A DNA stretch of 64,000 nucleotides from Halobaculum roseum (GTDB taxonomy: Archaea > Halobacteriota > Halobacteria > Halobacteriales > Haloferacaceae). Under the pieces are notes generated by a model that ran no database searches, had not been told where the DNA came from, and was given only the letters and a program-made list of their open reading frames with translations. The translations under genes and the position numbers were made by a program. Location: the NCBI RefSeq assembly GCF_019880245.1, contig NZ_CP082286.1:1072521-1136520 (forward strand), given 5' to 3'. The first letter of the stretch is position 1, and each line of letters begins with the position of its first letter. Below are positions 1 through 64,000 of the stretch, piece after piece.

Positions 1-2
1 TC

Positions 3-74
3 GAGGACGAAGCCGACCGGTACGAGGCGCTGCGGGCGTGTGAGGACGCCGTTCGCGCGAACCGCGCGGAGTGA
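3..74 (+). CDS. C-terminal end of an unidentified protein (5' end outside window)
   Basis: An open frame enters the window and ends at a TGA at 72-74, giving about 23 residues rich in Glu, Asp, Arg and Ala. Codon use (G or C at the third position) matches the coding genes of the window, so it is probably the tail of a real gene. Too little remains to say what it does. Confidence 0.5.
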   Translation, partial: EDEADRYEALRACEDAVRANRAE

Positions 75-152
75 AACCGGCGACACGAGTCGTTCAGGTC
101 GTGTCCGTCTGCCGGACGCCGATCGGTGAGGACCGACCGAAACCGGCCGCCG

Positions 153-161
153 ACTTTTTCG
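153..161 (+). promoter_or_regulatory. TATA-like box of the first Usp gene
   Basis: The T-rich run ACTTTTTCG stands out from the GC-rich surroundings and lies 24 to 32 bases before the ATG at 185. That spacing fits a leaderless transcript and supports the ATG at 185 over the GTG at 176. Confidence 0.5.
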
Positions 162-184
162 ACTGGCGCTCGTAGGTGCGCTCG

Positions 185-631
185 ATGTACGACGACATCC
201 TGGTGCCGACGGACGGAAGCCCGGCGGCCGACGCGGCCGTGGAGCACGCGGTGACGTTGGCGGACCGCTTCGACGCGACTGTACACGCGCTGTACGTCGT
301 CGACGCGACCGCCTACTCGGCCATCGAGGCCGGAACCGACGTGGTCGCCGAGGCGCTCGAAACCGAGGGCGAGGACGCCGTCGGCCGGATCGCCGCGGCG
401 GCCGACGACGCCGACCTGCCCGTCATCGAGTCGGTGATCTCCGGCACGGCCTACCGCTCGATCCTCGACTACGCCGACGAGCACGGTATCGACATGATCG
501 TGATGGGTACCCACGGGCGCCGCGGGCTCGACCGCTACCTCCTGGGGTCGGTCACCGAGCGCGTCGTTCGCTCGGCGAACCAGCCCGTGCTCACGGTCCG
601 ACACGAGGGGGACGACGCGGACGGCGAGTGA
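185..631 (+). CDS. Universal stress protein, UspA family, single domain
   Basis: A single-domain universal stress protein of 148 residues, a cytoplasmic nucleotide-binding protein family linked to stress survival. It opens with the family's first strand (MYDDILVPTDGS) and near the end carries the ATP-binding pattern G-x2-G-x9-G-S (MGTHGRRGLDRYLLGS). The ATG at 185 is preferred over a GTG at 176 because the family begins right before this strand and the TATA-like run sits about 25 bases upstream. It stands alone in its transcription unit. A specific role cannot be read from sequence; two further Usp-type proteins occur in the window (46413-48596 and 49886-50875). Confidence 0.9.
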   Translation: MYDDILVPTDGSPAADAAVEHAVTLADRFDATVHALYVVDATAYSAIEAGTDVVAEALETEGEDAVGRIAAAADDADLPVIESVISGTAYRSILDYADEHGIDMIVMGTHGRRGLDRYLLGSVTERVVRSANQPVLTVRHEGDDADGE

Positions 632-690
632 CGACTCGACGGGGACGGTCGACACGTCCGGGCGCCCTCGACGATTCCGCAAGACTCGGG

Positions 691-696
691 TTTAAG
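691..696 (+). promoter_or_regulatory. TATA-like box of the amidohydrolase gene
   Basis: TTTAAG lies 24 to 29 bases upstream of the ATG at 720, again the spacing of a leaderless haloarchaeal promoter. Confidence 0.5.
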
Positions 697-719
697 CCGG
701 ACGGCGCGGACACCCGAGT

Positions 720-2000
720 ATGAGCCAGACTGTCGCTCACGACGAGCTGTCGGCCTTCCGCCGCGACCTCCATCGCCACCCGGAACCGGCGTGGTGCGAG
801 TTCTACACCACCGCCCGGATCGTCGACGAACTCGAATCCCGCGACCTCACCGCGGTTCACTACGGCCCCGAGATCCTCGGCGCCGAACGGATGAACGTCC
901 CCGACGACGACGAGCTCGCCGAGTGGTTCGAGCGCGCCCGCGACGCCGGCGCGCGCGAGGACGTGCTCGCCGAGATCGAGGGGGGCTACACCGGCGCAGT
1001 CGCGGTGCTCGAACGCGGCGAGGGACCGGTGATCGGGGTCCGCGTCGACATCGACGCCCTCCCGATCCTCGAATCGGACGACGGCGAGCACGCGCCCGCC
1101 GGCGAGGGGTTCCGCTCGGAGCACGAGGGCTACATGCACGCCTGCGGCCACGACGCGCACGCGACGTTCGGCCTCGGCCTCATCGACGAGATCCTCGACT
1201 CGGAGTTCGAGGGCACGCTGAAGGTGTTCTTCCAGCCCGGCGAGGAGCAGATCGTCGGCGGCGAGCCGATGGCCGAGTCCGACCTCATCGACGACGTGGA
1301 GTACTTCCTCGCCGCGCACGTCGGGCTCGACCACCCGACGGGCGAGGTGATCTGCGGCATCGACGGCTTCCTCGCCGTCTCGCACTTCCTCGCGGAGTTC
1401 GAGGGCGAACCGTCCCACGCGGGGGGCCACCCCGAGCAGGGCAAGAACACGGTGCAGGCCGCGGCCGCCGCCATCCAGAACCTCTACGGCATCCCCCGGC
1501 ACGCCGACGGGCCGACCCGCGTGAACGCCGGGATCGTCGGCGGCGGGACGGCGACGAACATCATCCCGGAGGAGTGCTTCGTCGAGGGCGAGGTCCGGGG
1601 CGGCACGACCGAACTCATGGAGTACATGGACGGGAAGGCCGAGACCGTGATCGAGTCGGCCGCCGACATGCACGAGGTCGACGTGGACATCGAGCAGCTC
1701 GGGCGCGCTCCCTCGGCGACCAGCGACCAGGAGCTCGCCGGCCCGATCGCCGAGGTCGCCGGCGACGTGGAGGGCGTGACGAACGTGATCGAGCGCGACG
1801 AGCTGGGCGGCAGTGAAGACGCGACCTACATGATGCAGGCGGTCCAGGACAACGGCGGCTACGCCACCTACGTCGGCGTCGGCACCAGCCACCCCGGCGG
1901 CCACCACACGAGCACCTTCGACGTGGAGGAGGAGTCGCTGGACATCGGCGTCGACTTCCTCACCGCGGCGGTGCTCGCCGTCGCCGACGAGCGGCCCTGA
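720..2000 (+). CDS. M20 family amidohydrolase (aminobenzoyl-glutamate / N-acyl amino acid hydrolase type)
   Basis: A 426-residue zinc-dependent amidohydrolase of the M20D group, which cleaves N-acyl or N-aminobenzoyl amino acids. Visible landmarks are RRDLHRHPEPAW at the N-terminus, the metal-binding HACGHDAH near residue 140, the catalytic GEE shortly after, a second metal His in AAHVGLDHPTG, the dimerisation insert with SHAGGHPEQGKN, and the closing SHPGGHH. The overall arrangement and the long N-terminal part before the IDIDALP-like strand resemble AbgA/AbgB-type proteins more than plain IAA-amino acid hydrolases. It is monocistronic with its own promoter. The natural substrate cannot be deduced. 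Confidence 0.88.
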   Translation: MSQTVAHDELSAFRRDLHRHPEPAWCEFYTTARIVDELESRDLTAVHYGPEILGAERMNVPDDDELAEWFERARDAGAREDVLAEIEGGYTGAVAVLERGEGPVIGVRVDIDALPILESDDGEHAPAGEGFRSEHEGYMHACGHDAHATFGLGLIDEILDSEFEGTLKVFFQPGEEQIVGGEPMAESDLIDDVEYFLAAHVGLDHPTGEVICGIDGFLAVSHFLAEFEGEPSHAGGHPEQGKNTVQAAAAAIQNLYGIPRHADGPTRVNAGIVGGGTATNIIPEECFVEGEVRGGTTELMEYMDGKAETVIESAADMHEVDVDIEQLGRAPSATSDQELAGPIAEVAGDVEGVTNVIERDELGGSEDATYMMQAVQDNGGYATYVGVGTSHPGGHHTSTFDVEEESLDIGVDFLTAAVLAVADERP

Positions 2001-2082
2001 ACGGCCGGGGCGTCGATGTCCCCGCCACGGCTCGCGTCACCGCCCACGTCGCCACCGTCGCGGGATAGCTCGGCTCAGTACT

Positions 2083-2092
2083 AGTTTATTAG
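2083..2092 (+). promoter_or_regulatory. TATA-like box upstream of the membrane protein gene
   Basis: AGTTTATTAG is an AT island about 57 to 66 bases before the ATG at 2149, so this gene would have a short 5' leader rather than a leaderless start. Confidence 0.4.
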
Positions 2093-2148
2093 CTCACGGT
2101 GCCATTAGGAACGAAGGTATTCCGCGGTCGGGATATCGGAGTTCACCA

Positions 2149-2838
2149 ATGTCTACAACCGTCTCAACAGACCCCGTCGACCGGATCGAGCGACTCGGCG
2201 TCCGCCGCCTCGTCACCTGGGCGGCCGTCAGGGTCCGCGAGAACCCCGTACTCGTCGGGCTGTTCCTCCTCGCCGGGCTCGTCGGCTACGTCCCGTTCGT
2301 CGGGGGGCTGCTCGCGTTCCTCGTGACCACCTTCGTCCTCGGGATGGCGTACGTCGTCGTCGCCGACGACGTCCGGCTTCACGCCCGCGGCCTGAACGCC
2401 ATCGCCGCGGACGTGCGCGAGCGGTACGGTACGATACTCGTCGTGAGCGTCGCCTACGCCGTCGCGGTCGCCCTCGGGCTGATCGCACTCGTGGTCCCCG
2501 GGCTGTACATCGCCGCCCGGCTGGCGCCCTCGCTCCCGGTCGCGACGCTCGGCGAGCACGGCGCCGCCGACTCGCTGCGCGAGGGCTGGGCGATGGGTCG
2601 GGGGAACGTCCTCCGCCTGTTCGGCGTGTTCCTCGTCGTGTTCGTCCTCCAGGCGATCGCGGCCGGGATCCTCGCGGTGATCAGCACGGACCTCGCGACG
2701 ACGGGCATCTCGGCGGTGCTCCTGAACGCGATCTCCGGCCCGATCATCGCCGCCGCCATCGCGCACGTGTACTTCGAGTCGCGTGACGCCGAGGGCGACG
2801 AGCCGACCGACGAGATGACCGCCGACGTGGCGGTGTAA
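2149..2838 (+). CDS. Multi-pass membrane protein of unknown function
   Basis: A 229-residue membrane protein with several hydrophobic stretches: a pair near residues 37-70, a long one near 95-130, one near 160-180 and one near 190-210. The pattern (two N-terminal helices, then a segment ending in PGLYIAARL, then two more) resembles the membrane domain found next to glycerophosphodiester phosphodiesterases, and conserved haloarchaeal proteins of this form are common, but no catalytic residues are visible. The N-terminal 30 residues and the acidic C-terminus are likely cytoplasmic. It is monocistronic. Function unknown. Confidence 0.75.
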   Translation: MSTTVSTDPVDRIERLGVRRLVTWAAVRVRENPVLVGLFLLAGLVGYVPFVGGLLAFLVTTFVLGMAYVVVADDVRLHARGLNAIAADVRERYGTILVVSVAYAVAVALGLIALVVPGLYIAARLAPSLPVATLGEHGAADSLREGWAMGRGNVLRLFGVFLVVFVLQAIAAGILAVISTDLATTGISAVLLNAISGPIIAAAIAHVYFESRDAEGDEPTDEMTADVAV

Positions 2839-2993
2839 GTCCGGACGAGCGGTTCGGCGGGTCTCCTGTCGAATGCCGAGCGTCTCCCGCGCTCGGCTGT
2901 CGCCCTCGGGTCGGCGACGCGTGGGTGGAACGAACCGTGCAGTCTCCACTCCGCTACCGCCGGTCGACGTACTCGGTGCGGATCCGTCGAGAG

Positions 2994-3032
2994 TGTCAGA
3001 AGCGTGTTCATTGTCTGACAACGATTTATTAT
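2994..3032 (+). promoter_or_regulatory. Inverted repeat and TATA box before the coiled-coil gene
   Basis: The arms TGTCAGA (2994-3000) and TCTGACA (3014-3020) form a perfect 7-bp inverted repeat, followed at once by the TATA-like run TTTATTAT (3025-3032) and, 23 bases later, by the ATG at 3055. The repeat ends where the transcription-factor-B recognition element would start, so it is a candidate operator. Confidence 0.45.
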
Positions 3033-3054
3033 CTCCGAATCCCCCCTTCTCTCC

Positions 3055-3474
3055 ATGAGCAGTGAGCCGAGAGACTCGAATCCGGACGCAACGCAGGATG
3101 ACTCCGAGCAGTCCGACGCCGCCGAAGACGCGTCGGACGCGGCCGGGTCGCCGGGAATGACGATCCCCCTCCCGGAGGGGAGCACGAGCGTTTCGGACGC
3201 CATCGTGACGAACAGGGAGATGCTGCGTGAGCCGGAACGTCACGGGCTCGCAACCGAGGGTGATATCGAGAACCTCTCGGGCGCGATGGAATCGCTCTCC
3301 GCGAAGGTCGAACGAGTCGACCGTCAGCACGAAGCCGGTGACGAACGTCTCACCGAGCTCGAAGAACTCGTGGAGCGCCAACAACAGCAGATCGACGAAC
3401 TGCAGTCGATGGTCGGCGACCTCGTCGACATTCTGGGCACCGAAGCGGAGTGGACCACCTTCGACGGCTCCTGA
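3055..3474 (+). CDS. Acidic coiled-coil protein of unknown function
   Basis: A 139-residue soluble protein. Residues 1-40 are disordered and acidic (Asp, Ser, Glu), residues 40-70 carry a short conserved-looking segment (PLPEGSTSVSDAIVTNRE), and residues 75-125 are a heptad-type coiled coil (LSAKVERVD, then LEELVERQQQQIDELQSMV). There is no signal peptide or membrane segment. The coiled coil suggests a dimer or a partner-binding role. It is preceded by a strong AT-rich promoter with an inverted repeat. I do not recognise a named family. Confidence 0.7.
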   Translation: MSSEPRDSNPDATQDDSEQSDAAEDASDAAGSPGMTIPLPEGSTSVSDAIVTNREMLREPERHGLATEGDIENLSGAMESLSAKVERVDRQHEAGDERLTELEELVERQQQQIDELQSMVGDLVDILGTEAEWTTFDGS

Positions 3475-3687
3475 TCGAGGAGCGCGAGCCCTCGCCGCCG
3501 TGAGCACCTCCGCTCCCGGACGGTGACTGGCGAGACAGGATGGAGTCGCTGACTGGAGTCGAATCCGAGCGAGGCGGTGCCGATCCCGACTCCGGCGTGT
3601 CTCCCGAGTGCACTCGAAGTCGACTCCGCCGGCTCCGATCGGCACGAATCGCCTCCCGGGCGCAGCGCCGTTCGACAGCGCAGTTCG

Positions 3688-5058
3688 TCAGTACTTCGGG
3701 TCCGCGCCGGTCACGTCGTACACCTGCTCCATCAGGCGGTCGCGCTCCTCGCGCCACGCCTCGAAGGCACCCGGGCGGGAGGGGTATCGGCCGTAGTGGT
3801 CCATCAGGTCGTCGGCGACGCGTTTCGTCTTGTAGAAGTCCCAGATCTGGCCCCAGTGACCGTAGCTGTCCTTGATCACTTCGAGCACGAGCCGCGGCTT
3901 CACCGACGCGCTCCCCTCGTACAGCGCCTCCGCGAGGCTCTCGCCCGGCAGCGACGCGAGCAGGCCCATCAGCTCGTCCACGTCGACGGCCGTCGAGAGG
4001 ATGTTGTACACGTCGAGGGCCGCGTAGCGGCCGCCGAAGTGGCTCATGACGCGCTCGTTGTAGTGCCACAGCGCCCCCTCGCTCACGTCGCCGGCGTCGA
4101 TGGCCCGGACGGCCTGCTCGGCGGCGTACTTCCCGGCGTAGGCGGCGCCCGCGATGCCGCCGCCGGTGGTGGGGTTGACGTGGCCGGCGGCGTCGCCGAC
4201 GGCGATGAATCCGTCAGCGACCGCCGAGTCGTACGGCCGCCGGGTGGGAAGTGCCGCGCCGAGCTTGTCGGTCACCTCGGCGCCCTCGAACTCGGGGCGG
4301 TGCCGGAGGTCGCGCTTGAGGTCGTCGACGAGCTTCATCGGCTCCTCGGTCATCTGGAAGCCGAGCCCGGCGTTGATCTCGGTGTCCGTGCGCGGGAAGT
4401 ACCAGAGGTAGCCCGCGGCGCGCTCGGTCGGCTTGAACACGAGCGCGTCGTCCCACTCGACGGGCTCGGGTACCTCGACGATCTCGCGGTAAGCCGAGCA
4501 GAACTGCGAGAACGAGACGTTCGTGTCGAACGTCGCGTCCGCCAGATCCGCCTTGTCCTGGAGGATGGACAGCGACCCCGCGGCGTCGATGGTCACGTCG
4601 GCGTCGTACTCGACGACCTCCCCCTTCCGTTTCGCGCGCACGCCCGTCACGCGGCCGGAGTCGGTCTGGGTCACGTCCTGGACGACGGTGTCGTAGTGGA
4701 ACTCGACGCCGCGGCGCTCGGCGCCCGCGATGATGTTCCGGCCGTACTCCCAGCGGTCGATGACCGCGAGTTCGCCGGGGATCGGGATCTCCAGCACCGT
4801 GTCGTGGCTCGGGATCTCGAAGCGGCCGTGGTCCACGTCGGTGTTGGTGAACGCCGAGTCGATCTCGGATTTCGGGATCGACTCGGGGAACTTGTCGGCA
4901 CCCTTCAGCGCGTCGCCGCAGGCGATGTGGCCCGCCTCCTCCTCGTCCTTCCGCTCGACGATGACGACGTCGAGGCCGGCGTCCGCGGCCGTCGCGGCGG
5001 CGTAACAGCCCGCCGTGCCCGCGCCGACGACGACGATGTCGGGCTCGTGTGTGGTCAT
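3688..5058 (-). CDS. Geranylgeranyl reductase family FAD-dependent oxidoreductase
   Basis: A 456-residue flavoprotein of the geranylgeranyl reductase family, which in archaea saturates the isoprenoid chains of membrane ether lipids. The N-terminus has the FAD-binding GxGxxG motif (VVVGAGTAGCYAAATAADAG) with the ERK acidic end of the second strand, followed by the family's HIACGDALKG segment. The second FAD motif AVGDAAGHVNPTTGGGI lies near residue 285. The start chosen (ATG at 5058) places GxGxxG about 10 residues in; longer starts run into the repeat region upstream. Whether it acts on archaeal phospholipids or on menaquinone or another isoprenoid cannot be told from sequence alone. Confidence 0.88.
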   Translation of the reverse strand: MTTHEPDIVVVGAGTAGCYAAATAADAGLDVVIVERKDEEEAGHIACGDALKGADKFPESIPKSEIDSAFTNTDVDHGRFEIPSHDTVLEIPIPGELAVIDRWEYGRNIIAGAERRGVEFHYDTVVQDVTQTDSGRVTGVRAKRKGEVVEYDADVTIDAAGSLSILQDKADLADATFDTNVSFSQFCSAYREIVEVPEPVEWDDALVFKPTERAAGYLWYFPRTDTEINAGLGFQMTEEPMKLVDDLKRDLRHRPEFEGAEVTDKLGAALPTRRPYDSAVADGFIAVGDAAGHVNPTTGGGIAGAAYAGKYAAEQAVRAIDAGDVSEGALWHYNERVMSHFGGRYAALDVYNILSTAVDVDELMGLLASLPGESLAEALYEGSASVKPRLVLEVIKDSYGHWGQIWDFYKTKRVADDLMDHYGRYPSRPGAFEAWREERDRLMEQVYDVTGADPKY

Positions 5059-5100
5059 TGTCGCACCTCGTTCGTGAGTCGTGAAAAAGCCAGTCGTTCC

Positions 5101-5475
5101 ATGCGCGGTCGAACGAACGTGAGACCGCGGTGCGAGCGGGGAGTGCGCGGTCGAACGGACGTGAGACCGCGACGGCGAACGGCGAACGAAGTGAGCCGTG
5201 AGCGGAACGACCCGCGAGCCGTGCGGGACGGGAGGGAGTGAAGTCGTTCGAGAGAGCGAAGCTCTCTCGTGATGGACGAGACGGCTCCGCCGTCTCGAAC
5301 CACGACCGACCGTCCCGAAGCGAACGGCGAGCGTAGCGAGCCGTGAGGAATGCGCGGTCGAACGGACGTGAGACCGCGGTGCGAGCGGGGAGTGCGCGGT
5401 CGAACGGGCGTGAGACCGCGACGGTGAACGGCGAACGAAGTGAGTCGGACGCGGAACGACCCGAGAGCCGTGCGG
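5101..5475. repeat. Composite palindromic repeat region A (two direct copies around hairpins)
   Basis: No gene lies between 5059 and 5486. Two near-identical 126-bp direct copies (5101-5226 and 5350-5475, about seven mismatches by eye) flank two perfect hairpins: CGAGAGAGC-GAA-GCTCTCTCG and GAGACGGC-TCC-GCCGTCTC (5278-5296). Each flank contains two copies of an inverted pair GCGGTC...GACCGC. The region is between the 3' end of the phosphorylase gene and the 5' end of the reductase gene. The flank module is found in reverse orientation at 31684-31952. Confidence 0.85.
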
Positions 5476-5486
5476 AGTCCGGACCC

Positions 5487-6257
5487 TCACCGAAGCGCGT
5501 CCCTGACCACCGGGATCAGGTCATACAGTCGGTCGCGGGCCTCGTGAAACAGCCGCTCCCATCCCTCCGGCGTGACGTAGTCGCTGATCGCGAACGCGGC
5601 GCCCGCGTCGATCCCGCGGACCTCCGCGACCGCGAAGAGGGCCGCCGCCTCCATCTCGACGGTCAGATACCCACGTTCGGCGAGCCGGCGTGCCTCGAAC
5701 GCGGTCTCCCGGAACGCCGCGTCGGTCGACCACGTCGGCCCCACCGCAACCGGACGATCGCTGGCCCGCAACTCCGTTTCGAGTGTCCGAGCCACCGCCG
5801 GGCTCGCCTCCGCGGACACACCGTCGGGAAGGTAGTGATACGAGGTCCCCTCGTCACGGAGCGCTCCGTCGGCGACGACGGCCGTCTCGGTGTCCAGTTC
5901 GGTGGTCAACGCCCCGGCGTAGCCGACGATGCAGACCGTCTCCACGCCGGCGGCGGCCAGCACGTCGACGACCATCGCGGTCGCCGGGGCGCCGATCCCG
6001 AACTCGCCGGCGACCGCGACGTTGCCGTCGGTGCCCGCGAGCTCGTGGAGACTCGCCAGCCCCGGCGCGTCGATCGCCCCGTCCTCGGCACCCAGCTCAG
6101 AGACGGCGCGCTCGAACGTCGACGCGGAGCACGTGAGGACGACCGATTCGGGCAACGGATCGAACTCCCCGTTGAGATCGCGATAGTACGTGAGGTCGTC
6201 GTCCGGCCCGGTGATCGGGTCGTGGTCGTGTTTGGTCGGGAACTGGGGGACGGTCAC
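5487..6257 (-). CDS. Nucleoside phosphorylase (uridine phosphorylase type)
   Basis: A 256-residue phosphorylase of the PNP/UDP family that splits nucleosides into base and pentose 1-phosphate. The family's glycine-rich phosphate/ribose segment appears as VAVAGEFGIGAPATAMVVDVLAAAGVE, followed by a strand ending in VGYAGAL, and the ribose-binding motif TVEMEAAALFAVAEVRG lies near residue 200. The GTG at 6257 is preferred because a TATA-like box lies 24 to 33 bases upstream and no ATG fits the N-terminus. It lies directly downstream of the nucleoside ABC transporter genes, which suggests that imported nucleosides are its substrates. Uridine as substrate is an inference from family resemblance. 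Confidence 0.85.
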   Translation of the reverse strand: MTVPQFPTKHDHDPITGPDDDLTYYRDLNGEFDPLPESVVLTCSASTFERAVSELGAEDGAIDAPGLASLHELAGTDGNVAVAGEFGIGAPATAMVVDVLAAAGVETVCIVGYAGALTTELDTETAVVADGALRDEGTSYHYLPDGVSAEASPAVARTLETELRASDRPVAVGPTWSTDAAFRETAFEARRLAERGYLTVEMEAAALFAVAEVRGIDAGAAFAISDYVTPEGWERLFHEARDRLYDLIPVVRDALR

Positions 6258-6280
6258 GCTTCGGTGTGAACGCGAGATCG

Positions 6281-6290
6281 CAAAAATACT
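6281..6290 (-). promoter_or_regulatory. TATA-like box of the phosphorylase gene
   Basis: Read on the minus strand this is AGTATTTTTG, 24 to 33 bases before the GTG at 6257. It shows that the phosphorylase can be transcribed apart from the transporter genes upstream. Confidence 0.5.
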
Positions 6291-6328
6291 CGTCCCGGTG
6301 TGCCCGACGGCGATCGCTCGCGGGGACG

Positions 6329-7441
6329 TTACTCCTCGCCGGACTCGTAGTGCTCCCCTGCCGCCTCCGGCAGCCGCGTCCGACCGAACAGCGCGAGCAC
6401 GACGATGACCGACACGTACGGGATGGTCCGCACGAGCGGCCGCGGGATCGCGAGGACGTTCTGCCCCTGCAGCGACAGCTGGAGCGCGTCGAGCCCCGCG
6501 AACAGCAGCGTCGACAGCATCGCGCCGATCGGGTTGTAGTTGCCCAGCAGGTAGGTCACGATGGCGATGAATCCCTTCCCGTTGACCATCGTCGGCCCGT
6601 TGCCGACGAACTGCCCCAGCGACAGCGACAGCGCCGCGCCGCCGACGCCCGCGAGCACGCCCGACAGCAGCACCGCCGCATAACGCACCCGGGAGACGTC
6701 GACGCCGGCGGTGTCGAGCGCCTTCGGGTTCTCGCCGGAGGCGCGCACCCACCGGCCGAAGGAGGTGCGGTTGAGCGTCCACCACGAGGCGCCGACGGCG
6801 ACGAACATCAGGTACACGATCGGCGACGCCTCGAACAGGGCACCGACGAACGGGAGCCCCGCGAGCGCATCGAGCCCCGCGACGACCGTCGTCGAGACGA
6901 CCGGGATCCCCGATCTCGCGAGCAGCCCGCCGATGTCGGGGAACGTCGCGCCGGCGCTGGCGTTCGTCGACCCGAAGACGACCGTGGAGGCGAACGGCGC
7001 GAGCCCCAGCGCGATGAGCCAGATCGCCAGTCCCGCGATGATCTGGTCGGCGCGGAACTCGATGCAGACGATCGCGAACAGCAGCGCCAACAGCGTCGAG
7101 GCGAGCACGCCGCCGAGGAGCCCGGCCCACACCGAGCCGGTGATCGAGGTGACGTACACGCCGCCGAACGCCGAGACGATGAGCAGCCCCTCCAGCCCGA
7201 TGTTGATGACGCCGGACTTCTCGGCGAAGATGCCGCCGAGCGCCGCGAAGGCGATGGGCACCGACAGCCGGAGGGCCGCCGCCAGCGTCGACTTCTGGAA
7301 CAGCAGCGCCAGGACGGCGAGCAACACGTCGGTCGCCCCGACGAGCGCGAGGCCGACGACCGCGAGCAGCGCGACCCCCGCGGTCGCCGCCGCGATCCGT
7401 GCGCGCGTGCCGAGCCCGTCGACGGCGGAGGCGACGCTCAC
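6329..7441 (-). CDS. ABC transporter permease, nucleoside (BMP-type) system, second permease
   Basis: A 370-residue permease with about eight to ten membrane helices. The central signature LGGIFAEKSGVINIGLEGLLIVSAF is typical of the YufQ/NupQ-type permeases of BMP-family nucleoside importers. The GTG start overlaps the stop of the preceding permease by 4 bases, so the two are translationally coupled. It is the last gene of the ATPase-permease-permease operon. Substrate is inferred to be nucleosides from the transporter family and from the phosphorylase that follows. Confidence 0.88.
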   Translation of the reverse strand: MSVASAVDGLGTRARIAAATAGVALLAVVGLALVGATDVLLAVLALLFQKSTLAAALRLSVPIAFAALGGIFAEKSGVINIGLEGLLIVSAFGGVYVTSITGSVWAGLLGGVLASTLLALLFAIVCIEFRADQIIAGLAIWLIALGLAPFASTVVFGSTNASAGATFPDIGGLLARSGIPVVSTTVVAGLDALAGLPFVGALFEASPIVYLMFVAVGASWWTLNRTSFGRWVRASGENPKALDTAGVDVSRVRYAAVLLSGVLAGVGGAALSLSLGQFVGNGPTMVNGKGFIAIVTYLLGNYNPIGAMLSTLLFAGLDALQLSLQGQNVLAIPRPLVRTIPYVSVIVVLALFGRTRLPEAAGEHYESGEE

Positions 7442-8793
7442 GCCTCCTCACCCCCGTCGGTCGCGACGGCGTCGCGGCTCCCCCCGAACCGGTCGCGCAC
7501 GTCGACGCGCTGGCCGATCATCCGGAAGAACTCCGGCATCGCCACGAACAGGACGATGAGCCCGCGGAGGACGCCCACGAGCTCGGGCGGCACGTCCGTC
7601 CCCACGTCGACGACGATGGAGCCGGACTTGAGGACGCCGAACAGCAGCGCCGCCGCGATCGCGCCGACCGGGCTGTTGCCCGCGAGGATGGAGACGGTGA
7701 TGCCGTCGAAGCCGTAATCCGGGATCCCCGTCTGGAAGTTGCCCGCGATCGTCAGGACGTACACCGCGCCGCCGATGCCCGCGAGCGCGCCCGACAGCGC
7801 CATCGAGGCGACGACGGTCCGAGCCGCGTCGACGCCGCCGTACTCGGCGGCCTCCGGCTGGATGCCGCTCGTGCGCACGTCGTAGCCGAACGACGTGCCC
7901 CGAAGCAGGTACGCGATCCCGACGGCGACGACGATCGCCAGCGCCAGCGCCAGCAGCGACGCGTCGGTGCGCCCGGGGAACAGCGCCTGCGGGAACAGTG
8001 CGAACTCCGGGAGCGTCCGCGTCTGGTTCGCGAAGCTCTCGGGGTCCTTGAACGGCCCCGAGGCCAGATACAGCGCGAACGACGTGGCCACGAAGTTGAG
8101 CATGATCGTCGTGATCACCTCGTTGGCGTCGGCGTACGCCTTCAGCGCGCCCGGAATGGCGCCCCAGATCCCTCCGACGAACGCGCCGACCGCGAGCCCG
8201 ACGGGGACGAGCACGAGCGTGCCCACGACCCCCGAGACGGCTCCCGAGAGGGCGTACACGGCGAGCGCGCTGGCGAGCGCGCCGAAGACGAGCTGGCCCT
8301 GCCCGCCGATGTTGAACACGCCGGCCTTGAACGCCACCGCGACCGCGATGCCCGTGAACACGAGGACCGTGGTCTCGGACACCGTCGTGGCGAACTGGCC
8401 GTTGAGCGGGTTCGCGAGGAAGTCCCCGAACGCGCCGAGGAACAGGCTGTCGTACACGAGGAACGGGTCGTAACAGAAGCCCACGCCCAGCAGGGAGTAC
8501 GCAGCCGACTCACAGGAGGTCATCCGCCCCGCCACGAGGATGAGCACGAACCCGATCGCCACCGACAGCAGCAGCGCCGACCCCGAGATGAGCAGCCGCT
8601 CGGTCGCGCTCGCGGCGACGAGCCGGTCGAGCGCGTCGAACGCGCGGTCGCGGGGGGAGCGGGAGCCGCCCGACTCGCCGGGAGCGGCGCCGTCGCGGAC
8701 GGCGGTATCGGCGCCATCGTCTGCCGCATCGCCGGGGGCGGCGCCCGCGTCGCTGTCAGCGTCGCCGTCGGCGTCGTCGCCCGCGTCAGTCAT
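7438..8793 (-). CDS. ABC transporter permease, nucleoside (BMP-type) system, first permease
   Basis: A 451-residue permease. The first 50 or so residues are a Asp/Ala/Gly-rich acidic extension; the membrane part follows with helices from about residue 70. The signature AFKAGVFNIGGQGQLVFGALAS matches YufP/NupP-type permeases that pair with YufQ types. It overlaps the ATPase gene by 8 bases and the next permease by 4, showing a tight operon. The long acidic N-terminus is probably a haloadaptive extension in the cytoplasm. Confidence 0.88.
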   Translation of the reverse strand: MTDAGDDADGDADSDAGAAPGDAADDGADTAVRDGAAPGESGGSRSPRDRAFDALDRLVAASATERLLISGSALLLSVAIGFVLILVAGRMTSCESAAYSLLGVGFCYDPFLVYDSLFLGAFGDFLANPLNGQFATTVSETTVLVFTGIAVAVAFKAGVFNIGGQGQLVFGALASALAVYALSGAVSGVVGTLVLVPVGLAVGAFVGGIWGAIPGALKAYADANEVITTIMLNFVATSFALYLASGPFKDPESFANQTRTLPEFALFPQALFPGRTDASLLALALAIVVAVGIAYLLRGTSFGYDVRTSGIQPEAAEYGGVDAARTVVASMALSGALAGIGGAVYVLTIAGNFQTGIPDYGFDGITVSILAGNSPVGAIAAALLFGVLKSGSIVVDVGTDVPPELVGVLRGLIVLFVAMPEFFRMIGQRVDVRDRFGGSRDAVATDGGEEA

Positions 8794-10495
8794 CGGCCAC
8801 CTCCGCGTCCGCGTCGTCGCCGGGAGGCGTCCCGGCGTCGGTCGCGTCGGGCCGGTCGCCGCCGGCGTCCCGGTCGACGACTCGTTCGGCCCGCGGGACG
8901 TCCTCGGGACGCTCGCCGGCCATCATGAGCCCGAGCTGTTCCTCGGTCACCTCGTCGGGGTCGACCACGCCGACGATCCGCCCGCGGTACATCACCGCCA
9001 GGCGGTCGGAGAGGCCGCGAACCTCGTCGAGCTTCGAGGAGACGAGCAGGACCGCCCGACCCTCGTCACGCAGGTCGATCAGGCGGTCGTGGATGAACTC
9101 CGTCGAGCCGATGTCGACGCCGCGGGTCGGGTGGGAGGCGACGATGCAGGCGGGGTCGCGCGCGAACTCCCGGCCGACGATGAACTTCTGCTGGTTGCCG
9201 CCGGACAGCGACTTCGCCTCGGCGCCGGCGTCGGGCGGGCGAACGTCGTACTCGTCGATGATGTCGGTCGCGTGGTTCCCGGCGCGGTCCCAGTCCAGCC
9301 GGCCGCGCTCGGCGAACGGCGCGTCGTGTTGGGAGCCGAGCACGCCGTTCTCCGTGAGGTCGAAGTCCATCACGAGCCCGCGCTCCTGGCGGTCCTCGGG
9401 GATGTACGCCATCCCCTCGCGGGTGCGCTCCCGTCGGGAGGCGTCGGTCACGTCGCGGCCGTCGAGCTCGACGCGGCCCTCGGCGGGCGTGTGCAGCCCG
9501 GTGACGACCTCGACCAGCTCCGACTGGCCGTTGCCGTCGACGCCGGCGATGCCGAACACCTCCCCCTCGCGGACGGCGAAGGACACGTCGTCGACGGCGA
9601 CCACGTCGCGGTCGTCGCGGGCGGTGACGCCCTCGACCGACAGCGTCGCCGCGCCCGGGGTCGCGGGCGGCGTCTCCGTCTCCAGCATCACCTCGCGGCC
9701 GACCATCAGCTCGGCCAGCTCCTCGCGGGTCGTGTCGGCCGTCCCGACGGTGCCGACGTTGCGCCCGTCGCGCAGGACGGTCACCTCGTCGGCGGCCTCC
9801 AGCGCCTCGCCCAGCTTGTGCGTGATGAAGATGACCGTCTTGCCGGCGTCGGTCAGCTCCTCGAGCACCTCGAAGAGGTCCTCGACCTCCTGGGGCGTGA
9901 GCACGGCCGTCGGCTCGTCGAGGATGAGCACCTCCGCGCCGCGGTACAGCGCCTTCAGGATCTCGACGCGCTGTTGGACGCCGACGCCCACGTCCTCGAT
10001 GCGCGCGTCCGGCTCCACGTCGAAGCCGTATCGGTCGGACAGCTCCAGCACGTCCTCGCGTGCGGCCTCGCGGTCGACGGCGAGCCCGCCCCACTTCCGG
10101 GGCTCGTTGCCCAGCGTGATGTTCTCGGCGACGGTCATCGGGTCGACCAGCATGAAGTGCTGGTGGATCATCCCGACGCCGGCGTCGATGGCGTCCCCGG
10201 GCGAGTCGAACCGCCGCGGCGCGTCGGCGATCGCGGCGAGCCCGTCGTCGCCGCCGCGGCCCTCGCCGTCCTCGCCGTCCTCCTCGTACGTCAGGCCGTC
10301 CCCGTCGACGTACACGTCGCCCTCGGTGGGCTCGTACAGCCCGTAGAGGACGTTCATCAGGGTGGTCTTGCCCGCGCCGTTCTCGCCGAGGAGGGCGTGG
10401 ACCGTCCCCCGCTCGACCGAGAGCGTGACGTCGTCGTTGGCGACGACGCCGGGGAAGCGCTTCGTTATCGAGTCGAGGCGGACGGCCTCCGTCAT
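8786..10495 (-). CDS. ABC transporter ATP-binding protein with two nucleotide-binding domains, nucleoside system
   Basis: A 569-residue double ATPase energising nucleoside import. The first domain has a full Walker A (GENGAGKTT), a Walker B (VLILDEPTAVLTP) and an unusual signature VGVGVQQR. The second has a degenerate Walker A, GVDGNGQSE, in which the usual Lys-Thr/Ser is missing, together with a standard signature LSGGNQQK. Such asymmetry is normal for the sugar/nucleoside double-ATPase subfamily (RbsA, YufO). Residues from about 535 are an acidic tail. A TATA-like box lies 26 to 35 bases before the start, so the ATPase-permease operon has its own promoter besides that of the binding protein. 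Confidence 0.9.
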   Translation of the reverse strand: MTEAVRLDSITKRFPGVVANDDVTLSVERGTVHALLGENGAGKTTLMNVLYGLYEPTEGDVYVDGDGLTYEEDGEDGEGRGGDDGLAAIADAPRRFDSPGDAIDAGVGMIHQHFMLVDPMTVAENITLGNEPRKWGGLAVDREAAREDVLELSDRYGFDVEPDARIEDVGVGVQQRVEILKALYRGAEVLILDEPTAVLTPQEVEDLFEVLEELTDAGKTVIFITHKLGEALEAADEVTVLRDGRNVGTVGTADTTREELAELMVGREVMLETETPPATPGAATLSVEGVTARDDRDVVAVDDVSFAVREGEVFGIAGVDGNGQSELVEVVTGLHTPAEGRVELDGRDVTDASRRERTREGMAYIPEDRQERGLVMDFDLTENGVLGSQHDAPFAERGRLDWDRAGNHATDIIDEYDVRPPDAGAEAKSLSGGNQQKFIVGREFARDPACIVASHPTRGVDIGSTEFIHDRLIDLRDEGRAVLLVSSKLDEVRGLSDRLAVMYRGRIVGVVDPDEVTEEQLGLMMAGERPEDVPRAERVVDRDAGGDRPDATDAGTPPGDDADAEVADD

Positions 10496-10520
10496 GTCAC
10501 CGGGCGTTTCGGCGGGGACG

Positions 10521-10530
10521 GGATAAACGG
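10521..10530 (-). promoter_or_regulatory. TATA-like box of the ATPase-permease operon
   Basis: On the minus strand this reads CCGTTTATCC, 26 to 35 bases before the ATG at 10495. It lies in the 189-base gap between the binding-protein gene and the ATPase gene. Confidence 0.45.
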
Positions 10531-10684
10531 CGCGTTTTCCCGGAACGACCGTTCAGGAAACCGGACTGTCAGACGAGATACCACACGGTATCGGGGTGTT
10601 CGAGAAAACGATCGGGGGCCCTGCGTCCGTGTCGGCGACCGCCCCGATCCGCCGTCGAACTGCGGGGGGCCGAGCGGAAGCGAG

Positions 10685-11830
10685 TTACTCCGGGCTGTCG
10701 GGGACGGAGATCTCGCCGTCGATGATCTCCTGCCGGGCCGTCTCGACGGCGTCGACGATCTCCGAGGGGATCTCCGAGCCGAGTTCGTCGCCCAGGACCG
10801 CGGCGACGCCCTCCTCGGCGAGGCCGAGGCTCGTCACCGCGCCGCCCTCGAAGTTCCCGTCGACGGTCGCCTCGGCGGCGTTGTAGACGGCGGTGTCGAC
10901 GCGCTTGACCATCGACGCGAGGATCACGTCGGCGTAGTCGGTCGTGACCGACTGGTCGCGGTCGACGCCGATCGCGAATCGACCCTCGTCGCGGGCCGCC
11001 TGGAAGACGCCCGTCCCGGTGTTTCCGGCCGCGTGATAGACGATGTCGGCGCCGGAGCTGTACATCGACAGCGCCGCCTCCTGCCCGGCCGAGGGGTCCG
11101 AGAAGCTCCCGGTATAGGTCGTCTGAACGTCGATGTCGTCGTTGGCGGCCTTCACGCCGGCGGTGAAGCCGGCCTCGAACTTCGCGATGAGCGAGGACTC
11201 CACGCCGCCGACGAAGCCGACGTTCGTGGAGTCGCTGTCGGTGGAGCTTTCTCCCGCGGAGAACGACTCGGACGTGAGCAGGCCGGCGAGCTGGCCGACC
11301 AGGTACGAACCCTCGTGCTCCTTGAACGTGTAGGAGCCGACGTTGTCCTCGTCGACGACGCTGTCGACGATCATGAAGTTCTGGTCGGGGTAGTCGGGCG
11401 CGGTCTCCGAGAGCGCGTCCGCCTGCAGGAAGCCGATACACGACACGAGGTCGTAGTCGGGGTCCGTCGACTGCGCGTACTGGTTCTGGTAGGTGCTGAA
11501 CTGCGACACCGAGTCGGGCTCGGACTCGTCGTACGAGAGGTCGAAGTCCTCCTCGGCCTGCTGGATTCCCGTCTGGGCCTGGTCGTTGAACGAGCCGTCG
11601 CCGAGCCCGCCGGTCGCGTACACCATGCCGATGTTCGTCGTGTCCGAGCCGGACGCCTCGGTCTCGGACGCCTCGGTGTCCTCGCCGTCGGCCGCCGGCG
11701 TCGACGCCTCGGTCTCCTCGTCGTCGGAACCGCCCGACTCCGGGCCGCCGGTACAGCCTGCGAGCCCGACGAGCCCCGCCGCGCCGACGCCTTTCACGAA
11801 CTTCCGCCTGTCGAACCGGTCTGTGTCCAT
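10685..11830 (-). CDS. BMP family substrate-binding lipoprotein of the nucleoside ABC transporter
   Basis: A 381-residue extracellular solute-binding protein. The N-terminus is a Tat lipoprotein signal: RRKFVKGVGAAGLVGLAGC, with twin Arg and the lipobox Cys followed by a Gly/Ser/Asp/Glu-rich linker to about residue 60. The mature domain shows the BMP-family features IGMVYATGGLGDGSFNDQAQ, ADIVYHAAGNTGTGVFQAA and IGVDRDQS. In bacteria and archaea this family binds nucleosides or, in some cases, other ligands. It lies first in the transporter block and is separated from the ATPase gene by 189 bases. Confidence 0.9.
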   Translation of the reverse strand: MDTDRFDRRKFVKGVGAAGLVGLAGCTGGPESGGSDDEETEASTPAADGEDTEASETEASGSDTTNIGMVYATGGLGDGSFNDQAQTGIQQAEEDFDLSYDESEPDSVSQFSTYQNQYAQSTDPDYDLVSCIGFLQADALSETAPDYPDQNFMIVDSVVDEDNVGSYTFKEHEGSYLVGQLAGLLTSESFSAGESSTDSDSTNVGFVGGVESSLIAKFEAGFTAGVKAANDDIDVQTTYTGSFSDPSAGQEAALSMYSSGADIVYHAAGNTGTGVFQAARDEGRFAIGVDRDQSVTTDYADVILASMVKRVDTAVYNAAEATVDGNFEGGAVTSLGLAEEGVAAVLGDELGSEIPSEIVDAVETARQEIIDGEISVPDSPE

Positions 11831-11853
11831 ACCCGCAAACCAGACGGTAGAAT

Positions 11854-11863
11854 GGTTAAAATC
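11854..11863 (-). promoter_or_regulatory. TATA-like box of the BMP lipoprotein gene
   Basis: On the minus strand this reads GATTTTAACC, 24 to 33 bases upstream of the ATG at 11830, consistent with a leaderless or near-leaderless transcript. Confidence 0.5.
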
Positions 11864-11920
11864 TCCGCATCCACGCCGGGAGCGGAAGGATCCCTGACAG
11901 ATCGGTTCCGACAGATCGCG

Positions 11921-13282
11921 TCAGTCGACCGCCTCGACCGCCGCCTCGACGACGCCGGCGACCTCCTCGACGAACGGGTCGACCTCGTCGTGTTCCGCGT
12001 ACACGCGCACGTACGGCTCGGTGCCGGAGGGGCGAACGAGCGTCCACGAGCCGTCGCCGAAGGAGAGCCGGACGCCGTACTCCGAGTCCACCTCGGCGCC
12101 GGGGAACGCCGCCGGAAGCGTCTCCGCGAGCCGCTCCATGGCGGCGGCCTTGTCGTCGTCGGGGCACTCGACGCTGACCTTCCGGTACGGGCGCTCGGTG
12201 ACGGGCTCACGCAGGCCGTCGAGCCCCTCGTCGGCGACGAGCCGCGTGAACACCGCCGCGCTGGCGACGGCGTCGATCCAGTCGCCGAAGGCGGTGTGGA
12301 CGTGCTTCCACGGCTCGGCCGCGAAGACCACGTCGCCGCCGGCGTCGCGGGCGGCGGCGATACCGTCGTGGAGGTAGCCGAGCGCCACGCGCTCGACGCG
12401 TCCGCCGGCGGCCTCGACGCGTTCGTCGATCCGGCCCGACGCGTTCGGCGTCGTCACGACGACCGGATCGGCCGCGTCGCTCGCGCGGACGTAGCGCTCG
12501 GCGAGGATCGCCAGCACCGTGTCCTCGTGGACGACCTCGCCGTCGCCGTCGACGACGACGATCCGGTCGGAGTCCCCGTCGTGGCCGATCCCGAAGTCCG
12601 CGGCCCCCTCGCGAACGAACTCGCGGAGGTCCGCCAGCGACTCGGGCGTCGGCTTCGACTCGCGGCCGGGGAAGTGGCCGTCGACAGTCGCGTTGAGCGT
12701 CACCACGTCGGCGCCCAGCTCCCGGAGCACCTGGGGGGTCGCGACCGCGGACATCCCGTTGCCGCAGTCGACGGCGACGCGGACGCCCTCGGGGTCCGCG
12801 CCGAACGCCCGGGCGTACTCGACGACGGCCGAGCGGTACGCGTCGAGCACGCCCTCGTCGGCGCCGTCGCCCCACTCGTCCCAGTCGGCCGGCGAGACAT
12901 CGGCGCCGACGCGCTCCTCGACGGCCGTCTCGGCCGCCTCGCCGTGCTCGACGCCGTCGACGAACGCCTTGACGCCGTTGTCGGTCGGCGGGTTGTGCGA
13001 GGCGGTGAGCATCACGCCGCGGCGCCCGCGCGAGGCGAACGCCAGAGCCGGCGTCGGCACCTGACCGAGCCGGCGCACCTCCGCGCCCGCCGACTCCAGG
13101 CCCGCCTCGGCGGCGGCCGCCAGGGCGGGTCCGGTGACGCGACCGTCCCGTCCGACGACGAACTCCCGGTCGCCGGCCTCGCGGGCGTGGTCGCCGAGCG
13201 CCCGCGCCACGTCGAGGACGAGCCCCGGCGTGACGCGTTCGGTCGCGCTGCCGCGGATGCCGGCGGTTCCGAACAGGTCCAT
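11921..13282 (-). CDS. Phosphohexomutase (phosphoglucomutase / phosphomannomutase / GlmM type)
   Basis: A 453-residue alpha-D-phosphohexomutase that moves phosphate between C6 and C1 of a hexose. The catalytic loop TASHNPPTDNGVK (phosphoserine), the metal loop GHDGDSDRIV and the phosphate-binding loop LVRPSGTEPYVRVY are all intact. The sugar-specificity loop, normally GEQSGH or GEESGH, reads AEPWKHVH here, which is not the usual PGM, PMM or GlmM form. The start ATG at 13282 gives MDLFGTAGIRG, the expected N-terminus; upstream extension adds nothing family-like. Product class is sure, the exact hexose is not. Confidence 0.88.
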   Translation of the reverse strand: MDLFGTAGIRGSATERVTPGLVLDVARALGDHAREAGDREFVVGRDGRVTGPALAAAAEAGLESAGAEVRRLGQVPTPALAFASRGRRGVMLTASHNPPTDNGVKAFVDGVEHGEAAETAVEERVGADVSPADWDEWGDGADEGVLDAYRSAVVEYARAFGADPEGVRVAVDCGNGMSAVATPQVLRELGADVVTLNATVDGHFPGRESKPTPESLADLREFVREGAADFGIGHDGDSDRIVVVDGDGEVVHEDTVLAILAERYVRASDAADPVVVTTPNASGRIDERVEAAGGRVERVALGYLHDGIAAARDAGGDVVFAAEPWKHVHTAFGDWIDAVASAAVFTRLVADEGLDGLREPVTERPYRKVSVECPDDDKAAAMERLAETLPAAFPGAEVDSEYGVRLSFGDGSWTLVRPSGTEPYVRVYAEHDEVDPFVEEVAGVVEAAVEAVD

Positions 13283-13568
13283 ACCGGACCGTCCGCGGCG
13301 GTCCCCAAGACTCCCTCGGTCCGGGACGCCGACCGTGCGAACGTTCAAGCGTGGTGACGGGGGCAGTCCCGTCGATGCGCTGAACGCGGCCCCGGCGCGC
13401 GAGCGGGTGTGCGACGGCACGCGCCGGGAGACGGAACACGGGCCGACGCCGTCGCCTGTCAGCACCTCGTCGAGCCGCGGCCGTCGGGATCTGACGGGCG
13501 TCGCCCCCGCGGTTCGACGGGTCGTCTGCGCCGGCGACGGGGTCGACAGACCGAGCCGGCGCCGCCGA

Positions 13569-14474
13569 TCAGATCCCGTCGGCGGCGGTGCTCACCAGCC
13601 AGATCCCCGCCGCCATCGTCGCTCCCCCGACGACGAAGCCCGGGCCGATCGCCTCCCCGAGCAGCGCGGCCCCGAGCGCCGTGCCGACGAGCGGTTGGGC
13701 GAAGAAGAACGCCGCGACGGTGCCCGCCGACACCGTCTCCAGCCCCTTGTACCAGAGGTACCACGCCGCCGCCGTCGAACCGAGGCCGAGGTACGCGACC
13801 GCCAGCAGCGCGCCCGGCGACGCCATCGCCGCGAGCGGCGGCGCCCGCACCGCCAGCTCCGCTGCCGACAGCGCCGCCAGCGGCGGCAGGGAGGCGAGAC
13901 AGGAGTACGTCGCCGCCGTCAGCGCCGAGTACTTCCGCACGAGGGGCACCCCCCAGACGGTGTAGCCGGCCCACGCGATGCTCGCGAGAACGAGCGCGCC
14001 CACGCCGGCGACGTTTCCGCCGCCGAGGCGCGTCAGGTCGTACTGCCCCGCGAGCACGAGCAGCGTGCCGACGGCCGCGAGCGCCATCCCCCCGCCCGAG
14101 CGGCGGGTCACCTCCTCCCCGAGTACCGCCGCGCCGAGGACGACCGTGAAGACGGGCGTCAACACCGTCAACAGGGATCCCTGGCTGGCGTTCGTCAGCT
14201 CCGTGCCGAGGAACTGGCTGGCGATGGTGAGGGCGACCCATCCGCCGAGGAGGGCGAAGCCCCGGTAGTCCGCCCGGTCGACGGCGACGCCGCGGGTGCG
14301 GACGACCGCGTAGAGCGCGGCGGCGCCGACGGCGACGCGGAGGAACCCGAGCGTCAGCGGCGGGATCAGGTCGAACCCCCACTTGCTCACGACGTACATC
14401 CCGCCCCAGATGGCCGCCGCCAGCAGCGGCGCGAGCGCGAACGCGTACCGGCGCGTGACGGACGCCGCGCTCAC
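13569..14474 (-). CDS. EamA/DMT family transporter
   Basis: A 301-residue membrane protein with ten predicted helices arranged as two EamA repeats of five. The first repeat opens with LAPLLAAAIWGGMYVVSKWGFD and ends in LGEEVTRR; the second opens near GVGALVLASIAWAGYTVWG and ends in LLGEAIGPGFV, the repeated Gly-Glu pair being typical of the family. Members export amino acids or other metabolites; the substrate cannot be told. The GTG at 14474 is chosen because it gives a short cytoplasmic N-terminus before the first helix. It is monocistronic; the 286 bases on its 3' side, up to the phosphohexomutase start, hold no gene. Confidence 0.85.
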   Translation of the reverse strand: MSAASVTRRYAFALAPLLAAAIWGGMYVVSKWGFDLIPPLTLGFLRVAVGAAALYAVVRTRGVAVDRADYRGFALLGGWVALTIASQFLGTELTNASQGSLLTVLTPVFTVVLGAAVLGEEVTRRSGGGMALAAVGTLLVLAGQYDLTRLGGGNVAGVGALVLASIAWAGYTVWGVPLVRKYSALTAATYSCLASLPPLAALSAAELAVRAPPLAAMASPGALLAVAYLGLGSTAAAWYLWYKGLETVSAGTVAAFFFAQPLVGTALGAALLGEAIGPGFVVGGATMAAGIWLVSTAADGI

Positions 14475-14647
14475 GCGTCGGACCCCCCGCGCCCCGCCGA
14501 GGCGACGGCGCCCCCGAGGAGCGCCGTTCTGGTTCGAACCGGCATCCCGGGTACAGCGAGATAGCGACGGGTGAAAACGCTTCCCGGATCCCGCCGTCGC
14601 CCCCGACCGTCGCCGGCTTTTCGTCCGTCGCCGTCGAACGGGCGTCC

Positions 14648-14938
14648 ATGAGCGACGATGATGGAGACCGCGTCCGGGCACACGTGTTCGTGTCCGGGCG
14701 AGTACAGGGGGTCTTCTACCGCGCGAACACCCGCGATGCCGCACGCGATCGCGGCGTCGACGGGTGGGTCCGAAACCTCGACGACGGGCGCGTCGAGGCG
14801 GTGTTCGAGGCGCCGCCCGACGCCGTCGAGGGGATGGTCGAGTGGTGTCACACGGGGAGCCCGAGCGCGGTCGTCGAGAACGTCGACGCCGAATACGAGG
14901 AGCCGGAGGGCGAGCGGGGCTTCACGATCCGGCGGTAG
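14648..14938 (+). CDS. acyP: Acylphosphatase
   Basis: A 96-residue acylphosphatase, which hydrolyses acyl-phosphate bonds. The family signature is complete: VFVSGRVQGVFYRANTRDAARDRG (with the phosphate-binding loop and catalytic Arg in GRVQGVFYR) and later GWVRNLDDGRVEAVFEAP, where Asn supplies the second catalytic residue. The C-terminus FTIRR also fits. Length is normal. It is a single-gene unit divergent from the EamA gene. Confidence 0.93.
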   Translation: MSDDDGDRVRAHVFVSGRVQGVFYRANTRDAARDRGVDGWVRNLDDGRVEAVFEAPPDAVEGMVEWCHTGSPSAVVENVDAEYEEPEGERGFTIRR

Positions 14939-15044
14939 CGGCCGCGCCGAGTCGGCTCGGCGGCGACAAAGGCCGCCGAGCCACCGGAGGACCGACCGGG
15001 ACGCGATCGGATCGTCGGCGAGCGTCGTCACGCGACACCCGGCG

Positions 15045-17588
15045 TCAGTCTGCGCCCGTCGCTTCCGTCCGGTCACCGCCGCCGAGGAACGGCACCGAGA
15101 GCCCGGACTCCGCTTCGACCGGCTTCGTCGGGTCGTGACCCTTGAGGCCGTCCCAAATGACCAGCGCCGACGGGAGCACCAGCATCGACGTGACGAACGA
15201 GTAGAGGATCGACAGCGCGGTGAGGGTGCCGAACTGGCCGAGGATGCTCAACACCGAGAACACGAGCACGCCGATGCCCGTCGTCGTCGTGAGCATGCTC
15301 CCGAGGAGCGCGCCGCCGGTCCCGCGGACGGTCCGCTCCAGCGCGGTGACGAGGTCGTGTTCGCCGCGTTCGTCGATGAACCGGTGGACGACGTGGACCG
15401 AGTAGTCGATCCCCAGGCCGATGGTCAACGAGAGGATCGTCGCCGTGAACGCGTTGAACGCGATGCCCGCGAGCCGCATCGTCGCCGCCACCAGCGCCAC
15501 CGACGCGACGATCGGGATAGTGTTGACGAGGCCGAGCGACGGCAGCCCCTCGATGAGGCCGTAGATGACCAGCAGGAAGACCACGGTGAGCGAGAGCGCC
15601 ACGGCGAGGCTCTGGACGGCGGAGGTGAAGATCAGGTCCGAGACGGCGGCGAACACCACGGTGCTGCCCGTGGCGACCGCGACGCCGCTGGTGTCGCGAT
15701 AGCGGTCCGCGACCGAACGCCCGTCGGCCGTCACGGCCGACTGGTCGGCGTCCGCCTCGGTCGAGTACACCACCTGCGTGCTCCGGCGGTCCTCGGAGAG
15801 GTACTGCAACGCCTGCTCGCGCGAGGACGACGACAGCAGGTAGTCGTAGATCTCATCGAGGTTGTCGTCGGGAACGCCGTTCGCGTTCCGGTCGTTCCGC
15901 TCGACGAGTCGACGGAACTCGGGATCGGAGTCCGCCCGCTGCTGGATGACCGTCACGATACTCTGAGATTCCGCGCGCCCGTCCTCGGAGACGAACGTGC
16001 TCGGCGGATCGTCGCCCATGCGATGGATCTCCTCCAGCCTCGTCGAGTCCTCCATGTCGCCCTCGACGTAGATCGTGACCGACCCGCCCTGGCTCGCGGT
16101 GAACTTCTCCTCGAGGAAGTTGAGCGTCGCGACGGCGGAGTAGTCGCCGGGCGCGAACGGTTCGGGAAGCTCCTCGAGGTACTCGGGCGTCTCCTCTGGC
16201 GGCAGGAAGTCCTCCTGTGAGAACGACGTGGAGATGCCCGCCGCGTAGCCGCCCGAGACCGCGGTGAGGACGACCACGAGCGCGAGGAACACCCGCGGGG
16301 CGCGCTCGCCGACGGAGACGCCGACGCGGAGCGCGCTCGCGAGGCCGCTCCCCTCTGCGCCGAGCGGCGCCTGGGAGAACGTCGGGATCGGGATGGAATC
16401 GCGACGCTGGTCGATCAGCACCTTCGCCGCCGGCAGGAACACGCCGAACAGCAGGAACGTGAACAGGATGCCGGCGGCCGCGACCAGCCCGAACTCCCGG
16501 ATCGGCGCCAGGTCGGACGTGAGGTTCGCGAGGAAGCCGATGACCGTCGTTCCCGTCACGATGAAGAACGCCACGAGGAGCTGGCGCACCGCCAGGTTCA
16601 TCGCCTCCTCCACGCCGTGTCCCTCAGCCCGGTCCTCCCGGTACCGGTTCACCGCGTGGATGCCGAAGTCGATCCCGACCGCCAAGAGCAGCGGCGGCAC
16701 CGAGATCATCATCTGACTGAACGGGATCCCGACGAGTCCGAGGAACCCGAACGTCCACACGACAGCGAGTAGCAGCGAGAACGAACCGAGCAGGAGGTCG
16801 ATGAGATCGCGGTAGGCGACGATCAGGAAGCCGATGATCAACAGGACCGCCGCGGGCGTGACGATGAGCAGCGAGTCGGTGATCACCGACGAGAACTCCG
16901 CGGAGATGATCCCCGAGCCGAAGACGGTGATGTCGCCGCCGACGGTGTCGACGACGCGCTGGCTCCGGAGCTGGATGTCGGTCAGCGGGCTGGATCCGCT
17001 CTGTCCGGCCGCCGCGCCGCCGCCGCCGGCGCCCGGTATCTCGTGCGTGACGACGCCGATCGTGGCCGACGCCGACGCCGACTCGGCGTTGAAGTCGTCT
17101 GACACCCCGCCGGTGAACGCCGGGTTGTCGGCGTTCTCACGCACCGCCCGGTCGATCTCCGTGGGCGTCGCCCGTTCGAGCGCGCGGATCTGCGCCTCGG
17201 TCGTGGTCGCGTCCGGGTCGATCGTTCGCGCGACCGTCGCCGCCGGGGAGGAGACGCCGACCACGCGCAAGCCGTCCGTCCCCTGAAGCCGGTCTTGCGC
17301 CTCGAGCATCCGAAGCATCGCCGGCTTCGAGAGGACGTTCCGGTCCCGCTGGACGAGCTGCGTCGAGCCGGTGTCCTCGGAGAACGACGGGCCGAACTCC
17401 CGCTGGATGTCCGAGAGGGCCTCCTCGGCGGGGATCCCCGAGGTGAACTGCTCGGTCCCGGCGGCCGTCGAGACGTTCGCCAGCCCGCCGGCGAACACCA
17501 GCGTGAGCAGCAGGAACGCCACGACGATCCGCCCGGGACGCTCCGTGATCTCCGCGGCGACCGCGGCGGCGAGCCCCTCGTCGGTCAT
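15045..17588 (-). CDS. RND superfamily (MMPL/HpnN-like) membrane exporter
   Basis: An 847-residue transporter with the RND duplication: one helix near residue 25, a large exposed domain to about residue 220, a six-helix bundle (with VGIDFGIHAVNRY), a second exposed domain near 460-640 and another six-helix bundle (with IGLGIDYSVHVVHRF). The paired GIDF/GIDY segments are the conserved sites of MMPL/SSD-type proteins. Such proteins move lipids or hydrophobic compounds to the cell surface. Its ATG overlaps the stop of the upstream surface-protein gene by 4 bases, so the pair is one operon. The substrate is unknown. Confidence 0.88.
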   Translation of the reverse strand: MTDEGLAAAVAAEITERPGRIVVAFLLLTLVFAGGLANVSTAAGTEQFTSGIPAEEALSDIQREFGPSFSEDTGSTQLVQRDRNVLSKPAMLRMLEAQDRLQGTDGLRVVGVSSPAATVARTIDPDATTTEAQIRALERATPTEIDRAVRENADNPAFTGGVSDDFNAESASASATIGVVTHEIPGAGGGGAAAGQSGSSPLTDIQLRSQRVVDTVGGDITVFGSGIISAEFSSVITDSLLIVTPAAVLLIIGFLIVAYRDLIDLLLGSFSLLLAVVWTFGFLGLVGIPFSQMMISVPPLLLAVGIDFGIHAVNRYREDRAEGHGVEEAMNLAVRQLLVAFFIVTGTTVIGFLANLTSDLAPIREFGLVAAAGILFTFLLFGVFLPAAKVLIDQRRDSIPIPTFSQAPLGAEGSGLASALRVGVSVGERAPRVFLALVVVLTAVSGGYAAGISTSFSQEDFLPPEETPEYLEELPEPFAPGDYSAVATLNFLEEKFTASQGGSVTIYVEGDMEDSTRLEEIHRMGDDPPSTFVSEDGRAESQSIVTVIQQRADSDPEFRRLVERNDRNANGVPDDNLDEIYDYLLSSSSREQALQYLSEDRRSTQVVYSTEADADQSAVTADGRSVADRYRDTSGVAVATGSTVVFAAVSDLIFTSAVQSLAVALSLTVVFLLVIYGLIEGLPSLGLVNTIPIVASVALVAATMRLAGIAFNAFTATILSLTIGLGIDYSVHVVHRFIDERGEHDLVTALERTVRGTGGALLGSMLTTTTGIGVLVFSVLSILGQFGTLTALSILYSFVTSMLVLPSALVIWDGLKGHDPTKPVEAESGLSVPFLGGGDRTEATGAD

Positions 17589-19138
17589 CTGTTGCGCCGG
17601 AGGTAGACGGCGCCGACGAGCCCGAGGGCGACGACGACCGCCGCGACGCCGACGGCGCCCAGCGGCAGGCCGTTCCCGTCGGGCGCGGTCGCCTCGATCG
17701 GCACCTCGTAGGTGTCGGAGATCAGGGTGTCACCGTCGGCGGTCTCGTACCGGAAGTCAACGCTCGCGGGGTACGTCTTGCCGTCGATGGCGCCGCCGGC
17801 CATCGAGAGGTCGAACGTGACCTCCCGGGTCTCGCCGGGCGCGAGCGCGGCGATGAACCCCTCGTCGTCCGACGACGACAGCGGCGCGTCGAGGAACAGC
17901 TTCGCCGACACGTCGCGGACGGTCTCGTCGCGGTCGTTCGTCACCTCGAGGGTGAGCGTCCCGCCGCCCCCGACCTCGAACGTTCCGTTGACCGCGCTCA
18001 CCGCGAACTCGTCGCGGGATTCGGCGATCGGAACCGGCGCGTCGATCGAGTCGCCGGTTCGCCGTGTCCCCTCGGCGTCGCGGTACTGGACGCGCAGCGT
18101 GAACTGCCGCGGCCCCGCCTCGGCGGCATCGGACACCTCGATGTCGAACGCGAACTCGGCCGACTCGCCGGGTTCGAGCGTGCCGACGGCGACTTCCGGC
18201 TCCAGCGGCGAGACGTTCGGGTTCGACGTCTCGAACAGGACGACCGCGTTCGTCACGGTCCCCTCGCCGGTGTTGGTCACGGTGCCGGTGACCTGTCCCT
18301 CCTCGCCGACGCGGAGGGTGCTCGCGAGGTCGTCGACCCCGAACGTCTGTTCGGGCAGGGGCAACACGCCGAACGAGAGCGAACGCGAGGTGGCCGATTC
18401 GCCCCCTTCAGTCTCGTACTCGACGGTCGCGTCGACGGCGTACTCGCGCGTCTCCGCCGAGTCGACGAGCGTCGCGTCGACCTCGACGGTCCGTGTCTCG
18501 TTGGGACCGAGCGTGCCGACGAACCGGCGGGCGTTCGCCGAGCCGCCGAAGGAGAGGTCGCTGTTGCCCGACTGGAGCGCGAGCACCGCGTTGGTGGCCG
18601 TCTCGCCGCCGACGTTGCGCACGGTCGCCGACACGGTCCCGGAGCCGCCGACGGGCGCGGCCGACTCGACGTCCTCGATCTCGAAGCGGGCGCGCTCTTG
18701 CACCCGAACCGTCGCGTACACGGTCTCGGTCACCACCTCGTCCTCGTCGTCCTCGTCGCGGTACTTGACGGTGATCGGGACCCGGTGTTCACCGCCGGAA
18801 ATGTCGGCGGCCACGTCGATCTGCACAGTCACCGCACGGGTGGCGCCGTCCCCCATCCGACCGAGCTCCCGGGTGGACGAGAGCACCTCGATGCCGTCGA
18901 TGTCGCCGACGGTGGCGTTCACGTCGATCGCCGGCTCGACGCGGTCGTCGCGGTCGGCGGCGTCGTTCGTCAGTTCCACCGTGAGCTCCTGGGTCGTTCC
19001 CGGCTGGATCACCGGCTCGGCCACGTCCGTCTCGAAGCGGGGGTCCTCGTCGGCCGCGACGACGCCGACGAAGCCCGTTCCGACGGCCGACACGACCAGT
19101 AGTGCGGCGATCAACAGCGTCTGTGGGCGGCGTGACAT
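17585..19138 (-). CDS. Surface-anchored protein with NEW3-like repeats, partner of the RND exporter
   Basis: A 517-residue exported protein. Residues 1-30 form a Sec-type signal (LLIAALLVVSAVGTGFVGVVAADE), the body consists of four beta-sandwich repeats of about 110-120 residues with motifs such as LEPGESAEFAFDIEV and LGPNETRTVEVD (COG1361/NEW3 type), and the C-terminus has a membrane helix (LPLGAVGVAAVVVALGLVGAVYL) ending in RRNR. It should be held on the outer face of the membrane. Co-transcription and 4-base overlap with the RND gene suggest that it is the exporter's outer-side partner, an inference by analogy with periplasmic adaptor proteins. Confidence 0.85.
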   Translation of the reverse strand: MSRRPQTLLIAALLVVSAVGTGFVGVVAADEDPRFETDVAEPVIQPGTTQELTVELTNDAADRDDRVEPAIDVNATVGDIDGIEVLSSTRELGRMGDGATRAVTVQIDVAADISGGEHRVPITVKYRDEDDEDEVVTETVYATVRVQERARFEIEDVESAAPVGGSGTVSATVRNVGGETATNAVLALQSGNSDLSFGGSANARRFVGTLGPNETRTVEVDATLVDSAETREYAVDATVEYETEGGESATSRSLSFGVLPLPEQTFGVDDLASTLRVGEEGQVTGTVTNTGEGTVTNAVVLFETSNPNVSPLEPEVAVGTLEPGESAEFAFDIEVSDAAEAGPRQFTLRVQYRDAEGTRRTGDSIDAPVPIAESRDEFAVSAVNGTFEVGGGGTLTLEVTNDRDETVRDVSAKLFLDAPLSSSDDEGFIAALAPGETREVTFDLSMAGGAIDGKTYPASVDFRYETADGDTLISDTYEVPIEATAPDGNGLPLGAVGVAAVVVALGLVGAVYLRRNR

Positions 19139-19144
19139 CGGTGT

Positions 19145-19176
19145 TGTCTGAACGTTCAGTCAGAGTCGTATATAAT
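19145..19176 (-). promoter_or_regulatory. Promoter and palindromic operator of the NEW3-RND operon
   Basis: A perfect 12-bp palindrome CTGAACGTTCAG (19148-19159), extended to TGTCTGAACGTTCAGTCA (19145-19162) with one mismatched pair, lies between the start codon at 19138 and the TATA box (TATATAAT on the plus strand, 19169-19176). It covers the expected transcription start, an arrangement typical of repression by a TetR-type dimer. No TetR gene is present in this window. Confidence 0.6.
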
Positions 19177-19214
19177 CCGTTTGAAACCGGGGCGCGTGAT
19201 CGGCGCGCCGGTCG

Positions 19215-19934
19215 CTACGCCGGGACCGCGTACGTCTCATGGAGGTGGTCGACCACGGTCGCGACGGTGTCCGGATCGTACGTCCAGAAGCCGTAGAACC
19301 GGCGGTCCTCGGGGTCGCCGCGCTCCTCGGCGAGGAGCAGACAGGCGTCGGCCGGGTCGCCGCCGCCGTCGAACGCGACGAACCACGAGCGCCGTATCTC
19401 TGCCGTGTCCTCCTGATGAACGCTCACGTCCTCGATCGCGGGCACGTCGTCGCTCGGCGCACAGTACGTGTGCACGTCGATGTCCTTCGTGGCGAGGTCC
19501 TCGTAGACGCCCTTCTGTGCGCGGATGGCGTCGACGCGCTGGAAGCCGGCGTGCAGCTCGCCCGTGCCGGCGCGCCACGCGCGGTCCTCCATCTCCCGCG
19601 TTGCGGCCATCATCCGGGAGATGTCGTAGGACGTGAACGTCGTCCCGTCGAGGTGTTCGAGGATCGGCGCCAGCGCGCTCTGCTCGCCCGGGCCGACGGC
19701 GATGTCGCCGTCGAGGTGTCGGAGGTCGACCGCCGCGAGCACCTCGTCGTCGCGCTCGTCGGACAACACGACGTACCCGGAGAGGCCGCTGTCGGTCGTC
19801 CCCTCCCGGATGCGGACGGCCTGCGAGTCGAAGTACTCGCGCAGCTCCGCGACGGCGCCGTCGTTCGGCGGGTCGAACACCGTCAGACGCTTCTCCCGAC
19901 CCTCGACGGTATCGATGACTGCCCGGAGTGACAT
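19215..19934 (-). CDS. DICT sensory domain protein
   Basis: A 239-residue soluble protein resembling the DICT sensory domain proteins of haloarchaea. It begins MSLRAVIDTVEGREKRLTVFDPPND, has a mid-section TFTSYDISRMMAATREMEDRAWR that is typical of the group, and ends with WTYDPDTVATVVDHLHETY. No DNA-binding domain or catalytic motif is visible, so it may sense a ligand or light-related state through a partner. It is monocistronic, with an AT island (TTTTACC on the minus strand near 19965) about 30 bases upstream. Confidence 0.75.
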   Translation of the reverse strand: MSLRAVIDTVEGREKRLTVFDPPNDGAVAELREYFDSQAVRIREGTTDSGLSGYVVLSDERDDEVLAAVDLRHLDGDIAVGPGEQSALAPILEHLDGTTFTSYDISRMMAATREMEDRAWRAGTGELHAGFQRVDAIRAQKGVYEDLATKDIDVHTYCAPSDDVPAIEDVSVHQEDTAEIRRSWFVAFDGGGDPADACLLLAEERGDPEDRRFYGFWTYDPDTVATVVDHLHETYAVPA

Positions 19935-20203
19935 CTGGATTCGACATCCATACACCGGGCGTCGGTAAAAGCCTATCACCGACGTGCACCGGCGCTGACA
20001 GACCGCCGGGGCGACACGAACGGGAACGAGCCGGGCGGCGCCGGCCATCGGGGCCTGCCGTCGGAGACCGGCCGCCGCGGCACCGCCGATCGAGTGGCAG
20101 AAAACTGATGCGATCTGCACACCTCGGTCACTGGACGAACTGTCTGTTCGAGATACCCGTCTATGGGCCCGATTTCGTGAGATCGAGTATCGGTGACGCC
20201 CGT

Positions 20204-20245
20204 GTAACCCGGTTACCCCTATGTCAGGGAAATTATAACATAGGG
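20204..20245 (+). promoter_or_regulatory. DoxX promoter with two adjacent inverted repeats
   Basis: The first repeat is GTAACC-C-GGTTAC (20204-20216). The second starts at the next base: CCCTATGT (20217-20224) and ACATAGGG (20238-20245), an 8-bp perfect inverted repeat that encloses the TATA-like box AATTATAAC (20231-20239). A GGAGGAG run at 20256-20262 then precedes the ATG at 20265. The gene-free stretch 19935-20264 holds nothing else that I can identify. Confidence 0.5.
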
Positions 20246-20264
20246 CGGCGTGTACGGAGGAGTG

Positions 20265-20717
20265 ATGCTCGATACGATCCTGCTTCAGGGCGCATCCGAT
20301 CTGTTCAACAGTGCCGGCTCCGCGGAGGCATTCCTCCTCGCGCGGCTCCTGTTCGGCTTCGTCCTCGCGTTCATGGGACTGAACCACTTCATGATGACCG
20401 ACGGGCTCGCCGGCTACTCGGAGGCGAAGGGGATCCCCGCGCCCCGGCTCGCGACGCTGTTCTCCGGCGGGCTGCTGATATTCGGCGGTCTGGGCGTCGC
20501 CACGGGCGCGTTCGTCACGCTCGCGGCCGGCGGGCTCGCGGTGTTCCTCCTGCTGTCGGCGGTCACCATCCACGACTTCTGGGCGGTCCCCGAGGACCAA
20601 CAGCAGGACGAGATGACCTCGTTCCTCAAGAACACCGTGATGGCGGGCGCGTCGCTGGCGTTCCTCGCGCTCGCGTCGGCGCCGTGGCCGTACGCGCTGA
20701 ACCTCTCGCTGCTGTAG
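20265..20717 (+). CDS. DoxX family membrane protein
   Basis: A 150-residue four-helix membrane protein of the DoxX family. Helices lie near residues 22-42, 60-80, 85-105 and 122-145. The first helix has the family's FLLARLLFGFVLAFMGLNHFM, with the YSEAKGIPAPR segment after it and HDFWAVP between helices three and four. DoxX proteins are linked to redox and sulfur metabolism in some organisms, but their activity is not clear. The ATG at 20265 is chosen over the GTG at 20250 because a GGAGGAG run lies just before it. The promoter carries two inverted repeats, so regulation is likely. Confidence 0.83.
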   Translation: MLDTILLQGASDLFNSAGSAEAFLLARLLFGFVLAFMGLNHFMMTDGLAGYSEAKGIPAPRLATLFSGGLLIFGGLGVATGAFVTLAAGGLAVFLLLSAVTIHDFWAVPEDQQQDEMTSFLKNTVMAGASLAFLALASAPWPYALNLSLL

Positions 20718-20826
20718 ATCTCGCTCCTGTAGAGCGACCGTACCGACGGAACCGAACCGACGACCGGCGGCGGGGCGATCCCGTCGAGCCGGCGGGCTTT
20801 TGTCGCCGGCGCGTTCCCCTCCCGAC

Positions 20827-21891
20827 ATGCGAATCGGGTTCCTGCTCAACCCCGTCGCGGGGATGGGCGGCCGGGTGGGCCTGAAGGGCACCGACGGGAA
20901 GGTCGCGGAGGCGCGCGCCCGCGGCGCCGAACCGCGAGCGCCCGACCGTGCCCGCCGCGCGCTCGACGCCCTCGCCGAACGCGCCCCCGACGCGGAACTG
21001 CTGGCGTGGGGCGACCCGATGGGCGCGAGCGAGGCCCGCGAGGCCGGCTTCGACCCCGAGCTGCTCGGCGCACCCGCCGGCGGGGAGACGGACGCCGACG
21101 ACACGGCCGCGGCCGTCGCGGCGTTTCTCGACGCCGGCGTCGATCTCGTGCTGTTCGTCGGCGGCGACGGAACCGCCGCCGACGTGGCGGAGGCGCTGGA
21201 AGGCAGCGACACCCCGATGCTCGGCGTCCCCGCGGGCGTGAAGGTGTACTCGTCGGTGTTCGCCGTCTCCCCCGAGGACGCCGCGTACGTGGCCGCGACG
21301 TTCGAGCGCACCGAGCGCCGCGAGGTGATGGACATCGACGAGGACGAGTATCGCGAGGGCGAGGTCCACCCGGAACTGCGCGCCGTCGCGCACGTCCCCG
21401 TCGCCGAGCGGTTGCAGTCGGGCAAACAGACCGGCGGCGGCACCGTCGAGTCGCTGGCCGCCGGGGTCGCCGACGACGTTCGCGCGCGCCCGGAGACGAC
21501 GTGGGTGCTCGGCCCGGGCTCGACCGTCGGCGAGGTGAAGGAGGAGCTGGGGTTCGATGGATCGCCGATCGGCGTCGACTTGTACCGCGACGGCGACGTG
21601 CTCGCGCTCGACGCCGCGGAGTCGGAGATCCTCGACTCGCTCGGCGAGGACAACGTCATCGTCGTCACCCCCATCGGTGGACAAGGGTTCGTCTTCGGCC
21701 GCGGCAACCCGCAGCTGTCGCCGGCGGTCATCCGCGAATGTGACCTGGAGATCGTCGCCTCCCGCGACAAGCTGGACGACCTCCGGGTGCTGCGCGTCGA
21801 CACCGACGACCCCGAACTGGACGAGGCACTCCGCGGGTGGGTGAAGGTGCGCGTCGGTCGCTTCGAGCGCCGGATGATGAAGATCGTGTGA
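20827..21891 (+). CDS. ATP-NAD kinase-like protein (COG3199 type)
   Basis: A 354-residue protein of the NAD kinase/diacylglycerol kinase fold. It begins MRIGFLLNPVAGMGGRVGLKGTDG, the phosphate-binding opening of this group, and carries the GGDGT motif (LVLFVGGDGTAADVAEAL) near residue 120, then LGVPAGVKVYSSVFA. The C-terminal half has TWVLGPGSTVGEVKEELG and VVTPIGGQGFVFGRGNPQLSP. Length and order match the archaeal ATP-NAD kinase-like proteins distinct from classical PpnK. It stands alone. NAD phosphorylation is an inference from the fold family. Confidence 0.85.
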   Translation: MRIGFLLNPVAGMGGRVGLKGTDGKVAEARARGAEPRAPDRARRALDALAERAPDAELLAWGDPMGASEAREAGFDPELLGAPAGGETDADDTAAAVAAFLDAGVDLVLFVGGDGTAADVAEALEGSDTPMLGVPAGVKVYSSVFAVSPEDAAYVAATFERTERREVMDIDEDEYREGEVHPELRAVAHVPVAERLQSGKQTGGGTVESLAAGVADDVRARPETTWVLGPGSTVGEVKEELGFDGSPIGVDLYRDGDVLALDAAESEILDSLGEDNVIVVTPIGGQGFVFGRGNPQLSPAVIRECDLEIVASRDKLDDLRVLRVDTDDPELDEALRGWVKVRVGRFERRMMKIV

Positions 21892-21949
21892 GGCCCGGAC
21901 CCGGCGGGTGGGGGGAGGGGTACTTGAACCGGAGGGTCGATCCTTACAG

Positions 21950-21996
21950 ATACGACCAAGAATATAATGGACATAGGGTCAAGGTTAAGGTCGTAT
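21950..21996 (+). promoter_or_regulatory. Inverted repeat around the AbrB-PhoU promoter
   Basis: ATACGACC (21950-21957) and GGTCGTAT (21989-21996) are perfect 8-bp inverted arms. Between them is an AT-rich TATA-like run, AATATAATGG (21961-21970). The ATG follows at 22014. Looping by a dimeric regulator, perhaps the AbrB-domain product itself, is possible. Confidence 0.4.
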
Positions 21997-22013
21997 AGAG
22001 GTTCTCCCCGCGT

Positions 22014-23045
22014 ATGGAGACGCGGAAGGTTCAGCGACTGGGACCCTCGACGCTGGCGATGACGCTGCCCGCCGAGTGGGCGAAAGAACAGAACGTCGAG
22101 AAGGGAGACGAGGTGTCGCTGCGGATGGGCGGCAAGGGGACGCTGACGGTGCTGCCCGAGTCCGCGAGCACGGAGGACGCGGAGGCGACGCTGCACGCGG
22201 ACAACCTCGACGCCGACGCCCTGGAGCGGGCGATCCTCGCGCAGTACGTGCTCGGTCGGCGCGTCATCAACATCACGACGGAGGACGGCGCCCTCGGCTC
22301 CGACCACATCAACGCGGTGTACAAGGCCGAGACGCAGCTCATGGGGCTGGGAGTCATCGAGGAGACGCCCGAGAACATCGCCATCCGGTGTTCGGTCGAC
22401 CCTGAGGACTTCACGCTCGACAACCTGCTGGAGCGCCTGGAGAACACCGGCTCGACGATGCGCGGGGAGGCGGTGAAGGCGCTCGCCCACGGCAACGCCG
22501 ACCTCGCCCAGCGGGCGCTCAACCGCGAGCGGCAGGCGAACAAGATCTTCGTCCTCCTCCTGCGACTGATCTTCACGGCCTACCAGAACCCGAACCTCGC
22601 CCGCGCCGTCGGGCTGGACTCGGGGTTCCCGCTCATCGGGTACCGCTCGATCGCGAAGAACCTCGAACTCATCGCGGACAACGCCGAGGACATCGCCGAG
22701 ATCGCGATAGAGGCCGACGACAACACCCTCGACGTGGACGACGCCACGATGCGGCGCATCCGCGACTTCACCGACCAAGTCGACGAGATCACCGCGATGG
22801 CCGTCGAGGCCGCCGTCAAGCGCGATTACGCGCTCACCATCGAGGTGAAATACCTGTTCCGCGAGCTGAAGGACCGCGAGGAGGACATCCTCACGGACCT
22901 GCCGGAGATGTCGAACGCGCAGCTGTTACAGGTGCGCGAGGTGCTCGTCAGCCTCCAGGAGACGGCCCAGTACGCGATGCGGATCGCGGAGGTCTCCGCG
23001 AACCTGGCGCTGAACCAGGAGAACGAGTTCGTGACGATCGAGTAG
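22014..23045 (+). CDS. Phosphate uptake regulator: AbrB-type DNA-binding domain fused to PhoU
   Basis: A 343-residue regulator. Residues 1-45 form a SpoVT/AbrB-type DNA-binding domain (METRKVQRLGPSTLAMTLPAEWAKEQNVEKGDEV). Residues 110-335 are a helical PhoU-like domain with two similar halves (EALKALAHGN-like segment, then NLELIADNAEDIAEIAIE and AQYAMRIAEVSANLALN). Such fused proteins are common in haloarchaea and are thought to control phosphate transport. No pst genes are adjacent, so it probably acts in trans. It has its own promoter with a long inverted repeat. The stop codon directly touches a palindromic repeat region. Confidence 0.88.
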   Translation: METRKVQRLGPSTLAMTLPAEWAKEQNVEKGDEVSLRMGGKGTLTVLPESASTEDAEATLHADNLDADALERAILAQYVLGRRVINITTEDGALGSDHINAVYKAETQLMGLGVIEETPENIAIRCSVDPEDFTLDNLLERLENTGSTMRGEAVKALAHGNADLAQRALNRERQANKIFVLLLRLIFTAYQNPNLARAVGLDSGFPLIGYRSIAKNLELIADNAEDIAEIAIEADDNTLDVDDATMRRIRDFTDQVDEITAMAVEAAVKRDYALTIEVKYLFRELKDREEDILTDLPEMSNAQLLQVREVLVSLQETAQYAMRIAEVSANLALNQENEFVTIE

Positions 23046-23288
23046 AGCGAGGCCGACCGCAGGGAGGCCTCGGAGAAACGAGCGGGGAGCGGAGCGACCC
23101 GCGAGTAAAGCGAGACGCGAGGCGGAGCCGAGCGTCTCGGGGGAACGGCGTTCACGAGACGCGTCGCGTCTCGTGAGCTCACGAGAGCTTTGCTCTCGTG
23201 AACGGCGCGGTCCTGTGCCGCGCCGCCCCGAAACGAGCGAGGCCGACCACCGGGAGGTCCCGGAAAACGAGCGGGCAGCGGAGCGACC
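23045..23288. repeat. Composite palindromic repeat region D
   Basis: Two direct copies of a roughly 54-bp module (23045-23098 and 23235-23288), both starting GAGCGAGGCCGACC and ending GGAGCGACC, enclose three hairpins: CGAGACGC...GCGTCTCG around GGC-GGA-GCC; CACGAGACGC-GTC-GCGTCTCGTG (23153-23175); and TCACGAGAGC-TTT-GCTCTCGTGA (23179-23201). The stretch lies between the convergent 3' ends of the AbrB-PhoU gene and the next gene. Its layout matches that of region A. Confidence 0.8.
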
Positions 23289-23290
23289 GG

Positions 23291-23803
23291 TTACTCCCCG
23301 GGCTCGGCGACCCCGTCGGCCGCCCGGTCGCCGTCAGTTTTCTCCGCACTCAGCGGGTTCCGACGCCGGATGCGGCAGTCGAACGCCGGGTGCTCCGCGA
23401 AATGTCGGATCAGCATGTGTCGCCGCGATCCGGTGATCCCGGTTCGACCGACGTCGTCGGCGTCGAACCGGTCCGGCAGCCGGTCGTACAGCCGGACGAG
23501 CGCGTCGAAGGAGTCGAACACCTTCGCGTTGCCGGCGGACTCGGCGGCCTTGCGCGAGACCACGTAGCTCCCGTCGGCGCGGAACTCCCCTGCTGTGCGG
23601 AAGAACTCCCGCCGCTCGGTCAGCGCGTCCGCCAGCGACTCCCGCAGGTCGGCGGCGGCCTCGCGTGTCAGTTCGTGTCGCTGCCCGTCCACCTCCACGA
23701 CGATGCCATCGCCGTCCGGGGAGGCGGTTGCGTTACCGTCCGAGAACTCGATCAGGAGCGGGTGGACTCCGGAACATACCCGGAGGTGTTCCCCCGGAGA
23801 CAA
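23291..23803 (-). CDS. Conserved-looking hypothetical protein
   Basis: A soluble protein of about 170 residues. It has a beta-rich N-terminal part (GDGIVVEVDGQRHELTREAAADLRESLADALTERREFFRTAGEF) that looks like a small ligand- or partner-binding module, then a segment KVFDSFDALVRLYDRLPDRFDADDVGRTG and a basic C-terminal stretch RRHMLIRHFAEHPAFDCRIRRRNPLSAEK. Haloarchaeal proteins of this shape exist but I know of no function. The start is uncertain: the earliest candidate is a TTG at 23803 and no in-frame ATG precedes the conserved part. Confidence 0.65.
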   Translation of the reverse strand: MSPGEHLRVCSGVHPLLIEFSDGNATASPDGDGIVVEVDGQRHELTREAAADLRESLADALTERREFFRTAGEFRADGSYVVSRKAAESAGNAKVFDSFDALVRLYDRLPDRFDADDVGRTGITGSRRHMLIRHFAEHPAFDCRIRRRNPLSAEKTDGDRAADGVAEPGE

Positions 23804-23851
23804 AGCCTTGTCGGCGCGGGCGAGTTCCGCGCCGCGAGCGCCCCGCCCCGA

Positions 23852-25078
23852 TCAGAAGAGCCCGTCGTCCGTCTCCGTCCCGTCGGGCGTGCTCGTCGGC
23901 GTCGCTGTCGGCGTTGCCGTCGGCGTCGACGACGCGGTCCCGGTTGTCGAGTCGTCGCCCGAACCGCCGTCGGACGTGTCGGTCCCCGTCGCGGTCCCGG
24001 TCGGCGTGTCCGTCGCGGTGTCGTCGCCGGAGTCGCTGCCGTCGGATTCGTCGCCGTCACCGTCGGCGGACCCGTTCGAGCCGGCTTCGTCGCCGGCGGG
24101 TTTGGTGCCGAACACGTCCGTCTCGACCGTCCGCTGGTAGCTATCGAGCTCGATCCGCTGCTCGCCGCCGCCGCCGTTCGAGAGATCGATCACGAGGTAG
24201 AACGGCATCCGCAGGTCCGTCACCTGGTTCCGTCGGAGGTGCGAGACCCACCACTCGTCGAGCCGCTGGGTCCGGATCGCGGTCGTCGCCTCGACGGCGA
24301 CCGTCTCCCCGGGGGCGATGGTGGTCGTCTTGGCGGCCTCGCCGCTCCCCATCGTGACGTTGTTCATGTGGATGTCGTAGCCGATCTCGGAGACGACGAT
24401 CGGGTACTGCTTGGGGTTGTGGAGATACAGCGTCATCCCGATCTCCGTCCGCTCGTCGTTCACCGTCCCCCACTCCGCCTCGGTGCGCTCGAGGATCAAC
24501 ACCGGGTCGGAGACGACCGGCGAACTCGCGTTCAGCGGCTTCGGCTCGTCGGTGCGGAACGCCTCGATGACGGAGGTGTTCACGTCGCGGGACACCTGCG
24601 TCGAGTAGCTCCGCCCCAGCGTCGACGAGGTGGCCTTCGCGTCGACCCGTAGCTCCGTGTGCTCCCCGTTGCGGACGTGGCTCACCCACCACGCGGGGAT
24701 CTTCGAGTTGTCCAGTTCGGTGGTGAACGGAACCGAGGTGTTGCCGGCGCCGACCGAGACGCCCTCCTTGGTCCCGTTCGCCATCGCGATGCCGTTCATC
24801 GAGACGCCGTAGTCGACCGTCACGCCCCCGAGATCGACGCCGATCGGGTTCGGGTTGCGCACCGTCAGATCGCTTTCGATCACGGTGGTCTCGTTCGTCA
24901 CATCGCCGAAGCGGTTCTCGACGCCGCCGACCGACGGCGCCCCGACGACGCCGAGCGCGAACGCCCCGCCGACGGACCCGCCGAGAACGAGAAGCGCGAC
25001 GAGCACGGTTCTGACGGTCGAGAGACCGCGGTCTGTTCCCCCAGGTGTCGGATCGAGCTCCGACGGTACTCTCATCAT
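23852..25078 (-). CDS. Secreted or membrane-anchored protein with two LEA14/WHy-type domains
   Basis: A 408-residue protein with an N-terminal signal anchor (residues 22-46, VRTVLVALLVLGGSVGGAFALGVVG) followed by two related beta-sandwich domains. Each has the pattern NPNPIGVDLGGVTVDYGV.MNG or NPKQYPIVVSEIGYDIHMNN, then WWVSHVRNGEHTELRVDA or WWVSHLRRNQVTDLRMPF, typical of LEA type 2/WHy proteins. The last 90 residues are a Ser/Thr/Asp/Gly-rich low-complexity tail, probably exposed and glycosylated. WHy domains are linked to desiccation and stress tolerance in plants; the role in haloarchaea is unknown. Confidence 0.82.
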   Translation of the reverse strand: MMRVPSELDPTPGGTDRGLSTVRTVLVALLVLGGSVGGAFALGVVGAPSVGGVENRFGDVTNETTVIESDLTVRNPNPIGVDLGGVTVDYGVSMNGIAMANGTKEGVSVGAGNTSVPFTTELDNSKIPAWWVSHVRNGEHTELRVDAKATSSTLGRSYSTQVSRDVNTSVIEAFRTDEPKPLNASSPVVSDPVLILERTEAEWGTVNDERTEIGMTLYLHNPKQYPIVVSEIGYDIHMNNVTMGSGEAAKTTTIAPGETVAVEATTAIRTQRLDEWWVSHLRRNQVTDLRMPFYLVIDLSNGGGGEQRIELDSYQRTVETDVFGTKPAGDEAGSNGSADGDGDESDGSDSGDDTATDTPTGTATGTDTSDGGSGDDSTTGTASSTPTATPTATPTSTPDGTETDDGLF

Positions 25079-25236
25079 CGACGCCGTACCGCTCCCCCGA
25101 ACATATACGATCCGGCCGAGACCGACCCGGCGATCGGCCGCGCCTCGCGGCCGTGAGCGGTCGCGTCGTGTGCCGCGAACCCCGCGTCGTGCGGGCCTTC
25201 CGCAAGCGTTAGGTGCGCTCCGTCGGAGCGACGCGT

Positions 25237-25422
25237 ATGGAAACCGAGACTCTCGAAAGCGACAAGGCGATCGGCGTTTCGCTGGTGTTCGGTGCGTTCG
25301 CCGTCGTCGGCGCGGGGTTCATGCTGGCGGGCGCCTCCCAGATCGTGATGGCCTGGGGGTTCGCGCTGGCGATGGCGGCGGCGACCCTCTCGGTCGTCGC
25401 GCTCCAGGCGTTCGACGCGTGA
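25237..25422 (+). CDS. Small two-helix membrane protein
   Basis: A 61-residue protein with two hydrophobic segments (AIGVSLVFGAFAVVGAGFMLAG and IVMAWGFALAMAAATLSVVAL) and a short acidic N-terminus METETLESDK. The ATG at 25237 is chosen because the upstream extension (from 25213) is basic and atypical. Haloarchaea carry many conserved small membrane proteins of this form without known function. It is followed after 87 bases by another small gene on the same strand. Confidence 0.65.
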   Translation: METETLESDKAIGVSLVFGAFAVVGAGFMLAGASQIVMAWGFALAMAAATLSVVALQAFDA

Positions 25423-25509
25423 CGTGCGGATGCACGTCGGCGATCGATTCCGGAGGTCGGCTTGAGGGAAGCGTTAAGAACGACCGCGCCCAATGACGAA
25501 ACAGCACAA

Positions 25510-25734
25510 ATGACGGAGTACACCGACGAGGAGAAGCGTATCCTCGCGTACCTGCGCGACAGCGTCTCCCGGGGGGAGGAGTACTTCCGGGCGAAGAACA
25601 TCGCGGAGGCCATCGGCCTCTCCGCCAAACAGGTCGGCACCCGGCTCCCGACGCTCGCGGAGAAGGCCGAGGAGGTCGACATCGAGAAGTGGGGCCGCGC
25701 CCGCTCGACCACCTGGCGCGTCGAGCTTCCGTAG
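25510..25734 (+). CDS. Small winged-helix-like protein
   Basis: A 74-residue soluble protein (MTEYTDEEKRILAYLRDSVSRGEEYFRAKNIAEAIGLSAKQVGTRLP then WRVELP). The order of helices (ILAYLRDSV, AKNIAEAIGLSAKQVGTRLPTLAEKA) and a final strand look like a winged-helix DNA-binding fold, and the protein matches a conserved haloarchaeal small family (I believe DUF7123). The ATG at 25510 gives the expected N-terminus. DNA binding is inferred from the fold only. Confidence 0.78.
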   Translation: MTEYTDEEKRILAYLRDSVSRGEEYFRAKNIAEAIGLSAKQVGTRLPTLAEKAEEVDIEKWGRARSTTWRVELP

Positions 25735-25903
25735 CCACCGCCGCCCGATGTACCGGGATCCGCCGCCCGTGTCCCGGACTCGCCGAGCCCGTACGCCGCC
25801 GTTCGGCGGGCGAGCGCGAAGCGCCACGGGGCGTCCCGCGGCGACGACGCGGTCGTCGGACGAACCCGCCCGTTTTTTCGCCCCGCGCCCGTACCTCGGT
25901 TCG

Positions 25904-26332
25904 ATGACCGTGCGTGTACGCCGGGAGTTCGTCTTCGACGCGGACCCGGCCGACGTCTGGGCGTTCATCTCCGATCCGGCCAAGCGTGCCGGGGCGATCA
26001 GCGTCGTCGACGAGTATGAGGTCGGCGACGACGGAACCGCGACGTGGCACGTCCGCCTGCCGATCCCGGTGATCCGCTCCAGCATCGCCGTCGACACCGA
26101 GGAGGTGCGCAAGGAGCCGCCGGAGTACGTCAAGTTCGTCGGGAAGTCGCGGGCGTTCCGCGTGACCGGCGAACACACCGTCTCGGAGACCGACGACGGG
26201 CGCGCCCGCCTCGTCAACGAGTTCGTCGTCGACGGGCGCGTTCCGGGCGTCGAGTCGTTCTTCGAGCGCAAGTTCGGCGAGGAACTGGACAACCTGCAGG
26301 ACGCCCTGGAGCGCGAGTTGGGGCTGGCATGA
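25904..26332 (+). CDS. SRPBCC family protein (CoxG/polyketide cyclase-like)
   Basis: A 142-residue protein with the START/SRPBCC fold: N-terminal strand VRVRREFVFDADPADVWAFISDPAKRAGAISVVDEYEV, a series of strands (TATWHVRLPIPVIRSSIAVDTEEV, KFVGKSRAFRVTGEHTVSE) and a C-terminal helix FFERKFGEELDNLQDALEREL. Such proteins bind hydrophobic ligands in a cavity. Its stop overlaps the ATG of the nitrilase gene (ATGA), so both are translated together; the pairing may mean that a hydrophobic amide or nitrile is bound and hydrolysed, which is only an inference. Confidence 0.85.
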   Translation: MTVRVRREFVFDADPADVWAFISDPAKRAGAISVVDEYEVGDDGTATWHVRLPIPVIRSSIAVDTEEVRKEPPEYVKFVGKSRAFRVTGEHTVSETDDGRARLVNEFVVDGRVPGVESFFERKFGEELDNLQDALERELGLA

Positions 26333-27141
26333 AGCTCGCGCTCGCGCAGATCGAGGTCCGGACGGCCGACCGCGACGGCAACCTCGACCGGGCGCTCTCG
26401 GCCGTCGCCGACGCCGCCGAGCGCGACGCCGACCTGGTCGCGCTGCCGGAGCTGTGGAACGTCGGCTACTTCGCGTTCGAGGCGTACGAACGCGGCGCCG
26501 AGCCCCTGGGAGGGCCGACGCTGACCCGACTCGCCGACGCCGCGCGCGAACACGACATCGCGGTGCTGGCGGGAACGATCGTCGAGGACCTCGCCGAGAG
26601 CGCCGCGGCGGGCGAGGACGTCCCCGACGACGGGGGGCTCGCGAACACCGCCGTCCTGTACGACTCGGACGGAACCAGACGCGCGGTGTACCGCAAGCAC
26701 CACCTCTTCGGCTACGAGTCGGCCGAGACGCGACTCCTGACGCCCGGCGAGTCGCTCCCGGTCGTCGACCTCCTCGGCTTCCGGGTCGCGGTGACGACGT
26801 GCTACGATCTCCGCTTCCCCGAGCAGTTCCGCGCGCTCGCGGACGAGGGCGCCGACCTCGTGCTCGTCCCCAGCGCGTGGCCGTACCCGCGCGTCGAGCA
26901 CTGGCGGACGCTCCCGCGGGCGCGGGCCATCGAGAACCTCGCGTACGTCGCGACGGTGAACGGCTCGGGGAGCTTCGAGGACGCCGACCTCCTCGGCCGG
27001 TCGACCGTGTACGACCCGTGGGGGACGACGCTGGCGTCCACCGGCGACGAGTCCGCGCTCGTCACCGCCGATGTCGAGCCCGAGCGCGTCGAGCGCGTAC
27101 GCGAGGAGTTCCCGGCGTTGCGCGACAGGCGGGACTACTGA
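26329..27141 (+). CDS. Carbon-nitrogen hydrolase (nitrilase superfamily)
   Basis: A 270-residue amidase-type enzyme. The catalytic triad of the superfamily is present: Glu41 in ALPELWN, Lys123 in YRKHHLF and Cys158 in TTCYDLRFPE, each in its usual context. The closing segment DPWGTTLASTGDESALVTADVE is also typical. Such enzymes hydrolyse amides, including omega-amidase-type substrates (the YRKHHLF and RFPE context is close to omega-amidase/Nit1-like members). It overlaps the SRPBCC gene by 4 bases. The exact substrate is unknown. Confidence 0.9.
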   Translation: MKLALAQIEVRTADRDGNLDRALSAVADAAERDADLVALPELWNVGYFAFEAYERGAEPLGGPTLTRLADAAREHDIAVLAGTIVEDLAESAAAGEDVPDDGGLANTAVLYDSDGTRRAVYRKHHLFGYESAETRLLTPGESLPVVDLLGFRVAVTTCYDLRFPEQFRALADEGADLVLVPSAWPYPRVEHWRTLPRARAIENLAYVATVNGSGSFEDADLLGRSTVYDPWGTTLASTGDESALVTADVEPERVERVREEFPALRDRRDY

Positions 27142-27197
27142 GCGGCCGAAGGAGCGGTAGAGACACGAACGGGTCGGCGGGCCGTCGAGCGGGCGGA

Positions 27198-27443
27198 CTA
27201 CCGGACGTAGTGAACGAAGACGGTGTGGTCCCCGTCGAGCAGTTGACAGAGGCGCTCACGGACGTCCGGCGCCACGTCGACGTGCGCGAGCGGCACCTCC
27301 TCGACGCGCAACACCGTCCCGCCGTCGTCGGATCCGACGGCGTCGCCGGGGTCCCCGAGTCGGCGGTGGTCGACGATGCGACGCGGCGTTGACAGCAGGT
27401 CCTCGGCACCGCCGAGCAGTGCCTCGGCCCTGAGGCGAGCCAT
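27198..27443 (-). CDS. Small hypothetical protein
   Basis: An 81-residue protein starting MARLRAEALLGGAEDLLSTPRRIVDHRRLGDPGDAVGSDD and ending LDGDHTVFVHYVR. The alternation of charged and hydrophobic residues and the codon use suggest a real haloarchaeal small protein. The ATG at 27443 is used because an AT island (GTTATTGTC on the minus strand, near 27470) lies about 25 bases upstream. The convergent nitrilase gene ends 56 bases away. No function is recognised. Confidence 0.6.
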   Translation of the reverse strand: MARLRAEALLGGAEDLLSTPRRIVDHRRLGDPGDAVGSDDGGTVLRVEEVPLAHVDVAPDVRERLCQLLDGDHTVFVHYVR

Positions 27444-27742
27444 ACCGACACGTCCCGACGCGTGACAATAACCGTTGTCGTCGCCCCGATCCTCGCCGAC
27501 CGGTGCCGGTGCATTTATCCCGATCAGTCCGATACGATAGCCTGCCGGCGAACCGACGCTTTTCTCGTCGTAAGCTGGCACAACTCGAGATCCGCGCCGC
27601 CGCACCCGACGCGACCGCGCGCGCCCGTTCCGCGGTCAGGGGTCCACCGCGCCGGACGCGCGCACCACCGCCTCCCCACCCCCACCTTCGTTCGCGACCG
27701 CCGTTCACACGACACCGCCGACGAGCCGCCGCTCACCCCTGG

Positions 27743-28903
27743 CTACCGTTCGAGTTCGATCCGCTCTCCCGCGCGGGCCGACGCCTGCGCCGCCGCAAGC
27801 GTCCGCATGTCGACGAGCCCGTCGGCCCCGTCCGGCTCGATGTCGCCGCCGGTCGCGACCGCGTGCGCGAAGTAGTCGAACTCCTCGACCGTCTCGTCGG
27901 CGCCGAGGCCCGCGAGCTCCATCGTCCCCTCGGTCGTCTCAACGGTCACCTCTCGGTCGGCGCCCGGCTGAAACGCCGACCGGACCGCGATCCGTCCCTC
28001 CGTCCCCAGCAGCTCCAGCGACGTGTTCGGGTGGCCGGAGAACGACGCCGAGAAGTTCCCGACCCAGCCGTCCGCGTTGCCGGACCCCGTTCCCCCGTCG
28101 CCGCCACCCGTTCCCCCGTCGCCGGCGCCGAATTCGACACGGAAGTCGACGTGCTGGTCGACCTCGTGGAAGGCGTCGTCGGGCGAGCGGACCGTCGCCG
28201 ACACGGCCGTCGGGTCGTCGCCGGCGACGAACCGCGCGGTGTTGAGCGGGTACACGCCCACGTCGTACAGCGCGCCCCCGCCCGCGAGGCGGCCGTCGAG
28301 GCGCCACTGCTCCGGACCGGCGTCGCCCGCCAGCACCGGGAAGGTGAAGTCGCCGACCGCGCGCTGGAGGTCGCCGATGCCGCCGGCGGCGACGAACTCC
28401 CGCAGGCGCCGCACCACGGGGTCGATCTGCATCCGATAGGCGGTCATCAGCCGGACGCCCGCGTCCTCACAGGCGGCGACGAGCCGCTCGGCGCGCTCGA
28501 CGGTCGCCTCCAGCGGCTTCTCGCAGATCACGTGCTTGCCGTGGCCCGCGGCCGTCTCGACGTGGGGGAGGTGGAGCCGGTTCGGGGTGGCGACGTAGAC
28601 GGCGTCGTACTCGTCGGTCGCCGCGCCCGCCTCGTACTCGTCGTAATCGAGGGCGGTGACGCCGAAGTCGTCGGCCAACGCCGAGCGCTTGTCCGCGTCG
28701 CCGCTGACGACGACCGTCGGCCGCGCGTAGTCGCCGCGCGCCATCGCCGGGATCGACACCGAGCGCGCGTAGTTGCCGCAGCCGACCGTCGCGATCCTTG
28801 TCGTCGCGTCGGCCCCGTCGCTCCCGCCCCCGTCTCCTCCCTCGTCCCCGTCGCCGTCCACCCAGTCGCGCCGCCCCGCGTCCGCGAACGTCGACTCGAA
28901 CAT
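27743..28903 (-). CDS. gfo6: Gfo/Idh/MocA oxidoreductase, D-xylose 1-dehydrogenase (Gfo6) type
   Basis: A 386-residue NAD(P)-dependent oxidoreductase. It opens MFESTFADAGRRDWVDG, has the nucleotide-binding VGCGNYARSVSIPAM near residue 42, the family Lys in CEKPLEATVERAE (EKP motif) and a catalytic-domain segment GGALYDVGVYPLNTARF with the conserved Asp and His/Tyr region. In Haloferax and Haloarcula such enzymes oxidise D-xylose in the oxidative pentose route. Two Gly/Asp-rich inserts (residues 17-33 and near 250-268) are longer than usual; the second is an in-frame duplication of 21 bp. An aldehyde dehydrogenase lies upstream, but no other xylose genes are in the window. Confidence 0.82.
   Translation of the reverse strand: MFESTFADAGRRDWVDGDGDEGGDGGGSDGADATTRIATVGCGNYARSVSIPAMARGDYARPTVVVSGDADKRSALADDFGVTALDYDEYEAGAATDEYDAVYVATPNRLHLPHVETAAGHGKHVICEKPLEATVERAERLVAACEDAGVRLMTAYRMQIDPVVRRLREFVAAGGIGDLQRAVGDFTFPVLAGDAGPEQWRLDGRLAGGGALYDVGVYPLNTARFVAGDDPTAVSATVRSPDDAFHEVDQHVDFRVEFGAGDGGTGGGDGGTGSGNADGWVGNFSASFSGHPNTSLELLGTEGRIAVRSAFQPGADREVTVETTEGTMELAGLGADETVEEFDYFAHAVATGGDIEPDGADGLVDMRTLAAAQASARAGERIELER
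28086..28124. repeat. Two-copy direct repeat inside the gfo6 coding region
   Basis: The 18-bp word CCCGTTCCCCCGTCGCCG occurs at 28086-28103 and again at 28107-28124, a period of 21 bp or seven codons, encoding the repeat GGTG-GGD in the protein. It adds a glycine-rich loop and keeps the frame. Confidence 0.8.
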
Positions 28904-29432
28904 ACGCGCACCGTCCGCGCCGAGGTGCTAAACCGCACCGGCCCGTCGAGAATCGCATCCGATAATTCGAGCGGTGTGTTGAAGTAACGAACGCCCCCCG
29001 ATAGTGACACCGCGGGACCGAACCCCGTTCGGACGCACCCCCCAGCGCGTCCGCACACGCCGGCCGCTTCGGCCGGTCCGGTTCGGCTTCGCGGGCCTGG
29101 GACATCGGGTCCCGAGCGAACCGGGGCCGATCGCGCGACGGCGATTTCGCCCATCCGCGCGACCCGGCCGGGACAACTCCCGCTCCCACTCCCGTCCCGG
29201 CCTCACGGCCCCGGAACCGCGTAGACGCGCGGTTCGACGCGGCGACGGACGCGACGCAGCGTATACCCTCACGCGTCGCGCCCGCCGCCGTCGATACGGG
29301 AGCGGCACTCACGTCCCATCGGTGGCGACGCTGTCGATCTCGTCAGCCGACGCATCGAACGAGATTCCCGCGTACTTCGGCGCCGAGATCAGCCGAGTCG
29401 GGACGATCTACGCGTCGGTCCGGCGTTCTCCG
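28904..29432. other. Long gene-free stretch between xylose dehydrogenase and aldehyde dehydrogenase
   Basis: About 530 bases without a convincing gene. Open frames here have no family-like features. An AT-rich run CGAATTATCGG (minus strand, 28959-28969) lies about 55 to 65 bases before the xylose dehydrogenase start and may be its promoter. A hairpin CCGGCCG-CTT-CGGCCGG sits at 29059-29075. No tRNA or other RNA gene was recognised. The right half (29100-29430) shows no structure that I can name. Confidence 0.4.
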
Positions 29433-30962
29433 TCAGTCGTCCTTGGTTTTGATGTCGGCCGAGAGCCCCTGGGCCATCTGGATGTCCTTCGAGTTGTTGA
29501 GCGTCCACGCCGTGCGCTCGGTCACCGCCTCGATGACCTCCCGGGCCGACGGGTAGCCGTTCCCGGACTTCTTCACGCCGCCGAAGGGGAGCTGGACCTC
29601 AGCGCCGATGCACGGGAGGTTCCCGTACGCGAGGCCGACCTCGGCGTTGTCGCGGTAGTAGTTGATCTGGCGGTAGTCCTCGGAGATGATGGCTCCCGCG
29701 AGCCCGTAGTCGGTGTCGTTGTGGATCTCCACCGCTTCCTCGATGTCGCCGCTGTACTTGAGGAGGGCGACGTGCGGGCCGAACACCTCCTCGTGGGTGC
29801 ATCGGAGGTCCGCCTTCGCGTCGGCCTCGTAGACGAACGGGCCGACCCAGTGGCCGTCCTCGTGGCCCTCGGGGATCTCGTCGGCGTCCAGCTCCTCGCG
29901 GTCGACGAGCACGTTCACGCCCTCGTCCTTCGCGAGCTGGTTGTACTTGGAGACTTTCTCCTTGTGCTCCGGCTCGATGAGCGGCCCCATGAACGTGTCC
30001 TCGTCCAGGGGGTCACCCACGGCGACCGACCTCGCGTTCTCGACGAAGCGCTCCTTGAACTCGTCGTACACGTCCTCGTGGACGATGAGGCGCTCGCTCG
30101 ACACGCACCGCTGACCGGTCGTCTTGAAGCTCGACATCGTCGCCGAGTGAACCGCCACGTCCAGGTCGGCGTTCTCGGTGATCACGATCCCGTTCTTCCC
30201 GCCCATCTCGCAGGCCGCGAGCTTGCCCGGTTCGCCGCCGACCTTGCCCGCGATCTTGTGGCCGACCTCGGCCGAGCCGGTGAACAGCACCGTATCCACA
30301 CGGTCGTCCTCGACGATGGCGTTGCCGGCGTCGCCGAAGCCCTGGACGAGATTGAACACGCCGTCGGGGACGCCCGAGTCCTCGAACATCTCCGCGAGGA
30401 TCTGCGCGCACCAGGGCGTCTGCTCGGCGGGCTTGAACACGACCGTGTTGCCCTCGACGAGGGCGACGGCCATGTGCCAGAACGGGATGGCGACGGGGAA
30501 GTTCCACGGCGTGATACACCCCACCACGCCCCGCGGCTTCCGCCGCATGTACGCGTCCTTGCTCGGGATCTCCGAGGGTACCACGTCGCCCTTGGGGTGG
30601 CGGGCGTCGCCGGCGGCCCACTCGACCATGTGCCACGCCTCGGTCACGTCGGCCTTCCCCTCGGAGATCTCTTTCCCGCACTCCATGGTGACGATCTCGC
30701 CGAGCTCCTCGTGGCGTTCCTTGAGCTCGTGGTAGATGTCCCAGAGGTACTCGGCCCGGTCGATGTGGGACAGCTCCTTCCACTCCTCGAACGCCTCGTC
30801 GGCGGCGGCGACCGCGCGCTCGACGTCGGCCTCGGTTCCGCGGCGGAACTCGCCCAACTCCTCGCCGTTCGCGGGGTTCTCGGAGACGAACGTCTCCTCT
30901 CCGGTGCCGTCGGTCCACTCGCCGTCGATGTAGTGCTGGTAGACGCCGTCGTCTCGGCTCAT
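29433..30962 (-). CDS. NAD(P)-dependent aldehyde dehydrogenase
   Basis: A 509-residue aldehyde dehydrogenase. It has the N-terminal HYIDGEWTDG, the membrane of catalytic residues PWNFP (Asn), FTGSAEVGHKI (coenzyme loop), CEMGGKNGIVI (general base Glu) and SFKTTGQRCVSSERL with the catalytic Cys, and the late EEVFGPHVALLKY. Its relation to KGSADH-type (XacF-like) enzymes and to semialdehyde dehydrogenases is plausible, and the neighbouring xylose dehydrogenase would fit an oxidative pentose pathway, but the two genes are separated by about 530 bases and I cannot confirm the substrate. A TATA box lies 25 to 32 bases before the start. Confidence 0.88.
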   Translation of the reverse strand: MSRDDGVYQHYIDGEWTDGTGEETFVSENPANGEELGEFRRGTEADVERAVAAADEAFEEWKELSHIDRAEYLWDIYHELKERHEELGEIVTMECGKEISEGKADVTEAWHMVEWAAGDARHPKGDVVPSEIPSKDAYMRRKPRGVVGCITPWNFPVAIPFWHMAVALVEGNTVVFKPAEQTPWCAQILAEMFEDSGVPDGVFNLVQGFGDAGNAIVEDDRVDTVLFTGSAEVGHKIAGKVGGEPGKLAACEMGGKNGIVITENADLDVAVHSATMSSFKTTGQRCVSSERLIVHEDVYDEFKERFVENARSVAVGDPLDEDTFMGPLIEPEHKEKVSKYNQLAKDEGVNVLVDREELDADEIPEGHEDGHWVGPFVYEADAKADLRCTHEEVFGPHVALLKYSGDIEEAVEIHNDTDYGLAGAIISEDYRQINYYRDNAEVGLAYGNLPCIGAEVQLPFGGVKKSGNGYPSAREVIEAVTERTAWTLNNSKDIQMAQGLSADIKTKDD

Positions 30963-30986
30963 GGGCAAATCTTGCGTCACCGGCGT

Positions 30987-30994
30987 GATATAGG
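30987..30994 (-). promoter_or_regulatory. TATA box of the aldehyde dehydrogenase gene
   Basis: On the minus strand this reads CCTATATC, 25 to 32 bases upstream of the ATG at 30962. It is one of the clearest TATA boxes in the window and points to a leaderless transcript. Confidence 0.55.
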
Positions 30995-31168
30995 TGCGGG
31001 AAGTTCGCCGCCCGCTCGGAGCGATCCCGCCTTCGGGACCGGGTTTCACGAGCGAGCGTTCCGGGGACGCGGCGGGGGTGACGCCCCGTCGCTTCCGTCG
31101 CCGCCGCGGATTCCAGTCGGTCCGTCGCCGCCGCAAGACCCTTTCCTCGCGGTCGCCTCCGCACGACC

Positions 31169-31627
31169 ATGACCGACCCGGAGTCGCTCACGATGGACCT
31201 GCCCGAATCGGTCGACGAACCGGCGCTGCGGCGCGTGAAGACCGTCGCCCGCGTCATGGACGAGGCGGTCGAGATCCCGGGGACGGGCATCCGCGTCGGC
31301 CTCGACCCCGTGCTCGGCGTGGTACCCGGCGCCGGCGACGCCGTCGCCGCGGGGATCTCGCTGTACATTGTCGCAGAGGCCGCCTACCTCGGCGTCCCGC
31401 TGTCGACGATCGTCCGCATGCTCGCGAACGTCGCCGCCGACGCGGTGCTCGGGTCGATCCCCGTCGTCGGGCCGGTGTTCGACACGTTCATCAGGGCGAA
31501 CAAGTGGAACGCCTCCTACATCGAGGAGTTCGTCGCCGACGCCGCCGGCGACGACGAGGGCGAGGCCGTCGATGCACCCGCCGACGAGGACGACGGGCCC
31601 GTCGTCATCGAGATCACCGAGGAATAA
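31169..31627 (+). CDS. DUF4112 family membrane protein
   Basis: A 152-residue protein. Residues 20-130 are the DUF4112 domain: RRVKTVARVMDEAVEIPGTGIRVGLDPVLGVVPGAGDAVAAGISLYIVAEAAYLG, then the membrane-buried VPLSTIVRMLANVAADAVLGSIPVVGPVFDTFIRANKWN. The family is widespread but has no known function. The C-terminal 25 residues are acidic. It is a single gene; palindromic repeat region B starts about 57 bases after its stop. Confidence 0.88.
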   Translation: MTDPESLTMDLPESVDEPALRRVKTVARVMDEAVEIPGTGIRVGLDPVLGVVPGAGDAVAAGISLYIVAEAAYLGVPLSTIVRMLANVAADAVLGSIPVVGPVFDTFIRANKWNASYIEEFVADAAGDDEGEAVDAPADEDDGPVVIEITEE

Positions 31628-31683
31628 ATTCGGGCGACCGAGGCCGCGCGCGACTCACGGCTCACTCGCTCACGGCTCACTGT

Positions 31684-31952
31684 GTTCGCCGTCGCGGTCT
31701 CGCCGGTGGCTCGACCGCGCACGCTCGCCGTCTCCGTTCGCGGCCTCGTGGTTCGAGGGACTCCGGAGGCGTCCCTCGTCATTACCAGACGCCGGCCGCG
31801 TCTGGTCAGCGGCCGGAACGCTCCGCGTTCCGGCAGCATCACGAGAGACGGCGGAGCCGTCTCTCGAACGACTTCGCTCACGGGTCGCTCGCTCACGGCT
31901 CACTCCGTTCGCCGTTCGCCGTCGCGGTCTCGCCGGTGGCTCGACCGCGCAC
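31684..31952. repeat. Composite palindromic repeat region B
   Basis: An identical 39-bp module occurs at 31684-31722 and 31914-31952. Between the copies are four palindromes: CGAGGGAC...GTCCCTCG, CCAGACGC...GCGTCTGG, GCCGGAACGC-TCC-GCGTTCCGGC (31812-31834) and CGAGAGACGGC-GGA-GCCGTCTCTCG (31842-31866). The flanking sequence CGCTCACGGCTCAC..CGTTCGCCGT is the reverse complement of the module at 5101-5475. The second copy lies inside the 3' end of the kinase gene (31900-32805). Confidence 0.85.
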
Positions 31953-32805
31953 ACTCCCCGTTCGCTGTCGAGGCCTCACCGCGTTCGGCCTCGCTTCGCT
32001 CGGCCGCGCGTTTCTCGATCTCCCCCTTCAACCCCGGCGCGTCGAAGTCGTGGTCCGGCCGGATCGCGACGAAGTCGAGGTACTCCCGGGCGGCGAGCAC
32101 GTCCTCGGGCGGGTACGTCGACAGCGCCGCCTCGACGGCGTCGGCCGCGCCGATCAGCGGCTCCAGCGCCGCCAGCCCGCACGCGAGGTCGTATTCACGG
32201 GCGTCGAGCGCCCCCGGCTCCCGGACGCTCGTCGCGTCGATGAAGTAGAGGTCGCCGTCGAGGATCAGCACGTTCTCCGCGCGCAAGTCGCCGTGCGCGA
32301 GACCGTTGTCGTGGAGCCGCCCGAGCGCGCGGAACAGCTCCGGCGCGAGTTCGCGTTCGGCGTCGACGTCGAGCTCGTCGAGCGGACGGAACGCCGGGAG
32401 GTACTCGACGACGAGCACGCCCAGCCCGTCGATCTCCAGCGCCTCGACCGGCTCGGGCGCGTTGACGCCGATGGCGCGCATCCGCTCGGTCGCCTCCAGC
32501 TCGTGGCGGGCCATCTCCGCGGGCGTGCCGAAGTGCTCGAAGAAGCCCTCCGTGCCCGAGGAGAACGCCCCGAGGTTGCGCCCGGCGGTGAACAGCGCGT
32601 GGACGACGGAGTTCTGGCGGCTCACCACCTTCACGAAGTACGCCTCGCCGTCGGTGCGGAGGATGAACGGCGTCGACAGCCAGTTGTCGGCGTCGAGGAA
32701 CTCCACGCGTGCGCTCCCGTCGCCGTAGCGGGCGGCGAGGTCGCGCGCGACCGCCTCCAGCCGGTCCCACTCGACGGTCCCGCGGAGGAGGCGCTGGAGG
32801 TCCAT
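31900..32805 (-). CDS. RIO/Bud32-like protein kinase
   Basis: A 301-residue small protein kinase. The ATP-binding Lys is in EAYFVKVV near residue 58, the catalytic loop is LHDNGLAHGDLRAENVLI (HGD in place of HRD, Asn for Mg) and the DFG-equivalent is YFIDATS. These forms fit the archaeal RIO/lipopolysaccharide-kinase-type families. The last 40 or so residues (EKRAAERSEAERGEASTANGEC...) are highly charged and are encoded by the repeat module of region B; the family does not need them. Start ATG at 32805 gives MDLQRLLRG. Its substrate is unknown. Confidence 0.78.
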   Translation of the reverse strand: MDLQRLLRGTVEWDRLEAVARDLAARYGDGSARVEFLDADNWLSTPFILRTDGEAYFVKVVSRQNSVVHALFTAGRNLGAFSSGTEGFFEHFGTPAEMARHELEATERMRAIGVNAPEPVEALEIDGLGVLVVEYLPAFRPLDELDVDAERELAPELFRALGRLHDNGLAHGDLRAENVLILDGDLYFIDATSVREPGALDAREYDLACGLAALEPLIGAADAVEAALSTYPPEDVLAAREYLDFVAIRPDHDFDAPGLKGEIEKRAAERSEAERGEASTANGECARSSHRRDRDGERRTE

Positions 32806-32919
32806 GGAGTCGGAGTAGTCCGTGGACGGGGATAAATCGTTGCGAGGGTTCCGGCGCGGATATTGCGTCGACCGAAAGCCATCGAAACAGGTATTCCGGA
32901 CGCCGCCCGTGCTTCGGTC

Positions 32920-34107
32920 ATGAACTTCGAGCTGCCCGCGGAACACCGGATGATCCGGGACCAGGTCCGGGAGTTCTGCGAGGAGGAGATCGCTCCCATC
33001 GCCCAGGACATCGAGGACGACCACCGCTTCCCCGAGGAGATCTTCGAGCAGCTCGGACAGCTCGACATGATGGGCGTCCCGATCGCCGAGGAGCACGGCG
33101 GGCTCGGCGGCGACACCCTCATGTACGCGGTCGTCGCCGAGGAGCTCGGACGCGTTTCCGGCGGCATCGGCCTCTCGTACGTGGCACACACCTCCCTCGG
33201 CTCGAAGCCGATCGAGCTGTTCGGCACCGACGAGCAGCGGGAGGAGTGGCTCCGCCCGCTCGCGGAGGGCGACGGCATGGGCGCGTGGGCGCTCACCGAG
33301 CCCGGCTCCGGCTCGGACGCCTCCGACATGGACACCACCGCGGAGAAGAGCGAGGCGCGAAGCGCCTCGGAACGGAGCGGCGCAGCCGCGGAGAAGGACG
33401 GCGACGAGTACGTCCTGAACGGCACGAAGCAGTTCATCACGAACGCCAGCGTCGCCAACTCGGTGCTCGTGAAGGCCGTCACCGACCCCGAGGCCGGCTA
33501 CGACGGTATCTCGACGTTCATCGTCGACCCCGACGACGAGGGCTTCGAGGTGACGACCGTCTGGGACAAGATGGGACTCAACTGCTCGCCGACCTGCGAG
33601 ATCCAGCTGAACGACGTACGGCTCCCGGAGGACCGCCTGCTCGGCGAGGAGGGCGACGGCTGGGACCAGACGAAGAAGACGCTCGACGGCGGCCGGATCT
33701 CCATCGCGGCCCTCTCCACCGGGCTCGCGCAGGGCGCCTACGAGGCGGCCAAGGAGTACTCCGGCGAGCGCGAGCAGTTCGGGCAGCCGATCTCGAAGTT
33801 CGACGCGGTCCGCGACATGGTCATCGACATGCACCGCAAGACCGAGCGCGCGCGGCTGCTCACACACAAGGCGGCGACGATGTACGACGAGGGCGAGGAC
33901 GTGACGCGCGCGTCGGCGCTCGCGAAGCTCGACGCCAGCGAGGCCGCCCGCGAGGTCGCCGAGGACTCCGTACAGGTCCACGGCGGCTACGGCTACACCA
34001 CCGACTTCCCGCCCCAGCGGTTCTACCGCGACGCGAAGCTCATGGAGATCGGCGAAGGGACGAGCGAGATCCAACACCTCATCATCGGCCGCCAGCTCGG
34101 GCTGTAA
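32920..34107 (+). CDS. Acyl-CoA dehydrogenase with a 16-residue palindrome-derived insert
   Basis: A 395-residue FAD enzyme that dehydrogenates acyl-CoA in beta-oxidation or branched-chain amino acid breakdown. Landmarks are MNFELPAEHRMIRDQVREFCEEEIAP, the FAD/substrate motif ALTEPGSGSDASDM, then NGTKQFITN, and the C-terminal VQVHGGYGYTTDFPPQRFYRDAKLMEIGEGTSEIQ, where Glu in EGT is the catalytic base in most members. Residues 144-159 (SEARSASERSGAAAEK) form an in-frame insert between AEK and DGDEYVLNG; without it the protein would be 379 residues, the usual size. The ATG at 32920 gives the family-like start. Confidence 0.92.
   Translation: MNFELPAEHRMIRDQVREFCEEEIAPIAQDIEDDHRFPEEIFEQLGQLDMMGVPIAEEHGGLGGDTLMYAVVAEELGRVSGGIGLSYVAHTSLGSKPIELFGTDEQREEWLRPLAEGDGMGAWALTEPGSGSDASDMDTTAEKSEARSASERSGAAAEKDGDEYVLNGTKQFITNASVANSVLVKAVTDPEAGYDGISTFIVDPDDEGFEVTTVWDKMGLNCSPTCEIQLNDVRLPEDRLLGEEGDGWDQTKKTLDGGRISIAALSTGLAQGAYEAAKEYSGEREQFGQPISKFDAVRDMVIDMHRKTERARLLTHKAATMYDEGEDVTRASALAKLDASEAAREVAEDSVQVHGGYGYTTDFPPQRFYRDAKLMEIGEGTSEIQHLIIGRQLGL
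33338..33396. mobile_element. 48-bp in-frame palindromic insert in the acyl-CoA dehydrogenase gene
   Basis: CCGCGGAGAAG occurs at 33338-33348 and 33386-33396, an 11-bp direct repeat with a 48-bp period. The unique part (33349-33385) contains two hairpins of the same style as the intergenic repeat regions: CGAGGCGC-GAA-GCGCCTCG (33351-33369) and GCGGC-GCA-GCCGC (33377-33389). Exactly 16 codons are added and the frame is kept. The bordering repeat may be a target-site duplication or the trace of a recombination. The label mobile element is an inference. Confidence 0.6.
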
Positions 34108-34244
34108 CCGCTCGCTGACCCCGCGGTATCGGAAAGACAGTTCACGAAATTAACATGACTGCGGCCCGTCGGTGGGAATCCGATCTGATAATTCAGTAGC
34201 TGACTTTATGTTCAGTCTCAAGTCACCCGGATACACTCACCGGT

Positions 34245-36491
34245 ATGGTCACAGATCTGGAACTCCTCGTCGCCGCAGCGGTCGGCTCCGCGGTGGTGTC
34301 GACCGGCGCGGGGGGGCTCGCGTATCTGCGGACCCGCGAGCGAACGGATCATGCCGGCGCCGCCATCGCCGCGACCCTCGGGCTCGTCGCGGTGTGGGCG
34401 ACGGTGTTCGCCCTCCAGCTGGCGGCCGGGACCACGTCCTCGGGGGCGGGACTGCTCAAGCTGAAGTGGCTCGTCGCCACGCCCGTTGTCACCACGTCGC
34501 TTCTGTTCGCGATCGCGTACGCCGGCCACGACGGATGGCTGACGCCGCCGCGTGTCGCCGCGCTCGCCGTCGAACCCGCCGTCGCCGGCGCGGTCGCCGT
34601 GGTGAACCCCGGCGGCGTCTTCTTCGCCGCCATCGCGCCACGGAGCGTCGGCGGCGCGACCGTGCTCGTTCCCGACCCCGGTCCGGCGCTGCTCGCGCAC
34701 ATCGGGTACGGCATGCTCGCCGGCGCGGCGTTCGTCTGGCTGCTGGGGCGGGTCGCGGTTCGCTCGTCTGGCACCTACCGGACGCAGGCGGCCGTGCTGT
34801 GTGCGGGAACCGCGACGCCGGTGGCGACCGCGACGCTGTTCGTGCTCCGGCCCTCGTGGGCGCCGCCGTTCGACGCGACGCCGCTGGGCTTCGGCGTGGT
34901 GAGCCTGCTGTTGCTCGTCGCGATGGCGAGGTACGACCTGTTCGACGTGGCGTCGGTCGCACACGAGACGGTGTTCGCCGGGCTCGACGACGCGGTCGTC
35001 GTCATCGACGACGACGGCCACGTCGTCGAGACGAACCCGTCCGCCCGCGACGCGTTCGAACTCGGCCCCGACGTGGTCGGCGCCGACGCCGAGCGCGTGC
35101 TGCCCGAGGCCGTCGTCTCGTCGGGGCTGCTCGACGGCGACGACGCCGAGGTCGCGCTCGACGGGGCCGCCGACGGATCGGACGGTCACCCGGGGGCGTC
35201 CCGACGGGGGCCGCCGGCGGATCCGACGTACTTCGAGGCGACCTCTGAGTCGCTCGGGCGCGAGGGACTCCGGCTGCTCGTGTTCCGCGACGTGACCGAG
35301 CGCACGGAGATGCAGCGACGCTATCGGGCGTACGTCGAGCACTCGCAGGACGTCGTCGCGGTCGCGGACGCCGACGGCGTCCTCGAGTACATCAGCCCCG
35401 CCGTCGAGTCCGTGCTCGGGTACGATCCCGAACGGCTCGAGGGCGGGGTGTTCACCGACTACATCCACCCGGACGACCGTCGCTCGGTCGCCGAGCCGTT
35501 CGCGGAGAGCCTCGGCCGGCCGGGCGAGCGCGTCCGCGTCTCCTTCCGGGTCGAACACCGCGACGGCGGCTGGCGCGTCCTCGACGGCGTCGGCGTCAAC
35601 CGCTTTCACGACCCGCACATCGGCGGCTACCTGCTCACCCTCCGCGACGAGACCCAGCGGGACCGCTACGAACAGCGCCTCCGCGTGTTGACGCGCGTCC
35701 TCCGGCACGACCTCCGCAACGAGCTCAACGTCGTGCACGGCTACGCGGACGTGATCGCGGCCGAGGGCGGCGACGCCGCCGAGTACGCCGAGCGCATCCA
35801 ACGGTCGGCAGAACGGCTCGCCTCGCTCGGGACCCGCGTCCGCGGCGTCGACCAGACGCTTCGGCGGACGGACCACGGCGGCCGCCCGGTGGACGTGACC
35901 CGCGTCGTCGGGGAGGTGGCCGACCGCGCCCGCGAGCGGTTCTCGGGGATGACGGTCACCGTCGACGCCGACGAGACGATCGCGTACGCCGACGAGCTGC
36001 TCGCCACCGCGGTGTGGAACGTCGTGGAGAACGCCGCTCGCCACCACGACGGCGACCGGCCGGCCGTGGCGATCTCGCTGTCGGACGGCGACGACACGGT
36101 CGAACTCCGGATCGCCGACGACGGCCCGGGGATCCCCGCGGAGGACCGCGAGGCGGTCGAGTCGGGTCACGAGACGCAGCTTCGCCACGCCAGCGGGCTG
36201 GGCCTCTGGCTCGTCAGGTGGATCGTCGACGGCGTCGACGGCGAACTCACATTTGTCGACGGCGCCGACGCGACCGCCGACGACGCGGCCGCCGAGCCGA
36301 TCGACGAGATCGGAACGGTCGTCGTCATCCGTCTTCGCGCGGCCGACGCGGAGTCGGAGACGGCGTCGTCGATCGAGCAGATGGACCCGTGGGGCGTCGC
36401 CAGGGCGGCCCCCGAGCGGACCGACGGGGGGCCCGATGACGCGGGGCCGTTCGGGGGATCGGCCGGGCCGCAGCCGTCGACCGACGGCTGA
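34245..36491 (+). CDS. Sensor histidine kinase with N-terminal 7TM receptor domain and two PAS domains
   Basis: A 748-residue membrane receptor kinase. Residues 1-230 hold about seven helices (7TM histidine-kinase N-terminal type), residues 240-360 a PAS-like domain, residues 365-470 a second PAS domain (YRAYVEHSQDVVAVADADGVLEYISPAVESVLGYDP). The H-box is VLRHDLRNELNVVHGYAD, with the phospho-accepting His near residue 488. The ATPase domain shows the N-box WNVVENAARHH, the G1-box DDGPGIP and G2 ASGLGLWLVRWIV. No receiver domain or response-regulator gene lies nearby. The last 60 residues are a low-complexity acidic tail. Confidence 0.88.
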   Translation: MVTDLELLVAAAVGSAVVSTGAGGLAYLRTRERTDHAGAAIAATLGLVAVWATVFALQLAAGTTSSGAGLLKLKWLVATPVVTTSLLFAIAYAGHDGWLTPPRVAALAVEPAVAGAVAVVNPGGVFFAAIAPRSVGGATVLVPDPGPALLAHIGYGMLAGAAFVWLLGRVAVRSSGTYRTQAAVLCAGTATPVATATLFVLRPSWAPPFDATPLGFGVVSLLLLVAMARYDLFDVASVAHETVFAGLDDAVVVIDDDGHVVETNPSARDAFELGPDVVGADAERVLPEAVVSSGLLDGDDAEVALDGAADGSDGHPGASRRGPPADPTYFEATSESLGREGLRLLVFRDVTERTEMQRRYRAYVEHSQDVVAVADADGVLEYISPAVESVLGYDPERLEGGVFTDYIHPDDRRSVAEPFAESLGRPGERVRVSFRVEHRDGGWRVLDGVGVNRFHDPHIGGYLLTLRDETQRDRYEQRLRVLTRVLRHDLRNELNVVHGYADVIAAEGGDAAEYAERIQRSAERLASLGTRVRGVDQTLRRTDHGGRPVDVTRVVGEVADRARERFSGMTVTVDADETIAYADELLATAVWNVVENAARHHDGDRPAVAISLSDGDDTVELRIADDGPGIPAEDREAVESGHETQLRHASGLGLWLVRWIVDGVDGELTFVDGADATADDAAAEPIDEIGTVVVIRLRAADAESETASSIEQMDPWGVARAAPERTDGGPDDAGPFGGSAGPQPSTDG

Positions 36492-36514
36492 CAGCGGATA
36501 GAACGGCGCCGACG

Positions 36515-36584
36515 ACCGACGCGACGGCAGACCACGGCGGCGACCGACGCGACGGCAGACCACGGCGGCGACCGACGCGACGGC
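36515..36584. repeat. 28-bp tandem repeat, two and a half copies
   Basis: The 28-bp unit starting ACCGACGCGACGGCAGACC is repeated at 36515-36542 and 36543-36570, followed by a half copy at 36571-36584. It lies between the convergent 3' ends of the histidine kinase and the next gene. It may arise from slippage. Confidence 0.85.
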
Positions 36585-36590
36585 GACCGG

Positions 36591-36962
36591 CTACGACGAC
36601 GCGACGAAAACCAGCGGCTCCCAGTCGCCGCGGTCCTCCGGTCCCAACTCCGTCCCCGCGGTGAACGCCCGGTCGTGGGCCGCCCGGGCGGCCGCGAGAA
36701 CGGCCGCGGACGCGTCGAGCGTCGCCGCGAACTCGCGCCACACGTGCGGCGGAACGAGGAGGAAGTACGTCCGTCCGTCGCGACGGACGAGGGGGTCGTA
36801 CTCGAACGCCCGCCGGTACTCGAAGACGATGTCGGCGACCCCCGGGTACGCGCGGATGTCCGCCTGCATCGCGGTCAGCGTCTCCCGCACGGCGGACTCG
36901 TCGACGTCGGCGGTCGCCGCCGCGTCCGCGACGTGGGGCGCGAGCGGACCGAGCTCGTCCAT
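36591..36962 (-). CDS. Hypothetical protein of 123 residues
   Basis: A soluble acidic protein of 123 residues (MDELGPLAPHVADAAATADVDESAVRET...WEPLVFVASS). A segment YPGVADIVFEYRRAFEYDPLVRRDGRTYFLLVPPHVWREFAATLDAS looks well folded and conserved. The ATG at 36962 is preferred because longer starts overlap the divergent gene's promoter. It is divergently transcribed from the isomerase-kinase operon and might belong to it functionally, though nothing in its sequence shows this. No function is recognised. Confidence 0.65.
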   Translation of the reverse strand: MDELGPLAPHVADAAATADVDESAVRETLTAMQADIRAYPGVADIVFEYRRAFEYDPLVRRDGRTYFLLVPPHVWREFAATLDASAAVLAAARAAHDRAFTAGTELGPEDRGDWEPLVFVASS

Positions 36963-37032
36963 ACCCCCGCTGGGGGCCGCGGCGGCATGAGCGATGCGGT
37001 GGGTCGAAGTGTCGACGGCCGCTACGGTCGGT

Positions 37033-37935
37033 ATGGACGCGGACATCGGATTCGTCACCCAGGTGGGAATAGACCCCCGTGCGGCGGTCGGGACGGCCGC
37101 CGACCACGGCTACGACTACGTCGAGGTGATGCTCGACGGCGCGGGCTCCCGGAACCGACTCGCCCCGCGTCGCGAGGAGCTTCGCGGGGCGCTCGCGGAC
37201 CACGGCGTCGGCTGCACGGTCCACCTCCCGTTCGGGTCGATCGACCCCGGCTCCCCATTCGACGCGGTCCGCTCGGGCGCCGTCGCCGAGCTTGAGGCGC
37301 ACCTCGATCTCGCCTCGGACCTGGGCGCGACGAAGGCGACGATGCACCCGACGACGGACGCGTGGGCGCCCGCCCACGACGACGAGTCGGTCGGCGATCA
37401 CATCGTCGAGTCGGTCCGCCACCTCGACGCATACGCCGCCGACCGCGACGTGGAGCTGGTCGCCGAGAACGTCCCGAAGGGCCGCTTCGACACGAACCGG
37501 ATCGGCGAGCTGCTCGACCGCACCGACGTGTCGATGTGTCTCGACACCGGCCACGCCCGCGTCGACGGCCGCGACGACGGGGGGATCGCGGCGCTGATCG
37601 AGGAGCGCGCCGACCGCATCTCGCATTTCCACCTGAACGACGTGCGCACCGCCGACGACGAGCACCTCCCGATCGGGTCGGGGTTCGTCGACTTCGAGCG
37701 GCTGTTCCGGGCGCTCCCCGACGACTGGACGGGGACGCTCTCGGCGGAGGTGTTCACCCACGACGCCGCGTACCTCGGCCACAGCCTCGATCGGATCGAG
37801 GAGTCGCTTTCGGCGGCCGCCGAGAACGGGGAGACGGACGCCGAGGGCGACGGTGCGCGCCGCGCGGATGCCGACCGCGACGGTGGTCGCCGCGGCGACG
37901 CCGACCGCGACGGCGACACGGAGGGCGGCGAATGA
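37033..37935 (+). CDS. Sugar phosphate isomerase/epimerase family TIM-barrel protein
   Basis: A 300-residue xylose-isomerase-like TIM barrel (AP endonuclease 2 superfamily). The order of conserved pieces fits: DADIGFVTQVG, YVEVMLDGA, TVHLPFG, KATMHPTTD, LVAENVPKG (metal Glu), MCLDTGHARV (Asp and His) and ISHFHLNDV (His). The metal-binding Glu, Asp and His residues are all in place. The C-terminal 40 residues are an acidic tail of repeated DADRDG units. Its stop overlaps the ATG of the next gene, so it is translationally coupled to a PfkB kinase, suggesting isomerisation or epimerisation of a sugar before phosphorylation. Confidence 0.85.
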   Translation: MDADIGFVTQVGIDPRAAVGTAADHGYDYVEVMLDGAGSRNRLAPRREELRGALADHGVGCTVHLPFGSIDPGSPFDAVRSGAVAELEAHLDLASDLGATKATMHPTTDAWAPAHDDESVGDHIVESVRHLDAYAADRDVELVAENVPKGRFDTNRIGELLDRTDVSMCLDTGHARVDGRDDGGIAALIEERADRISHFHLNDVRTADDEHLPIGSGFVDFERLFRALPDDWTGTLSAEVFTHDAAYLGHSLDRIEESLSAAAENGETDAEGDGARRADADRDGGRRGDADRDGDTEGGE

Positions 37936-38888
37936 CCCGCCTCGTCGTCGGTGAGTGCATCGTCGACCTCCACCCGGCGGCCGCCTCGGCGGGCGACCTC
38001 GGCGACGCCGACGCGTACGCCCGCCACCCGGGCGGCGCGCCGGCGAACGTCGCCGTCGGGCTCGCGCGCCTCGGCGAGGCGCCGGGGCTGTGGACCCGCC
38101 TCGGCGACGACGGCTTCGGCGACTTCCTCGCGGACACGCTCCGGGGGGAGGGGATCCCGGAGACGTTCGTCGAGCGCGACCCGGACGCGCCGACCGGCCT
38201 CGCGCTCGTCGCGCTCGACGCCGACGGCGAGCGGTCGTTCTCGCTGTACCTGGAGGGGACTGCCGCGGCCGCGCTCGACCCCGCGACCGTCGACGACGCG
38301 ACGCTCGCGGACCTCGACTGGATCCACGTCGGCGGCGTCGAGTTGGCCCACGAGCCGTCACGCTCGGCAGTGTTCGACCTACTCGACCGCGTCCCCGACG
38401 CCGCTACCGTCTCGTTCGACCCGAACGCGCGCCCGTCGTTGTGGCGTGAGTTCGACTACGCCGACACGCTCGCGCGGGCGCTCCCGGACGTGGACGTGCT
38501 CGTCGCCTCCGCGGAGGACCTCGACCCCGCCGGCTACGAGGGGACCGCCGAGGCGCTCGCCTCCGGCGTCGTCGCCGACGGGCCACACACCGCCGTGATC
38601 ACCCGCGGGGCGGCGGGCGCGTACGCACGCTCGACCGCCGACGCGCCGTGGGGCGCCGGCCACGCCGAGCACCCAGGGTTCGAGGCCGACGTGGTCGACA
38701 CGACCGGCGCGGGCGACGCCTTCACCGCCGGCGCGATCGCGGCGCTCGACGGGGGGTCGTCGCTTTCGGACGCGCTGCGGTTCGCGAACGCCGTGGGCGC
38801 GCGCGCGACGACCGCGCAGGGGGCGATGGCGGCACTGCCGACGCGCGCGGAGGTGGAGGCGTTCCTCGACGGCGAGGGCGATCGATAG
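37932..38888 (+). CDS. PfkB/ribokinase family carbohydrate kinase
   Basis: A 318-residue sugar kinase of the ribokinase group. It opens MTRLVVGECIVDLHP, has the substrate-binding GGAPANVAVGLARLG, and near residue 255 the catalytic signature DVVDTTGAGDAFTAGAIAAL with the anion hole GAGD and catalytic Asp. A mid-protein segment VSFDPNARPSLW fits fructokinase-like members. It overlaps the epimerase gene by 4 bases, forming a two-gene operon. The sugar is not known; fructose or 2-keto-3-deoxygluconate are possible by family. Confidence 0.9.
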   Translation: MTRLVVGECIVDLHPAAASAGDLGDADAYARHPGGAPANVAVGLARLGEAPGLWTRLGDDGFGDFLADTLRGEGIPETFVERDPDAPTGLALVALDADGERSFSLYLEGTAAAALDPATVDDATLADLDWIHVGGVELAHEPSRSAVFDLLDRVPDAATVSFDPNARPSLWREFDYADTLARALPDVDVLVASAEDLDPAGYEGTAEALASGVVADGPHTAVITRGAAGAYARSTADAPWGAGHAEHPGFEADVVDTTGAGDAFTAGAIAALDGGSSLSDALRFANAVGARATTAQGAMAALPTRAEVEAFLDGEGDR

Positions 38889-38971
38889 CGGGCGTTCGGT
38901 AACCCGGCGCGGTCAACAGGGCCGGCGCGGTCGACGGTCCCGTGCGGTCGACGGGGCCGGCGGGGCCGCCC

Positions 38972-40288
38972 TCATCGGTCGAGCACGACGCCCGCCAATC
39001 CGACGAACACCAGCGCGGCACCCAGCGCGAACGTCGCGAGGTAGCCCGCGGCGCCGGCGACCGCTCCTCCCAGGGCGGAGCCGACGGCGGTCGCGAGCCC
39101 CGCGGCCGCCGCCTGCGCGCCGAGGGCGGCGCCGCGGGTCGACTCGTCGGCGAGACGGCTGACGATGCCGGCGGTGGTGACCGCGATGAACGCCCACGTC
39201 GCGCCGATGAGCCCGAACGCGAGCGCATAGCCCGCCAGCGCCGGGGGCGCGGCCGCCGGGAGGACGACGCCCACGAGCGCGACGCCGGGGAAGAGGGCTC
39301 CCCGGCCGGCGAGCGCGCCCGCCTGCACGACCCGCGGGGCGTACCGCCCGGCGAGTCGACCCGCCGGCCCGTAACAGACCGCCGAGCCGAGGTTGCCCGC
39401 GAGGTAGACGCCGAAGACGGCCCCGTCGTCGACGCGCTCGGCGAGGAACGCCGGCACCGGCCCCCAGAAGACGGCGAACCCCAGCGAGAAGACGACGACC
39501 GCGAGGACGTACCGCCGCAGCGACGCGGAGAAGCCGGCGAGCGGGATCGGGATCCGGCTGCCGGTCCGTCGCGATCCCGACCCCTTCCGGAGCGCACGAA
39601 GCTCCCAGAAGATCCGCGCCGGGCCGTAGAGGCTCGCGCGGAGGTAGCGCCCGGCGCCCCAGTTCGCGTGGGGGAGTCGGGCGTACACCCGGCGGAAGCG
39701 CTCGGCGGAGACGGTCGACGGTTCGGGGTACCACGCCCGAGCGAGCAGCAAGGCCGCCGCCGCGACGCCCGCGAGAACGAGAAACAGCAGGCGCTGGCCC
39801 GCGATCGGGTCGACGCCGAACCCGGGGACGGCGAGCGTCCACGCGGTGCCGACGAGCAGGCCGCCGACCCAGCCGTACCCCTGCCAGGCGTTCAGCGAGG
39901 CGATGTGGCCGTCCCAGTCGTCGACGGGCGCGCCCTCGACGACGATCAGGTTCAGGACGGGGACCGCGGCGGCGACGACGAACCATAGTGCGGCGTTGAG
40001 CACCAACACGGCCACCGGCGTCGTCGCCAGCGGCACGAGCGCGAGCACCACCGCGGTCGCGCCGAGCGCGACGAGGACGAACGGCCGCCGGCGGCGCGTC
40101 CGGGCCGCGAGGCCGGCCCACGCGAGCGCGCCGGGGACGCCCACCAGCGCCGCGGTCGCGGCGATGAGGCCGACGAACGCCAGGCTGGCGTCCAACGCGA
40201 TCGCGTACAGCGGCACCAGCACGGAGGCGCCGCCGACGGCGGCGTACCCCAGTCCCCAGGCGACCAACCAGCGGCGGGCGCGATCCAC
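38972..40288 (-). CDS. MFS transporter
   Basis: A 438-residue membrane protein with 12 predicted helices and a long cytoplasmic loop near residues 200-240 (FRRVYARLPHANWGAGRY...LRKGSGSRR). The first half has LAWAGLAARTRRRRPFVLVALG, an MFS motif-A-like loop between helices 2 and 3; the second half has YGPAGRLAGRYAPRVVQAG, a second copy. The start is a GTG at 40288. The substrate cannot be deduced; it stands alone and is divergent from the uracil/xanthine permease. Confidence 0.85.
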   Translation of the reverse strand: MDRARRWLVAWGLGYAAVGGASVLVPLYAIALDASLAFVGLIAATAALVGVPGALAWAGLAARTRRRRPFVLVALGATAVVLALVPLATTPVAVLVLNAALWFVVAAAVPVLNLIVVEGAPVDDWDGHIASLNAWQGYGWVGGLLVGTAWTLAVPGFGVDPIAGQRLLFLVLAGVAAAALLLARAWYPEPSTVSAERFRRVYARLPHANWGAGRYLRASLYGPARIFWELRALRKGSGSRRTGSRIPIPLAGFSASLRRYVLAVVVFSLGFAVFWGPVPAFLAERVDDGAVFGVYLAGNLGSAVCYGPAGRLAGRYAPRVVQAGALAGRGALFPGVALVGVVLPAAAPPALAGYALAFGLIGATWAFIAVTTAGIVSRLADESTRGAALGAQAAAAGLATAVGSALGGAVAGAAGYLATFALGAALVFVGLAGVVLDR

Positions 40289-40466
40289 GGGCGGGAGTGT
40301 TCCGGGGGCGACAAATCCCTTCCGCCACCGGACGGCGACGCCGCCGGATCCGGGTCGGCGGTGGCCGGATCGTCGATAGCCGGATCGTCGATGGCCGGGT
40401 CAGCCGGCCGACAGGAGCCTCCCGAGAACGGCAGGGTGAAGACGGAGAACACGAACGGGCGAGCAA

Positions 40467-42077
40467 ATGCACGGGGACGACGACGCCGAGGGTCGCGATG
40501 TCGGCGACGATATCGGTGACAGAGGCGGAGACGGGGGATCGCTCATCACCTACGGGATCGAGGACCGGCCGCCGTTCCTGCAGTCGCTGGGGCTGGGGTT
40601 CCAACACTACCTCACGATGGTCGGGGCCAACATCGCCGTCCCGCTGATCCTCGCGGGCGCGATGGGGATGCCCGACCAGTTCGTCCCGCGGTTCGTCGGG
40701 ACGTTCTTCGTCGTCTCCGGGATCGCCACGCTCGCACAGACGACGCTCGGGAACCGCTACCCGATCGTGCAGGGGGCGCCCTTCTCGATGCTGGCGCCGG
40801 CGCTGGCGATCGTCGGCGTCGTCGTCGCGAACCCGCCCGGCGGCGGGGTCGAGGCGTGGCGCGCCGCCCTGTTGCAGCTGCAGGGCGCGATCGTCGTCGC
40901 CGCCCTGTTCGAGGTCGCGATCGGCTATCTGGGCCTCGTGGGTCGCCTGCGGCGCTACTTCTCCCCGGTCGTGATCGCACCGGTGATCGTCCTCATCGGG
41001 CTGACGCTGTTCACTGCCCCGCAGGTCGCGAGCGCGACGCAGAACTGGCCGCTGCTCCTGTTCACGTTCGGGCTCATCGCCCTCTTCTCGCAGTTCCTCG
41101 GCAACCGCGCGCGAGCGTTCCAGCTGTTCCCCGTCCTGTTGGGCATCGTCGTCGCCTACGCGGTCGCGTTGGCGTTGTCCGCGGCGGGCGTGTACGCGCC
41201 GGACACGCCGGGGTTCGTCGACCTCCAGCCCGTGTTCGAGGCGCCGCTGGCGGTCGCGATCTACCCGCTCCAGTGGGGCGTGCCGCAGGTGACGACGAGC
41301 TTCGTCGTCGGGATGCTCGCGGGCGTGATCGCGTCGATCATCGAGTCGCTGGGCGACTACCACGCCGTCGCGCGCCTCTCGGGCGTGGGCGCGCCCTCCG
41401 AGAAGCGCATCACCCACGGCATCGGCATGGAGGGGGTCGCGAACGTGTTCGCGGGGCTGATGGGCGCGGGCGGCTCGACCTCCTACTCGGAGAACATCGG
41501 CGCCATCGGGCTCACGGGCGTCGCCTCCCGCTACGTCGTGCAGGTGGGCGCGGCCGCGATGCTCGTCGTCGGCTTCTTCGGCCCGTTCGGCGCGCTCATC
41601 GCCAGCATCCCCGACCCCGTGGTCGGCGGCCTGTACGTCGCGATGTTCGGCCAGATCGTCGGCGTCGGCCTCTCGAACCTGAAGTACGTCGACCTGGACT
41701 CCCAGCGCAACCTCTTCGTGCTCGGCGTCTCGCTGTTCGCCGGGCTGTTCGTCCCGGAGTACTTCTCGAACGTCGCCGCCGCCGCGCCCGACGGCGTCGG
41801 GGGCGCCGCCTTCTTCGCACAGAGCATGGCAGCAGTGCCCGTCCTCGGGCCGGCGCTGGGCGCCGAGGTTGTCGCGAACACCGTGTTCGTCGTCGGCTCG
41901 ACCGGCATCAGCGTCGGCGGGATCGTCGCGTTCACCCTCGACAACGTGATCCCCGGCACCGACGAGGAGCGCGGGCTCGCCGACTGGGCGCGCACCGCCG
42001 AGGCCGACGAGGACTTCCTGTCGGCGTACGACCGGTTCGTCCGCGGCGACGACACCGAGGCGACGCGGGCGGACTGA
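40467..42077 (+). CDS. Uracil-xanthine (NCS2) permease
   Basis: A 536-residue permease of the nucleobase-cation symporter 2 family. The N-terminal 25 residues are acidic; then YGIEDRPPFLQSLGLGFQHYLTMVGANIAVPLILAGAMG is the family opening. The central motif SIIESLGDYHAVARLSG (a substrate-binding QS/E-type site in helix 8) and the NCS2 signature near GAGGSTSYSENIGAIGLTGVASR in helix 10 are clear. It probably imports uracil or xanthine, which would complement the nucleoside system and purA in the window, though they are not neighbours. Confidence 0.9.
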   Translation: MHGDDDAEGRDVGDDIGDRGGDGGSLITYGIEDRPPFLQSLGLGFQHYLTMVGANIAVPLILAGAMGMPDQFVPRFVGTFFVVSGIATLAQTTLGNRYPIVQGAPFSMLAPALAIVGVVVANPPGGGVEAWRAALLQLQGAIVVAALFEVAIGYLGLVGRLRRYFSPVVIAPVIVLIGLTLFTAPQVASATQNWPLLLFTFGLIALFSQFLGNRARAFQLFPVLLGIVVAYAVALALSAAGVYAPDTPGFVDLQPVFEAPLAVAIYPLQWGVPQVTTSFVVGMLAGVIASIIESLGDYHAVARLSGVGAPSEKRITHGIGMEGVANVFAGLMGAGGSTSYSENIGAIGLTGVASRYVVQVGAAAMLVVGFFGPFGALIASIPDPVVGGLYVAMFGQIVGVGLSNLKYVDLDSQRNLFVLGVSLFAGLFVPEYFSNVAAAAPDGVGGAAFFAQSMAAVPVLGPALGAEVVANTVFVVGSTGISVGGIVAFTLDNVIPGTDEERGLADWARTAEADEDFLSAYDRFVRGDDTEATRAD

Positions 42078-42125
42078 GCGGCCGGCTCCGACGCGTTCAA
42101 CTCGGCGGCGGGAGGATCGCCACAC

Positions 42126-43283
42126 ATGACCGACGCAGACGCCCCCGACGCCCCGTCCGCCGACGATGCGCCGTACGCCCGCCGCCTCGACGCCGCCCGC
42201 GACCGCCTCCGTGGCAGCGAGGGCGACGCGCTCGTGCTGTTCCCGAGTACGAACCTCCGCTACCTCACGGGCTACAGCGAGCATCCCAGCGAGCGCCACT
42301 TCCTGCTGTTCGTCGTGCCCGACGCCGACCCGGTGTTCCTCGTCCCGGAACTGTCCGGCGAGCAGGTGCGCGCCGAGTCGGCCGTGGCGGACGTGCGCAC
42401 GTGGGGCGACGACGAGGACCCCGTCGCGGCCGTCGAGTCCGTCGCGGCCGACCTCGCGCTCGCGAACGACGCCCCGCACGTCCTCGTCGACGACACCATG
42501 CACGCCCGGTTCACCCAGGACCTCCGCGAGGTACTGTCGGGGGCGACGTTCGGGCTCGCGAGCGAGGTGCTCGCGGACCTGCGGGTGATCAAGGACGACG
42601 CGGAGGTCGCCGCGCTCCGCCGCGCGGGCGAGGCCGCCGACGCGGTGATCCGCGAGCTCCGGGCCGACGGCGACGACGTAGTCGGGATGATGGAGACGGA
42701 GCTCGCGCGCCACATCGAGGACCGCCTCGTCGCCAACGGCGGGGTCGACGTCTCCTTCGAGACGATCGTCGGCTCGGGGCCCAACGGCGCGATGCCCCAC
42801 CACACCCACGGCGACCGCGTGATCCGGGCGGGCGATCCCGTCGTCCTCGACTTCGGCACCCGCGTCGACGGCTACCCGTCCGACCAGACGCGCACGCTCG
42901 TGTTCGGTGACGCGTCGCCGCCCGAGGGCTTCCGCGAGGTCCACCGCGTCGTCCGCGAGGCACAGGAGGCGGCCGTCGAGGCGGTCGAGCCGGGCGTCAC
43001 GACCGGCGAGATCGACGCCGCCGCCCGCGAGGTCATCGAGGAGGCCGGCTACGGCGAGGAGTTCGTCCACCGCACGGGCCACGGGGTCGGCCTCGACGTA
43101 CACGAGGAGCCGTTCGTCGTCGCCGGCGGCGAGCGCGAACTGGAGCCGGGAATGGTGTTCAGCGTCGAGCCCGGGATCTACCTCCCCGACGAGTTCGGCG
43201 TCCGGGTCGAGGACCTGGTCGTCGTCACCGACGACGGCTGCGTCCGTCTGAACCGGACCGACCGCGACTGGAAGACGGCGTAG
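42126..43283 (+). CDS. Xaa-Pro aminopeptidase/dipeptidase-type M24 metallopeptidase
   Basis: A 385-residue peptidase of the creatinase/M24B group. Residues 20-155 form the N-terminal creatinase domain (DALVLFPSTNLRYLTGYSEHPSERHF). The C-terminal pita-bread domain contains the metal ligands in order: LDFGTRVDGYPSDQTRTLV (two Asp), FVHRTGHGVGLDVHEEPFV (His), SVEPGIY (Glu) and GVRVEDLVVV (Glu). All five are present, so it is likely active. Cleavage of peptides with Pro in the second position is the family role. It follows the permease gene by 48 bases on the same strand and may share its transcript. Confidence 0.9.
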   Translation: MTDADAPDAPSADDAPYARRLDAARDRLRGSEGDALVLFPSTNLRYLTGYSEHPSERHFLLFVVPDADPVFLVPELSGEQVRAESAVADVRTWGDDEDPVAAVESVAADLALANDAPHVLVDDTMHARFTQDLREVLSGATFGLASEVLADLRVIKDDAEVAALRRAGEAADAVIRELRADGDDVVGMMETELARHIEDRLVANGGVDVSFETIVGSGPNGAMPHHTHGDRVIRAGDPVVLDFGTRVDGYPSDQTRTLVFGDASPPEGFREVHRVVREAQEAAVEAVEPGVTTGEIDAAAREVIEEAGYGEEFVHRTGHGVGLDVHEEPFVVAGGERELEPGMVFSVEPGIYLPDEFGVRVEDLVVVTDDGCVRLNRTDRDWKTA

Positions 43284-43406
43284 TCCCGGAACGTGACTGA
43301 TTTCTGAACTGGGCCCCGCGACCGACGGCCTCGACGATCACCCGCACGTGTTCGGGGTCGCCCGATCCGTCGGTTTCGGTCGGCCGAAAATAGTCAACGA
43401 CGTGAG

Positions 43407-43413
43407 AATTATG
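43407..43413 (+). promoter_or_regulatory. TATA-like box of the ZIP transporter gene
   Basis: AATTATG lies 24 to 30 bases before the ATG at 43437, consistent with a leaderless start. Confidence 0.5.
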
Positions 43414-43436
43414 TCCGCGGCCCGGCTAGCCCCCGT

Positions 43437-44249
43437 ATGGTCGACGCCGGCGCGTACGCGTTCGTGTTCCTCGCGGGGTTGATCACCGCGCTCGCGACCG
43501 GACTGGGCGCGATCCCCTTCTTCCTCGTCGACGAGATCGGCGACCGCTGGAACGTCGTCCTGTGGGGGCTCGCGTCGGGGATCATGCTCGGCGCGTCGCT
43601 GTTCGGGCTGGTGAGCGAGGGGCTCGCGTACGGCGGGCCGCTGGAGCTGGGCGTCGGCGCCGCCGCGGGCGTCCTGCTGGTCGTCGTCGCCCACGAGGTG
43701 ATCGAGGACGTGGAGGTCCATCCCCGGAAGTACGAGGAGGCCGACTACCGGAAGCTCCTGCTCATCCTGGGCGTGCTGACGGTCCACAGCTTCCCCGAGG
43801 GCGTCGCCGTCGGCGTCTCCTTCGCGGAACTCGGGTTCGACACGCCCGGCGGCCTCCTCGTGTTCGGCACGGCGGTGCCGCTGCTCGCGGTGTTCATGAC
43901 CGTCGCCATCTCGATCCACAACGTCCCCGAGGGCGTGGCGGTGTCGATCCCGCTGCGCTCGATGGACGTGTCGCCGCCGAGGATGGTGTGGTGGGCGGTG
44001 TTCTCCAGCCTCCCGCAGCCGGTCGGGGCGGTGATCGCGTTCTACTTCGTCACGCTCGCCGAGCGGTTCCTCCCGGTCGGCTTCGGCTTCGCCGCGGGCG
44101 CGATGGTGTATCTCGTGCTCACGGAGTTCATCCCGGAGGCGCTGGAGCTGGGCGAGGGGCTCGCGGGCGACGGGAAACGCGAGCTCGTCGCCGGCGTCCT
44201 CGTCGGGATCGGCGCGATGGTGCCGCTGCTGGCGGTCACGTCGGTGTAG
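43437..44249 (+). CDS. ZIP family metal transporter
   Basis: A 270-residue membrane protein with eight predicted helices, of the ZIP/GufA type that imports divalent metals such as zinc. Helix 4 carries LTVHSFPEGVAVGVSFAELG and helix 5 VAISIHNVPEGVAVSIPL, the two H-x3-E metal-site signatures. A His-poor cytoplasmic loop (HEVIEDVEVHPRKYEEADYRK) lies between helices 3 and 4. It has its own promoter. Which metal is carried cannot be told. Confidence 0.9.
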   Translation: MVDAGAYAFVFLAGLITALATGLGAIPFFLVDEIGDRWNVVLWGLASGIMLGASLFGLVSEGLAYGGPLELGVGAAAGVLLVVVAHEVIEDVEVHPRKYEEADYRKLLLILGVLTVHSFPEGVAVGVSFAELGFDTPGGLLVFGTAVPLLAVFMTVAISIHNVPEGVAVSIPLRSMDVSPPRMVWWAVFSSLPQPVGAVIAFYFVTLAERFLPVGFGFAAGAMVYLVLTEFIPEALELGEGLAGDGKRELVAGVLVGIGAMVPLLAVTSV

Positions 44250-44282
44250 CGCGAGAACGGGATCCGTGGCGAGGCGGTCGCG

Positions 44283-44567
44283 TTAGTGCGAGTGGCCCAT
44301 CGCGTCCGAGAGGCTCTGCCCGAAGCGCTCCTCGAACAGCTCCTCGGCCTTCTCGTTGATGTCGAGCACGTCCTGGGGCGGCTGGCCCTCGCTGTGGTGG
44401 GCGATGGCGTGGGCCTGCTGGGCGAACGCCTGGAGGACCACGTCGCTGATGACCTCGCTGGGGTTCTCGCCCTGCTCGGCGAGCATGTCGACGAGCCCCT
44501 CGGGGAGGTCGACCTCGTCGCTGTCGCCGTCCGGTCCGGTGACTGTGTAGGTTTCAGTTCCAACCAT
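44283..44567 (-). CDS. Small acidic conserved haloarchaeal protein
   Basis: A 94-residue soluble protein (MVGTETYTVTGPDGDSDEVDLPEGLVDMLAEQGE... ending DAMGHSH). It has a beta-strand opening, then two helices (GLVDMLAEQGENPSEVISDVVLQAFAQQAHAIAHH and VLDINEKAEELFEERFGQSL). Small haloarchaeal proteins of this kind are conserved but unassigned. The His residues near positions 55-60 and at the C-terminus could bind a metal, which may matter beside the ZIP gene, but this is speculation. It converges with the ZIP gene, 33 bases apart. Confidence 0.72.
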   Translation of the reverse strand: MVGTETYTVTGPDGDSDEVDLPEGLVDMLAEQGENPSEVISDVVLQAFAQQAHAIAHHSEGQPPQDVLDINEKAEELFEERFGQSLSDAMGHSH

Positions 44568-44674
44568 GGCGTGGGCGAGGCGTGGCTGACGTAAAGGTCC
44601 GTGGGTATGGATACTCGGTCGGCGAGGGTGTCGTCGGTGTGCGCTGTGGGTCGGGGAGGTTCGCAGCGATGGAA

Positions 44675-45228
44675 ACTCCGGAAGCCCCCGCGGTTCTCGA
44701 CGTATTCTCAGTGGGTAACGAGCAGACGACCCTGAGCACTCCGGAAGCCCCCGCGGTTCTCGACGTCTGCGACTCGCTGTCGTTCGAAAGACGCTTCGCG
44801 TCTTTCGTGATGACGAGACGGCGGAGCCGTCTCGAACCACGCTCCTCGCGCTCACTCCGTTCGCGCTCCGGTGCTTCCGTCGTCTCGACGGTCGAGAACC
44901 GCGGCCCCTTCCATTCCCACCCATCGCAGCCTCGCTTACGTCGGAGCAAGCTCCGACGAACTCACGTTCACTCCGTTCACGTGAGCCTCCCCAGCCGCCT
45001 GCGATGCTCGGCTCGCTCACTCCGTTCGCTCCCTGCGCTTCTCGTCCCTCGCGCGCTACCGGCCGCGACGGACCGCGGCCGGCGCGCGCCAACCTACTGG
45101 TCCCATGTATTGTACCGCGAGCGAGCCAGCCGAAGGCTGGCGAGCGAGCGGCAGTTTTGGCATGAACGGGTTTTCAACGGGGGTTCCCGCAGGGAGCGAG
45201 CGAAGCGAGCGACCGAGGAAACCCCCGT
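44675..45228. repeat. Composite palindromic repeat region C
   Basis: No gene lies between 44568 and 45242. A 29-bp word starting ACTCCGGAAGCCCCCGCGG occurs at about 44675 and again at about 44739; a partial inverted partner (GTCGAGAACCGCGG) is near 44890. Hairpins follow: CGAAAGACGC-TTC-GCGTCTTTCG (44785-44807), CGAGACGGC-GGA-GCCGTCTCG (44814-44834), CGTCGGAGC-AA-GCTCCGACG (44939-44958), GCCAGCC-GAA-GGCTGGC (45125-45141). CGCTCACTCCGTTCGC-like words also recur. The long arms ACGGGGGTT (45177-45185) and AACCCCCGT (45220-45228) close it. Confidence 0.75.
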
Positions 45229-45242
45229 CAGAAAAGAGGTTC

Positions 45243-46301
45243 TCAGTCGTCCGCGGCCGCCGGCTCCTCCTCGGTCTGCGCCGCCGCCTCGCGCTTCAGG
45301 TCCTCCAGATAGTCGTCGGCGTCGATGGCCGCCTTGCTTCCCATTCCGGCGGCAGTCACGGCCTGCTGATAGTGGTAATCGACCACGTCGCCGGCGCCGA
45401 ACAGCCCCGGCACTCCCGTCGCGGTCTGGCCGCCGCCGGTGCCGCCGACCGTCTTCAGGTAGCCGTCGTCGTCGAGTTCGACGCCCGTGTCCGCGAGGTA
45501 GTCGGTGTTGGGCGTGTGGCCGATGGCGTAGAACACCGCGCCGACCTCGAACTCCCACTCCTCGGTGTCGGGGTCGTCGAGCTTGTCGGTCGGGTGTCCC
45601 TCGGGGTGGCGCACGAGCGTGACCGAGTCGACGCCCGCCTCGGCACTCCCGTGGAGTTCGGTCACCTCGGTGTTCCGCATGATCTCGATGTTGCCCTCGT
45701 CGACGTGGTCCATCACGCGGTCGATCCAGTAGTCCTCGGCGCGGAACTCCTCGCGGCGGTGGGCGATGTACACCGTGTCCGCGAACTTCGTCAGGAAGCT
45801 GGCCTCCTCCATCGCGGCGTCGCCGCCGCCGACGACGAGCATGTCCTCCCCGCGGAAGAACGCCCCGTCACAGGTCGCACACGTCGAGAGCCCGAAGCCC
45901 ATCAGCTCGTCCTCGCCGGGGATCCCGAGCGTCCGGGCGGAGGCGCCCGAGGCGGCGATGACGGCGTCGGCGGTGTAGACGTCGCCGTTGGAGAGTTCGA
46001 CCCTGAAAGGTCGCTGGGAGTCGTCCACGCGCTCGACGATGCCGTTCTTCACGTCGGCGCCGAAGCGCTTCGCCTGCTCCTTGGCGTTGTTGATGAACTC
46101 CGCGCCGTTGATCCCCTCGGGGAATCCCGGGAAGTTCTCGACCTCGGAGGTGAGCGTGAGCTGGCCGCCAGGCTCGTCGCCCTCGAACACGAGCGGCTCG
46201 TTGTTCGACCGGGCCGCGTAGATCGCCGCCGTCAGACCGGCGGAGCCGGTCCCGGCGACGATCAGCGGGCGATGTTCGACGATATCGTCGGTGTCCGTCA
46301 T
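45243..46301 (-). CDS. trxB: Thioredoxin reductase-like FAD/NAD(P)H disulfide reductase
   Basis: A 352-residue low-molecular-weight thioredoxin reductase. The FAD motif IVAGTGSAGLTAAIYAARS is near residue 14, the redox-active cysteines are in STCATCDGAFF (CxxC), the NADPH-binding VVGGGDAAMEEASF follows at about residue 160, and the C-terminal FAD motif is GLFGAGDVVDYHYQQAVTAAGMG. It reduces thioredoxin or similar small redox proteins. The ATG at 46301 gives MTDTDDIVEH; longer starts are unlikely. The gene ends near a long stem-loop. The electron donor could be NADPH or, as for some haloarchaeal members, another carrier. Confidence 0.92.
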   Translation of the reverse strand: MTDTDDIVEHRPLIVAGTGSAGLTAAIYAARSNNEPLVFEGDEPGGQLTLTSEVENFPGFPEGINGAEFINNAKEQAKRFGADVKNGIVERVDDSQRPFRVELSNGDVYTADAVIAASGASARTLGIPGEDELMGFGLSTCATCDGAFFRGEDMLVVGGGDAAMEEASFLTKFADTVYIAHRREEFRAEDYWIDRVMDHVDEGNIEIMRNTEVTELHGSAEAGVDSVTLVRHPEGHPTDKLDDPDTEEWEFEVGAVFYAIGHTPNTDYLADTGVELDDDGYLKTVGGTGGGQTATGVPGLFGAGDVVDYHYQQAVTAAGMGSKAAIDADDYLEDLKREAAAQTEEEPAAADD

Positions 46302-46366
46302 TACCGGTCGGTAGGGTCGAACGGGGTTTGTACGTTGTGCTGTCGTGCTCGGACCGCGGACAACAG

Positions 46367-46378
46367 TATTGTACAATA
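46367..46378 (-). promoter_or_regulatory. Palindrome TATTGTACAATA upstream of trxB
   Basis: A perfect 12-bp AT-rich palindrome about 66 to 77 bases before the trxB start, in an AT-rich island that is otherwise rare here. It may serve as promoter or operator of trxB. A second CAATAC at 46383 pairs with GTATTG at 46366, adding a larger inverted repeat. Confidence 0.4.
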
Positions 46379-46412
46379 GAAACAATACGAACGTGTTCCG
46401 GGGCGCGTCCGG

Positions 46413-48596
46413 TCAGAACGCGACCCGTTCGACCAGCCGGCGAGTCAGCCCGACGCGACTGGACTCGTGGGGGTAGACGGTGACGGTCGTACAGCCCGGG
46501 TTCGGGAACTCCGGACGCTCGTCGAGCAGGGCGTTGCGGAGGCGGTGGTCGGCGCCCCGGCGGACGAGCAGGTCCGGCATCGGCGGGCGGCCCCCGTCGG
46601 TTCGGACCGACTCGGTGCCGACGGGGACCGACACCAGCTCGGCCAGCTCCGCACGGTAGTCCTCGACGAGCCGTCGCTGTTTGTCCGAGCCGTCGCCGGC
46701 CGCCGGCTGCCACAGCGACAGCTCGCCGCCGTTGGCGGCGGCGACCGCCTCCGCGACGTTGACTGCAAGCGGCGGGTACGGGCCCACGTCGCCCGAGAGC
46801 ACGACCCGCTCGGGGTCGTCGTAGCCGAGGTTGTCGACCAGCAGCACGTCGCAGGGGGCGTGCCTGACGACCCAGTCGATCGGGTCGCCGAACAGCCGCG
46901 AGCGGACCCGGAGGGGTTCGTGCTCGGCGACGATCGTATCCACGCCCCGATGGGACGCGAAGTTGACCACCGCGTGTTTCGTGTCGTGGCTGACGATCTC
47001 GTCGGCCTCGATGTCGACGCCGAGCTCGTCGGCGAGCGCGCCCATCCGCGTCTCGAAGGACCGGTCGGCGTCGGACTGGGCGGTCACGCTCTCGGTGAGC
47101 GGCGCCTGGTCGGGCACCTCCTCGAACCGGACGGCGACGACGCGGCCGTCGTCCTCGCGGACGAGATCCGCCGTCAGCGCGACCAGCGCCCGCTCGCGCT
47201 CCGGGTCGAGGTCCTTCGTGAGCGCGAGCAGCACCTCCCTGGTGTCGGGGCGTTCGGCGAGCGCGGACTCGATCTCCGAGAGCGCCTCCCGGCTGACCTG
47301 CCGTCGGATCGCGTCGGTCGCGGCGCCCTCGCGGTCGACCCGCGGGCGGACGTACAGGAAGTACCAGATGACACTGCCGACGGTGATGACTGCGGCGCCC
47401 GCGAGCGCGATCGTCCCCATCTGTGTCAACAGCAGGAGGCCGGAGACCGTTCCGAACACCTGTACCCACGGGTACAGCGGCGAGGTGAACACCGGCTCGT
47501 ACTCGGTGCTCCCCTCGCGGAAGGCGATCACCGCGACGTTGATCATCGCGAACACCATGATCTGGAACGCGCTCGCGAGCTTGGCGATGTCGAGGATCGG
47601 GACGAACGCGATGAGCGCGAGCAGCACCGCGCCGGTCAGCGTGATCGACGTGACTGGCGTGCCGAACCGCTCGCTGACCGACGAGAGCGACGGCGGCGCG
47701 AGCTGGTCCCGGCTCATCGCGAACGGGTACCGCGACGACGAGAGGATGCCCGCGTTCGCCGTCGAGACGAGCGCGAGCATCGCCGCGACGATGACCACGA
47801 CGACGCCCGCCCGGCCGAGCGTCTGCTCGGCGCCGACGGCGACGGGCGTCAGCGAGCCGGCGACGCTGCCGGGGTCGGTGATGCCGACCAGCACGGCGAC
47901 GACGACGACGTACAGGATCGTGGTGAACGCCAGCGACCCGAGGATCCCGAGCGGGATGTTTCGTCCGGGGTCCTCGACCTCCTCCGCGACGCTGGCGACC
48001 TTGGTGACGCCCGCGTACGAGACGAACACGAGCCCGGTCGCCGCGAGGACGCCCTCGACGCCGAAGCCGAGGAAGTTCGCGTAGTTTGCCGACTGGACGC
48101 TCGGGGCGCTCCCGGCCGCGAACCAGCCCAGCGCCGCCAGCATCACGACGACGATGGCGACCTGGAGTCGGCCGGTCTGTTTGGCGCCGACGACGTTCAC
48201 GAGGATCAACACCGCCGCGAGTCCCAGCGCGACGGGCTTGAGGGGGAGATCGAACAGCAGGAGCAGGTAGGGAACCCCGCCCACGAGCGCGAGCGCGCCC
48301 TTGAACGACAGCGAGAACCACGTCCCGACGCCGGCGATCGTGCCCAGCAGCGGGCCCATCCCGCGTTCGATGTAGATGTACGTTCCCCCCGCCTCCGGCA
48401 TCGCCGTCGCCATCTCCGACTTCGACAGCGCTGCCGGGACCACCAGCAGGCCGGCGAGCGCGTACGCGAGGATCACCGCGGGCCCGGCGATCTCCAGCGC
48501 CAGCGCCGGGAGGATGAAGATGCCGCTGCCGATCATTGCGCCGATGCTGATCGCGAGGACGGACGGGAGACCGAGGTCTCGTTCGAGTTCCTTCAT
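46413..48596 (-). CDS. Amino acid permease (APC family) with C-terminal Usp-like domains
   Basis: A 727-residue protein. Residues 1-440 form an APC amino acid/polyamine permease of 12 helices, starting LERDLGLPSVLAISIGAMIGSGIFILPALAL (the consensus motif of helix 1), with GFGVEGVLAATGLVFVSYAGVTKVASVAEEVEDPGRNIP typical of the family. Residues 450-727 are cytoplasmic and contain Usp-like segments, including VVRHAPCDVLLVDNLG at the end of one domain. Such fusions are known in haloarchaea and are thought to couple transport to cell state. The Lrp gene is divergent, 244 bases away, making it a likely regulator. No conserved ATP-binding GxxG motif is obvious in the C-terminal part. Confidence 0.88.
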   Translation of the reverse strand: MKELERDLGLPSVLAISIGAMIGSGIFILPALALEIAGPAVILAYALAGLLVVPAALSKSEMATAMPEAGGTYIYIERGMGPLLGTIAGVGTWFSLSFKGALALVGGVPYLLLLFDLPLKPVALGLAAVLILVNVVGAKQTGRLQVAIVVVMLAALGWFAAGSAPSVQSANYANFLGFGVEGVLAATGLVFVSYAGVTKVASVAEEVEDPGRNIPLGILGSLAFTTILYVVVVAVLVGITDPGSVAGSLTPVAVGAEQTLGRAGVVVVIVAAMLALVSTANAGILSSSRYPFAMSRDQLAPPSLSSVSERFGTPVTSITLTGAVLLALIAFVPILDIAKLASAFQIMVFAMINVAVIAFREGSTEYEPVFTSPLYPWVQVFGTVSGLLLLTQMGTIALAGAAVITVGSVIWYFLYVRPRVDREGAATDAIRRQVSREALSEIESALAERPDTREVLLALTKDLDPERERALVALTADLVREDDGRVVAVRFEEVPDQAPLTESVTAQSDADRSFETRMGALADELGVDIEADEIVSHDTKHAVVNFASHRGVDTIVAEHEPLRVRSRLFGDPIDWVVRHAPCDVLLVDNLGYDDPERVVLSGDVGPYPPLAVNVAEAVAAANGGELSLWQPAAGDGSDKQRRLVEDYRAELAELVSVPVGTESVRTDGGRPPMPDLLVRRGADHRLRNALLDERPEFPNPGCTTVTVYPHESSRVGLTRRLVERVAF

Positions 48597-48694
48597 GGTG
48601 AGGTGTGGGGCGGGCGGTCCGGGTCACGGGACGGCCCGGGTGCTTGTTCGCGCCTACGTGACGGAACCAGATAAACGGGGCGCTTCTATTGACG

Positions 48695-48708
48695 GATCGT
48701 CAACGATC
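48695..48708. promoter_or_regulatory. Inverted repeat in the permease-Lrp divergent region
   Basis: GATCGT-CA-ACGATC is a perfect 6-bp inverted repeat with a 2-bp spacer. It lies in the 244-base divergent intergenic region between the permease (start 48596) and the Lrp gene (start 48841). Its place makes it a candidate Lrp binding site for both genes. Confidence 0.45.
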
Positions 48709-48840
48709 GGTATGGATTATTCGTTTCCCGTCTGCAATCCTGTCGGTCGGTGCCCCGGCGAGCGCGCCGCCGAGAGGCGCGCCGCACGCGCCGGCGACCG
48801 GGGAACACTAAAGCGTCGGCGGGAGCACTCCACGATAGAG

Positions 48841-49332
48841 ATGAAGGACGGCGAGCTGGATTCGGTCGACAGACACATCCTCTATTACCTCCAGCAGGAC
48901 GCCCGGGGGACCTCCTCGAGCGACATCGCCGAGAAGCTCGACCTCTCGGCGAGCACGGTCCGGACCCGACTCAACAAGCTCGAGGAGTCGGGGATCGTCC
49001 GCGGCTACCACATCGACATCGACTACGACCTCGCGGGCTACCCGCTGTACACGAAGATCGTCTGCACCGCGCGCGTTCCCGAGCGCGACGAGTTGGGGAG
49101 GAAGGCGCGGGAGATCCGCGGCGTGACGGCGGTGCGGGAGATCATGACCGGCGAGCGGAACGTGTACGTGAACGCGATCGGCCGCGACCACGACGACCTC
49201 GACCGGATCAACCGGGAGCTGGACGAGTTGGGGCTGGAGATCATCGACGAGCAGCTCATCCGCGACGAGCACGTCTGTCCGTACCGCGGCTTCCTCGACC
49301 CCGAGGAGGACCCGGAAGCCGACGAGCAGTGA
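48841..49332 (+). CDS. Lrp/AsnC family transcriptional regulator
   Basis: A 163-residue DNA-binding protein. The N-terminal HTH (MKDGELDSVDRHILYYLQQDARGTSSSDIAEKLDLSASTVRTRLNKLEESGIVRGYHIDIDYD) matches Lrp/AsnC. Residues 65-140 form the effector domain (IVCTARVPERDELGRKAREIRGVTAVREIMTGERNVYVNAIGRDHDDLDRINRELDELGLEIIDEQLI). Its length and the RDEHVCPYRGF end fit haloarchaeal Lrp-type proteins. The ATG at 48841 is chosen over longer starts. It probably controls the adjacent amino acid permease, based on divergent position. Confidence 0.88.
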   Translation: MKDGELDSVDRHILYYLQQDARGTSSSDIAEKLDLSASTVRTRLNKLEESGIVRGYHIDIDYDLAGYPLYTKIVCTARVPERDELGRKAREIRGVTAVREIMTGERNVYVNAIGRDHDDLDRINRELDELGLEIIDEQLIRDEHVCPYRGFLDPEEDPEADEQ

Positions 49333-49488
49333 TCGGACGGGGTAGGCGCCCACCCCGTTCACGCCGGGTCGCCGCCGCGATCCCGGCGCGCGCCGAGGGG
49401 GGCTGCACGCGACAGTCCGGTCCCGTCGCGCTCGGGAGTCGCCGCGATGGCGACACGCTCAGGGGGCGTCGCCCGGATCGGTCGTGAC

Positions 49489-49776
49489 ATGCCCGCCGAC
49501 CTCGACGAGAAGACGACCCGGTACGGGGAGATGCTCGCGGACGCGCTCGCGGCGGCGGAGGTGTCCGTCCCCGAGGGGACGCCGCTGCACGGGATGGCCC
49601 TGGAGTGCGAGGAGATGGCCGCCTCATACCTCGAGGACGGCCGCCACTTCCGCGAGAACGACGACCCGGTGAACGCGCTGGCGTCGTACTCCTACGGCTA
49701 CGGCTGGCTCGACTGCGGCATCCGCATGGGGCTGTTCGCGATCCCCGACGACACCGAGCTGTTCACCACGGAGTGA
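49489..49776 (+). CDS. DUF357 family protein
   Basis: A 95-residue helical protein (MPADLDEKTTRYGEMLADALAAAEVSVPEG...) matching DUF357, an archaeal family of four-helix-type small proteins. The conserved MALECEEMAASYLEDGRHFRENDDPVNALASYSYGYGWLDCGIRMGLF is clear. Its function is unknown. The ATG at 49489 gives the family's start; an upstream in-frame ATG at 49447 adds 14 residues of low-complexity type. It is separate from the following Usp gene. Confidence 0.85.
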   Translation: MPADLDEKTTRYGEMLADALAAAEVSVPEGTPLHGMALECEEMAASYLEDGRHFRENDDPVNALASYSYGYGWLDCGIRMGLFAIPDDTELFTTE

Positions 49777-49777
49777 C

Positions 49778-49834
49778 GACGCCGACGGCCTCCCCGGACG
49801 CCGACGGCCTCCCCGGACGCCGACGGCCTCCCCG
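49778..49834. repeat. 19-bp tandem repeat, three copies
   Basis: The unit GACGCCGACGGCCTCCCCG occurs three times without gaps (49778-49796, 49797-49815, 49816-49834). It lies between the DUF357 stop and the promoter of the double-Usp gene. Likely a slippage product. Confidence 0.9.
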
Positions 49835-49854
49835 AGCGCGGGAGCCGGCGGCGG

Positions 49855-49883
49855 ATTTATCGTTCGATCCACACAACGTTGTG
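49855..49883 (+). promoter_or_regulatory. TATA box and palindrome of the double-Usp gene
   Basis: ATTTATCG (49855-49862) lies 24 to 31 bases before the ATG at 49886. The perfect 12-bp palindrome CACAACGTTGTG (49872-49883) sits between them and ends two bases before the start codon, so it covers the expected transcription start. It is a strong operator candidate. Confidence 0.55.
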
Positions 49884-49885
49884 AC

Positions 49886-50875
49886 ATGGAGGACATGGAG
49901 TTCGCGGACGTCGTCGTCGCGACCGACGGGAGCGAGCCCGCGGCGGCCGCCGTCGAGACGGGACTGTCGCTGGCGACCGCCCTCGGCGCGCGGCTCCACG
50001 CGTGTACGGTGGTCGACCCGTTCGCCATCGGTCAGCGACTGCCCGACCTCCGGGCGGCCCGCGAGGAGGCCGACGAGCGCGTCGCCGCGATCGCCGAGCG
50101 CGCCCGGGAGGCCGGCGTCGACGCGGAGCCGGTCGTCCGGGAGGGAACCCCACACCGGGAGCTGTCGGCGTACGTCGACGATGTCGGCGCTGACCTGTTC
50201 GTGATCGGCACCCACGGCCGCGGCGGGGCGCGGCGCGCGCTGCTCGGGAGCGTCGCCGAGAAGCTCGTGCGCACGGTCGAGGTGCCCGTGCTCGTGGTCC
50301 ACGGGAACGACCGACCGGGCGATGACGGCCCGAACTGGACCGACGCCGCGGAGATCGTGCTCGCGACCGACGGCAGCGACGCGGCCGCGCCCGCCGAGCG
50401 GACCGGCGTCGCGCTCTCGGACGCACTGGGCGCACGCCTGACCGCCGTCAGCGTCGTCGACGAGTCGGGCACCGTGGCGAACGTCGGCGGGGGGATGCTC
50501 ACCGACGAGACGATCGCGGCCGTCAGGCGGGCGCTCGACGAGCGCGCCGGCGACGCCGTCGAGCGCGTGGTCGAGCGCGCCCGCGAGGCCGGCGTGGAGG
50601 CCGCGGGCGAGGTGATCGGCGGGGAGCCGAGCCGCGCGATCTGTGGGTACGCGAGCGACGCCGACGCGGACCTGATCGTCGTCGGCACCCACGGCCGGGG
50701 GGGCATCCGACGGATCGTGCTCGGCAGCGTCGCCGAGCGCGTGATCCGCGGGGCCGACCGACCGGTCCTGGTCGTCCCGGCGGCCGCCGGCGACCTGGCT
50801 GAGGACGAGGGCGACGCGGAGGCAGAGGCAAACGAGGAGGCGGATACCGAAGCGGAACCGAAGGCCGAGGAGTAG
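49886..50875 (+). CDS. Tandem universal stress protein (two Usp domains)
   Basis: A 329-residue protein with two Usp domains. Domain 1 (residues 5-140) opens FADVVVATDGSEPAAAAVETG and ends with VIGTHGRGGARRALLGSVAEKLVRTVEVPVLVVHG. Domain 2 (residues 152-295) opens EIVLATDGSDAAAPAERTG and ends VVGTHGRGGIRRIVLGSVAERVIRGADRPVLVVP. Both have the full ATP-binding motif G-x2-G-x9-GS. The last 25 residues are Glu/Ala-rich. Twin Usp proteins work as pseudo-dimers. The promoter carries a 12-bp palindrome at the start site, which suggests control by a dimeric repressor or activator. Confidence 0.92.
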   Translation: MEDMEFADVVVATDGSEPAAAAVETGLSLATALGARLHACTVVDPFAIGQRLPDLRAAREEADERVAAIAERAREAGVDAEPVVREGTPHRELSAYVDDVGADLFVIGTHGRGGARRALLGSVAEKLVRTVEVPVLVVHGNDRPGDDGPNWTDAAEIVLATDGSDAAAPAERTGVALSDALGARLTAVSVVDESGTVANVGGGMLTDETIAAVRRALDERAGDAVERVVERAREAGVEAAGEVIGGEPSRAICGYASDADADLIVVGTHGRGGIRRIVLGSVAERVIRGADRPVLVVPAAAGDLAEDEGDAEAEANEEADTEAEPKAEE

Positions 50876-50890
50876 GCGTCGCACTCGGCG

Positions 50891-52402
50891 TCAGTCGAAC
50901 CGAACCTCCGGGCCGTCGTCGCCGTCCTCGACGGTGAGCCCCAGCGCCTCCAGGTCGTCGCGCAGGCGGTCGGCCCGCTCGTAGTTGCCGGCCGCGCGCT
51001 CCTCCTCGCGCACGTCGAGCACGAGCTCCGCCAGGTCGCCGACGAGTTCCACGTCGCCGCCGGCCTCGCGGCCGAGTTCGAGCCCGAACACGTCGCCGCC
51101 GAGCTCCTCGAACGTCTCGACGGCGCGGCGGAGGCCGCGGTAGTCGTAGGCGCCCCCGGCGTCGGCGCGGTCGTCGGCGGAATCCACGCCGTCGACGTGT
51201 CGATGGACGGCGTTCCCGAGGTCCAGCAGCGCGCCGAACGCCTCGCGGACGTTCAGGTCGTCGTTCATCGCCGCGGTGAACGTCTCGCGGGCGTCGTCGA
51301 CGGCCGCGCGGAGGTCGTCGTCGGTCGCCTTCGCGCGGGCGTCGACGGAGTCGCAGGCGTCGACCGCGGTCTCGTAGGCGCGTTCGAGTCGCTCCCAGCG
51401 CTCCTCGGCCTCCGCCATCGCGTCCTCGGAGAAGGTCTGGTCGCCGCGGTACTGCGCGCCCAGATAGAACGTCCGGATGACGTTCACCCCGAACTCGTCC
51501 AGGGCGTCCTCGACGGTGAAGAAGTTGCCGAGGCTGGAGGACATCTTGTCCTCGGTCGTCTCCAGCAGGCCGTTGTGGAGCCAGTAGCGGGCGAACGTGT
51601 GACCCGTGGCGGCCTCGCTTTGGGCGATCTCGTTCTCGTGGTGCGGGAACACCAGATCCCGGCCGCCCATGTGCACGTCGAGGGTGTCCCCGAGGTGGGT
51701 CGTAGACATCGCCGAGCACTCGATGTGCCAGCCGGGGCGACCCTCCCCCCACGGCGACTCCCACGTCTGGCCCGTCGGGAGGTCGCCCTCGTGGTCGTGT
51801 TTGCGGTGCTCCCGGACGGCGTCCTCGCTCACGCCGTCTGCCTTCCACAGCGCGAAGTCTCCGGGGTGGCGCTTCTCGGCGAGCACGTCCTCGTCCTCGT
51901 CGGCCTCCAACTCGTCGGGCCGTTGGTTCGAGAGGTGTCCGTAGTCCTCGAAGCTGGTCACGTCGAAGTAGACGGAGCCGTTCGTCTCGTAGGCGTGTCC
52001 CGACTCGATCAGGCGCTCGACGAGCCCGATGATCTCCGGGACGTGCTCGGACACCCGGGGGTACACCGCCGCGCGCTTGAGGTTGAGCCCGCGCATGTCC
52101 TCGATGACCTCGCGGGTGAAGTGGCGGGCCACGTCCGCCTCGGTGTCCCAGCCCTCGCGCTCGCCGACGCGGGCGGCGATCTTCTCGTTCACGTCGGTGA
52201 CGTTCTCGACGTGACGCACGTCGTAGCCGAGGTGATCGAGCCACCGGTGGAGCACGTCGGCGTGGAACCACAGCCGGGCGTGCCCGAGGTGCGCGTCGTC
52301 CGAGACCGTCAGCCCACAGACGTACAGCAGGACCTCGTCGTCGCTGGCCGGCTCGAACGCCTCCCGTTCGCCCGTCAGGGTGTTGGTCACGGACAGACCC
52401 AT
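50891..52402 (-). CDS. cysS: Cysteinyl-tRNA synthetase
   Basis: A 503-residue class I aminoacyl-tRNA synthetase that charges tRNA-Cys. It has the zinc-binding LYVCGLTVSDDAHLGHARLWFHADVLHRWL (including the HLGH form of HIGH), GWHIECSAMSTTHLGDTLDVHMGG (zinc Cys and His) and the KMSSS loop (TEDKMSSSLGNFF). The C-terminal DALR-type domain and the short terminal helical part (AAGNYERADRLRDDLEALGLTVEDG) fit. The start ATG at 52402 gives MGLSVTNTLTG. The gene is alone; the next gene upstream on the minus strand is 148 bases away. Confidence 0.95.
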   Translation of the reverse strand: MGLSVTNTLTGEREAFEPASDDEVLLYVCGLTVSDDAHLGHARLWFHADVLHRWLDHLGYDVRHVENVTDVNEKIAARVGEREGWDTEADVARHFTREVIEDMRGLNLKRAAVYPRVSEHVPEIIGLVERLIESGHAYETNGSVYFDVTSFEDYGHLSNQRPDELEADEDEDVLAEKRHPGDFALWKADGVSEDAVREHRKHDHEGDLPTGQTWESPWGEGRPGWHIECSAMSTTHLGDTLDVHMGGRDLVFPHHENEIAQSEAATGHTFARYWLHNGLLETTEDKMSSSLGNFFTVEDALDEFGVNVIRTFYLGAQYRGDQTFSEDAMAEAEERWERLERAYETAVDACDSVDARAKATDDDLRAAVDDARETFTAAMNDDLNVREAFGALLDLGNAVHRHVDGVDSADDRADAGGAYDYRGLRRAVETFEELGGDVFGLELGREAGGDVELVGDLAELVLDVREEERAAGNYERADRLRDDLEALGLTVEDGDDGPEVRFD

Positions 52403-52550
52403 ATCGGGCACGGCTACGCGGTCCTCCGTGTTAAACGGTCGAAGATCGAGTCGAGTCGAAGGTCGGGTCGGGTCGAACACCGAGTCGACCGGCGGCGACG
52501 CGAGGCGCCGGCGGGATGTCGGCCGCCGTCGAGGCCGCGTGCCGGCGGCC

Positions 52551-53126
52551 TCAGCCGTCCAGCGCGGCCTCGACCGCACGCAACGCGTCGGCGCCGGCGC
52601 GGCCGGCCACCACCACGGCCAGCCCGGTCGGCGTCACCCCGGCGGCGTCGACGGCGACGCCCGCGACGCGGAGTCGCCCGAGCACGCGTTCGAGCGCGCG
52701 CGGGTCGACGTCGCCGGCGGCGACGACCGCGGTCGCGTCGCCCGCGCCGGCGGCGTAGGCGCTTGAGCCGACCGCGAGCACTGGCTCCGCGGTTTCGTCG
52801 TCGCCGTCGCCGCCACGGTCGTCCGTGTCGTCACCGGCGTCACGGTCGTCGCCGCCGGCGACAACGGCGTCGACGGGATCGACTGCGCCGACGCCGCGTT
52901 CCATCCGGACGCGCGCGCCGGCGTCGCCCGGGGCGTCGGCGTCCGACTCCGCGCGGTCGTCCAGTTCGTTCGCGAACCGGCGAAGCGCCGTCGCCACCGC
53001 GTCGCGGTCGGCGTCGATGTCGAGCGTCGCCGCGGCGGCCGCGTAGTTCACGACGCCGGCGCGGAGGGCGTCGTACAGGAACGGTCGCTCGCGGACGGCG
53101 GCGCGGGTCTCCTCGGCGACGGTCAT
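52551..53126 (-). CDS. Conserved haloarchaeal hypothetical protein
   Basis: A 191-residue acidic protein with no membrane segment. Residues 1-55 (MTVAEETRAAVRERPFLYDALRAGVVNYAAAAATLDIDADRDAVATALRRFANEL) look like a compact helical domain; residues 60-115 are Asp/Gly-rich and disordered; residues 120-191 (VLAVGSSAYAAGAGDATAVVAAGDVDPRALERVLGRLRVAGVAVDAAG...) resemble an ACT-like or similar small beta-alpha domain. The ATG at 53126 is chosen because a TATA-like box (CATAATCG, 53151-53158 on the plus strand) lies 25 to 32 bases upstream. I recognise no known function. Confidence 0.7.
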   Translation of the reverse strand: MTVAEETRAAVRERPFLYDALRAGVVNYAAAAATLDIDADRDAVATALRRFANELDDRAESDADAPGDAGARVRMERGVGAVDPVDAVVAGGDDRDAGDDTDDRGGDGDDETAEPVLAVGSSAYAAGAGDATAVVAAGDVDPRALERVLGRLRVAGVAVDAAGVTPTGLAVVVAGRAGADALRAVEAALDG

Positions 53127-53150
53127 CGACGGAAGGGCGGCGCGGGCGGA

Positions 53151-53158
53151 CATAATCG
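53151..53158 (-). promoter_or_regulatory. TATA-like box of the 191-residue protein gene
   Basis: On the minus strand this reads CGATTATG, 25 to 32 bases before the ATG at 53126; it favours that start over an ATG further upstream in the same frame. Confidence 0.45.
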
Positions 53159-53276
53159 CGACGGTTCGGACGCCCGAGGAACGGGCGGTCGCCACTGAAG
53201 CACGTTTCAGTAACACGCCGGACAGAAACATCATTCAGATTACTGTTTAGTGGGGCCGGGCCGATCGATCACTTGC

Positions 53277-53531
53277 ATGAGACGGCCCACCCACGGCGGA
53301 CGCGGTGTCCCCGAGACGGACGTATCGGTCGGCCCGACGGCGGCGGCCGCGGCGCTCGCGCTCGCCGCGTTCCTCGCGTACGCGTTTCCCCCGGTCGCGA
53401 CGGCGGCGGTCGGCGCGGCGCTCGCGCTCGCGGGGCGACGGCTTGTGCTCGCGATTCGGGCACGGGCGGCCCGCGATCGCCGCCGGCGACGGCTCTGTCT
53501 GCCCGGCACCCGCGCCTGCGTCGAGGTCTGA
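53277..53531 (+). CDS. Small membrane protein with a basic C-terminus
   Basis: An 84-residue protein with a hydrophobic hairpin at about residues 20-52 (VGPTAAAAALALAAFLAYAFPPVATAAVGAALALAGRRLVLAI) and then an Arg-rich stretch (RARAARDRRRRR) and CLPGTRACVEV. The topology (basic end cytoplasmic) is like many haloarchaeal small membrane proteins. Support is weak: no family is recognised, though an AT run at about 53238-53250 could be its promoter. ATG at 53277 is the likely start. Confidence 0.5.
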   Translation: MRRPTHGGRGVPETDVSVGPTAAAAALALAAFLAYAFPPVATAAVGAALALAGRRLVLAIRARAARDRRRRRLCLPGTRACVEV

Positions 53532-53635
53532 TCCGATCCCGCTCCGGTTCCCGCTGACGCCCCTCCCCCGCATTCGCTCCCGGTCCCCCTGACCCCCCTC
53601 CCGCGTTCGATCGCCGCGCCCCCTCCCCTGCCGAA

Positions 53636-53644
53636 GGCGTAAAG
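53636..53644 (+). promoter_or_regulatory. TATA-like box of the CbiX-DR2241 operon
   Basis: GCGTAAAGG lies 25 to 33 bases before the ATG at 53669, with the usual leaderless spacing. Confidence 0.45.
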
Positions 53645-53668
53645 GTCGCTCCGGCCCTCGATTCGTCC

Positions 53669-54547
53669 ATGAGTCAGGCGCTGGTCATCGTCGCCCACGG
53701 GTCGCACCTCAACCCCGGGTCGAGCGCGCCAACCTACGACCACGCGGACACCATCCGCGCGGCCGGCGCGTTCGACGAGGTTCGCACCGGCTTCTGGAAG
53801 GAGGAACCGAGCCTCCGCGAGGTGCTACGCACCTGCGAGGCCGACGAGGTGTACGTCGTCCCGATGTTCATCTCGGAGGGCTACTTCACCGAGCAGGTGA
53901 TCCCCCGCGAGCTCCGCCTGGACGGCTGGGACGTCGCCGACTGGGACTCCGACGGCCTCTCGGCGGACGTGGCGACCTACACCGCCGAGGACACCGGCCA
54001 GACGGTCCACTACTGCGGGCCGGTCGGCACCCACGAGTCGATGACGGACGTACTCGTGCGCCGCGCCGAGAGCGTGACCGAGGATCCCGACGTGGGCGAT
54101 GGGTTCGGCTTCGCCGTCGTCGGCCACGGCACCGAGCGCAACGAGAACTCCGCGAAGGCCATCGAGTACCACGCCGAACGCGTCCGCGAGACGGGGCGCT
54201 TCGAGGAGGTCCAGGCGCTGTACATGGACGAGGAGCCGGAGGTCGACGACGTGACCGACTACTTCGAAAGCGAGGACGTGGTCGTCGTCCCGCTGTTCGT
54301 CTCCGACGGCTTCCACACGCAGGAGGACATCCCCGAGGACATGGGCCTCACCGACGACTACCGCGACGGCTACGACGTGCCCGCCGCGGTCGACGGCCAC
54401 CGGATCTGGTACGCCGGCGCCGTCGGCACGGAGTCCCTGATGGCCGACGTGGTACTGGAGCGGGCGGCCGACGCCGGCGCCGACGTGAGCGCCGCCATCG
54501 AGTCGGTCCGCGAGACGACCCGCGTCGCCCCGGGGGCGGACGACTGA
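53669..54547 (+). CDS. cbiX: CbiX/sirohydrochlorin chelatase family protein
   Basis: A 292-residue two-domain chelatase-like protein. Domain 1 starts MSQALVIVAHGSHLNPGSSAPTYDHAD, with the family's catalytic His in AHGS; domain 2 starts FGFAVVGHGTERNENSAKAIEYHAER, with a second HG. Each half has the VVVPLFVSDGFHT or VYVVPMFISEGYFT strand and His characteristic of CbiX/SirB. It inserts Co or Fe into the tetrapyrrole of cobalamin or siroheme; which metal is not known. The DR2241 gene begins immediately after the stop (TGAATG), so both are expressed together. Confidence 0.9.
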   Translation: MSQALVIVAHGSHLNPGSSAPTYDHADTIRAAGAFDEVRTGFWKEEPSLREVLRTCEADEVYVVPMFISEGYFTEQVIPRELRLDGWDVADWDSDGLSADVATYTAEDTGQTVHYCGPVGTHESMTDVLVRRAESVTEDPDVGDGFGFAVVGHGTERNENSAKAIEYHAERVRETGRFEEVQALYMDEEPEVDDVTDYFESEDVVVVPLFVSDGFHTQEDIPEDMGLTDDYRDGYDVPAAVDGHRIWYAGAVGTESLMADVVLERAADAGADVSAAIESVRETTRVAPGADD

Positions 54548-55678
54548 ATGCTCGCGCGACAGTTCGACGCGCTGCTTTCGGCCGCCGACGCCGACGGCGG
54601 GGTCGACTTCGACGGCCTCCGCGTCGCCCGCGACGACGACGGCGGCTACACCTTCGCCACGCCCGAACACGAGGCGACGAACCTCTCGGAGTCGGAACTC
54701 CACGCGCACGCCGACGGAAGCCCGTACGTCACCGACTGGTACTTCTGGGAGCGCGAGGTGCAGCGCCACGACTCCCCCCGTCGAGCGTTCCTCCGACACG
54801 CCGAGGCCGCGGACGACCACGACGCGGCCGCGCGCTACGACGCCCTCGCCGACGGGATGGTCACCGAGTGGGGGCAACTCCGCATCGAGGCGACCCTCGC
54901 CGACGCGGGCGACGGGGTCGGCAGCGCCGACGGCTCCCGTCGCTACGACGTGCGCCACGTCGACGACGCCGACCGCGCGGTAGAGGACCTGGAGACGTAC
55001 GACGACCCCCTCGACGCCCGCGAGCTGGCGAAACACGACGACGACGGGATGTACCGCCCGCTGAAGACCGGGACGAACATGCCGACCGGCTGGGCGTTCC
55101 ACGACCTGAACTGGCGCGACGCCGTGGAGACGGTCGAGACGCTGTACCCCGCGACGGTCGCGAACTGGTACCGCGAGCGGCAGGGGCGGCTCGACATCGA
55201 CCACTGGACGGACACGACCGACCGCCAGACGGGCATCTACGGGATCGTCTCCGAGTTGCCCCGCGAGGCCGTCGAGTGGGTCGCCGAGGCCGCCTGCGAC
55301 GACTCCCAGTGTGTCAAGCGTCGCGAGTGGCAGTACGACGAGGGCGACGAACTCGCGGCCGACGGCGGGACCGGCGCGTTCCCGTGCCGGGAGCCGTGCT
55401 CGCTGGTGATCGCCGCCGCGCGCAAGTGGACGAAGCTGGAGGAGGAGGAGCCGCGCGAGTACACCTTCCGCCTCACCCCCAGCGAGAAGGAACAGATCGA
55501 GGGGGTCATCGACGCCGTCGCCGACGGCCGCGTCGACGAGATCCGCGAGGCCGACGTGTACGAGGACGCCAACCGCTACCGGACGCGATACCTGCGCGCG
55601 AAGCTGTTCGACGACCACGGCAACCTCGGCGGTGTCGCGACCGAGCCCGAGGACGGGCACGGCGACCACGAGGACTAA
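54548..55678 (+). CDS. DR2241 family protein (probable Fe-S cluster protein)
   Basis: A 376-residue soluble protein of the DR2241 family, often beside CbiX in haloarchaea. Features are the opening MLARQFDALLSAADADGGVDFDGLRVARDD, a central segment PLKTGTNMPTGWAFHDLNWRDAVETVETLYPATVANWYRERQGRLDIDHWTDTTDRQTGIY, and a Cys cluster near residues 251-290 (ACDDSQC, then PCREPC), which probably holds a 4Fe-4S cluster. It starts in the base after the cbiX stop and is likely to work with CbiX in tetrapyrrole metal insertion. The reaction is not known. Confidence 0.85.
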   Translation: MLARQFDALLSAADADGGVDFDGLRVARDDDGGYTFATPEHEATNLSESELHAHADGSPYVTDWYFWEREVQRHDSPRRAFLRHAEAADDHDAAARYDALADGMVTEWGQLRIEATLADAGDGVGSADGSRRYDVRHVDDADRAVEDLETYDDPLDARELAKHDDDGMYRPLKTGTNMPTGWAFHDLNWRDAVETVETLYPATVANWYRERQGRLDIDHWTDTTDRQTGIYGIVSELPREAVEWVAEAACDDSQCVKRREWQYDEGDELAADGGTGAFPCREPCSLVIAAARKWTKLEEEEPREYTFRLTPSEKEQIEGVIDAVADGRVDEIREADVYEDANRYRTRYLRAKLFDDHGNLGGVATEPEDGHGDHED

Positions 55679-55717
55679 CTCGGGCGACAACGCCGCGACC
55701 CGCTTCTCGACGACCGT

Positions 55718-56461
55718 CTATCCGAGCAACAGGAACCCGGCGACCAGCACGGCGACGAACACCGCGACCACGCCGAGCGTGACCGCGAGCCCGTCGAGCG
55801 TCACGGCGACGATCCCAGCCCCGACGAGCGCCGCGGCCGCCAGCGCCGCGACCGCGAGCGTCCCGGGCTCCGGCGAGGGGATCCCCGCCTCGTCGTCGAC
55901 CGCCGTGTCCGCGGCGTCGCGGGCGCGGTCGACCCACTCGTCGAGCCGCCTGCGGGCCGCGGCCGCCGGTTCCGGCCCGTCGTCGTCGTCGTCCGGTTCC
56001 GCGGCCGGTGTTGACTCGGCGGCCGTCGGGTCGGCGTCGCTCGGCGACGGCACCTCCGAGGACTCCTCACCCGCGGGATCGTCGCCGGCCGCGGGTTCGT
56101 TGCCCCCGGAGGAATCGTCGCCACTCGCGGTCGCCGACGGCGCGACCCGAACCGGCACGGTCGTCGCCTCGGCGCCGTGGCCGACGACGACCTCCAGGGT
56201 CCCCGTAACCGCCTCGTCCACGGGCGCGACCGTCACCCGAACCGTCCGGGTCGCCTCCTCGTCGACGTAGTGGTTGGGCGGCGCGACGGACGCGACCGCC
56301 GCCAGCGGTCCGTCGAACCGCAGATGGACGTGGACCGGCTCCCCCTCGTTGCGTAGCGCGACGGCGAACTCCCCGTCGGCGGCGAACGACTCCGGCGCGG
56401 TCACCTCGTTGAGCCGATCGCGGTTCAGCGTCACCCCCAGGATGGCTGCCTCTGACGACAC
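55718..56461 (-). CDS. Membrane-anchored protein with acidic linker and two C-terminal helices
   Basis: A 247-residue protein. Residues 1-115 form a beta-rich domain (AAILGVTLNRDRLNEVTAPESFAADGEFAVALRNEGEPVHVHLRFDG, then a CARDB-like TRTVRVTVAPVDEAVTGTLEVVVGHGA). Residues 118-165 are a Ser/Asp/Glu/Pro-rich linker. The C-terminus has a pair of hydrophobic helices (TLAVAALAAAALVGAGIVAVTL and VTLGVVAVFVAVLVAGFLLLG). No N-terminal signal peptide is seen. The GTG at 56461 fits a TATA-like run 24 to 33 bases upstream. No known function. Confidence 0.72.
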   Translation of the reverse strand: MSSEAAILGVTLNRDRLNEVTAPESFAADGEFAVALRNEGEPVHVHLRFDGPLAAVASVAPPNHYVDEEATRTVRVTVAPVDEAVTGTLEVVVGHGAEATTVPVRVAPSATASGDDSSGGNEPAAGDDPAGEESSEVPSPSDADPTAAESTPAAEPDDDDDGPEPAAAARRRLDEWVDRARDAADTAVDDEAGIPSPEPGTLAVAALAAAALVGAGIVAVTLDGLAVTLGVVAVFVAVLVAGFLLLG

Positions 56462-56484
56462 AGGTTGCCCTCCCGCGGAGACGG

Positions 56485-56494
56485 GAAAAAAGTT
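56485..56494 (-). promoter_or_regulatory. TATA-like box of the acidic-linker membrane protein gene
   Basis: On the minus strand this reads AACTTTTTTC, 24 to 33 bases before the GTG at 56461. It supports the GTG start, as no in-frame ATG fits this spacing. Confidence 0.5.
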
Positions 56495-56571
56495 CGTCGC
56501 CACGGCGACGGCGACGGTGTGGCGGCGACGCGGCGGCGACGGCGACTCGCTCGCGGCGGCGCGTCCGGGGT

Positions 56572-56763
56572 CTACTCGCGCATGTCCGGCGGCAGCAGGT
56601 TCGGGATCCCGTCCTCGATGGGGTACGTCTCGCCGCAGTCCGTGCAGGTGAGCGTGCCCGCGATGATCTCGCCCTCCTCGCCCTCCTCGCGCTCGGTCAC
56701 CTCGAGCTCGAGGTCGTGCTTGTCGAGCGGACAGCAGACGATGTCCAACAGGGACTCCTTCAT
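56572..56763 (-). CDS. Trm112-like methyltransferase partner protein
   Basis: A 63-residue zinc-ribbon-type protein of the Trm112 family: MKESLLDIVCCPLDKHDLELEVTE, then CTDCGETYPIEDGIPNLLPPDMRE. The Cys pairs (CCPLDK and CTDC) could bind zinc. In archaea and eukaryotes Trm112 stabilises and activates several methyltransferases acting on tRNA, rRNA and release factor. It is transcribed in the same direction as purA and separated by about 190 bases, with no obvious functional link. Confidence 0.85.
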   Translation of the reverse strand: MKESLLDIVCCPLDKHDLELEVTEREEGEEGEIIAGTLTCTDCGETYPIEDGIPNLLPPDMRE

Positions 56764-56950
56764 TGGCCGGTTCGTGGCGCGGGGCGGTCAAAAGCGTGCG
56801 GGTTCCCCGCGAGGGGCGGCGCCGATCGCACGAGTGCGCGTCCCGGCGGACGACCGCGAGGCGGAGCTGTCGGCGGTCGAGGCGGTGAAGCCGGCGATAG
56901 CCGAGAACCAGCCGCGCCGTGTGCATCCGGGCGGTCGCCGGCGACGACAC

Positions 56951-58285
56951 TTACTCCCAGGGGTTCGTCCGCACGACCGTCTGCTCGCGGTCGGGACCGA
57001 CGCCGACGGCGTAGACGGGCGTGTCGAGCTGCTCCTCCAGGTACTCCAGGTACTCGCGGGCCGCCCCCGGGAGCGCATCGTACCCCGCCTCGGCGACGGC
57101 GTCGGCGTCGAACTCCGCCCACGTGTCGAACTCCCGGAGGACCGGCTCGCACTCGGCCCAGCGCTCGGTCGTCGCCGGCAGCGAGGGTCGCTCCTCGCCG
57201 TCGAGCTCGTAGGCGTGGCCGACGTACAGCTCGTCCAGCCCGGCGAGCACGTCGAGGTGGTTGACGGCGAGCCCGGTGTAGCCGTTGACGCGGGCGGCGT
57301 GACGCAGCATCGGCACGTCGAGCCAGCCGATGCGGCGCGGGCGGCCGGTGACGGTGCCGAACTCGCCGCCCTTCTCGCGGATGTCGGCGGCAAGCGTCTC
57401 CTCGCGCTCGTCGCCGTCCAGCTCGGTCGGCATCGGTCCCGCGCCGACGCGCGAGAGGTACGCCTTCACGACGCCGACGACCTCGCCGCGGCCGGTGACG
57501 GTCGGCCCCATCCCGGAGCCGGTGGCGGCGCCGCCGGCGGTCGGGTTCGAGGAGGTGACGTACGGGTAGCTCCCGTGGTCGATGTCGATGAGGGTGCCCT
57601 GCGCGCCCTCGAACATGACGTTGTCGCCGCCCTCGTGGCGCTCGTACAGGAAGTCCGAGCAGTTGACCGTCATGTCCTCCTCGCGGAGGCGACGGCCGAA
57701 GTCGCTGTACTCCTCGTGGAGCGCGTCGATGTCGAGTTCCTCGCCCGCCTCGAGCCCGTACACGTCCTCGACGAGCGCGCGCTTGTGCGGGACGACGTAC
57801 TCCAGGCGCTCGCGCAACACGTCGGGGTCGAGCAGGTCGCCGACGCGGACCCCGCGGCGGCCCGCCTTGTCCTCGTAGGTGGGGCCGATGCCGCGGCCGG
57901 TGGTGCCGACCTCGGCGCCGGAGTCGGAGTCGGCCTTCGCCTCCTCCTCGATGCCGTCGAGGCGCCGGTGGTACGGCATGATGACGTGCGCGCGCTCGGC
58001 GACGCGCACGTCGGGGTCGAGCCCGCGCTCGCGCAGCGTTTCGATCTCCTCGAACAGCGTCCGCGGATTCACGACGCAGCCGTTGCCGAGCACGCCGACC
58101 TTGTCGCGGACGGCGCCGGAGGGCACCAGCGAGAGGGCGTACTCCTCGCCGCCCTCGACGACCGTGTGGCCGGCGTTGTCGCCGCCCTGATACCGCACGA
58201 CGACGTCGGCGTCCCCGCCCCACAGGTCGACGAGGGCGCCCTTGCCCTCGTCCCCGAGCTGGGATCCGACGATGGTGACAGTCAT
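56951..58285 (-). CDS. purA: Adenylosuccinate synthetase
   Basis: A 444-residue enzyme making adenylosuccinate from IMP, Asp and GTP, the first step from IMP to AMP. The start MTVTIVGSQLGDEGKGALVDLWGGDADVVVRYQGGDNAGHTVV holds the P-loop-like GDEGKG and the catalytic GGDNAGH. Further landmarks are GTTGRGIGPTYEDKAGRRGVRVGDLL, EGAQGTLIDIDHGSYPYVTSSNPTAGGAATGSGMGP and RRIGWLDVPMLRHA. Length is typical for archaea. It is preceded by a TATA-like run (GGTTTACCG, minus strand, near 58313). Confidence 0.95.
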   Translation of the reverse strand: MTVTIVGSQLGDEGKGALVDLWGGDADVVVRYQGGDNAGHTVVEGGEEYALSLVPSGAVRDKVGVLGNGCVVNPRTLFEEIETLRERGLDPDVRVAERAHVIMPYHRRLDGIEEEAKADSDSGAEVGTTGRGIGPTYEDKAGRRGVRVGDLLDPDVLRERLEYVVPHKRALVEDVYGLEAGEELDIDALHEEYSDFGRRLREEDMTVNCSDFLYERHEGGDNVMFEGAQGTLIDIDHGSYPYVTSSNPTAGGAATGSGMGPTVTGRGEVVGVVKAYLSRVGAGPMPTELDGDEREETLAADIREKGGEFGTVTGRPRRIGWLDVPMLRHAARVNGYTGLAVNHLDVLAGLDELYVGHAYELDGEERPSLPATTERWAECEPVLREFDTWAEFDADAVAEAGYDALPGAAREYLEYLEEQLDTPVYAVGVGPDREQTVVRTNPWE

Positions 58286-58510
58286 ACCGACCGCTGGTTC
58301 CGCGCGGCACGGTAAACCGATTACGGTCCGTTCGCGGAGACGATCCACGGGGATGCGTATCGGTTGTCCCTGTCACGCGGTACTATTCGTGTCTGCGCAT
58401 TACCGCCACGCGGCGTCGGCGTAACCGTTAACCACACCCACATCGGAGGTGAAGCCGAGAACCGCCGGACATCGTGACGGCCGGGCGACCCGATCCCGGC
58501 CGGGAGGAGA

Positions 58511-58520
58511 ACTTTTAAAG
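58511..58520 (+). promoter_or_regulatory. TATA-like box of the small HTH gene
   Basis: ACTTTTAAAG lies 27 to 36 bases before the ATG at 58547, consistent with a leaderless transcript. The 261-base divergent gap with purA (58286-58546) holds nothing else that I can identify. Confidence 0.55.
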
Positions 58521-58546
58521 GGAGGACGGACGAGTTAACACGTGCC

Positions 58547-58852
58547 ATGATAGACAGACTGGAGAAGGAGGTCGATATGCTGGAGCGACACCTCCAAGTC
58601 CTCCGTATGGTCATCGAGAACGAGCCGATCGGGATCGTGAAGATGTCCAACGAGACGGGGTACCCCCACCACAAGGTCCGCTACTCGCTGCGCGTCCTCG
58701 AGGAGGAGAACCTCATCGAGCCGTCCAGCCAGGGCGCGATCACGACCGAGCGGACCGCGGAGTTCGTCGAGGAGCTCGACGGAAAGATCGACGAGATCGT
58801 CGACAAGATCGGCGGCATGCGGATCGAGGACGCGCCGGAGCTCGAGGGCTGA
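58547..58852 (+). CDS. Small winged-helix transcription regulator-like protein
   Basis: A 101-residue soluble protein: MIDRLEKEVDMLERHLQVLRMVIENEPIGIVKMSNETGYPHHKVRYSLRVLEEENLIEPSSQGAITTERTAEFVEELDGKIDEIVDKIGGM. Residues 15-70 fit a winged helix (LRMVIENEPIGIVKMSNETGYPHHKVRYSLRVLEEENLI) and the ends are coiled-coil-like helices that could dimerise. It is conserved-looking for haloarchaea. It is divergent from purA, so control of that gene is possible but not shown. Confidence 0.82.
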   Translation: MIDRLEKEVDMLERHLQVLRMVIENEPIGIVKMSNETGYPHHKVRYSLRVLEEENLIEPSSQGAITTERTAEFVEELDGKIDEIVDKIGGMRIEDAPELEG

Positions 58853-59002
58853 CCGGACTTCGACGACGTTCTACTGATCCATCGCTGCGGCCGCGATAGC
58901 GCCGCGGCCGCTCTCCTTACTACCGGGTCGAGAACACACGTAGGACGGACGAACGGACGGAGGAACGACCCGTAGCGTCGGCGACGGCGTCGGACGGGCC
59001 GG

Positions 59003-61432
59003 CTACAGTTCGGGGACGTTCACGTGGAACTCGCCCTCGCGCGACTCGACAAGACAGAGGTGAAAGCCCTGCTTGCGCGAGAGCTTCACGAAGCTCTTGC
59101 GCTTGCCCCGCGAGAGCAGCCCGCCGCCGGTCGCGTCGGCTGCCGCCTCCAGCGCGCCGGGCTCGAAGAACGACGCGGTGACGTAGAAGCCGGCTGCGAG
59201 GTGGTCGTCGGCGTCCGCGACGGCGCCGGCGTCGCCGACGAGCCCGTCGAGCATCGACTCGGTCGTCGCGTCGCGCCCCTCCGTCACGTCGGCCACCAAC
59301 AGCGGGTTGCCCATGCGGTCGCGGAGCACGACGTCGAAGGTGTGCTCGGTCGCGCCGCCGTCGGCGTCGTCGACCGCGACGGTCCCGTCGAGCTCGGCGC
59401 GGTCGATCTCGGGGATGGCGTCGAACAGGTCCCGCAGCGCCGACTCGTTGCCGGTGCTTTGGATCTCGTACAGCAGCTCGCGGACCGCCCACTCGACGAA
59501 GCCGTACTCGATAGTGTCGGTGAGGAACTCCCGGAACGGTCGTCCGTCGACGGCCGCGTCCGCCGCCTCGAAGTCGGTGTGCAGCTCCAGCCGGAGGTTG
59601 TCGTTCACGTCCGAACGGCTCGCGCCACCGGCGTGGGCCTTCTCCAGCGTCGCCCCGCCCTTCGAGTCGTAGCGGACGAACAGGTTCGTCCCGGCCAGCG
59701 CCCGGTCGGCCGGGACGGTCCGCGCTGGCGCGTCGCCGTCGTCCCCGTCGCCGACCGCCGCCCGCTCGCGGGCCGCCTCCAACTCCTCGCGCGCCTCGGC
59801 CAGCTCGGCCTCCAGCTCCTCGACGCGCTCGGAGAGTCGCTCGTTCTCCTCGCGGAGCCCGTCGAGTTCCTCCTCGGTCGACTCGAGCTGCTCGCGCGCC
59901 TCGCGGGCGCCCTCGATGGCGCGGTCGCGCTCGGCGCGCGCCGTCGCGAGCGCCTCCCGGGCGGCCGCGAGCTCCTCGCTCGCGTCGGCCGGTCCCTCGA
60001 CTCGAGCTCCCGAGCCGTCGTCGCGGTCGGACGACCGCCGGCCGTCCGCGTCGGCGCCGGCGGCCTCGCGTCGACCGGCGTCGTCCGTCGCCGACTGGGT
60101 CTCCCCTGCCGACCGGTCCCGGCGGCGGCGACGCTCGGCGGCGGCCGCCGAGCCGTTCGTCCCCGCGTCCTCCGCCGCCGGCGTCGCCGTTCGCGACGGG
60201 TCGAGCGACGGGATCGACCGGGTCTCGCGCCACTGCTCCTCCGCCGAGAACGGGTCGCCGTCGGATCCGCTCCCCTCCGGCTTCCCTCGGTCGCCCGTCT
60301 CGCGGTCGTCCCGGTCCCCCTCCGGGGGACGGTTCGCCGGCCACGACGCCGCTGATCTGTCGGATCCGGCCGACTCCCGTCGGGTCGCCGCACCGTCACC
60401 GCGGGACGATGCGTTCGACGGTCGCGACGGATCCGGCGCCCCCTCGCGGGGGTCGCCGGACGGGCGCGGCCCCCCGTCGTCGCTCGGCGACGCCGCGGCG
60501 GCCTCCCCGTCGTCGTCCGTCGACTCGGGGTCGTCCGGCACCTCGGCGTCGGTCGTCGCTGTCGCGTCGGCCGTCGGCGACGCGTCGGGGGCGGGGTCGT
60601 CGTCCCCGGCCGTGGCGACGGTCGACGGCGACTCGTCGGCCTCGGTCGGCTCCCTGGCGTCGGTCGGTTCACCGGCGTCGTCCGGCTCCCCGTCGCCGCC
60701 CGATCCGCCGGCGCCGCCGAAGGTGATGCTCGTCGACGAGTCGGCTTCGGACCGGTCGTCCCCGTCAGCGGGCGAGTCGCCGCTCGCGGCGGCGTCCGGG
60801 TCCGCGGCGGCGGCCGTCGCCGAGGCTGCCGCCGAGTCCGGAGCCGGGTCCGAGTCCGTGCCGGAGTCCGGTTCGGGCTCCGGTTCCGGGTCCGGAATGT
60901 CGACCACGTCGACATCGACGTCGACGACCTCGTAGATGCCGACCTCGTCGTCGGCGGCCTCGAACGCCTCGTCGCCGGTGAGCACCTGCTTCTGCTCGCC
61001 GGTGCCGACGAACGCGCACGCGAGGCGGCGACCGCCGTAGTAGACCGCGTAGTAGTCCCCCGAGAGGACGTTCTCCGACAGCTCGATGTAGCCGGTGAAC
61101 TTCCCCGAGGAGAGCTTCGCGTCGGCGGCCGACAGGGCCGTGTCGTTCGTGTAGTAGCGCGCCTTCGTCTCGCCGCCGCGTTCCCGCATCGCGTACAGCA
61201 GCGGCAGCGACGGGTCGGGCGCGACGTACGCGGTGCCGTCGGCGTCCGCGAACGAGTCCAGCGACCCGTCGAACACGCCGACCACGCGACCGTTCAACAT
61301 GAACAGCCACGCGTGTCCCTCGGTGACCGCCCCGGTGAAGTCGCGGGACTGCAAGGTGCGGAGCCCGTCGATCCCCCCCGAGAGCGGCTCGGACTCCCAT
61401 CCGGTCACCGTTTCGACTGTTTCGCCGTCCAT
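59003..61432 (-). CDS. Large protein with N-terminal sensor-like domain, acidic linker, coiled coil and C-terminal alpha/beta domain
   Basis: An 809-residue protein of a haloarchaeal family with no known role. Residues 1-170 form a compact domain (TGWESEPLSGGIDGLRTLQSRDFTGAVTEGHAWLFMLNGRVVGVFDG..., AFVGTGEQKQVLTGDEAFEAADDEVGIYEVVDVDV). Residues 170-465 are a very acidic, low-complexity linker. Residues 470-550 are a heptad coiled coil (LAAAREALATARAERDRAIEGAREAREQLE...LEAELAEAREELEAARERA). Residues 560-809 (AGTNLFVRYDSKGGATLEKAHAGGASRSDVNDNLRLELHTDFEAAD...) look like an alpha/beta domain. A TATA-like box lies 26 to 33 bases before the ATG at 61432. It might connect a sensor with an effector through a rod. 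Confidence 0.8.
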   Translation of the reverse strand: MDGETVETVTGWESEPLSGGIDGLRTLQSRDFTGAVTEGHAWLFMLNGRVVGVFDGSLDSFADADGTAYVAPDPSLPLLYAMRERGGETKARYYTNDTALSAADAKLSSGKFTGYIELSENVLSGDYYAVYYGGRRLACAFVGTGEQKQVLTGDEAFEAADDEVGIYEVVDVDVDVVDIPDPEPEPEPDSGTDSDPAPDSAAASATAAAADPDAAASGDSPADGDDRSEADSSTSITFGGAGGSGGDGEPDDAGEPTDAREPTEADESPSTVATAGDDDPAPDASPTADATATTDAEVPDDPESTDDDGEAAAASPSDDGGPRPSGDPREGAPDPSRPSNASSRGDGAATRRESAGSDRSAASWPANRPPEGDRDDRETGDRGKPEGSGSDGDPFSAEEQWRETRSIPSLDPSRTATPAAEDAGTNGSAAAAERRRRRDRSAGETQSATDDAGRREAAGADADGRRSSDRDDGSGARVEGPADASEELAAAREALATARAERDRAIEGAREAREQLESTEEELDGLREENERLSERVEELEAELAEAREELEAARERAAVGDGDDGDAPARTVPADRALAGTNLFVRYDSKGGATLEKAHAGGASRSDVNDNLRLELHTDFEAADAAVDGRPFREFLTDTIEYGFVEWAVRELLYEIQSTGNESALRDLFDAIPEIDRAELDGTVAVDDADGGATEHTFDVVLRDRMGNPLLVADVTEGRDATTESMLDGLVGDAGAVADADDHLAAGFYVTASFFEPGALEAAADATGGGLLSRGKRKSFVKLSRKQGFHLCLVESREGEFHVNVPEL

Positions 61433-61457
61433 CGCCGGTACATCGCTGCGTCCGACG

Positions 61458-61465
61458 CAAATACC
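61458..61465 (-). promoter_or_regulatory. TATA-like box of the 809-residue protein gene
   Basis: On the minus strand this reads GGTATTTG, 26 to 33 bases before the ATG at 61432. Confidence 0.5.
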
Positions 61466-61542
61466 TTCCGCCTGGTCGGACGGCTGTCGGACAGTGATTC
61501 TCGCCGATTGACAGCTTCGGACTCGCGAGCCGATCGCGGCCG

Positions 61543-61959
61543 TCAGCCCGCGATCGCGTACAGGAACAGGAACCCGAAGTACAGGACGACGAGCATCCCC
61601 AGCGACACGATCCGGAACCGACGGAGGTCGTCGGTCTCCTCGTCGCGGGCCACCTCGTAGGCGGTCCGCTCCTCGTCGTCGAGGTCGGCGTGGGCCTGCC
61701 CGAGGTGGAGGTCGCGGTGACGCTTCCGGGCGAACGGCCGGCCGCACCGCGGACACGCGAACGCCGTCTCCCCCGGCGGCACCTCGTAGCGGTCGGCGTC
61801 CGGGTCGCGCGGCTCCGGGGCGTCCGTCGCGTTGCCGGGGTCCTCCATGTCGCCGACACCATCGTCGGCGACGGCGGGTCCGTCGCCGGCGGTCGTCCCG
61901 TCGCCGCCGCTCCCCCCGTCCGTGCCGGCGTCGTCGCCGGCGACGTGCTCGCGGCTCAT
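61543..61959 (-). CDS. C2H2 zinc-finger protein with a C-terminal membrane helix
   Basis: A 138-residue protein. Residues 1-55 are acidic and low-complexity; residues 68-89 form a single C2H2 finger (ACPRCGRPFARKRHRDLHLGQAH); residues 112-137 are one membrane helix (FRIVSLGMLVVLYFGFLFLYAIAG). A lone finger tied to the membrane is more likely to bind a protein or nucleic acid near the membrane than to act as a classical transcription factor. It overlaps the upstream multi-TM gene by 4 bases, so both are from one operon. Confidence 0.8.
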   Translation of the reverse strand: MSREHVAGDDAGTDGGSGGDGTTAGDGPAVADDGVGDMEDPGNATDAPEPRDPDADRYEVPPGETAFACPRCGRPFARKRHRDLHLGQAHADLDDEERTAYEVARDEETDDLRRFRIVSLGMLVVLYFGFLFLYAIAG

Positions 61960-63350
61960 ACGAACGGGGGCGCACCTCCGGGGCGCGAGACGATCCACAG
62001 GCTCGCCATGGTGTAGGCCACCATCGCGACGGTGACGCCGTATTGGCTTCGGATCGCCTGGAGTCGGTCGGGGAACAGGTCGTACGCCGTCGCGTGAGCC
62101 ACCCAGACGGCCAGCAGGTGTCCGCCCAGCACCGCGGCGACGCCGACGCCGCCGACCCATCCCGGCACGATCAGCACCGGGAGCGCCTCCGGGGGCGACA
62201 GCGGCGACGTGAGCACCGCAGCGAGCGTCGGCGACAGCGACAGCGCCGTCGCGAGGTTGTGCGCGAGGTGGTAGCCGGCGGCGATCGCCAGCAGCGACGG
62301 CGCGAACCGCCGAGCGAGCTCGCCGGGCGCGAGGAACGTGTCGGCCGTCCGACGGGCCGCGCGCGCCGACGCGAGATACAGCCCGAGGAACAGTCCGTAC
62401 CCGATCAGCATGGCGAGCAGATACACGAGCAGCGCGGGGACGCCGGCCTCCACGAACGGCCGCGCGATGTCGGTCCACAGTCCGGTGCCGACGAAGCCGT
62501 CGTAGGTCGTGACGAAGACGATCGCGACGACGAAGCCGACGTCGTCGCGGCCGTCGATCCACGCGGCGTCGGTGAGGCCCATCCCGGGAACGCGAAGCCG
62601 CGGGCCGTCGTCCGTGCGCGTGATCGGGGCGGCCCGACCGTAGGCGTCGAGCAGCCGCGACACCGGGTCGGCGGTGTCGAACCAGTCGTCGGCGCCGAAG
62701 ACGACGCTCCCCGCGACGGAGACGGCGAGGTAGCCGAGCACGAGGCCGGTGAGCAGCCGCGGGTCGTCCGCCATCGGCGTCACGACCTCCAGGTACACGA
62801 GCGCGAGCAGGCCGGCGACCGCCGGCCACGATCCGAGCCGCTCGGGGTAGGGCCGATCGAGCGACGGGAACACCCCGGCGATCGCCCGGAACGGGTCGAC
62901 CGCCGGCCAGGTGTTGCCGAGGAGGTACGCCGAGAGGACGAACACGGCCCACCAGCCGACCCACACGACCAGGACGGCCGCGCTGTCGGCGGCCGTGCGG
63001 GGGCCGAACAGGCCGGCCGCGATCGTGACCGCGAGCGCGGCGATCCCGACGGTCCTCGCGAGGACCCGGGCGACGCGACCGGCGTCGGGGAGCGCGCGCG
63101 TCCACCCGTCGATCCGGCGGATGTAGCTCCGGTCGGTGACCGCCGACGCGAGGAGGAAGGAGGCGCCGACGACGGCGCCGCCGGTGGCGAGAAACAGCCA
63201 CGTCGGCACCGTCACCGTCTCGCGGGTCGCGGCGCGAACGCCGCCGGCGTGGGCGGCGACGCGCGACGCGCTCGCGAGCACCGCGAGCGCCGCGAGCGCG
63301 AACGGCGTCGCGCGTCGCGCGAGACGAGCGCTTCGTGAGTAGCGATCCAT
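61956..63350 (-). CDS. Multi-pass membrane protein, partner of the zinc-finger protein
   Basis: A 464-residue membrane protein with about ten to twelve helices, starting MDRYSRSARLARRATPFALAALAVLASASRVAAHAGGVRAATRETVTVPTWLFLATGGAVVGASFLLAS. Conserved-looking parts are a soluble loop with ADDWFDTADPVSRLLDAYGRAAPITRTDDGPRLRVPG, and a membrane region HLAHNLATALSLSPTLAAV with His residues that might bind a metal. No known family name can be assigned. Its stop overlaps the zinc-finger gene start (ATGA), which indicates a shared function. Haloarchaea carry similar proteins near cytochrome genes, but none is visible here. Confidence 0.72.
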   Translation of the reverse strand: MDRYSRSARLARRATPFALAALAVLASASRVAAHAGGVRAATRETVTVPTWLFLATGGAVVGASFLLASAVTDRSYIRRIDGWTRALPDAGRVARVLARTVGIAALAVTIAAGLFGPRTAADSAAVLVVWVGWWAVFVLSAYLLGNTWPAVDPFRAIAGVFPSLDRPYPERLGSWPAVAGLLALVYLEVVTPMADDPRLLTGLVLGYLAVSVAGSVVFGADDWFDTADPVSRLLDAYGRAAPITRTDDGPRLRVPGMGLTDAAWIDGRDDVGFVVAIVFVTTYDGFVGTGLWTDIARPFVEAGVPALLVYLLAMLIGYGLFLGLYLASARAARRTADTFLAPGELARRFAPSLLAIAAGYHLAHNLATALSLSPTLAAVLTSPLSPPEALPVLIVPGWVGGVGVAAVLGGHLLAVWVAHATAYDLFPDRLQAIRSQYGVTVAMVAYTMASLWIVSRPGGAPPFV

Positions 63351-63465
63351 CACCGACGGTTGGGAGAGGGCGGCCGAGTAGCTTGCGAAACCGCGACGGG
63401 GGATGCGGGGAACCGTCCGCGACGGTCCCCGGCGGCGAACCGAACGCGACGCGGGCGCGCCACGA

Positions 63466-63945
63466 TCAGCAGATCCCGTCGACGCGGTCGGCGTCGTCGA
63501 CACGGTCGGCGTCGTCTGGGCCCTCCGTCCGTTCGGCGAGCACCTCGCGGAGCACCGTCCGGTGGCTCCGCAGCTCGCCGGAGCGCTCGGGCCCCACGAG
63601 CGCCAGGTCCGCGCCGTCGGCCAGGGCCGCACACAGCGAGTCGATCGCGGTACTGGCGTCGGGGTCCGACGCGAGGTGCTCGCGGTAGCGGTCGGCGAAG
63701 TCGACGCGGTCCCACGCCGCGTTGTGCGCGCCCGACTCACACAGCCCGTCGATCCGGAACGACTCGGCGGCGTCGGCGTGGTCGTCCAGGAGCGCCGGCG
63801 GCGGGGCCAGCGCCGGACGCGTCTCGTCGACGAGCGCGCGGAGGCGCCCCGGGGGCGACGCGGCCACGCCGATCAGGCGGGCCTCGGGCGGGAAGTCGCC
63901 GCCGTCGCGGTCGAGCTCGCCGACGTAGGTGTCGTACAGCGGCAC
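63466..63945 (-). CDS. DUF488-like protein with degenerate C-terminal motif
   Basis: A 159-residue acidic protein (MPLYDTYVGELDRDGGDFPPEARLIGVAASPPGRLRALVDETRPALAPPPALLDD...). The segment DLALVGPERSGELRSHRTVLREVLAER resembles the DUF488 motif in which a conserved Cys (CHR) lies before the helix; here that Cys is Ser. The tail ends DDADRVDDADRVDGIC, a short tandem repeat. A TATA-like run lies 23 to 30 bases before the ATG at 63945. It is alone at the edge of the window. Family assignment is tentative. Confidence 0.55.
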   Translation of the reverse strand: MPLYDTYVGELDRDGGDFPPEARLIGVAASPPGRLRALVDETRPALAPPPALLDDHADAAESFRIDGLCESGAHNAAWDRVDFADRYREHLASDPDASTAIDSLCAALADGADLALVGPERSGELRSHRTVLREVLAERTEGPDDADRVDDADRVDGIC

Positions 63946-63967
63946 GGGTGGGAGATGACCTCGGCCG

Positions 63968-63975
63968 GCAAAAAG
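63968..63975 (-). promoter_or_regulatory. TATA-like box of the DUF488-like gene
   Basis: The A-run GCAAAAAG (CTTTTTGC on the minus strand) lies 23 to 30 bases before the ATG at 63945, the same spacing as elsewhere in this window. Confidence 0.4.
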
Positions 63976-64000
63976 CGCACCGCCGAGGCCGGGACCGACG

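Follow-up and report, generated by a model that had tools for sequence, protein, structure and literature searches.

A short palindromic element inserted in frame in an acyl-CoA dehydrogenase gene of Halobaculum roseum belongs to a multi-copy haloarchaeal family

An acyl-CoA dehydrogenase (ACAD) gene of Halobaculum roseum contains 48 bp of palindromic sequence that leave the reading frame open, and the question raised by this locus is whether these bases were inserted there and, if so, how such a unit reaches a gene and remains in frame. The window analysed here is a stretch of 64,000 nucleotides (assembly GCF_019880245.1, contig NZ_CP082286.1, positions 1,072,521 to 1,136,520 of the forward strand), and feature coordinates refer to it.

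The 48-bp element and its host gene

The product of the ACAD gene has 395 amino acids, versus 379-380 in most relatives. The gene and the parts of the element are all on the + strand:

32920..34107, +: ACAD host gene (Pfam Acyl-CoA_dh_N, _M, _1; alignment with 29 homologues)
33338..33348, +: left 11-bp direct repeat, CCGCGGAGAAG, within the host T-A-E-K codons
33349..33396, +: in-frame 48-bp element (exact gap versus the closest congener, G009; absent in 29/29 homologues; match to a paralogue in the congener G005)
33351..33369, +: hairpin 1, 8-bp stem with GAA triloop, core GCGAAGC
33370..33376, +: inter-hairpin spacer GAACGGA, the spacer type of the ACAD subtype described below
33377..33389, +: hairpin 2, 5-bp stem with GCA triloop, GCGGC-GCA-GCCGC
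33386..33396, +: right 11-bp repeat, CCGCGGAGAAG, at the 3' end of the 48-bp unit and overlapping the 3' arm of hairpin 2

The first hairpin reads CGAGGCGC-GAA-GCGCCTCG, and the added residues 144-159 are SEARSASERSGAAAEK. The initial annotation, made from the sequence alone, had described the 11-bp direct repeat with its spacing of 48, two hairpins with 3-base loops and a unit that adds these 16 residues in frame. The repeat and the hairpins are present as claimed, and both hairpins form the minimum-energy structure predicted for the element as single-stranded DNA (-16.8 kcal/mol, z -2.5). The in-frame addition was confirmed by the protein alignment. The 16 residues are missing from 29 of the 29 ACAD homologues aligned in frame (77-94% identical; 10 congeners and other genera), which run from ...DMDTTAE directly into K/R-DGDEYVLNG, so that the finding of a same-length loop in close relatives, which would have refuted the insertion, was not made. 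At the DNA level, the comparison with G009 gave the clean site that an insertion predicts: this congener, syntenic with our genome at about 95% DNA identity over about 200 kb, has an ACAD with 94% amino acid identity, and its syntenic DNA is shorter by exactly 48 bp, with a clean gap. The 48 bp are a clean insertion into the ACAD gene. Comparison with the structure PDB 5ol2 also leaves a clean gap at the 16-residue insert. An AlphaFold model gave a pLDDT of about 30-35 for the insert loop, from a shallow alignment in which flanking conserved residues also scored low. In the one frame used by the family, the elements encode a loop rich in Ser, Gly and acidic residues that is probably disordered.

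An explanation by ordinary length variation, either an ancestral loop lost in relatives or a chance palindrome in GC-rich DNA, can draw on the 2-7 extra residues that a few lineages carry at this loop, a slight length variation among relatives. We give it practically no credit. The absence of the insert from every homologue rejects the ancestral loop, and the same 48 bp occur, identical, in a paralogue of another species. A chance palindrome is rejected by shuffled sequences, by the covariation of the stems and by a class-wide family with zero control matches, all presented below. Adjacent pairs of GNA-triloop hairpins were found only twice in 236 kb of our genome, both belonging to the element family, and never in four shuffles.

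It is uncertain that the 11-bp repeat represents a target-site duplication, since its right-hand copy moves with the element and the left flank in the G005 paralogue carrying the identical unit is different (GGCCGAGAAG). As a simple target-site duplication it is therefore doubtful.

Using the window spacer and second hairpin as query (≤3 mismatches), we searched 148 genomes of the family and found 12 copies of this ACAD subtype in 11 of them, all 12 in one and the same ACAD loop. Their hosts fall into about six paralogue groups with only 31-58% amino acid identity. The elements are 80-100% identical, whereas most flanks compared across groups are 30-70% identical; the window copy matches that in the G005 paralogue at 48/48 positions (and at 45/45 of those covered in a further comparison), with flanks only about 70% identical. 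The unit has thus passed from one paralogue and species to another accompanied by little of the adjacent DNA, and we infer that the window copy most likely came from a different ACAD paralogue, by recombination at short homologies. The last bases of the unit, GCGGAGAAG, resemble ACAD sequence.

Copies in the genome, the genus and the class

Further in-frame copies, for which the initial annotation had suggested a search, were found both in the H. roseum genome and across the Halobacteria. Our genome was searched and sampled without a whole scan, so that copy numbers are minimum values; it has at least 8 in-frame copies, with hosts encoding the ACAD, a HerA-like ATPase, an acyl-CoA synthetase, a peroxiredoxin, an S9 peptidase, an anthranilate synthase, an asparaginase and a levansucrase. 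In the HerA-like ATPase gene hairpin 1 recurs without a mismatch, in frame, and among congeners aligned in frame this copy occurs only in our genome and in G009. This copy, when folded, gave -19.1 kcal/mol (z -5.3).

A palindrome-blind alignment of 200 kb of our genome with G009 detected three double-hairpin insertions, the first three of the following list. The others come from stretches picked for containing matches.

ACAD, 48 bp, in H. roseum
acyl-CoA synthetase, 45 bp, in H. roseum
PurK, 54 bp, in G009
Mre11-like nuclease, 45 bp, in G009
CarB, 45 bp, in G009
GlyRS, 57 bp, in G009
peroxiredoxin, 57 bp, in H. roseum

All these lengths are multiples of three, and each time the sister species has the empty site. 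With a covariance model based on four copies, the element was located in 9 of the 11 congeners, almost always in coding phase 0 (150 of about 14,000 candidates were scored). These polymorphic insertions and the other in-frame copies support the earlier suggestion that the repeat is mobile, on an evolutionary scale, and retained in frame. Elsewhere in our genome (G000:C1:1481150; L244, 8100-8250), a palindromic insertion of 47 bp, absent from G009, is not a multiple of three; the stretch is otherwise divergent from G009, and the insertion possibly lies at a gene end or is compensated.

The exact 20-bp core of the commonest second hairpin, AGCCGGACGNAGTCCGGCGA, is present in 67 of 242 Halobacteria genomes and 27 of 73 genera, and the reversed pattern, used as control, in none of the 242. 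From a public genome collection, about 73 of the 80 loci listed were haloarchaeal (Halorubrum, Halolamina, Natrinema, Haloterrigena, Halosimplex, Halorientalis, Halomicrobium, Halobellus and others). The 48-bp element thus belongs to a multi-copy, class-wide haloarchaeal family. Host proteins across the class include DnaK, ValRS, LeuRS, isopropylmalate dehydratase, adenylosuccinate synthase (PurA), PPDK/PEP synthase, CobN and histidine kinases, and seven haloarchaeal loci (L143, L146, L148, L152, L159, L177, L181) have the insert in ribosomal protein L2 (uL2), always at the site FED|GDQRLV.

Histidine kinases of Halorubrum and Halobellus (L121, L129, L145, L190) carry tandem copies at the N-box, NSVEHGST..SRTQSGDSVEHG..., in which the first hairpin arm consists of the kinase's own conserved SVEHG codons, repeated after the insert. 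Judging from the letters of the ACAD and kinase copies, a few host bases appear to have been duplicated and folded into a hairpin arm. By inference, this would fit serial short-homology template switching better than cut-and-paste transposition.

Other copies are non-coding. In Halorubrum and relatives they lie within a longer conserved intergenic repeat, ..CGACGAGGCTGGGGAGGCGTGAGG..GGGTGGGACTCAAAGGGGCAG.. (L113, L123, L133, L153, L160, L163, L167, L171 and others). Longer arrays with alternating hairpin types were seen at L139, L140, L142, L147 and L166, some of these loci being within a reading frame; the alternation suggests growth by unit duplication.

Constraint on frame, strand and hairpins

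Coding status was called from flanking codon usage, leaving out the element itself and without annotation or expression data. At the strict threshold, 23 of the 58 classifiable copies were inside genes and about 35 were non-coding (Halorubrum, Halolamina and others). All 23 coding copies were read on the sense strand in a single frame (AGC GAG GCG CGA AGC ...), with none in the other five frames, and every haloarchaeal copy called coding under the lenient threshold had this strand and frame. The frame acquires a TAG when the second loop contains a T, which was the case in 0 of 23 coding versus 27 of 35 non-coding copies (p = 1e-9). Strand and frame are fixed, and loop variants that make a stop are excluded from genes. 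Where the first hairpin of a coding copy of standard layout is longer, it has 3 additional bases; several non-coding copies have 2 or 4. Most simply, this would mean that an insertion is eliminated when it interrupts or shifts the frame or encodes a basic peptide.

The stems were compared in 58 aligned matches, where 97% of cells were paired and 11 of the 15 pairs had changed on both sides. Such changes affected 102 cells, versus 27 in shuffles and at most 21 with a slid helix. Loops are often GNA closed by C-G, which is the loop class of unusually stable DNA mini-hairpins (PMC4686876). The covarying stems and the GNA loops point to an existence as DNA hairpins. Covariation by itself cannot separate mutation bias from selection, and recognition by a protein is also possible. 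Inverted loops (TCC, TTC, TAC) are frequent in non-coding copies; homogenisation of arms and inversion of the spacer or loop are documented products of template switching at short inverted repeats in yeast (PMC8604942), and inverted loops would be expected if template switching flips the haloarchaeal units in the same way.

Movement, rival explanations and known systems

We consider it very likely that the Halobacteria harbour a family of short double hairpins, of about 45-57 bp, which insert into genes and survive there only as a multiple of three, on the sense strand and in one frame. How the copies spread is a matter of inference, and we suggest only tentatively that they do so in single-stranded hairpin form while DNA is replicated or recombined. 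The nascent strand would fold back or switch template at short homologies; this would copy the element into another site, with duplication of a few bases of the host and with the arms kept complementary. Promiscuous recombination might then move occupied alleles between species and between paralogues. No benefit to the host would be necessary, tolerance in a surface loop being sufficient, and there are no data on the effect on the protein. Against this, the insertion step is itself inferred, none having been watched, and the left flanks have no constant target. The coding pool could also descend from old insertions that were moved by recombination alone. More speculative still, and in our opinion doubtful, is the proposal that these are self-spreading mini-palindromes of the Halobacteria whose single-stranded hairpins drive copying without a transposase and can adapt to home into the loop of one protein family.

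Perhaps instead a trans-acting HUH transposase (Y1/RAYT-like), or another transposase, recognises the GNA hairpins, as in REPINs and the IS605-related PATEs. The double-hairpin anatomy resembles that of REPINs and of the ends of IS605, a haloarchaeon is known to carry PATEs with IS605-like palindromes (PMC3119063), and there are several recent insertions per genome pair. We nevertheless regard such an enzyme as unlikely, given that our genome has a single Y1 transposase gene, on contig C3 (without a comparison of its ends to the elements), that the left junctions have no constant tetranucleotide target, and that the ACAD subtype is confined to one loop of one gene family. A 3-kb stretch of contig C3 has 93% identity to a plasmid of Halobaculum magnesiiphilum. 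Much less plausible is that the loop is kept for a function, whether as a regulatory mRNA hairpin or as a useful acidic protein loop. The strong covariation of pairs would agree with this, as would the repeated occupation of the HerA, uL2 and ACAD sites in different taxa, but presence is patchy (few congeners for HerA, 1/30 for the window ACAD), the hosts are unrelated to each other and the same hairpins occur in non-coding arrays. A MITE is ruled out, the junctions sharing no constant duplication or target, and so is an intein, the insert having 16 residues only and no splicing domain.

The closest likeness, already drawn by the initial annotation and apt as an analogy, is with the in-frame palindromes of Rickettsia (RPE), which, together with those in Wolbachia protein-coding genes, were described by Ogata, Claverie and colleagues (summarised in PMC2229807). 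In both systems palindromic repeats lie in frame in conserved protein genes, are absent from orthologues and are apparently tolerated by the protein, and the same repeat family is also found between genes. However, RPE are 105-146 bp with a long stem-loop (PMC2229807), whereas the haloarchaeal element has 45-57 bp, two hairpins and frequent GNA triloops, and is distinguished further by its one fixed frame and its archaeal host class. It works like RPE but is a different family by size, anatomy and host class, no RPE sequences having been compared. An archaeal precedent is reportedly found in Methanocaldococcus jannaschii, for which palindromic repeats fused into protein genes are said to have been described in 2005. 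These are likewise within protein genes but in a different archaeal class (again without sequence comparison). To our knowledge, the means by which such palindromes move in Rickettsia, Wolbachia and the one methanogen is not known.

The mosaic arrays of few hairpin types with conserved linkers, seen here in non-coding copies, recall REP, BIME and REPIN sequences. REP elements are defined as seldom overlapping coding regions (PMC12306157), an extragenic location that does not hold here, where numerous copies lie in frame within genes. PATEs and other small mobile repeats of Haloquadratum walsbyi (PMC3119063) are also transposase-free, palindromic, haloarchaeal and without target duplication, but in PATEs IS605-like palindromes are near the ends of a longer body, whereas the present units are two hairpins only. 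No haloarchaeal description of such elements was found in the open full-text literature, although subscription journals may contain one. It appears that the family is a haloarchaeal equivalent, so far unnoticed, of the "selfish" palindromes in Rickettsia protein genes. Because sister species differ by recent insertions in essential genes, and laboratory genetics is available for the class (Haloferax, Halorubrum, Haloarcula), movement and frame retention can be tested. The elements supply new peptide loops to conserved proteins, and they call for caution in aligning and annotating haloarchaeal proteins.

The window also has intergenic hairpin arrays of 2-4 hairpins, mostly with GNA-type triloops, at 5249-5297, 23152-23201, 31784-31866 and 44785-44834. 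Three of the four share conserved linkers (GTCGTT - hairpin - TGATG - hairpin - AACCACGAC). Going by these letters, the arrays seem related in style to the coding element, with linkers that are not the same, and the proposal that the insert derived from them was not substantiated. Non-coding copies that do have the linkers of the coding element (AGC-hairpin-TGGCA-hairpin-CGAC) were found in other haloarchaea, for example Halorubrum and Halolamina.
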